Shown here: positions 1 through 23,386 of the stretch, in pieces
Layout: each line of letters begins with the position of its first letter
Position numbering within the stretch: the stretch's first letter is position 1
Virus record (IMG/VR): IMGVR_UViG_3300045921_000239
Span: 1 to 23,386 of that record
Source of the DNA: a virus
Direction: 5' to 3' (one strand)
Length of the DNA stretch: 23,386 nucleotides
Notes under the pieces: generated by a model
Databases searched by the model: none
Seen by the model: the letters and a program-made list of their open reading frames with translations, nothing else
Told to the model about the DNA's origin: nothing
Program-made: the position numbers and the translations under genes

Positions 1-731
1 CTGCGCAAGAAGCTGTAGAGGTCCGCTGCGTGGAAGGGCGTGCCCACGACGATCAACTGCCCATCGGGTGGCGGCATGTTCGTGATCGCACCCTTGAAGT
101 ATTCGATGTTCTTCTTCCGCGTGGTCTCGCTCCACATATCCTCATCGGAGAGAACATCGTCGCACACGACATACTTCGGGTGACGACCACGAGTGCTCTT
201 GCCCCACGACACGGCGCGGATGCGGGAGCCGTTGTGGAAGCGCACATCGCTCTTGTTCAAGCGCAGTCGCGGTTCCCGCATCACTTGCTCACGCGTCGGC
301 ACGAGGTGCGCGAGCGAAGGAATGTCGATCATCCCACGCAGGTTGCCCTTCCCGTACAGAATAATGTCGATGTATTCCTGCGCGGCCTCTTGCGTCTTAC
401 CAAAGATGTAGACCTCACATCCCGGCTCGAACACGGCGCGCCAGATCGGGTAGGCGTACGTCCAGAACGTGCTCTTGCCATGATCGCGCGCTGCGAGAGT
501 CGCGATGCGATCGTTGGAATGAATCAAGTCCTCCCATTCCAACATGAACGGCGCGATTGTGAGCCCGAGGATGTCTCGACTGAAGAGGCACAACGACTCG
601 CGCAACATGTCAGCGTAGAGCGGCCCCCACACCGAATCGCTACCAGGGCTCGCCACCGTGACGGTCGCCCTCGTACCAGACACCTCACGAGTCGAGCCTG
701 CGCGAGTCGTCTTCGCCGGATACGAATGCAT
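1..731 (-). CDS. terL: Terminase large subunit (TerL), N-terminal ATPase part, cut by the left edge
   Basis: The minus-strand frame is open from ATG at 731 to base 1, about 243 codons. It shows a terminase ATPase: Walker A AARDHGKST around residues 80-88, Walker B YVVCDDVLSDED around 187-198, and a coupling-type motif VVGTPFH around 228-234. TerL pumps DNA into the prohead using ATP and cuts concatemers with a C-terminal nuclease; that nuclease lies outside the window. The start is uncertain. ATG 731 follows an in-frame TGA by two codons and has AGGA nine bases upstream, but GTG 683 or a later ATG is possible because the first ~30 residues look poorly folded. It is the last gene of the leftward series. 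The family call is firm; the exact start is not. Confidence 0.9.
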   Translation of the reverse strand, partial: MHSYPAKTTRAGSTREVSGTRATVTVASPGSDSVWGPLYADMLRESLCLFSRDILGLTIAPFMLEWEDLIHSNDRIATLAARDHGKSTFWTYAYPIWRAVFEPGCEVYIFGKTQEAAQEYIDIILYGKGNLRGMIDIPSLAHLVPTREQVMREPRLRLNKSDVRFHNGSRIRAVSWGKSTRGRHPKYVVCDDVLSDEDMWSETTRKKNIEYFKGAITNMPPPDGQLIVVGTPFHAADLYSFLR

Positions 732-798
732 GCGCGTTCATCCTGCACGCACTCGCCGAAGCGTGCAACGACGAACGCATCGAACGCGAAGCGCCTCC

Positions 799-1251
799 TC
801 AGGCCGGCTCGCGAGGTCGTCGTCGCACATACCGTACAGGCTCCCGAGCATCGCGTGCTTCGTTGGGGTGCACGACTTGCAGCCACCCACGTCGAAGAAT
901 CCACGGCTCACCCACGGCGTCGATCCCAAGCAAGCGATCTCCCATGCGCATCACGATCGTGAACGTGAGCCCGGCGCGCAGATGGGTTGGAATCAACATG
1001 CCTGGAACGCCGGGGATGCGACGCTCGCTCGCCGGCAGACCTTCCGCCCACGTAGCGTAGGTGCCTCCATCGCTCTTCGCAGCAAGCGCGACGCGGTGAC
1101 CAACAAGCGCATCGAGTGCAGCGACCTCAGATGGGTTGTCGCGCTCCCACGCGCGTTCTGCGGCTAACTGCATCGCTTCTCCACGCGAGAGCTTCTCAGG
1201 CGGAAGCGAGCGCAATTCTTCGCCGTACGTCTTGGGTCGTTCACGCGGCAA
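799..1251 (-). CDS. Hypothetical protein, 150 aa
   Basis: I do not recognise the family. The protein is soluble and charged, with a helical N-terminus (EELRSLPPEKLSRGEAMQLAAERAWE) and a middle that looks like a small beta domain (LRAGLTFTIVMRMGDRLLGIDAVGEPWIL). I chose TTG at 1251 because GAGGTG sits 4-5 bases upstream and the start overlaps the TGA of the preceding gene, as coupled genes do here. A GTG at 1281 is an alternative without a clear ribosome site. The last ~25 residues are arginine-rich and less convincing. It lies directly upstream of TerL, so a packaging or head role is conceivable, but nothing in the sequence proves it. Confidence 0.65.
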   Translation of the reverse strand: MPRERPKTYGEELRSLPPEKLSRGEAMQLAAERAWERDNPSEVAALDALVGHRVALAAKSDGGTYATWAEGLPASERRIPGVPGMLIPTHLRAGLTFTIVMRMGDRLLGIDAVGEPWILRRGWLQVVHPNEARDAREPVRYVRRRPREPA

Positions 1252-2059
1252 GCGGCACCTCGGCGAGCACGGTCTGCGCACCGAGAATACGCCGAACCAG
1301 ATCCTGATCGAAAGAGGGCCTCGCAGGCGTGCCCGACGCGACGTTGATCGCGCCCCACGGCGTCACGAGCTTGCCCTCATGATCTATCCACGAGCCCTCA
1401 CGCTTCGAGAGCCACAACGTCGCGCGGTCATCCTGGTCCTTCGCTTCGACGAACTCGATCGAAAGTGCACGCAGCATCGCCTGCACGCGCGCGATGCCTC
1501 GCAAGTCAGCAGGCGCTTCGATCTTCGACACGCGCCACCCTGCTCGCTCACCGATCACTCGCTCGTTCAGAAGTAGATGCTGCGAGAGGATGGGGTTCTC
1601 GTCTTCAAAAGCCCTGATCCACGAGACGAGCACATCGCTTGTGCTGCTACGAGGTAGCGTCTTCACGATCTCGACGTAGCGCTTCGACTCGAAGTACGTG
1701 AGCACTCTCCCCGAAGGCACGAGCAGCCATCCGACACTGCCAGGGTCACCCGTGAACAACACGCGCCTGATGCGTCGCTCGACAAGCGCATCCTCGTACC
1801 CACCGCTCGCAGCGAGCTTCGTGTGGACCGCGAACTCGCCCGTGTGAGCATTCACTGTGTCGCCTCGTGAGAGCACGTCTACGATCCCCCCGAGATCATC
1901 GATCGTGCCGTCGTCGCACGCGACGCCGGGCGACATGATCATCTCGTGCACATTCGCGAGCGTGAGATCGAGCAGTTGCCGCCACCACGGCACGCGGTGA
2001 CGGGGAAGTGCACCGCGCTTGGCTCGCATGCGCGCCGCGAAGTCGTCATCGTTCTCCAC
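1241..2059 (-). CDS. Hypothetical protein, 272 aa
   Basis: A long, well-composed frame with no family I recognise. It contains no transmembrane segment or cysteine cluster. The central part (GGIVDVLSRGDTVNAHTGE, VLFTGDPGSVGWLLVPSGRVLTYFES) looks like alternating strands, followed by a helical section (DVLVSWIRAFEDENPILSQHLLLNE) and a C-terminal part with short strands (RATLWLSKREGSWIDHEGKLV). GTG at 2059 is taken as the start because it lies just past the TGA of the lipoprotein gene; no strong Shine-Dalgarno is present, so coupling is likely. The frame is open upstream to 2158, but that part overlaps the lipoprotein gene and is Cys/Arg/Ser-rich, as in a shadow frame. Confidence 0.7.
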   Translation of the reverse strand: MENDDDFAARMRAKRGALPRHRVPWWRQLLDLTLANVHEMIMSPGVACDDGTIDDLGGIVDVLSRGDTVNAHTGEFAVHTKLAASGGYEDALVERRIRRVLFTGDPGSVGWLLVPSGRVLTYFESKRYVEIVKTLPRSSTSDVLVSWIRAFEDENPILSQHLLLNERVIGERAGWRVSKIEAPADLRGIARVQAMLRALSIEFVEAKDQDDRATLWLSKREGSWIDHEGKLVTPWGAINVASGTPARPSFDQDLVRRILGAQTVLAEVPLAA

Positions 2060-2060
2060 G

Positions 2061-2615
2061 TCAGATGCGGTCGCCTGAACTGTTGCGACAGTGGGGCGAG
2101 ACGACCGTGTAAGGCACGCAGAATGCGCCCGCAGGCAGCACGTAGCACTGCACCGCACTCCACAAAGGGTCGTCGCGGAGGAACTCGCAGTCGAGGTTGT
2201 CCGAGCACGGGATGAGACACGCCGAGTCGTTGTTCACGGGACCATCGCCTGGCAAGAAGACACAACGCGCGTTGTGGTCGAACGCTGCGCAGTCTGCATC
2301 GTTGCGGCACGCACCGCAGTAGTCGTTCGGCAGTCCGACACACCGCTCGCTGATCGCATCACAGATAGGTCGGTCGCGGAGCGAGCGGCAGTCCGAGTGC
2401 GAGATCGCGTCGGGCATCCGGTCGGGGTTGCACGAGCCCGGCGCGGGCCTCCACGTGTCCGCAGAAGGCTCGCTAGCGTCGTCGAGCACCTCGGCGTCGG
2501 CCCCTCCGTCGCTCACAAAGCCGTCTGCGGGCGACACGCCGCCGTCCCCACCAAGAGCGGGCGGCACAGTGCCGCAACCCGCAAGGAGCACGAGAACAAG
2601 TGCGATGCGTTGCAT
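2061..2615 (-). CDS. Cysteine-rich secreted lipoprotein
   Basis: The N-terminus MQRIALVLVLLAGCG is a textbook lipoprotein signal with a LAGC lipobox, so the mature protein starts at Cys14 and would be anchored to a membrane of the host. An Asp/Gly-rich linker follows (GGDGGVSPADGFVSDGG), then a body with 14 further cysteines in C-x(n)-DADC/DNLDC patterns, probably disulfide-bonded outside the cytoplasm. This layout is typical of Myxococcota lipoproteins of unknown function. Start ATG 2615 has GGAGGG about 8 bases upstream and copy 2638-2649 of the promoter-like motif ahead of it. In a phage it could act in superinfection exclusion or lysogenic conversion, or be captured host cargo; this is inference. 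Confidence 0.85.
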   Translation of the reverse strand: MQRIALVLVLLAGCGTVPPALGGDGGVSPADGFVSDGGADAEVLDDASEPSADTWRPAPGSCNPDRMPDAISHSDCRSLRDRPICDAISERCVGLPNDYCGACRNDADCAAFDHNARCVFLPGDGPVNNDSACLIPCSDNLDCEFLRDDPLWSAVQCYVLPAGAFCVPYTVVSPHCRNSSGDRI

Positions 2616-2637
2616 AGGATCTACCCTCCGCCCGATC

Positions 2638-2649
2638 TTTACACGATGC
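2638..2649 (-). promoter_or_regulatory. Phage promoter-like motif, copy 1
   Basis: Minus-strand GCATCGTGTAAA, one of six copies of GCATCGKGTAYN in the window. It lies 22 bases upstream of the lipoprotein ATG, with a Shine-Dalgarno sequence between. No conventional -35 box is evident. Confidence 0.5.
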
Positions 2650-2675
2650 AAGTCGCACAGTAGCGCGAAGCCGTG

Positions 2676-2888
2676 TCAGCGCTCGCCTCGCTGACGAGCG
2701 CGACTGGGGATGAGCCGGACGGGCTTCCGTCCGACCGGCCTCCACCCGTCTTTGATCTTCCCAACGATGGTCGGCCCGATGCCGACCGCCTTTGCGATGG
2801 ACGCGCCGCTCTCGCCTTTGGCAAGGCGCTCCAACACTTCGGTCACTTGATCCATCGTGGTCGGCGGACGATTCTCCTTGCGACGCAT
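2676..2888 (-). CDS. Small helix-turn-helix DNA-binding protein, 70 aa
   Basis: Residues about 16-48 (VLERLAKGESGASIAKAVGIGPTIVGKIKDG) match the resolvase/Hin-type helix-turn-helix, in which LAKGES.ASIAKAVGI leads into the recognition helix (PTIVGKIKDG). The C-terminal third is basic (RPVGRKPVRLIPSRARQRGER) and could contact DNA backbone. The protein is too short for a recombinase catalytic domain, so a transcriptional regulator or terminase-accessory DNA binder is likelier. ATG 2888 has AGGAGG 5 bases upstream. It overlaps the end of the preceding gene by 46 bases. Confidence 0.75.
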   Translation of the reverse strand: MRRKENRPPTTMDQVTEVLERLAKGESGASIAKAVGIGPTIVGKIKDGWRPVGRKPVRLIPSRARQRGER

Positions 2889-3121
2889 ACTGCCTCCTCA
2901 TCTGTCCCAAGATACTTGAGCACGGCTGACGTTGCCCACTCGATGGCGCCTTCAGGATGATCGGGCGCATCGTCATAGAATGCGCCGGGGCTCATCCTCC
3001 AGCGCACGCCGCCGAGATGATCACTCGGCTCTTCGACACGCCAGCGGACGCCACTCACACCGCATCCACTGACGATCTGCCAACGGATGCCACTCGTCAC
3101 CCCCTCGCGATGGATCTTCAT
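2843..3121 (-). CDS. Small protein with three RW repeats, 92 aa
   Basis: No known family recognised. The N-terminal half holds three copies of a G-[IV]-R-W-[QR]-[IVM] strand spaced 13-14 residues apart (GIRWQIV, GVRWRVE, GVRWRMS), suggesting a small repetitive beta sheet. The C-terminal half is helical (EGAIEWATSAVLKYLGTDEEAVCVARRIV). ATG 3121 has GAGGGG 5-6 bases upstream, which fixes the start. The end overlaps the downstream HTH gene by 46 bases, and both have good ribosome sites, so I accept both. Confidence 0.65.
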   Translation of the reverse strand: MKIHREGVTSGIRWQIVSGCGVSGVRWRVEEPSDHLGGVRWRMSPGAFYDDAPDHPEGAIEWATSAVLKYLGTDEEAVCVARRIVRRPRWIK

Positions 3122-3129
3122 CTCTACCC

Positions 3130-3225
3130 CTCACTGTCGTGCCCGTTGCAGTGTTTTCTCTGCTTTCGCGCACGTATGACTCGCTCGGATGGAGGAATCA
3201 CCAGTCCGTACCGGCGCGCGATCCA
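3130..3225 (-). CDS. Possible 31-residue small ORF
   Basis: In the gap between the two neighbouring genes, an ATG overlaps the TGA of the 3226-3438 gene as TGATG and opens a 31-codon frame (MDRAPVRTGDSSIRASHTCAKAE and on) ending in TGA about 10 bases before the next ATG. Such overlaps mark coupled genes elsewhere in this window. It has no recognisable domain and could be chance. Coordinates are approximate to a few bases. Confidence 0.2.
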
Positions 3226-3438
3226 TCACAACCGCCCCACGGCGCGCACCCACGCGCGCCACGTCTCGACTGTCACACGCATCACGCGCTCCCGCTCACC
3301 CGCTGCGCGCACGACAGGACGGACGGTGATCTCGTAGCCCAGCGAGCCGTCATCGCACTCGACGCCGCCGCGCACTTCAATCTCGACGTCCGCATCACAG
3401 TCCCGCAGGACGGCGCGTTGCTCATGATATGCGGTCAT
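3226..3438 (-). CDS. Hypothetical protein, 70 aa
   Basis: A small, mostly beta protein (DADVEIEVRGGVECDD, LGYEITVRPVVRAAG, RVMRVTVETWRAWV) of unknown family. ATG 3438 overlaps the TGA of the coiled-coil gene in an ATGA junction, so it is probably translated by coupling. After its TGA the same frame stays open for about 34 codons to a TAG near 3123, with plausible composition (IPPSERVIRARKQRKHCNGHDSEG). Readthrough or an old in-frame stop are possible, but chance is as good an explanation. Confidence 0.6.
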   Translation of the reverse strand: MTAYHEQRAVLRDCDADVEIEVRGGVECDDGSLGYEITVRPVVRAAGERERVMRVTVETWRAWVRAVGRL

Positions 3439-4103
3439 CGCTCGAACCTTTCGAGCACTCGCGTCTTCCGACGGATGCCGTCAGCCAGAGAGACGCCACC
3501 CACAAGCCACGCTGGCCCGAGCGCTGCGCGGGCCCGCTCAAGCTCAGCAGCCAGCTCGTCGCGTTCCCTACGGGCGCATTTGATGCACGCTTCACACGGC
3601 CCGTCGCCGTCCTCATCGCACCCCACTCCGCGCAGCATCTCGATCTCTGAGCGCGCCCAATCGCGCTCGGACTCGGCGCGCTCTGCGCGCGCGCGAAGCC
3701 GCCGAATCTCATCTCCCGCGTGCGCGATCACCTCGCGCTCCGACGCCTCGTCGTCCGGTCCGTCATCGTCGAATACGTGTGGCGGCAGATGCTCAAGAAT
3801 GTCTACGACCAAAGCGTTGTGCTTCGCCGCCATCTCGTCTCGCTCCGCTTCGGAGCGCAGCGCCGCGACCTCGCGATCGTGTGCCTCGGCTCGGGCTTCA
3901 TCGCGCTCGCGTGACACTTCAATCAACAACGCTTCGAGCGACGCGATGTGCGCGGCTTCTCCGGCCAGCTTGCGCCGCAGTTCGTCGATCGTCTCGGTGA
4001 GCCGAGCGACCTCGACTCGGGCTTCATCGCGCTCAGCTACAACTTTCTCCGCGAAAACCGCCCAAGTGCCATCGCCAACTCCCCTCGTGTCGTAGTTACC
4101 CAT
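3435..4103 (-). CDS. Coiled-coil protein with a central cysteine cluster, 222 aa
   Basis: Most of the protein is predicted coiled coil from heptad-like, Glu/Arg/Ala-rich sequence: residues about 15-85 (AEKVVAERDEARVEVARLTETIDELRRKLAG and on), and about 125-150 and 175-195 (EIRRLRARAERAESERDWARSEIEML; RRERDELAAELERARAAL). Between the last two is a cysteine cluster, GCDEDGDGPCEACIKCARRERD, with four Cys that could bind one zinc. Start ATG 4103 has GAGGTGG 5 bases upstream; an ATG at 4115 precedes that site and is unlikely. No family recognised; a structural or scaffolding role is a guess. The next gene starts inside its stop codon (ATGA). Confidence 0.7.
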   Translation of the reverse strand: MGNYDTRGVGDGTWAVFAEKVVAERDEARVEVARLTETIDELRRKLAGEAAHIASLEALLIEVSRERDEARAEAHDREVAALRSEAERDEMAAKHNALVVDILEHLPPHVFDDDGPDDEASEREVIAHAGDEIRRLRARAERAESERDWARSEIEMLRGVGCDEDGDGPCEACIKCARRERDELAAELERARAALGPAWLVGGVSLADGIRRKTRVLERFER

Positions 4104-4136
4104 GATCCACCTCATCGATCGCGCAGCAACGATGAC

Positions 4137-4388
4137 TCACGGCAGCGCCTTCTTCATCCAGTCGATCGCTTCGTCCACGTCATACATGCTGTGCACGTAG
4201 CACGAGAGCCATCCTCCGGCGTGCGCGATGAAGAGCCGGCACGCTGGAGAGCGAGGCATCACGTAGAACGGCGGCCACGCGGCATGATGCTCGAATCGGA
4301 TCGCGATGCGTTCGTAAACGTCAAGCGGATCGAGCGGCGCGTGCGCCCAGCGTGCTCGCATGCAAGCGATGGCTTCCTCGGGGGTCAT
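4137..4388 (-). CDS. Hypothetical protein, 83 aa, possibly leaderless
   Basis: A compact small protein (MTPEEAIACMRARWAHAPLDP to DEAIDWMKKALP), of the size and layout of many small phage proteins: a helix, then strands (RIAIRFEHH, WPPFYVMPR, CRLFIAHAGGWLSCYV), then a C-terminal helix. I recognise no family. ATG 4388 has no Shine-Dalgarno sequence and lies 7 bases downstream of promoter-like motif copy 2, so its mRNA may start at or next to the ATG. An upstream in-frame extension to 4496 is Arg/Cys/Pro-rich and rejected. Confidence 0.65.
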   Translation of the reverse strand: MTPEEAIACMRARWAHAPLDPLDVYERIAIRFEHHAAWPPFYVMPRSPACRLFIAHAGGWLSCYVHSMYDVDEAIDWMKKALP

Positions 4389-4395
4389 GAGGATC

Positions 4396-4407
4396 TGTAC
4401 CCGATGC
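4396..4407 (-). promoter_or_regulatory. Phage promoter-like motif, copy 2
   Basis: Minus-strand GCATCGGGTACA, ending 7 bases before the start codon of the 4137-4388 gene. No ribosome site fits between motif and ATG. It lies in the divergent region between that gene and the plus-strand amidase (4389-4517), where I see no clear plus-strand promoter. Confidence 0.5.
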
Positions 4408-4517
4408 GAGAAAGCCGGCGCGGTAGGCTTCTCGTTTCGCCCTGGCGACCTCAAGCACGCTACTCTCGCACGAGGAGCGCAGCGCCGCGCCCTCACCGAG
4501 GTCGGAGGATTGACATC

Positions 4518-5204
4518 ATGACCATCCAGCTCAACAACCCCACGACCGCACTCCCCAAAGGCGTGCGCCTACTGCGCTGGGAGACGCGCGCGCCGCTTGA
4601 ACGGTACGCTCGGAGCGCGACGCGCCCCGCGCGAGCACTCATCCGAGCGGGCCTCGTGGTCATGCGCGATCCCAAAACCGTTACCGGCATCTGCTGGCAC
4701 CAAACAGGGTGCCTCTTCGGCGTCTCCCAGCAAGCCGTGCGCGCAGCGGGAGGAGATGCGCAGCTCGCCCGCGATCTCCGCGCGCTCGGCATCCCCGCGC
4801 ACGCAACCGTCTTCCGCGACGGGACGATCGTCATCGCTGCCCCATGGCGAGCGTACCTCTACCACGGCAACGCGCTCAACGCGTCAACCGTGGGCGTCGA
4901 GATCGAGCGCCATGGCGAACGCGAGCGCATGCCCGACGTGCAGGTCGCCGCGTGCCTCTACCTGGCCCGCTGGCTCGTCTCGACGGCGGCAGAAGAGGGC
5001 TGCACGCTGCGTGAGGCGTGGGGCCACAGACAGAGCCACGGAGGCAAGCCTGGTGATCCCGGCCCAGAAATCTGGAAGCGAGTCGTCATCCCGTCGAGCG
5101 AAGAGCTGGGGCTCACGCGCACGATCAGAGCGGTCCCGCGCTCGACGCCGGCGGGGCGCGATGGGCTACCGATTCCACGCGCGTGGGACCCGCTCGGTGT
5201 CTAG
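4518..5204 (+). CDS. N-acetylmuramoyl-L-alanine amidase (endolysin, Amidase_2 family)
   Basis: This enzyme would cut the amide bond between N-acetylmuramic acid and L-alanine in peptidoglycan. The Amidase_2 (T7-lysozyme/PGRP-like) fold is shown by ICWHQTG (zinc ligand His61), AHATVFRDGTIV (about 94-105), the NAS-x-VGVEIE strand (about 121-130), and GHRQSHGGKPGDPGPEIW (about 169-186) with zinc ligands His170 and Asp180 and the conserved Lys177. There is no signal peptide or separate cell-wall-binding domain, so release would need a holin or another route. GGAGG 9 bases before ATG 4518 sets the start. It is the only plus-strand gene in the window, so it is transcribed separately, and it converges on the GroES-like gene with 11 bases between stops. 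Confidence 0.9.
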   Translation: MTIQLNNPTTALPKGVRLLRWETRAPLERYARSATRPARALIRAGLVVMRDPKTVTGICWHQTGCLFGVSQQAVRAAGGDAQLARDLRALGIPAHATVFRDGTIVIAAPWRAYLYHGNALNASTVGVEIERHGERERMPDVQVAACLYLARWLVSTAAEEGCTLREAWGHRQSHGGKPGDPGPEIWKRVVIPSSEELGLTRTIRAVPRSTPAGRDGLPIPRAWDPLGV

Positions 5205-5215
5205 AGCATCATCTC

Positions 5216-5524
5216 TCAGTGCTCGATCACGTAGCGGATCGCACTCACCGGCACGATGGCGAGCGCGCCCGCTTTCGCGTACATGCTGCTCGTGACGTCG
5301 AGCCCATCTTCGTCGGAAACGAGGCGCACGGCGTAGGGGTCGAAGCATACGACTTCACCCACCTTCGGTCCGAAGGTCGCCCCCGAACCGACGCCGAGCA
5401 CTTCGCCCGTGTCCTCACGCCCGCGCGTCTCTTCCGAGGGCAGGAAGAGCCCGCTCGCGGTGCGGTCAGGTCGTGGCAGCACACGCAGCACTACGTTATC
5501 TCCGATCGGTCGAATCGTTCGCAT
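5216..5524 (-). CDS. GroES-like co-chaperonin (Cpn10 / gp31-like), 102 aa
   Basis: The sequence has the Cpn10 layout: N-terminal strand IRPIGDNVVLRVLP, a mobile loop around residues 19-35 with GLFLP in place of the GroEL-binding hydrophobic triplet (GIVL in GroES), then EDTGEVLGVGSGA, KVGEVVCFDPYAVRLV and the closing strand ALAIVPVSAIRYVI. It would cap the host GroEL ring to fold phage proteins, as T4 gp31 does for the major head protein. No GroEL gene is in the window. ATG 5524 has GGAG about 9 bases upstream; the frame extends upstream to a GTG at 5584, but that part is outside the domain. Confidence 0.88.
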   Translation of the reverse strand: MRTIRPIGDNVVLRVLPRPDRTASGLFLPSEETRGREDTGEVLGVGSGATFGPKVGEVVCFDPYAVRLVSDEDGLDVTSSMYAKAGALAIVPVSAIRYVIEH

Positions 5525-5580
5525 CGGCGATGTCTCCTTTTCTGCGCACTTCACGCAGCATGACTTGGAAGTCGGCGCCT

Positions 5581-5877
5581 TCACTGATTGACGCCAGAAT
5601 CGTCGTCATGTCCGAGCGCATCCCGACGTGGGATGCTCGCGAGCGCATCACGCAGTCGCTTCTCACTTGCGATCGCGCTCTTCTGCCGCTCGATCGTCTC
5701 TTTCATGGCGGAGACCTTACGCATCACGTTCTTCGCGGCGGGGTGCCTCATGTACATGCGCGGATCGCCTCCACGTAGCAACGTCACGAAGATGCCGTCG
5801 AGCACCTTCATCTCATCCTCGTTGAACGACTGCGACGCGGTGAGACGAGACTCATGCCCTTGTGGTCTTCTTTCCAT
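5581..5877 (-). CDS. Hypothetical helical protein, 98 aa
   Basis: A small, mostly helical, charged protein with no family I recognise. The middle (DEMKVLDGIFVTLLRGGDPRMYMRHPAAKNVMRKVSAMKETIERQKSAIASEKRLRDALASI) reads as a helix pair with a coiled-coil tendency. ATG 5877 has GAGGGG 7-8 bases upstream. About 56 bases separate its stop from the GroES start, which has its own ribosome site, so the two are likely cotranscribed. Confidence 0.65.
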   Translation of the reverse strand: MERRPQGHESRLTASQSFNEDEMKVLDGIFVTLLRGGDPRMYMRHPAAKNVMRKVSAMKETIERQKSAIASEKRLRDALASIPRRDALGHDDDSGVNQ

Positions 5878-5897
5878 CTACATCCCCTCTTTCTTCG

Positions 5898-6155
5898 TCA
5901 CGGCATCGGTCGCGGCTTGCGCACGTGCTTCGGCGCATTGATCGCCGCCATCATCGGCACGGCGTTGCCCGCAGCGTTGCACTGCCGGCACGTCTTCGTG
6001 GATCGCTCACGCACGAAGTACGCGTGCCCGCTCGTGACACAGCGGACGTTCTCGGCGTACCAACGACGCCATCGTTCGTGGTCGCTCACGTAGTCGGGGT
6101 GCGGTGGGATGAGCCCGAGCTTGATGCGTTCGTTAATCTCGTCGTCGGAATGCAT
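5898..6155 (-). CDS. Small zinc-finger protein with RKPRPMP tail, 85 aa
   Basis: A single zinc site is suggested by RCVTSGHAYFVRERSTKTCRQCNAAG, with Cys39, His44, Cys56 and Cys59. The spacing resembles the GH..Y....C..C zinc knuckle found in phage HNH-type proteins, but no HNH catalytic motif follows, so I call it DNA- or RNA-binding at most. The C-terminus HVRKPRPMP is shared with the otherwise unrelated protein at 11904-12281. ATG 6155 has no Shine-Dalgarno and lies 8 bases past promoter-like motif copy 3; upstream in-frame codons to 6197 are not needed. Confidence 0.65.
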   Translation of the reverse strand: MHSDDEINERIKLGLIPPHPDYVSDHERWRRWYAENVRCVTSGHAYFVRERSTKTCRQCNAAGNAVPMMAAINAPKHVRKPRPMP

Positions 6156-6163
6156 AATCGCTC

Positions 6164-6175
6164 TATACACGATGC
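6164..6175 (-). promoter_or_regulatory. Phage promoter-like motif, copy 3
   Basis: Minus-strand GCATCGTGTATA, ending 8 bases before the ATG of the zinc-finger gene 5898-6155, which has no ribosome site. The TATA end resembles a -10 box. Confidence 0.5.
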
Positions 6176-6221
6176 ACGCCGATCTCATCCCACTCACGCG
6201 TCGGTGCGTGTACGTGCAGCA

Positions 6222-6716
6222 TCACGCATCCACTTCGACGTGAGGTATGAGCACGCGTACGTTGTCTTGTAGATGCGCGCACCAATCGTCGAGCAGGTCA
6301 CTCACACGCTCGACGAGCCAGTCGGCGTAGTCCTCGCTCGCGCGGTCGTTGAGCACATCGAGGCAGTCCGCAAAGGACTCTTCGAGCACGTGCATGTCGG
6401 GAACCCATCCTGCGATCCAGTTCTCGCGATCGTAGGTGAGCGCGAGCGCGTATGCCGCGACGGCGATCACGCTCACGTAACCGAGTTCGGTCTTCAGCCC
6501 GACGTTGACGTGCACGTGCTTGTTTGCGCAAAGCACGAGCGAAGAGACCTCTCCGTTCTTCGCGTCCACCACAAGCGTGGTGCCGTTGCGAAACTGCGTC
6601 ACCTCATCGTACGCAAGTGCATCCAGCGTACCGCTGAAGATGTCGTTCGCGACGCACACCGTATTCGGAAGCGGGTCGGGCACCTGGCTCGATCCGCTGG
6701 TCGCCTTCTCACGCAT
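6222..6716 (-). CDS. Hypothetical protein, 164 aa
   Basis: Family not recognised. Residues about 25-75 form strands (DEVTQFRNGTTLVVDAKNGEVSSLVLCANKHVHVNVG), followed by a moderately hydrophobic stretch (YVSVIAVAAYALALTYD) that could be a buried helix; it is too polar at both ends to call a membrane segment confidently. The C-terminal half is acidic and helical (ESFADCLDVLNDRASEDYADWLVERVSDLLDDWCAHL). ATG 6716 has a short CCAGGT upstream. It precedes the zinc-finger gene, which appears to have its own promoter motif. Confidence 0.65.
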   Translation of the reverse strand: MREKATSGSSQVPDPLPNTVCVANDIFSGTLDALAYDEVTQFRNGTTLVVDAKNGEVSSLVLCANKHVHVNVGLKTELGYVSVIAVAAYALALTYDRENWIAGWVPDMHVLEESFADCLDVLNDRASEDYADWLVERVSDLLDDWCAHLQDNVRVLIPHVEVDA

Positions 6717-6752
6717 ACCTGGCTCTACCCTTTCTGCGCCACTGGGCGCCCA

Positions 6753-7079
6753 TCAGACGTCTTCAAGAAGCCGGGAGGTCGAAGGGGACTCTGCGACCGT
6801 CTCAAGGCCGCTGGCGGGCTCCTCGGGCGGCGCAGGAAGCGTCTCGGACGCGCTCGGCTTCCGCACGCGCACCGCGGCGTCATTCACGTCATCGAGCATC
6901 GCGTCGTGCTCATTCGCGACTACCCGCACCGTGCACGTGTTCTCGGTCTCGTTGCGCTTCACGACGTCGCATCGCAGAAGCGTGTCGCGTCCACCGTACG
7001 TGAGGTCGAGCCACGTTGACCGAGAGATGTTCCTCACGCGCAGCATGTCGATCTCGTACTCGCCCTTGAACTCGTCCAT
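6753..7079 (-). CDS. Hypothetical protein, 108 aa
   Basis: The first ~70 residues look like a small beta domain (YEIDMLRVRNISRSTWLDLTYGGRDTLLRCDVVKRNETENTCTVRVVANE); the last ~35 are Pro/Glu/Ser-rich and probably disordered. No family recognised. ATG 7079 has AGGTGA 4-5 bases upstream. The spacing to the next gene is 36 bases. Confidence 0.6.
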   Translation of the reverse strand: MDEFKGEYEIDMLRVRNISRSTWLDLTYGGRDTLLRCDVVKRNETENTCTVRVVANEHDAMLDDVNDAAVRVRKPSASETLPAPPEEPASGLETVAESPSTSRLLEDV

Positions 7080-7088
7080 CTTGTCACC

Positions 7089-7166
7089 TCACGTGCCGAG
7101 GGTTGGAAGTGAGATCATAGCGGCCTTCCGCGCCGTCCTCACGTAGAGTTCATCCAGCCCTTCCAC
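7089..7166 (-). CDS. Possible 25-residue small ORF
   Basis: The 88-base gap between its neighbours holds a frame starting at GTG 7166, one base after the TGA of the 7168-7641 gene, and ending two bases before the ribosome site of the 6753-7079 gene. The peptide (MEGLDELYVRTARKAAMISL and on) has plausible composition. It has no Shine-Dalgarno and would depend on coupling. Treat as a candidate only. Confidence 0.22.
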   Translation of the reverse strand: MEGLDELYVRTARKAAMISLPTLGT

Positions 7167-7167
7167 G

Positions 7168-7641
7168 TCACGTGTCTTCGGCAGGGGATCTCTTGCCCGC
7201 GTGCTTCTCCCACGTCGGCGTCATGCCCGCTGCGAGCCACGCTCTGATCGCATCCCGTTGCTGGTCAAGCGACGCATCAGCTAGAGGGACGTGCTCCCAC
7301 GTGTGTCCCTTCTGCACGCAGATGAAGATGCGGTCGGCGTTGCTGGCGATCATAGTGAGCCATTCGCTCGTCCCCACCACCGGCGCGTGGTCTGCCCATG
7401 ATGAGATGGAATAGCCGCTTGTGTACTGCGAAGGTACATCACGTGTTAGTGCATCCGCGATCGCTCGACGCTCTCCTTCCGTGATCTCGTCATGCAGACG
7501 TACTTTCGCCACCCCTTCGATCATGGTGGCGCCTGGCGGGCTTCCTCGGCTCTCGACGACAGGCTCTCCCCTGGCGAGTCGGAGGAGTGCTGCACGGGTG
7601 AGCGGGACGTGAATGTCGAAGATGCTCTTCGTGTTGCTCAT
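7168..7641 (-). CDS. Hypothetical protein, 157 aa
   Basis: No family recognised. It is a soluble mixed protein with helical regions (LTRAALLRLARGEPVVES; EITEGERRAIADALTRDV; DQQRDAIRAWLAAGM) and strands (RIFICVQKGHTWEHVPL). ATG 7641 has GAGGAAG about 8-9 bases upstream. It is followed by a short gap containing the possible 25-residue ORF, and preceded by about 160 bases without a clear gene. Confidence 0.65.
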   Translation of the reverse strand: MSNTKSIFDIHVPLTRAALLRLARGEPVVESRGSPPGATMIEGVAKVRLHDEITEGERRAIADALTRDVPSQYTSGYSISSWADHAPVVGTSEWLTMIASNADRIFICVQKGHTWEHVPLADASLDQQRDAIRAWLAAGMTPTWEKHAGKRSPAEDT

Positions 7642-7803
7642 GCTGCATCTTCCTCGTCGCAGCTACGTCGCTTGCAGGCGCGGCACTTGTCAGAAGAGCT
7701 TCAGCCCGGAGAGGGCGGAGAGAGCGGAGACGGTGGAAGGGTCGAGCGTAGGCTCGGCCGTCGGAGGCGTCGAGGTCGGCGCTTGCTCGTCTTGTGCTTG
7801 TGC
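7642..7803 (-). other. Gap with in-frame extension of the upstream gene and a direct-repeat copy
   Basis: No start codon opens a convincing gene here. In the frame of the upstream gene (7804-8235) the sequence stays open after the TAG for 37 codons to a TGA near 7690, encoding a Pro/Thr/Ser-rich stretch (QAQDEQAPTSTPPTAEP, then ALSALSGLKLF) with GC-rich third positions. One copy of a 22-base direct repeat abuts the stop (7781-7802). Confidence 0.4.
7781..7802. repeat. 22-bp direct repeat, copy A (copy B at 7875-7896)
   Basis: The plus-strand sequence beginning GCTTGCTCGTCTTG and ending TGCTTGTG is found identically at 7781-7802 and 7875-7896, 94 bases apart. Copy B encodes part of NHKHKTSK in the 7804-8235 protein; copy A follows its stop and would be read in a different frame. 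This looks like a small duplication. Confidence 0.85.
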
Positions 7804-8235
7804 CTACGGTCGCGCTGCTTGTTGACGCTTCTTCTTGTCCGTTCCGAAGATGAGCGACAACTGCGCCGTCGTCGGCTTGCTCGTCTTGTGCTTGTGGTTG
7901 GTTCTGACGATGCGCTCGCCTGCGACTTGCATCTTGTCGTCGTAGGCGATCGCGGCGTCGATCTCGGCTTCGGTCCACACGGGCAACCCGTGCTCGCGTC
8001 GGATCTGGTTGCAGATGACGAGCGCGGCTCGGGGTACGCGTGCCGTGTTGCCGATCGCTCCGTTCATCCAGTCGCTGACTCGCGCGAGGTTGTCGATCAC
8101 GAGCCCTCGCGCCGTGAGCAGATCGTAGATGGGCTGACGCTTCTCACTCTGAAGAACGAGAACCATCGTCTCGCGCAGTAGCTGCGTCGCCTTGAACGGC
8201 ATGCGCGCTTTGCGCTTCTTCCTTTTCGTCGTCAT
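7804..8235 (-). CDS. Basic hypothetical protein, 143 aa
   Basis: A basic protein starting MTTKRKKRKARMPFK, with a helical core (TQLLRETMVLVLQSEKRQPIYDLLTARGLVIDNLARVSDWMNGAIGNT; PRAALVICNQIRREHGLPVWTEAEIDAAIAYDD) and a Lys/Gln-rich tail ending at TAG. Lys-rich ends and a helical core suggest nucleic-acid binding, but I do not recognise a family. ATG 8235 has GGAGG about 9 bases upstream; an ATG at 8244 overlaps that site and is unlikely. TAG is rare as a stop among these genes. The frame after it remains open (see 7642-7803). Confidence 0.65.
   Translation of the reverse strand: MTTKRKKRKARMPFKATQLLRETMVLVLQSEKRQPIYDLLTARGLVIDNLARVSDWMNGAIGNTARVPRAALVICNQIRREHGLPVWTEAEIDAAIAYDDKMQVAGERIVRTNHKHKTSKPTTAQLSLIFGTDKKKRQQAARP
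7875..7896. repeat. 22-bp direct repeat, copy B
   Basis: Identical partner of 7781-7802, located inside the coding sequence of the 7804-8235 gene near its C-terminus. Confidence 0.85.
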
Positions 8236-8287
8236 GTCTTCCATCCTCCAAACACCGCCCACGTCCTCCACGAGCGGTGCTCTTAGT

Positions 8288-8299
8288 AGTACCCGATGC
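8288..8299 (-). promoter_or_regulatory. Phage promoter-like motif, copy 4
   Basis: Minus-strand GCATCGGGTACT, 52 bases upstream of the ATG of the 7804-8235 gene and just after the stop of the SLOG-fold gene. It leaves room for a 5' leader with a Shine-Dalgarno. Upstream it shares TTTGAGCATC with copy 6. Confidence 0.5.
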
Positions 8300-8307
8300 G
8301 TTGATGC

Positions 8308-8733
8308 TCAAAGCCCCTCGTGTCGTGTCTGACCCCTCGGAGAGATGATCACGACGTGCTTCTTCGCTTCACGGGCTCGACGGATCATGCGCCACGTGCC
8401 AGATCGCATCGTCTCATGTCCGTTCGGTGCCACGAGCACCACACGTGCATCAGCAACGATCTTCTCGTCGCGCACGAGCGGGTGCTCGGGTGCGTGCACC
8501 TTCAGCACGCGTCCTCCGCGCCGCTCGCCATGCGCGCGGAGAGCTTCAGTCGTGCATGGACGGAGAACACGAGCGAGGCCAAGCGCGACGGCGATCGCAT
8601 CAGCCTCGTCGTCGCTTCCAACACAGTCGCCGTGCACGAAAGCCATCACGTACCAGGCACGCAAGAAGCGCTCGACGGCGCCTCGCTGCGCATCCGACAT
8701 GCCGGCGCGTGTGCCCGTGAAGCTGACAATCAT
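8308..8733 (-). CDS. SLOG/DprA-like Rossmann-fold nucleotide-binding protein, 141 aa
   Basis: The layout matches the SLOG superfamily (related to YpsA, LOG and DprA): N-terminal strand IVSFTGTRAG, then VHGDCVGSDDEADAIA (about residues 33-48, equivalent to the HGGARGAD loop), a strand ARVVLVAPNG (about 96-105), and SGTWRMIRRAREAKKHVVIISP (about 111-132), equivalent to the GTW-helix that binds nucleotide. Such proteins bind nucleotides or ADP-ribose-like ligands; the ligand here is unknown. ATG 8733 has GGA 6 bases upstream; a GTG one codon earlier is possible. With the dCTP deaminase and deoxyribosyltransferase-like protein nearby, a nucleotide-metabolism or anti-defence role is possible but unproven. 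Confidence 0.8.
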   Translation of the reverse strand: MIVSFTGTRAGMSDAQRGAVERFLRAWYVMAFVHGDCVGSDDEADAIAVALGLARVLRPCTTEALRAHGERRGGRVLKVHAPEHPLVRDEKIVADARVVLVAPNGHETMRSGTWRMIRRAREAKKHVVIISPRGQTRHEGL

Positions 8734-8754
8734 CACTCATCCGGGTCGTTCGGA

Positions 8755-9012
8755 TCACGCACGCCGAGGCCACACGACCGTGACGACGATGGGCCCTGCG
8801 CGAAGTTGCGTGCTCGCCGGCGAGACCCTTTCGCCGAGAGGTGTGCGAAAGCCCTTCTCCTGCACGACGCGCGGGTGCTCACGTGCACCGCGGTTGTATG
8901 AGACGGAGGCGAACGTCGGCAGCCCATCCCGCACGCGCTCACGCACTGCACGCAGGAGCACACGCAGGGGATGCTCGGGCACGCCGTCGATCTCGTAGCA
9001 GTCCATGTCCAT
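8755..9012 (-). CDS. Hypothetical protein, 85 aa
   Basis: Small protein (MDMDCYEIDGVPEHPLRVLLRAVRERV to VVTVVWPRRA) of unknown family. The first ~35 residues are probably a helix (PLRVLLRAVRERVRDGL) and the rest short strands. ATG 9012 overlaps the TGA of the preceding gene as TGATG and has AAGG 5 bases upstream, so it is coupled. A second ATG two codons on is a possible start. Confidence 0.6.
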   Translation of the reverse strand: MDMDCYEIDGVPEHPLRVLLRAVRERVRDGLPTFASVSYNRGAREHPRVVQEKGFRTPLGERVSPASTQLRAGPIVVTVVWPRRA

Positions 9013-9281
9013 CAGACCTTTTCGCCGTACGCGATCGCCGCGAGCTTCGCCGCGATGTAGTCGTTCACGACTTCGCCCCTGACGATCTCGGCTTGCTTCG
9101 GAAAGCGCTCACGGAAGCCATGCTCACCGTAGAGCTTCAGGTTCGCCGCGACCCACGCGCCCCACCAGAACGCGCTCGCGTCGCGCGGCGGCGTGTAGTG
9201 CGGGTACGCTTCCTGGAAGGCGTAGCGGATCTTCTTCTCGGCTTCGACCTTCACCGCACACATCAACGCTTCGTAGCCCAT
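9012..9281 (-). CDS. Hypothetical protein, 89 aa
   Basis: Helical small protein (MGYEALMCAVKVEAEKKIRYAFQEAYP, then DASAFWWGAWVAANLKLYGEHGFRERFPKQAEIVRGEVVNDYIAAKLAAIAYG). The aromatic centre suggests a compact fold; no family recognised. ATG 9281 has AGGAGG 8 bases upstream, which decides the start over an in-frame ATG at 9314 that lies in the dCTP deaminase. It overlaps the end of that gene by 19 bases. Confidence 0.65.
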   Translation of the reverse strand: MGYEALMCAVKVEAEKKIRYAFQEAYPHYTPPRDASAFWWGAWVAANLKLYGEHGFRERFPKQAEIVRGEVVNDYIAAKLAAIAYGEKV

Positions 9282-10054
9282 TGAGTGCTCCTCCTGTAGA
9301 TGCAAGTGCCGCACTGTGCGCAGCGGTAGTACCGCTCACCCTTGTTCCAGTCGTACACGAACTCCGCACGCGTCGATCCGCAGGTGCAATTGCACGCGAT
9401 CGAGTCAGGCGGGTTCGGTTGCGCGAGCAGCGCTTCGATCTCCGCATCAGGATTGGTCGTCAAAACCGGCTCCTTTTCCTCGCACGCAGGCTGCACGCTC
9501 TCGCTCGCCTTGCCTACATACTTCGAGCCACGTGAGGCGCCGTAGGGGTGCACGCACGGCAGTGCGAGACGATGTAGCGCGAGTTGACAGATCCGTAACC
9601 CGAACGGGATCTCGATCGTGCGAGGCGAGCCGTTGTAGAACTCCAACGTGATGCGCCCGTCGAACCCCGGATCGATGAAGCCAGCAGTGATGTGCACGAA
9701 GAGGCCCGCGCGCCCGATCGAGCTTCGTCCCTCGACGCGCCCGAGGATGTGCGCGGGTAACTTCACGCGCTCCATCGTCACACCGAGCGCGAACTCGTTC
9801 GGTGCGAGAGAGAACGCGGGCGCTGCGCCGCTCAACTCGATCGGCTCCATCTCGTTGTGAAGCGACTCGCCGAGCGTGACCTTCGGTGGGGCTTCGATGC
9901 CGCGCAATCTCGGCTTGTAGCGCATCACTTCGCGCGAGAGACGTAGGTCCACGCTGCACGGCTGGATCTGCTTCACGCGCGAACCGAGCGGTGTGATCAC
10001 GATCTCGCCCGAATCGAGCGCTGCGACGATCTCGCCGTCGGTCATGATGGTCAC
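9263..10054 (-). CDS. dcd: dCTP deaminase (Dcd/DUT family) with C-terminal zinc ribbon
   Basis: Deaminates dCTP to dUTP, possibly with dUTPase activity, feeding dTMP synthesis. The Dcd trimer motifs are present: QPCSVDLRLS (about 31-40), VEGRSSIGRAG (about 107-117), HITAGFIDPGFDGRITLEFYN (about 121-141) with the catalytic Glu138, and PFGLRICQLALHRL (about 150-163). The TAGFIDPGF segment is closer to the bifunctional archaeal-type DCD-DUT than to E. coli Dcd. After residue ~190 there is a linker and then a zinc ribbon not part of Dcd: CNCTCGS at 221-227 and CAQCGTC at 245-251. Start GTG 10054 has AGGTG 5 bases upstream and overlaps the preceding TGA (GTGA); ATG 10045 is an alternative. dUTPase activity and the role of the ribbon are inference. 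Confidence 0.88.
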   Translation of the reverse strand: MTIMTDGEIVAALDSGEIVITPLGSRVKQIQPCSVDLRLSREVMRYKPRLRGIEAPPKVTLGESLHNEMEPIELSGAAPAFSLAPNEFALGVTMERVKLPAHILGRVEGRSSIGRAGLFVHITAGFIDPGFDGRITLEFYNGSPRTIEIPFGLRICQLALHRLALPCVHPYGASRGSKYVGKASESVQPACEEKEPVLTTNPDAEIEALLAQPNPPDSIACNCTCGSTRAEFVYDWNKGERYYRCAQCGTCIYRRSTQWATKR

Positions 10055-10674
10055 GCAGGCACCTCGCGACGGCTCGACGGGTCACCCGGCTTCTGCGCGA
10101 ACGCAGTACGCCGGCCATCAGGCCAATGCAGTCGCGTGATCCACTCGCCGCCGGTCTCGGGGCTCGGGTCGATGCCCTCGACGTTCGGGAGCGCCTTCAC
10201 GTGCTCGGGCTCGGGTATGCGTTCCACGTCGTAGTTGTCGCTCGCGTGCGCGTGCTCGCGTCCCGCCCAATCGGCCGCGGCTGCACGCTGCTCCGCGCTC
10301 CACGCCTCCACGTCGTCGTGCGTGGCGTGCTTCGAGGCGAGCCCGAGCAGGTCGATCACCATGCTCACGGTGAGCGGCGCTTCGTGCACCGGAGGAAGCG
10401 GTGCTGGTACGATCACGAGGTGCCCCTCCTCGACGACGACGCCCACGTCCACGTCCGTGCTGAGCGCATCGAGCGGGATGCGCGCGTCGCCCTTCTCACG
10501 GAAGTGCGCCGCAACCTGCGGCGAGTGCTGCACGAGGTACGCGACGACACGCAGCAAGAGCGCAGCGTTGTCGCGCATCCTCTTCGCGTGCTGCACAAGC
10601 ACCTCCTCGCGCACGCTCGTCGGTCGCAAGGTCTTGCGGCGCTTCGGAGCCGATCCGCTCTTCTTCTGTCCCAT
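10051..10674 (-). CDS. Hypothetical protein, 207 aa
   Basis: No family recognised. A basic N-terminus (MGQKKSGSAPKRRKTLRPTSVREEV) is followed by a helical section (VQHAKRMRDNAALLLRVVAYLVQHSPQVAAHF), strands (DVDVGVVVEEGHLVIVPAP), and a probably disordered Pro/Glu-rich C-terminus (NVEGIDPSPETGGEWITRL). ATG 10674 has GGTGG 3-4 bases upstream and follows the TAG of the previous gene by 8 bases. It couples to the dCTP deaminase start through GTGA. A role in nucleotide metabolism would be guilt by association only. Confidence 0.65.
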   Translation of the reverse strand: MGQKKSGSAPKRRKTLRPTSVREEVLVQHAKRMRDNAALLLRVVAYLVQHSPQVAAHFREKGDARIPLDALSTDVDVGVVVEEGHLVIVPAPLPPVHEAPLTVSMVIDLLGLASKHATHDDVEAWSAEQRAAAADWAGREHAHASDNYDVERIPEPEHVKALPNVEGIDPSPETGGEWITRLHWPDGRRTAFAQKPGDPSSRREVPA

Positions 10675-10682
10675 CGTCCACC

Positions 10683-11075
10683 CTACAGACTGCACGACTT
10701 GCGCCGCGCAAGCTCGACGTTGACTTCTGCGGCCCTTTCGGGCTCGGCGGGTACCTCCGGTGCCTCCGGGGCTCCTGAGGGCTTCTGAGGGGCCAGGACG
10801 CGCTCGTAACGCGCAAGCACGGTCTCGACGGCGATCGCGTCCCAACCCTGCCTCTTGAAGAACGCCTCCGCGTGCGCGGGCGTGTAGCCGCTATTCCGCA
10901 TCTGCTCGATGAAGGTGCTGAGGTGCGCGTTGCACCACGGCATGCCGGGTTCCTGCGGCCACTGACACGCGCCGGCCGGCGTCGCGAGCCCGCACTGCAT
11001 CGTGTCGTGGCGCCAGTAGTGCGCGTGCGAGTACTCAGGCTCGCCAACGATCGGTGGTCGCTTCAGTCCTCTCAT
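10683..11075 (-). CDS. Small zinc-knuckle protein, 130 aa
   Basis: The N-terminal half has a probable zinc site: Cys28-GLATPAGA-Cys37 and WCNAH (Cys48, His51), with PGMP between. This resembles the C..x..G..C....g...C..H knuckle of small phage-encoded proteins, which bind nucleic acid. The middle is helical (LSTFIEQMRNSGYTPAHAEAFFKRQGWDAIAVETVLARYERVL) and the C-terminus Pro/Glu/Ala-rich. ATG 11075 has AGGAGG 8 bases upstream. The stop is TAG. Confidence 0.65.
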   Translation of the reverse strand: MRGLKRPPIVGEPEYSHAHYWRHDTMQCGLATPAGACQWPQEPGMPWCNAHLSTFIEQMRNSGYTPAHAEAFFKRQGWDAIAVETVLARYERVLAPQKPSGAPEAPEVPAEPERAAEVNVELARRKSCSL

Positions 11076-11103
11076 GCAGGCATCCTCCTCCGCGGTTGTC
11101 GCT

Positions 11104-11355
11104 TCACCGCGTCGAACGCGGCTTGCGTATGATGAACTTCATCCCTTGCTTCGCTTCGTAGCGCTCGACCTCCGCAACGCAGCGCGGGCACGTCGGACGA
11201 CGACGCTCGAACCCGCGCGTGAACGCGTGCCATCCTCCGAGCCCACAAAGAGCGAAGCAGCCACCCGCCGAAAGCGGCGGCGGAGCGGCTTGCGGGTGCG
11301 CGAGATGCCACGTGCCGTCCGCCGAGAGCACGCACTGATAGTCCGGCAGAGTCAC
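11104..11355 (-). CDS. Small cysteine-containing protein, 83 aa, possibly leaderless
   Basis: Family unknown. It has His/Cys residues that could coordinate a metal (GCFALCGLGGWHAFTRGFERRRPTCPRCVAEVERYEAK): CFALC and CPRC form a plausible four-cysteine zinc site with 20-odd residues between. The C-terminus (FIIRKPRSTR) contains the RKPR stretch seen in other proteins of this window. GTG 11355 has no Shine-Dalgarno and lies 8 bases past promoter-like motif copy 5. Confidence 0.6.
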   Translation of the reverse strand: MTLPDYQCVLSADGTWHLAHPQAAPPPLSAGGCFALCGLGGWHAFTRGFERRRPTCPRCVAEVERYEAKQGMKFIIRKPRSTR

Positions 11356-11363
11356 GCTCTACT

Positions 11364-11375
11364 CGTACCCGATGC
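11364..11375 (-). promoter_or_regulatory. Phage promoter-like motif, copy 5
   Basis: Minus-strand GCATCGGGTACG, ending 8 bases before the GTG start of the 11104-11355 gene; no ribosome site between. It overlaps the region just past the stop of the deoxyribosyltransferase-like gene. Confidence 0.5.
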
Positions 11376-11378
11376 AGA

Positions 11379-11888
11379 TCAACGCTGCTCGCGCACGTGT
11401 GCGAGCAGCACTTCACCAGTCTCATCTTGCGCAGCGATCTCCGCGAGCTTCGCGATGGCTTCATCGATCGTGCTCACGCGATAATCGCTACGCGCGGCGA
11501 AGAGGCACTGTGCATCCCCGATCACAATCGACGCGCACGGGAACAAGGCCCGCAAGATGTCCATGCCCTTCAGCGTTGACAGTCGCTTGATCAGATCACG
11601 CTTCGCATGATGCACGCCGAGTTCGTACGCGGCGCCCTCGCTCTTCTTGTGAGGCGCGTCGTAGATCAGCACGTCGGCATCCATCACGCCACGCATGTCC
11701 TTCTCGGCGTAGGCGGCCTTCTGCTCCCAAGTGAGATCGTGATCGTACACGCCCTTGTCACGCTCGTTCTCGATGTCGATCGTCCAGTCGTGCGTGATGG
11801 TATGCCCCGCTGCGCGCACGGCAGCAGCAATCTCACGCCAACGAGCGATTCCCTGCGCGTCGCCGCGCGTCGCGATGTATACCAGCAT
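11379..11888 (-). CDS. Nucleoside 2-deoxyribosyltransferase-like protein, 169 aa
   Basis: The Rossmann-like pattern fits this family, which moves or hydrolyses deoxyribose-base bonds: N-terminal strand LVYIATRGD, helix RWREIAAAVRAAGHTITHDW, then KDMRGVMDADVLIYDAP (about 64-79) and SEGAAYELGVHHAKR (about 83-97), where Glu89 would be the catalytic nucleophile. A further strand is ASIVIGD, followed by helix TIDEAIAKLAEIA. Related phage proteins act in nucleotide salvage. Start ATG 11888 has GGAG 8 bases upstream; a GTG three codons earlier is too close to that site. It is 15 bases from the preceding stop. Function on a nucleoside is inferred from family motifs. Confidence 0.75.
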   Translation of the reverse strand: MLVYIATRGDAQGIARWREIAAAVRAAGHTITHDWTIDIENERDKGVYDHDLTWEQKAAYAEKDMRGVMDADVLIYDAPHKKSEGAAYELGVHHAKRDLIKRLSTLKGMDILRALFPCASIVIGDAQCLFAARSDYRVSTIDEAIAKLAEIAAQDETGEVLLAHVREQR

Positions 11889-11903
11889 CCTCAGCACTCC
11901 TTC

Positions 11904-12281
11904 CTACGGCATGGGCCGCGGCTTGCGCTGCACACGTTGCTCCACGGCGCCGAGCGCACCGGAGAGCGCGTTGTCGAGCCTGCGAGGGCGTCGCTCCAAG
12001 TCAGGATGAAACGCGATGTAGTGATCGCCGAGGAAGCGAACTCCGCCGATCGCGAAGGCGCAGCATGCGAGCCCTTCGGCGAGGTGGTTGAACGCGTTCG
12101 CGCTCTCACCTGCCTTCTTCGAGCGGTATTGGAGGACATCGCCCTTCTCGGCAACGACCTGCGCGCACTCACGAGCGCGCATCTCGACATAGGACCACGG
12201 TCGCGCACGAAGCTTCTCGATCCACAGTGGCACCGTGGCGGAGAGCGCAATCCGCAAGAGCCCTTCGGTCATCTCGTTCAT
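11904..12281 (-). CDS. Hypothetical protein with RKPRPMP C-terminus, 125 aa
   Basis: A helical protein (MNEMTEGLLRIALSATVPLWIEKLRARPWSYVEMRARECAQVVAEKGDVLQYRSKK; AFNHLAEGLACCAFAIGGVRFLGDHYIAFHPDL) of unknown family. The layout resembles small helical phage proteins; the hydrophobic ACCAFAIGGV stretch is short and not a clear membrane span. The C-terminus RVQRKPRPMP matches that of the 5898-6155 protein. ATG 12281 overlaps the TGA of the preceding gene (ATGA) with no Shine-Dalgarno, so it is coupled. The stop is TAG. Confidence 0.65.
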   Translation of the reverse strand: MNEMTEGLLRIALSATVPLWIEKLRARPWSYVEMRARECAQVVAEKGDVLQYRSKKAGESANAFNHLAEGLACCAFAIGGVRFLGDHYIAFHPDLERRPRRLDNALSGALGAVEQRVQRKPRPMP

Positions 12282-12757
12282 ACAGGGTTCTGCGCGTGAA
12301 GAGTCTCGATTGTGATGCGTGCTTCGGCGAGCTTCGCCTGCACAAGTGCTGCATCGTCTCGCTCGCGTGCGGTCCACGAGATCGACGTCTCGAACTCGCG
12401 TCCATCGGAGCGTCGTCGCACAACGACGACGAGCAACGGGTCGCGCAAGCGCAGCACAGAAAGACGCGCTTGAGTCGCGCGCTCGCGAACACGCCATCGG
12501 TAGATCCACGGGTTCGCCGTGATCATGTCCGCAAGCCAGGTGAGCACGAGCGCGCGGAACTCTGGAGTCGTCCACGCATCGTAGACGCGTCGTTCCCACG
12601 GGAGCTGCGCGACGTCCGGCGCGTGAGGCGAGACGTTGTAGAGCACGTCAGGACCTTCGGGGATGAGCGCACCAGCGCTGCGATCACCTGCGCCCCCGAG
12701 CGAGAACGGCATCGTGCGGGAATCAGGGCGCGTGATGCGGTCTCGATCGCCACTCAT
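12278..12757 (-). CDS. Hypothetical protein, 159 aa
   Basis: No family recognised. The middle is helical (WERRVYDAWTTPEFRALVLTWLADMITANPWIYRWRV), followed by beta strands (RLRDPLLVVVVRRRSDGREFETSISW) and a C-terminal helix (DDAALVQAKLAEARITIETLHAQ). The first ~45 residues look disordered. ATG 12757 overlaps the TGA of the methyltransferase gene (ATGA), so the two are coupled, but nothing shows that it assists methylation. Confidence 0.65.
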   Translation of the reverse strand: MSGDRDRITRPDSRTMPFSLGGAGDRSAGALIPEGPDVLYNVSPHAPDVAQLPWERRVYDAWTTPEFRALVLTWLADMITANPWIYRWRVRERATQARLSVLRLRDPLLVVVVRRRSDGREFETSISWTARERDDAALVQAKLAEARITIETLHAQNPV

Positions 12758-13629
12758 GTTGCCGCCTTTCCGAACCCACGAGGCTTGCGGATCTTCTTCG
12801 TGAGGTCTTGTCCATCGATCCCGATTCCGGCAGTACGCGGGCGCTCGGCTGCGATCAACTGCGCCTCGCTGAAGAGCGTCGGTTGCTCAGCCGTCATCTT
12901 CAGTCTGTTGATCACCTTCTGGATGCGCCCGTTCGTGTCGTCGCGCTCGATCAAGATGCAACGACGACCCTTGACCTTGCACGCCTTCGCGGTCGTGCCC
13001 GCGCCACCGAACGGATCGAAAATGATCTGCCCTCGCTTCGTGAAGAGTTCGAGGAGCTTCACCATGAGCGCGAGCGGCTTCTGCGTCTCATGGATGCGCG
13101 ACTCGCTTTCGCGCACAGGCACGCTGTAGAAGCCTCGCAGCCCTCCACCGTTCCACGTGCTCATCGTGCCTGGCGAGCACCACGCGGTTGCGATCGCCTC
13201 ACCGGGCACACCCGGCTTGTGTCCGGTGACTTGCGGCGCACCGTCGGGCTTCTCCCACCACTGCGCGCGTGACCACATCGCGCCCCACTTCTCCATCGCG
13301 CGTTTCCAGTCGCCGACGGCTTCCGTCTCGCAGCACGCGAGGAGCCATTCACGCGTCACGCGCACGAGATGCCGCGAGGTGAACTCGCGCCCGAGCGATT
13401 CCTCGATCTTCTCGAACGAGAGTCGCGAGAGCGCGATGCGTCCCTTCTCGTCACGGAGCTTACCGTAGGTATGCGACGCATCCTCGTACGGCGGATCGGT
13501 GATGGTGTGGTCAATCGACTTGTCCGGCAGCGCGAGAAGGATCTCACGCGCATCGCAGTGGAAGAACACCACCGAGTCGTCGGCGTAGACGGGCTTGCGC
13601 TTGATCGTCTCAGGCCACCACCGATCCAT
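12754..13629 (-). CDS. DNA methyltransferase, beta-type N6-adenine/N4-cytosine class
   Basis: This enzyme would transfer a methyl group from S-adenosylmethionine to an amino group of adenine or cytosine. The catalytic motif TDPPY (about residues 44-48) comes before the AdoMet site FDPFGGAGTT (about 204-213), the order of beta-class enzymes. HETQKPLALMVKLLELF before the second motif is the usual helix. The region between holds the target-recognition part (EKWGAMWSRAQWWEKPDGAP). ATG 13629 overlaps the TGA of the small gene upstream (TGATG) with GGAAG before it; GTG 13632 is possible. No restriction endonuclease is adjacent, so it is probably an orphan enzyme protecting phage DNA. The C-terminus carries KIRKPRGFG, like the RKPR stretches elsewhere. 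Confidence 0.9.
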   Translation of the reverse strand: MDRWWPETIKRKPVYADDSVVFFHCDAREILLALPDKSIDHTITDPPYEDASHTYGKLRDEKGRIALSRLSFEKIEESLGREFTSRHLVRVTREWLLACCETEAVGDWKRAMEKWGAMWSRAQWWEKPDGAPQVTGHKPGVPGEAIATAWCSPGTMSTWNGGGLRGFYSVPVRESESRIHETQKPLALMVKLLELFTKRGQIIFDPFGGAGTTAKACKVKGRRCILIERDDTNGRIQKVINRLKMTAEQPTLFSEAQLIAAERPRTAGIGIDGQDLTKKIRKPRGFGKAAT

Positions 13630-13799
13630 CACTTCTTCCTCTTCATGCGCAAGCGCACCGCGAGATCGTTGTCGCTCGCCGTGCGGATCTCTTCAGCCGA
13701 GATGTTATCGGCCATACGCCGATCACGATCGTACTTCACGACCTCGGGCAAGAGAGCGGCGAAGAGATTCGCAGCTTCGATGTGCGGGAGCGTCACCAC
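13629..13799 (-). CDS. Small protein upstream of the methyltransferase, 56 aa
   Basis: A short gene in the gap before the methyltransferase. It reads VVTLPHIEAANLFAALLPEV, then RMADNISAEEIRTASDNDLAVRLRMKRKK, an amphipathic helical protein with a Lys-rich end. It starts at GTG 13799 (or 13796) with AGG about 10 bases upstream and ends in TGA overlapping the methyltransferase ATG as TGATG. No family recognised; the tight coupling argues that it is real. Confidence 0.6.
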   Translation of the reverse strand: MVTLPHIEAANLFAALLPEVVKYDRDRRMADNISAEEIRTASDNDLAVRLRMKRKK

Positions 13800-13844
13800 G
13801 TCAGATAGACCTGCTTGGCTTGCTGGCGAGCGTGGGGCCCGCGC

Positions 13845-14135
13845 TCAATCCTGGCTTGCGCCGGTGAGAGCATCCTCCTGCCACGCAAGAGGCGCGCCTG
13901 CCTCGGGCGGCAACCGGAAGTCGGTGTAGCGGCGCCCACCGGACTCGACGATCTCGATCGAAAACTGGTCCGGCGAGTCGGGGCGTGCGAGCACCGCGAT
14001 CATGCCCGGCGCGCGAAGCTCGACGACCGTGTGTGTCTTGCCACTGATCTCGATCGTGACCTTCGCGCGCAGAGTTTCGATCGACTGCCCACCGTCGTCC
14101 TTCACCGTGTAGCTGCGACGCCCGAACTTGCTCAT
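13845..14135 (-). CDS. Hypothetical protein, 96 aa
   Basis: A beta-rich small protein (RRSYTVKDDGG, LRAKVTIEISGKTHTVVELRAPGMIAVLARP, QFSIEIVESGGRRYTDFRLPP) without a family I recognise. ATG 14135 has CGGAGG about 6 bases upstream. Promoter-like motif copy 6 lies 18 bases before the ATG, so it probably begins a transcript covering this gene, the small gene and the methyltransferase. About 45 bases separate it from the next start. Confidence 0.65.
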   Translation of the reverse strand: MSKFGRRSYTVKDDGGQSIETLRAKVTIEISGKTHTVVELRAPGMIAVLARPDSPDQFSIEIVESGGRRYTDFRLPPEAGAPLAWQEDALTGASQD

Positions 14136-14153
14136 GAGAACCTCCGAACGGCT

Positions 14154-14165
14154 TATACACGATGC
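14154..14165 (-). promoter_or_regulatory. Phage promoter-like motif, copy 6
   Basis: Minus-strand GCATCGTGTATA, identical to copy 3. It lies 18 bases upstream of ATG 14135, with a Shine-Dalgarno between, in the 77-base gap after the 14213-14512 gene. Confidence 0.55.
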
Positions 14166-14212
14166 TCAAACCTCGACGCTGCGGAACCACGCAGCGAGGC
14201 CGAGGATGGGAC

Positions 14213-14512
14213 TCACGCTCCTTTGTTGCGTTGGCGCGCTTCTGCGTCAATCCATCGCTCGACGGCATCCGCTTGCGCGATCAGCATGTCCACTGCGAAG
14301 TTCGCGAGGAACTTGCGAAGGTCATCCCGGCTGAAGATGCGAGCATCCGACTCGCCTACCACAGCGTCAATCATGCTCGGCAGCAACGGCCACACAGACG
14401 CAAGCGCTTCCCGCGCCTGATGCAGCGAAGGCGCCGGTTCAGCGGCGAGCGTACGCCGTCGTGACGCACGCATCGCTTCAAGCAACCGCTCATGGGCCTC
14501 GTCGAAACTCAT
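14213..14512 (-). CDS. Hypothetical helical protein, 99 aa
   Basis: All-helical composition (FDEAHERLLEAMRASRRRTLAAEP; LHQAREALASVWPLLPSMIDAVVGE; RDDLRKFLANFAVDMLIAQADAVERWIDAEARQR). No family recognised. ATG 14512 lacks a clear Shine-Dalgarno; the preceding bases (GCTAGCATAGTGCTGC) contain a -10-like element, so it may have its own promoter and a very short leader. It is 28 bases past the stop of the muralytic gene. Confidence 0.6.
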   Translation of the reverse strand: MSFDEAHERLLEAMRASRRRTLAAEPAPSLHQAREALASVWPLLPSMIDAVVGESDARIFSRDDLRKFLANFAVDMLIAQADAVERWIDAEARQRNKGA

Positions 14513-14540
14513 GCAGCACTATGCTAGCGCGCAACCATCA

Positions 14541-15095
14541 TCATGGCACGGGTTCGTAGAACTCGTTTCGCGTCTCGCCGCAGTCCACTACGCGCCAGCG
14601 ACGCAACACCTCGACGTTGCGCCAAGCGAGTGCGCGGTCGGCAGGATGCGTGCGCGAGAGCCAGTTGCGAGGCGCGCCAGCGCACGGCGGCGCGAGGTCT
14701 CCGCGCACAAAGGCGAGCGATCGATGATAAACGGCACGCCAGCGTTCATCGAACGTGCTGAAGGGCGGCCACGTGTCGGGCCAGCCTTCAGGGCTTTGAC
14801 GCATCTCAGCCCTCAGCGCGCGCGCCCACGGTCGAGTGCTCATGCCTGTAGAGAAGCGCGGCGTCATCGCACGCAGCGTGCGCTCGAACGATCGACCACC
14901 TGCGCGGTTCTGCACGACCTGCATGATGCCACCGCAGTCGTTCACACTCGGCAGTCCGCCTGCCCATGTCGTCTCGTGTACGCAAAGTCGAGCGAGCCAC
15001 AACGCATCAGTCTCGTCGCTAGACCTGGCAGACACCGGGAGCACGAGCGCGCTCACGAAGAGCGCGCTCGCGACGATCTTCAGCCCTCTCCACAT
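14541..15095 (-). CDS. Secreted muralytic enzyme (lysozyme/transglycosylase-like), 184 aa
   Basis: A signal peptide is clear: MWRGLKIVASALFVSALVLPVSA, with cleavage likely near residue 23. The mature part starts with TDALWLARLCVHETTWAGG, where Glu41 has the position of the catalytic Glu in lysozyme-like folds, followed by CGGIMQVVQNRAGG (about 54-67), similar to the GGLMQ and NR motifs of lytic transglycosylases and SleB-type hydrolases. It would act on peptidoglycan outside the cytoplasm, as a secreted endolysin or as a virion-associated enzyme. ATG 15095 has AGGTG 4-5 bases upstream; earlier codons are Arg-rich shadow. With the amidase it gives the phage two wall-degrading enzymes. The exact bond cut cannot be told. 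Confidence 0.72.
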   Translation of the reverse strand: MWRGLKIVASALFVSALVLPVSARSSDETDALWLARLCVHETTWAGGLPSVNDCGGIMQVVQNRAGGRSFERTLRAMTPRFSTGMSTRPWARALRAEMRQSPEGWPDTWPPFSTFDERWRAVYHRSLAFVRGDLAPPCAGAPRNWLSRTHPADRALAWRNVEVLRRWRVVDCGETRNEFYEPVP

Positions 15096-15096
15096 C

Positions 15097-15324
15097 TCAC
15101 ACCTCGACGTCATCCTCTTCCCAAAACTGCGTGATGGCTTTCTTCGACGCCACACGCACGTAGATCGCTGCGATCGCCTTCTCCAGTCGCACGACTGTGA
15201 GCATCCGATAATCGGCGTTCTCCTCTTTCTCAAGGAACTCGTTCGCCTTCTTCAACAACGCAACGAAACCATCGCGCGTTGCCGGTTCGATGTCGCCGCG
15301 TACAGTGTCAGATCGCGTCGTCAT
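15097..15324 (-). CDS. Hypothetical protein, 75 aa
   Basis: Helical small protein (DGFVALLKKANEFLEKEENADYRMLTVVRLEKAIAAIYVRVASKKAITQFWEEDD) with an acidic end; family unknown. ATG 15324 overlaps the end of the terminase small-subunit candidate by 17 bases and has GGAGGA nearly adjacent, so translation is probably coupled. Its stop lies one base before the ATG of the muralytic enzyme. Confidence 0.6.
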   Translation of the reverse strand: MTTRSDTVRGDIEPATRDGFVALLKKANEFLEKEENADYRMLTVVRLEKAIAAIYVRVASKKAITQFWEEDDVEV

Positions 15325-16054
15325 CCTCCTCCGCTTCGCTCAAGTCTTCATCCGCAGGCTCGGGCTCGCCCATGTCGGCACTCATGCGCTTGGCGATCAT
15401 CTGGCGAGCAAGCGAGCGCACCTCATCGCGCGAGAAGTTCGCCTTCTTCGCCATGTTCGAGATGGGGTCGTTCGCATCTTCGACAACGGGCATGCGATCG
15501 CGAATGGCACTGTCAGTGCGCATCGTAGCTTCGCCACGAAGCAGCATCTGCCGCTCCTGTAGCAAAAGCCATGTCTTCACTACTCCCTCTTGCGACTTGA
15601 AACCGTGCCGAAAGACCGGCATGCCGGTGTCAGGGTCACGCTTCACGCGCTTCTGACCGGGATTGTCCGGGTCCTTCTCCATAACCGGCAACAAGTGCTC
15701 GAACACGAAAGGCATCGCTTGCCGGATGAGGCGCATCTCTTCGATGCGCTCGGAAAGGTACTGATCCTGAATGCGCTGAAGCAACGCAACCTCGGCGCGC
15801 ATCCACCACTTCTCACGCCGATCGGTCCACTTCTCCTCTTGCGCGCGCTTGCGGATGGCTTCGTAGCTCACCTGCTTGACGTACTTCTTCGCAAGCGTTT
15901 CGAGCGAAGGCGCATCGGGGCGCGTGACGTACTCCGTACGGATCTGGATCCACAGTGCGTGCGAGCGCGCTGCGAGCGTCTTCACGGTCACTGGGGCTTC
16001 GTCGTCTGCCTTCGTCGTCGCAGGTATGGCGCGCGGCTTCCGCGTCGTCATCAT
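15308..16054 (-). CDS. Probable terminase small subunit (TerS-like), 248 aa
   Basis: The N-terminal third contains the arrangement seen in many TerS proteins: a helix-turn-helix with LETLAKKYVKQVSYEAIRKRAQEEKWTDRREKW (about residues 51-84), matching the LA-x-KY-x-VS..T-x-R-x-RA-x-EEGW..R pattern. A helical oligomerisation-like segment follows (ALLQRIQDQYLSERIEEMRLIRQAMPFVFEHLLP). The acidic C-terminus (DEDLSEAEEDDDAI) fits the part that contacts TerL. TerS recognises the packaging site and regulates TerL. ATG 16054 has AAGGTGA upstream and overlaps the preceding TGA (ATGA). TerL is ~14.6 kb downstream, not adjacent. A generic HTH protein is the main alternative. Confidence 0.6.
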   Translation of the reverse strand: MMTTRKPRAIPATTKADDEAPVTVKTLAARSHALWIQIRTEYVTRPDAPSLETLAKKYVKQVSYEAIRKRAQEEKWTDRREKWWMRAEVALLQRIQDQYLSERIEEMRLIRQAMPFVFEHLLPVMEKDPDNPGQKRVKRDPDTGMPVFRHGFKSQEGVVKTWLLLQERQMLLRGEATMRTDSAIRDRMPVVEDANDPISNMAKKANFSRDEVRSLARQMIAKRMSADMGEPEPADEDLSEAEEDDDAI

Positions 16055-16392
16055 TTCACCTTGCTCCGCATCCTAGCGGCGAATGCGTCGGCTGGCATCT
16101 CGCACACCGCCTCATCCTCGCCGACGAGAGCGATCCAGCGTTCACCGTCGAGCACGTCGATGTGTTCATCACGCAGCGCGGTCAACATCGCATCGAAGTC
16201 ACAATCATCCTGCACCGCGGCGCCTGCGCCGCTCGTGTAGACATGCAACGTCGCGTATCCGTCGAGGTCAAGCGACCACTCGACGTGGAGTTCATCAGGG
16301 TCAAGACACCAACGAGCACGAAGCGCGCTGCCGATGCACCCCGCAGCTTCATCGAGCGCCTCTTCGCGCGTCACGCGAACGCGCGCTCCCAT
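16051..16392 (-). CDS. Hypothetical protein, 113 aa
   Basis: Soluble mixed protein (REEALDEAAGCIGSALRARWCLDPDELHVEWSLDLDGYATLHVYTSG; DFDAMLTALRDEHIDVLDGERWIALVGED) with no recognised family. ATG 16392 lies inside the end of the RuvC-like gene, overlapping it by 22 bases, and its TGA overlaps the TerS-like ATG, so the three genes form one coupled unit. Confidence 0.65.
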   Translation of the reverse strand: MGARVRVTREEALDEAAGCIGSALRARWCLDPDELHVEWSLDLDGYATLHVYTSGAGAAVQDDCDFDAMLTALRDEHIDVLDGERWIALVGEDEAVCEMPADAFAARMRSKVK

Positions 16393-16991
16393 GACTCCAT
16401 CTTCTCGATCTCGTACTTGCTGAACTCACGCTCCCCACGACGAAGAGGCCCAAGACCAGCATCACGTCGCGCGCGCTCATGCAACATGTAGCCGACGCAT
16501 GCAGCATCGGCTGCGTTGTGCTCCGCGACATGCACTCCATAGAGCGCAGACAGCGCGTCGATGATCTCTTGCTTTTCGACCTTGTTGCCGCGACCCGTGT
16601 ACCACTTCTTCAGCGTAGCCGGAGCCACGAAGAACGGCGCAGCGAAGCCGCTCATCACGAGCGCGACGTGCACGTTGCCGTGAAGCCACACGACCTCGAT
16701 CGCGTTCGCGCGCTGCCTCGCACCCGCTGCAACGCCGAAGAACTCGCACGCGATGAGGTCGGGCTTCTCTTCTTTCGCGATCGCTACGATGCGATCACGG
16801 AGCCACGCGATCCGGCTTGCCTTCGTCTCCGGCGAGCGGAGCGTCTCGCTCCTCGTGAGCGCTCCCGTTGCGTCGATCACTCCAAGCCCCGTCGCTGTCA
16901 GTGAGAGGTCCAGCGAGAGGATCTTCGGGAGCTTCGTGCTCGGCGGGAGCGCTCGCGGATGCCTCACCGTTTTCGACTTGCGTGTGCGCAT
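16371..16991 (-). CDS. RuvC-like Holliday junction resolvase/nuclease, 206 aa
   Basis: The RNase H-fold catalytic acids are recognisable: KILSLDLSLTATGLGVID (Asp28, about residues 23-40), PDLIACEFFGV (Glu83), and HVAEHNAADAACVGYML (Asp162), the last matching the DNEADA-type ending of phage RuvC-like proteins, although the usual acid four residues earlier is absent (His158/Asn159). GRGNKVEKQEIIDAL is the conserved helix before the final acid. It would cleave branched DNA during recombination or before packaging. The start is uncertain: ATG 16991 has AGGAG about 10 bases upstream and overlaps the preceding gene by 197 bases; a GTG at ~16967 would shorten the overlap slightly. It follows the RecA and SbcDC genes in the same series. 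Confidence 0.82.
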   Translation of the reverse strand: MRTRKSKTVRHPRALPPSTKLPKILSLDLSLTATGLGVIDATGALTRSETLRSPETKASRIAWLRDRIVAIAKEEKPDLIACEFFGVAAGARQRANAIEVVWLHGNVHVALVMSGFAAPFFVAPATLKKWYTGRGNKVEKQEIIDALSALYGVHVAEHNAADAACVGYMLHERARRDAGLGPLRRGEREFSKYEIEKMESWERAFA

Positions 16992-17295
16992 TGAGCTTCT
17001 TCTCCTCGTCGGGCCTCGCGCGGCGAAGCCTGTAGAACTTGATGCGTTCGGTGACCAGAAGCACGGAGACACCCTGCGCAGAGAGCGAGCGACCGAGCGC
17101 GTCCCGCGCGTCGTTCGGCATGTCTTCGGGAACCTCAATGATCACAACATCGCCAACGGGTCCGCGGAAGAAGCAGCGATAGCCCTCGGCTTCCTTCACG
17201 CTCGTGATGCGTCGAGCGTCTTCCGCGGTGTCCACGATCTCGTACCAGCCGTCATGCGCGCGGCGCCCGACAAGGTGCTTTTTCGGCTTCTTCAC
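16795..17295 (-). CDS. Hypothetical protein, 166 aa, C-terminus overlapping ruvC-like gene
   Basis: The first ~105 residues look like a normal mixed domain (HLVGRRAHDGWYEIVDTAEDARRITSVKEAEGYRCFFRGPVGDVVIIEVPED; GVSVLLVTERIKFYRLRRARPDEE). The last ~65 residues are Glu/Ala/Pro-rich and lie entirely over the start of the RuvC-like gene in another frame. GTG 17295 follows GAGGGTG and overlaps the TGA of the SbcDC gene (GTGA), so the start is well supported. The family is unknown. The tail may be genuine disordered sequence or only tolerated by the overlap. Confidence 0.6.
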   Translation of the reverse strand: MKKPKKHLVGRRAHDGWYEIVDTAEDARRITSVKEAEGYRCFFRGPVGDVVIIEVPEDMPNDARDALGRSLSAQGVSVLLVTERIKFYRLRRARPDEEKKLNAHTQVENGEASASAPAEHEAPEDPLAGPLTDSDGAWSDRRNGSAHEERDAPLAGDEGKPDRVAP

Positions 17296-20200
17296 GACAC
17301 CCTCTTCAAGGTGAACGACCCATCATCCGCAGTCCCGGCTTCGAAGATCACGTCGAACTCGCCCTGCACGCCGGCATCGTGATCAATCACGAGCACGGTC
17401 TCGCGATCGAGCACACGAAGCAAGTTGCAAAGCAGCGGCTTCGTGTCGGGATCGAGATGCGTCGTGAGTTCGTCCACGACGAGCAGGCGCACGCGCACAC
17501 CGCAGCGCGCAAAGATCATCTCGGAGAGGGCGAATGGCGAGAACGCGAGTTCGACGCAACGACGCTGCCCACCCGAAAGCTGCCAAAACGTACGCTCGAC
17601 GTGCGTGCCCTTGTCCGACTTGAACTCGTAGAACTTCAGCGCGAGGTCATCACCATCCATCACGATGCGCGTGTAGATGCGCCCGGAGAGCATGGACGCG
17701 AGCGCAACATTCGCGTGCGTTTCCAGTTCGTAGAGCACCGTGCGCAACACGAGAGCAGGCACGCCCTTCGCGCCGAAGCCCTCTTCCCACACGCGCAGCA
17801 TCGCGAGGTTGACGCGCGCTTCGGAGAGCTTCGCCTGCGCCTCGGAGAGCGCAGCGCGATAGCTCTCGCGCGCCGCTTCCACCTCCTTTGCCTTTTCGAT
17901 GAACGGGTTCACCTCCGCGCTTTTCGTCGTCCACTGCGTGCGCGCTTCAGCGAGCCTCCGTTCGAGCGCCGCCTTCGCTTCCTTCATGCGACCAATCGCA
18001 GAGATCGCCTCGGAGCACTTCGCGTGCGCCGCGCGCGCTTCTTCCAGTTGTGCGATGAGAGCGGACTTGTCCGGCGCGGGACCCATCCTGAGGGCGTCGA
18101 TCTGCGCGCGCAGGCTCATCACGCGCATGCTCATCTGATCGGCTTCTTGCTGCTTGGACGCGATCTTCATCTCGACCTCTTCGAGGTGAGCATCGAGATC
18201 GTTGCCTGGCAACGGTTGCCCGCACACCTTGCAAGTCAGCACCTGCCCTGCCTCGCGTGCCTGCATCATCGCTTGCAGATCGGCCTTCATGCGCGCGACA
18301 TCGCGTAGCACGATCGCGTATTCGGCTTCAGCGGCTCCGAGATCGGTTGCAATCTTGCGCTGCGCGTCATCGCTTGAGCTGGCAGCGAGGCTCTTCGTCA
18401 GAGTCGTGATGTGAGCGTCGTACGCGTTGCGGCGTTCGATCCACACATTCTCGTGCGCGAGATGAGGCTCAATCTGCGCGATCTGCGCGGCCGCTTCTTG
18501 CGCGTGCTGCGTGAGCATCTCCAGCGTCGAGACCTTCTGCTGCTCCCACTGTGCCACCTGCGTCGCGAAGTCGGCGCGAGCGAGCGCGTCGAGACCCGCC
18601 CGCGCCTCGTTCTCGCGCATCGTGTAGAGCGTCACGTTAGCTTCGTGCTGCTTCATCTCCTCGCGCACGATCTTCTGCGCATGCTCGCAAGCGCCCAGTC
18701 CGAACGCCCGCGAGAGAAGCTCCTTCCGCTTCTTGTCGGCATCGGTCACGAAGTTCGCGACGGCGCCTTGTCCGAGGTAGACGGTCGCACGCCACAGATC
18801 GAGGTCAAGACCGACGATGCGGTGCACGGCCTCCTGCGTGTCAGAGATCCCGTTCAAGTCGTGCATCGCGTCGATGCCGTGCAGGCGCAGCTTCGCACCC
18901 TGCCCGCGCTTCTTCGTGCGCTCGATCGTGATGACCTTCTGCTCCTCGGCGTCGGGCGGATCAAGCGTGACCTCGACGCGCACCGCTACCTCGTCGCTCT
19001 CGTCGTGGATCACGTCGTCAGCGCGCAGCGTTCCGGCACGATCACCAGGCTTGCGCGGCGTCGTCGCGCCGTAGAGCGCCCACGTGATCGCGTCACACAC
19101 GCTCGTCTTGCCGATGCCCATGCGGCCGCGAATGAGCACTGGACCAAGGTTGCGCAGATCGAAGCGCTGCGAGTTCTTCAGCGCGCAGAAGTTCAGCGTG
19201 TACACACTGAGGATGCGTACATGCGGCGAGAGCGGCGCGATCGTGCGCGCATCAGGCACCTGCGCGAGGTAACGACGCCCGATGGACACGAGCTGATCGA
19301 GTTCATCTTCGCTCGGCTCAACACCCGTCGCACGCTGCGCCTTCAACCACTCCTCGACGAAGAGTCGCACACCTTCGGCAAGCGTGAGCGCGAACGTCGG
19401 CGCAAGCGAAGTACCACTCTCATCCTTCGCGAGCGGCAGCGGACGCACGTCACGCGCACACACCTTGCTCAGCGCTTGACGCAGCGCAGGCCCACTGAGA
19501 TCGTCGGGCGCGAAGTACATCTCCACGACGTCCTGCGGACGCACAACGGAAAGCTTCTCCCCATCCTCAGGCCACGTGAATCGATGATGCTTCGGAAAGT
19601 CGTCGAGATCGAGAAAGCACGGCTCGACACTCTCACTGTCCACGATCGCGATGCCATGCGGCTCATCTCGTTCCCCGAAGTTCATCTCGAACGGAGAGCC
19701 GATGTACCACGTACGATCGCCGAGCTTCTGCCTCTTGTGGTAGTGCCCGACGTAGCATGCGCGCGCGCGCTTCTCGATGACGTCGAGCCCGACACGACCC
19801 GCGGCCGACTTGCCTGAGTTCGCAACGGCACCCTGTACCTCAGCATGAGCGAAGATCGTCCAGCCTTCGCCCGGCAGCGCAGCGAATGTCTCGGCCTGCT
19901 TCTCGGGCTCCTCGCGCCACGGGATGAACGCGAGCTTGCGATCGAGATCGACGAACGGCTCGGTCGCAACGGTCACGTGTGAGAACGCATCGAAGATGCG
20001 CACCGCATTGACCTCACCATCCATCGAAACCTGGTCGTGGTTGCCAGGCACGATGATCAATCGCACGCCCTCGTTGCCCCACTTCTCGAACTCGCGTTGC
20101 ACGAGGTCGAGATGCCGCACTGCGAGCGCCGTTCGCTGATCCCAGAAGTCACCGAGACAGATTGCAGGACAGTCGTAGTGCTTCGCGATGTCGCGCACGC

Positions 20201-20402
20201 GATCGAGCAGCGCAAGCGCACGATCGATCGTCTTGTTGCCGACGTGCAGATCGGTAAAGACGATGAAGCGCCACTCGGCGGTCTTCAGCGACGGGAGTAC
20301 GAGCGTCGCCGGAGACGACGCGGCGGGAATGAGACCGCGCAGCTTGCGCGGTGCAGTCGTCGTCGGCGCCGCAGGCTTCGGCGTCTTCTTCCTACTCGCC
20401 AT
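17292..20402 (-). CDS. SbcD-SbcC (Mre11-Rad50) fusion nuclease-ATPase, 1036 aa
   Basis: One polypeptide joins two proteins that are normally separate. Residues ~40-250 are the Mre11/SbcD phosphoesterase: TDLH (Asp51, His53), GDFWD (84-88), GNHD (120-123), FAHAEV (His186) and GHYH (219-222). After a helical linker, residues ~395-1036 are Rad50/SbcC: Walker A GRMGIGKTS (426-434), long coiled coils, a zinc hook CKVCG (724-728), the ABC signature LSGGQRR (942-948), and Walker B LLVVDE (973-978) with a D-loop and final His (VLVIDHD). The equivalent T4 proteins are gp47 and gp46. The complex resects DNA ends for recombination. ATG 20402 has AGGAG 7 bases upstream and overlaps the recA stop; upstream codons are not needed. 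All catalytic motifs are intact. Confidence 0.93.
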   Translation of the reverse strand: MASRKKTPKPAAPTTTAPRKLRGLIPAASSPATLVLPSLKTAEWRFIVFTDLHVGNKTIDRALALLDRVRDIAKHYDCPAICLGDFWDQRTALAVRHLDLVQREFEKWGNEGVRLIIVPGNHDQVSMDGEVNAVRIFDAFSHVTVATEPFVDLDRKLAFIPWREEPEKQAETFAALPGEGWTIFAHAEVQGAVANSGKSAAGRVGLDVIEKRARACYVGHYHKRQKLGDRTWYIGSPFEMNFGERDEPHGIAIVDSESVEPCFLDLDDFPKHHRFTWPEDGEKLSVVRPQDVVEMYFAPDDLSGPALRQALSKVCARDVRPLPLAKDESGTSLAPTFALTLAEGVRLFVEEWLKAQRATGVEPSEDELDQLVSIGRRYLAQVPDARTIAPLSPHVRILSVYTLNFCALKNSQRFDLRNLGPVLIRGRMGIGKTSVCDAITWALYGATTPRKPGDRAGTLRADDVIHDESDEVAVRVEVTLDPPDAEEQKVITIERTKKRGQGAKLRLHGIDAMHDLNGISDTQEAVHRIVGLDLDLWRATVYLGQGAVANFVTDADKKRKELLSRAFGLGACEHAQKIVREEMKQHEANVTLYTMRENEARAGLDALARADFATQVAQWEQQKVSTLEMLTQHAQEAAAQIAQIEPHLAHENVWIERRNAYDAHITTLTKSLAASSSDDAQRKIATDLGAAEAEYAIVLRDVARMKADLQAMMQAREAGQVLTCKVCGQPLPGNDLDAHLEEVEMKIASKQQEADQMSMRVMSLRAQIDALRMGPAPDKSALIAQLEEARAAHAKCSEAISAIGRMKEAKAALERRLAEARTQWTTKSAEVNPFIEKAKEVEAARESYRAALSEAQAKLSEARVNLAMLRVWEEGFGAKGVPALVLRTVLYELETHANVALASMLSGRIYTRIVMDGDDLALKFYEFKSDKGTHVERTFWQLSGGQRRCVELAFSPFALSEMIFARCGVRVRLLVVDELTTHLDPDTKPLLCNLLRVLDRETVLVIDHDAGVQGEFDVIFEAGTADDGSFTLKRVS

Positions 20403-21561
20403 CGTCGTTCTCCTCGTTGTCCTCGTCGGCTTCGGGCGCGATCGCATCCTCACCATCACGCATGAAGTGATCGGCCATCATGGCATATGCATCAGGTCGT
20501 TCGACGAACACCTTCCCGAGCCCGATGAACTTCTGCTGAAAAGCGACGTGCGATCCGTCAGGCAACATCAAGTACTGCCACTGTGGCGTCTCGACGATCC
20601 ACTTGTGATCAGACGTGAGGCCCGCGCTCTTGCCCCACGTGTAGAGCGTCCACGCGTTGTCGAAGCCCGCGCCGTAGATCAGCGCTGCCTGCGCCGGAGG
20701 TCTGGGCGAACGCACGCGCGTCTTCTTCGTCTTCGCCTCGACCTCGTGCCCGAGGACGTTCTCGCCGATCTTGATCTGACCCTTCGCAGAGAGCCACAAG
20801 CGCAAGCTGGTGAAGTAGCGCACGCCCGAGCCACCGCTCGTCTTCATCGTCGCGAATGGGCCGATGTCCGTGTAGAAGTGATTCACGAACACGAACGCGA
20901 TGCGCAAGTCCGCGATCCGCGCGCAGATGCGGCGGAAGTTCAGCTTGATCACCTTCGCCGCTTCAGCGACGTGACGATCATCAGGGTCACCCGCAAGCTC
21001 CCTCTTCGTCGGCGTCGCACCGAGAGAATCCCACACGAGCAAGAGCGGCGGCGGCTTCTCCTTTCGCCGACGGAACTCCGCTGCGAGCTTCTCTTGCACC
21101 GTCAGCACCGAGTCCGTCGCCTCGAACACGTCTTCGACGGTCTCGACACGCTTCGTCAAAAGCTTGTCGATGTCTACGCCGAGCCTGCGCGTATACACTG
21201 CATCGCGCGAGTGCTCCGTGTCGATCACCGCGCCGATGCCCCCCATGCGCTGCACTTGCGCCAGCGACTGATCGATCAGCGTGCTCTTGCCGACGCCCTC
21301 CCATGACGCGCACTCACTCACGCGTCCGATCGGCCATCCTCCGCGCGGCCCGCCGATGAGCTTGTCAATCGCGAGGTTGCCCGTGCTCACGAACTCATCG
21401 ATCGGCGTGTCGAGCCCATCACGTCCGAAGAAGCCGAATGCATCGTCGTCCTTCGGATTGAGCTTCCTCAGCTCTTCAAGAAACCGATCCGCATCACTCT
21501 TCACCATCTTCTTCGGCGTGCTCTTCTTCGGAGCACTCACACTGCGGGGCTTGCGCTGCAT
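20392..21561 (-). CDS. recA: RecA/UvsX-type recombinase, 389 aa
   Basis: Catalyses ATP-dependent strand exchange on ssDNA. Visible RecA features: STGNLAIDKLIGG (about 59-71), Walker A WEGVGKST (87-94), DTEHSRDAVYTRRLGVD (114-130) with Glu117 matching the catalytic Glu, Walker B LLLVWDS (173-179), and FVFVNHFYTDIGPFATMKTSGGSGVRYFTSLRL (about 223-255), covering the L1/L2 DNA-binding region with the conserved Asn. The His after that Asn replaces the usual Gln, and an acidic C-terminal tail (EADEDNEENDDGE) is present as in RecA proteins. ATG 21561 has GGAG 3 bases upstream. It lies between the ssDNA-binding protein and SbcDC, overlapping the latter by 11 bases. The recA symbol is by function; uvsX would also fit. 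Confidence 0.92.
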   Translation of the reverse strand: MQRKPRSVSAPKKSTPKKMVKSDADRFLEELRKLNPKDDDAFGFFGRDGLDTPIDEFVSTGNLAIDKLIGGPRGGWPIGRVSECASWEGVGKSTLIDQSLAQVQRMGGIGAVIDTEHSRDAVYTRRLGVDIDKLLTKRVETVEDVFEATDSVLTVQEKLAAEFRRRKEKPPPLLLVWDSLGATPTKRELAGDPDDRHVAEAAKVIKLNFRRICARIADLRIAFVFVNHFYTDIGPFATMKTSGGSGVRYFTSLRLWLSAKGQIKIGENVLGHEVEAKTKKTRVRSPRPPAQAALIYGAGFDNAWTLYTWGKSAGLTSDHKWIVETPQWQYLMLPDGSHVAFQQKFIGLGKVFVERPDAYAMMADHFMRDGEDAIAPEADEDNEENDDGE

Positions 21562-21596
21562 CTTCTCTCCGCCGATCAATCACTAGAAACGAACGC

Positions 21597-21639
21597 GCAC
21601 GACTCGCCGCGCCATCCGCAAACGGACAACGAGTCGTGC
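21597..21639 (-). other. Perfect inverted repeat between the SSB and RecA genes
   Basis: The 76-base gap between the two genes contains a 10-bp perfect inverted repeat, GCACGACTCG at 21597-21606 and CGAGTCGTGC at 21630-21639, separated by 23 bases. On the minus strand it would form a hairpin followed by GCGTTCGTTTC, not a clean U-tract, so it could be an attenuator, an mRNA stability element or an operator for a dimeric protein, rather than a classical terminator. Confidence 0.6.
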
Positions 21640-21655
21640 ACGAGATGGAGGTAGA

Positions 21656-23335
21656 TCAGAACGGCGCCTCGTCGCCCGCGGCGATCGCCTTCTCGATCTG
21701 CTCAGGAGTCAGCGCACCGGAGTTACCAGCGGGAGGAGCGGGAGGAGCCACCAGACCTCCGACCGGTCCGTCCGGCATCGGGGGCAGATCGGGCAACGCG
21801 GGCAGAGGCGGCAGCCCCGGCGGCGGTGCCGCCGCGACACCCGGAGGCAGGAACGGCGGAGGTACCACGGCGCCGCTCGCGAGACCGGGCGCGACGGGCG
21901 GCGGCAGCTCCGGGAGCGACGGCGGCGGCGCGTAGCCGGGCACGGGAACGCTCGCGACGGGCGGCGGGGGCGGCGGCCCGCCAGGCGGCATGGCGAGCAT
22001 GGCGGGCATGGCGGGCATGGCTCCAGGAGGCGCGTAGACGCCCTGAGGGGGCGCAGCGGGCACGGGCGGCGGAGCAGCGGGCACGGGCGGAGCAGCGGGC
22101 ACGGGCGGAGCAGCGGGCACGGGCGGGGGCACGGGCGGGCTCGCGGGGCGCACCTGCCCCGTCGTCCGGTTGTACTCGTACGCCGGGTTGCTCGGATGCG
22201 CGACCCACTGCCCGATACTCGGAGGCACCACGGGCACGCTCGGAATCGAATACATCTTCACGAGACCAAAGCGTTCGCGGATCTTCTGAGCGATCTTGCC
22301 CATCTCCTCCTTCGGGCGGATGCGGATGCACTGCTCACGCAGGTCATAGAGGTTGCCCAGCACGCTGCGCAGTTGCGGATCGAGCGGCGTCGGCCCGGTC
22401 ATGTCAGGCACCGCGTCATACTCGACGTTCATCGGGTACGAGCCGCGCGAAGAGCGCTTCTTGATCAACCGCACATTCAACCCGCGGTCGGGATGCGTGA
22501 GCGTCCGCGCCTCGCAGACGAGATTCAGCAGCTTGCGCCCGAGCGTCGGAGGCATCGTCAGGATGCCCGGCTGGACGATCCAAAGCACCTGCCCGGTCTG
22601 CGGATCGATGACGGGCTGCCCGTCGCGCGTGTACTGCTTGAAGTGCTTCGCAGGCTCGTCGAGATGCAGGCCCTGCCAGTAGTGGCGTTCCTGCGCCTTC
22701 GCATCAGAACCGAAGTCGTTCGCCTCTTTGTTGTCGCTCGTGCTGCACTCACTGATCGCGGCGCAGATGTCGCAATCGCCGAGCCCGCGCGACTTGTGCG
22801 CCTCGTAGCACTCGGGGAAGAACCACTGGCTCTTCCAGTTCGGCTGCCACCGAGGATCCATCTCCGCGTAAAGCCGGTGGCGCGCGCCGATGACCCACGC
22901 AGCCTTTTCGATGGGCGACCACGGCGGAAGCAACCGGACCATCATCTTGACCTCGCTGCCGACCTCCTTCGGAAGCTCGGGAAAGTCGAGGTAGATGACC
23001 TCTTCGTCTCGTCGGTTGCCGCGCGCAGCACGCTCCGCTTCGTGCTTCGCGAGATTCGGATCGATCTCACCGTAGCTCGGCGCAGGAAGACCCACGAACT
23101 GCGCCGCGACTGCGGGTGCCGACTGCATCTGCCGCATGTCACTCGGGTTCGCGGGATCGTACTCCCACCCCGGCGCGCTCGGATGCGGCACGTACTGCGC
23201 AGGCGGCGGTGCGGGCGGCAGTGCGGCGGGGTTCACCTGCACCATCTCCGCGGTTTGCGGATTGTAGAAGAAGCCCGGCGCGTTCGGGTGAGCGAGCCAT
23301 CCGGCGGGCGCGGCGGGAACAACCTTGTAGCTCAT
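21656..23335 (-). CDS. Single-stranded DNA-binding protein, gp32-like core with repeats and Pro-rich tail, 559 aa
   Basis: The central part (about residues 112-340) resembles T4 gp32: MMVRLLPPW, then a zinc site WFFPECYEAHKSRGLGDCDICAAI with Cys176, His180, Cys188 and Cys191, then HYWQGLHL (about 218-225) and later strands. It would coat ssDNA and work with RecA and SbcDC downstream. Outside the core are three repeats of a W-x-x-HP-x-x-P-x-[FWY]-x-Y-[ND]-P motif (about 12-34, 48-70 and 377-398), a long Pro/Ala-rich region (399-540) and an end, GDEAPF, like the DDDIPF tip of bacterial SSB. ATG 23335 follows an AGGAG site; an upstream GTG at 23386 is rejected. The gp32 assignment rests on motifs, not overall identity. 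Confidence 0.78.
   Translation of the reverse strand: MSYKVVPAAPAGWLAHPNAPGFFYNPQTAEMVQVNPAALPPAPPPAQYVPHPSAPGWEYDPANPSDMRQMQSAPAVAAQFVGLPAPSYGEIDPNLAKHEAERAARGNRRDEEVIYLDFPELPKEVGSEVKMMVRLLPPWSPIEKAAWVIGARHRLYAEMDPRWQPNWKSQWFFPECYEAHKSRGLGDCDICAAISECSTSDNKEANDFGSDAKAQERHYWQGLHLDEPAKHFKQYTRDGQPVIDPQTGQVLWIVQPGILTMPPTLGRKLLNLVCEARTLTHPDRGLNVRLIKKRSSRGSYPMNVEYDAVPDMTGPTPLDPQLRSVLGNLYDLREQCIRIRPKEEMGKIAQKIRERFGLVKMYSIPSVPVVPPSIGQWVAHPSNPAYEYNRTTGQVRPASPPVPPPVPAAPPVPAAPPVPAAPPPVPAAPPQGVYAPPGAMPAMPAMLAMPPGGPPPPPPVASVPVPGYAPPPSLPELPPPVAPGLASGAVVPPPFLPPGVAAAPPPGLPPLPALPDLPPMPDGPVGGLVAPPAPPAGNSGALTPEQIEKAIAAGDEAPF
22053..22140. repeat. 18-bp tandem repeat coding for the Pro/Ala tail
   Basis: Four copies of a unit GCAGCGGGCACGGGCGGA (the first with three extra bases) run from 22053 to 22127, then a shortened copy follows. 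In the minus-strand frame they encode VPAAPP repeats. A second 9-base repeat (GGCGGGCAT-like, at about 21990-22020) encodes MPAMPAM. Slippage between copies would lengthen or shorten the tail in frame. Confidence 0.8.
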
Positions 23336-23386
23336 CTTCTTGTCTCCTCTTTTCTCGTCGTCGTTTTCTCGTCGTCGCGTGGTCAC

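Follow-up and report, generated by a model that had tools for sequence, protein, structure and literature searches.

The window, by which we mean the whole 23.4-kb stretch of a virus record that was analysed here, encodes phage recombination genes. Among its genes is that of a putative ssDNA-binding protein (SSB), whose features are collected in Table 1 together with the neighbouring recombinase gene. A homologue at 3183-4871 of L004 (IMG/VR 3300027823_000001) is 66% identical over the protein and 71% identical in the core alignment. In all 12 of the 12 related contigs from which SSB genes were extracted, the gene order of the window is kept, with the SSB gene directly upstream of uvsX. Positions 17292-20459 of the window hold a single ORF of 1055 aa, apparently a fusion of an N-terminal SbcD-like and a C-terminal SbcC-like part, and the layout in L004 is alike.

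Table 1. Features of the SSB gene and its neighbour in the window (residue numbers refer to the SSB).
Feature	Position	Strand	Remarks
Probable gp32-like ssDNA-binding protein, 559 aa + stop	21656..23335	(-)	ATG at 23335, AGGAG SD just upstream
Module copy 1 (r1), residues 12-36, GWLAHPNAPGFFYNPQTAEMVQVNP	23228..23302	(-)	predicted strands 14-15, 22-24, 31-34; pLDDT about 85-88
Module copy 2 (r2), residues 47-70, QYVPHPSAPGWEYDPANPSDMRQM	23126..23197	(-)	predicted strands 49-50, 57-60, 63-69; pLDDT about 87-91
Probable gp32-like core, residues 85-361	22253..23083	(-)	phrog_1192, UvsX synteny, weak structural matches
Candidate zinc motif C176-x3-H180-x7-C188-x2-C191	22763..22810	(-)	zinc binding putative
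Module copy 3 (r3), residues 376-398, QWVAHPSNPAYEYNRTTGQVRPA	22142..22210	(-)	predicted strands 377-379, 386-389, 395-397; pLDDT about 84
Pro/Ala-rich tail, residues 399-539	21719..22141	(-)	43% P, 18% A; 3 acidic, 0 basic residues
Conserved tail peptide PGLASGAVVPPPFLPPGVAA (L004: PGLASGAVVPPPFQPPGVGM)	21830..21889	(-)	kept in both phages as PGLASGAVVPPPF.PPGV; candidate linear motif
C-terminal 20 residues, end ...GDEAPF (L004 ...TGTPF)	21659..21718	(-)	resembles Pro-Phe tips of other SSBs
UvsX-like recombinase	20392..21579	(-)	phrog_97 E=8.7e-52; directly downstream of SSB, 77-nt gap

An earlier note on this DNA had called the protein a gp32-like SSB, and this holds, if weakly, through the uvsX synteny and a match of the tail-less core to PHROG_1192 ('single strand DNA binding protein'). 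With E=0.0011 this is a weak profile match, and the score for the L004 homologue is E=0.095 only. The core is poorly modelled by AlphaFold, with low AF2 confidence, and its weak structural matches include T4 gp32 (8gme_B, Z 3.3 over 100 residues) and RB69 gp32 (2a1k_A, Z 2.7); a Foldseek search of the window model against the PDB gave no significant match. Because the PHROG match and the gp32 matches are weak and the core is badly modelled, we consider the protein only a probable, and divergent, gp32-like SSB. The candidate zinc motif is kept in L004, one residue shorter, and a related CxxC occurs in L040 and L041. Searched at full length, the protein (P0002) had no match in Pfam, PHROG, the PDB or phage records, probably because the Pro-rich tail hid the core. 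A match to Ochrobactrum phage ORM_20 (H1, E=7), which lies antisense to a gene, and PDB profile matches to lethal factor (E 0.2-1.2) were dismissed as chance.

The three repeats of one aromatic pattern that had been noticed in the protein are real, lie at the positions given in the earlier note and are non-random. The strict pattern [WY]xxHPxxP[GA][FWY]x[YW][ND], which is fitted to the repeats themselves, matches the protein three times and is found in none of 20,000 shuffles of the same residues; for a relaxed pattern the shuffled mean is 0.00015. Two of the window repeats begin with Trp (Tyr in r2), and the L004 homologue keeps all three repeats, each with an initial Trp. Compared with L004, dN/dS amounts to 0.19 for r1, 0.64 for r2, 0.36 for r3 and 0.24 for the core. 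Thus, r1 and r3 are under purifying selection much like the core, and r2 is the most diverged copy and is drifting. The linker ahead of r3 is nearly free of constraint (pN/pS about 0.85), and r3 itself sits between the core and the Pro/Ala-rich tail. A scan of IMG/VR with the strict NP-variant of the DNA pattern found only the two gp32-like carriers.

An AlphaFold2 prediction for the module, with 29 copies as input, gave three strands and a helix (beta-beta-beta-alpha) with a mean pLDDT of 89.6. The window repeats are the best-predicted parts of their protein (pLDDT about 84-91), with three strands each and two rows alone covering them fully. The prediction places them outside the OB core and does not leave them disordered; disorder and a place in the OB core were two of the outcomes that the earlier note had named as speaking against its reading. 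The models describe an autonomous mini-domain of about 25-35 residues that would consist of three short strands and, in a long form, an additional helix. The comparison with WW domains drawn in the earlier note may hold for no more than the overall shape, with its three predicted strands. In a structural search with the module, WW domains make up three of the six weak matches with Z of at least 2 (Z 2.0-2.1), and the shape may therefore be alike. Membership of the WW family is not supported. Alignment of the module with ten WW domains (from PDB alignments) by hhalign yields a probability of 0.3%, and the Pfam WW profile (PF00397) has no match in the window, in the L004 segments or in the carriers described below. 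WW domains contain two signature Trp residues about 20-22 apart, the second of which lines the proline groove; this second Trp is absent from all three window repeats. Module and WW domain have in common a length of about 30 residues, a leading GW, an aromatic second strand and, as predicted for the module, three strands in total, but the module also has a shorter turn 2, the helix of its long form and an occurrence in phages rather than eukaryotes.

The search among other small families, which had been suggested along with the WW comparison, was negative: on the window repeats no Pfam family was found at E up to 10, and OCRE, GYF and other small domains were not detected on the L004 segments. 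At E up to 1, Pfam searches of 20 carriers returned nothing covering the module except isolated weak matches in single members. Foldseek of the module against the PDB and viral models gave nothing significant, and its KatG rows were dismissed. The spacing GWYPDP..PG..YWDG of DUF2510 (PF10708) looks like that of the module; this family was rejected, with no profile match at E up to 10 in the window and nine carrier records.

Beyond the gp32-like proteins, a low-stringency tblastn search of named phages with the L004 repeats gave a single match, in the Gp2.5-like ssDNA-annealing protein of phage TPWB-08, which has a Pro/Ala tail with the end PPAGWQVHPQNPAFYYKGTEVLSEADLRARG. The TPWB-08 peptide, used as query, led to DUF669-type proteins in phages of Synechococcus (E=7e-5), Sphingomonas and Stenotrophomonas, encoded in each case beside a RecA-like or recombinase gene. 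When a DNA pattern of the type WxxHPxxP...KG was scanned through IMG/VR, about 24 of the 31 matches were module copies in Pro/Ala-rich tails. Their consensus is close to aDGWxxHPxxPGYxYKGQEVLTxADLxARYPAP and reaches well past the search pattern. Judged by their sequence, the window repeats belong to this wider module of ~31 residues, W-x2-HP-x2-P-[GA]-[YFWH]-x-[YFW]-(KG|N..). Pfam, independently of the module, assigns 9 of the 20 carriers to DUF669 and 8 to Enc34_ssDNA-bd, and these carriers match PHROG families named single strand DNA binding protein or Gp2.5-like. By the tblastn match and the pattern scan, the module is thus found in two unrelated phage ssDNA-binding families. The remaining three carriers (L078, L089, L090) form an uncharacterised Cys-containing family, CW..DG...CxxCP..GSK..AC, with 1-3 modules, which is probably another SSB family; a comparison with the gp32-like profile revealed no relation. 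A different aromatic motif, GTAAEVWWNGTDWVKPW (or DGTDW), occurs twice in the Pro/Ala tail of the L078 protein (227-1837). The number of modules per carrier ranges from 1 to 3, most carriers having one module in a low-complexity Ala/Pro tail. Sak4-like, exonuclease and DNA polymerase genes are found as carrier neighbours, in the window UvsX and the SbcCD-like fusion, and the carriers do not all have one recombinase in common. In GenBank, several of the genes that encode the module are annotated merely as 'hypothetical protein'.

The KG pattern has 68 matches in 84,980 prokaryote genomes, nearly all of them out of frame or due to chance, and 2 real. The two real copies (L118 5491-6141 and L144 4805-5170) are prophage copies on small, phage-like non-SSB proteins beside phage-like genes, one of them immediately preceding a primase/helicase-like gene. 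L152, we assume, resembles H-NS.

How closely the window repeats are tied to the long form was addressed with an HMM of 19 KG copies that contained no member of the window family. Among the ORFs of the window, of a near-identical contig and of the homologue's contig, it matches the window SSB with E=7.7e-8 over three domains and the L004 SSB with 3.4e-9, the next ORF being at 1.2; the pattern by which the KG copies had been chosen has W, HP and P in common with the window repeats. This selection is countered by the first tblastn jump, which was free of any pattern, and by positions outside the pattern, which agree too. GWLAHPNAPG is common letter for letter to the window family and L061. Bridging copies exist in L082, where a KG copy is followed by AGWVAHPSAPGWYYNAANPAEMLTEADLRAR, and in L061, which ends in AGWWPHPQAPGSFYNAQNEVLTEAQLRARG; both combine the N turn of the window family with a helix-type segment of the long form. 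The HMM match to the window repeats covers the first 14 positions only. With NP, DP or NR in place of the KG turn and no C-terminal helix, the window repeats could therefore differ in function from the long form.

We infer that the module is a protein-protein docking element. Its presence in the tails of at least two unrelated phage DNA-binding families suggests that phages reuse it as an add-on for docking on DNA undergoing replication or repair. More specifically, the modules would be docking mini-domains on flexible arms that recruit recombination or replication partners, a reading to which we give about even chances. The OB core would coat the ssDNA and the flexible arms would hold the modules outward, where they could grip a recombination or replication component encoded by a neighbouring gene, such as a UvsX/Sak4-type recombinase, an exonuclease or a polymerase. 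Several copies would add avidity, and the ssDNA-binding proteins to which phages would attach the mini-domain, by way of Pro/Ala-rich linkers, are structurally unrelated. On the side of computation stand the recurrence in several families, the confidently predicted fold, the purifying selection on r1 and r3 and the tails, which are rich in Pro and Ala and not acidic. The two prophage copies on non-SSB proteins count against docking. Those two copies also speak against modules that serve as extra ssDNA contacts, with exposed aromatics stacking on bases and extending the footprint. Such a role would agree with the conserved aromatics (W, [YFW]9, [YFW]11) and with carriers that are ssDNA-binding proteins, but net charge is zero or negative in 31 of the 33 module copies, which argues against DNA contact, and the KG lysine, sole conserved basic residue of the long form, is absent in the window family. 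We consider a DNA-contacting role very unlikely.

The tail of roughly 140 residues that had been described as proline-rich is confirmed, with a length of 141 residues. It includes PGLASGAVVPPPFLPPGV, PPLP and poly-Pro runs, and its residues 486-510 are 80% identical to L004 with a dN/dS of 0.14. The earlier note had proposed that a WW-like module of one SSB subunit might hold on to the Pro-rich tail of the next and so link subunits along ssDNA into a filament. The three-stranded predicted fold with its weak WW matches and a tail with poly-Pro runs, PPLP and a strongly conserved PPPFLPPGV are what such linking would use, and a link between the linker and the OB domain through PXXP has been proposed for E. 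coli SSB (PMC8881015). That proposal is contested, since E. coli SSB can do without its PxxP motifs and its tip, rather than the linker, is what RecG binds (PMC10164576). The module moreover has no sequence relation to WW and lacks the second Trp. The WW ligands PPxY and PPLP occur in one of 24 module-bearing tails each, and most carriers have single modules amid AP repeats. We do not favour subunit linking and regard it as unlikely. Low-complexity tails and a variable number of modules would also fit folded spacers, or shields for solubility or against proteases, that have no specific ligand. This we hold to be quite improbable: the W, H, P, P and aromatic positions are sharply conserved across unrelated carriers, and r1 and r3 evolve at rates like the core next to a barely constrained linker.

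Docking by the modules is also consistent with the composition of the tails. Acidic residues make up 1-10% of the carrier tails (one 19%); in gp32-like SSBs that have no module the share is 17-34%. Phage SSBs usually dock through an acidic C-terminus (PMC5686142, PMC5928155, PMC11551737), and because the carrier tails are poorly acidic, the modules may take over part of this role. Since Pro/Ala tails are favoured by GC-rich genomes in any case, composition may account for part of the apparent replacement of acidic tails. The Pro-Phe or Pro-Trp tip at the C-terminus would offer a further contact, by analogy with other SSBs such as bacterial SSB, which ends in DDDIPF, and HK620 SSB, which ends in NDYPPF (PMC5928155). 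A Pro-Pro-Trp (or Pro-Ser-Trp) tip lies about 10 residues or less from the C-terminus in 11 of 11 module-bearing DUF669 proteins (L057, L058, L059, L067, L068, L073, L077, L081, L082, L085 and L086) and in none of the other carriers. This tip looks like a counterpart of NDYPPF and DDDIPF. The Enc34-type carriers L069, L071 and L088 have a common C-terminal segment ...NGWxDxMxRQxGYLV, with a similar one in L064 that is cut at the contig end; possibly this is another docking element.

A tree of 25 long-form copies, built on 31 columns and hence of low resolution, has 8 changes of carrier label (minimum 2, shuffled mean 11.7); by this tree, copies moved between carrier families or arose more than once. 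A broader reading would have a mobile mini-domain act as a universal adaptor that is grafted onto any ssDNA-binding scaffold, recruits one common partner and replaces the classical acidic tail; we regard this as conceivable but doubtful. Literature searches found no description of the module, and module strings looked for in paper text had no match. No Pfam family covers the module, and SSB tails as docking arms are already known. It is through their tails that SSBs serve as hubs, and the rule so far has been a disordered acidic tail plus a short tip. Since a folded module on Pro/Ala arms is common to unrelated families of phage SSBs, tail function may be modular and exchangeable. In addition, the module provides a sequence handle for finding unannotated phage SSBs.

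Among known systems, T4 gp32 resembles the window protein in its core, as far as phrog_1192, the UvsX synteny and the weak structural matches go, and in a zinc-like CxxC motif. The C-terminus of T4 gp32 is acidic, and we know of no repeats of the module type in it. The Enc34 ORF6/T7 gp2.5-type SSBs (PF10991) are one of the two known families with module-bearing members. For Enc34 ORF6 itself, the part of its description on which we draw gives an acidic C-terminus with 16 of 29 residues D/E and does not mention a module of this kind (PMC5686142). The SSB of HK620, a DUF669 protein (PF05037) and a genuine SSB, recruits Sak4 through its C-terminus (PMC5928155), which makes it a precedent for the proposed docking. 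Its core is unlike that of the window protein, and the docking shown for it is through a six-residue tip, not through a module of this kind; it shares ssDNA binding, a place beside a recombinase gene and C-terminal docking, and its PPF tip is comparable to the PPW of the module-bearing DUF669 tails and to the APF and TPF of the window family.
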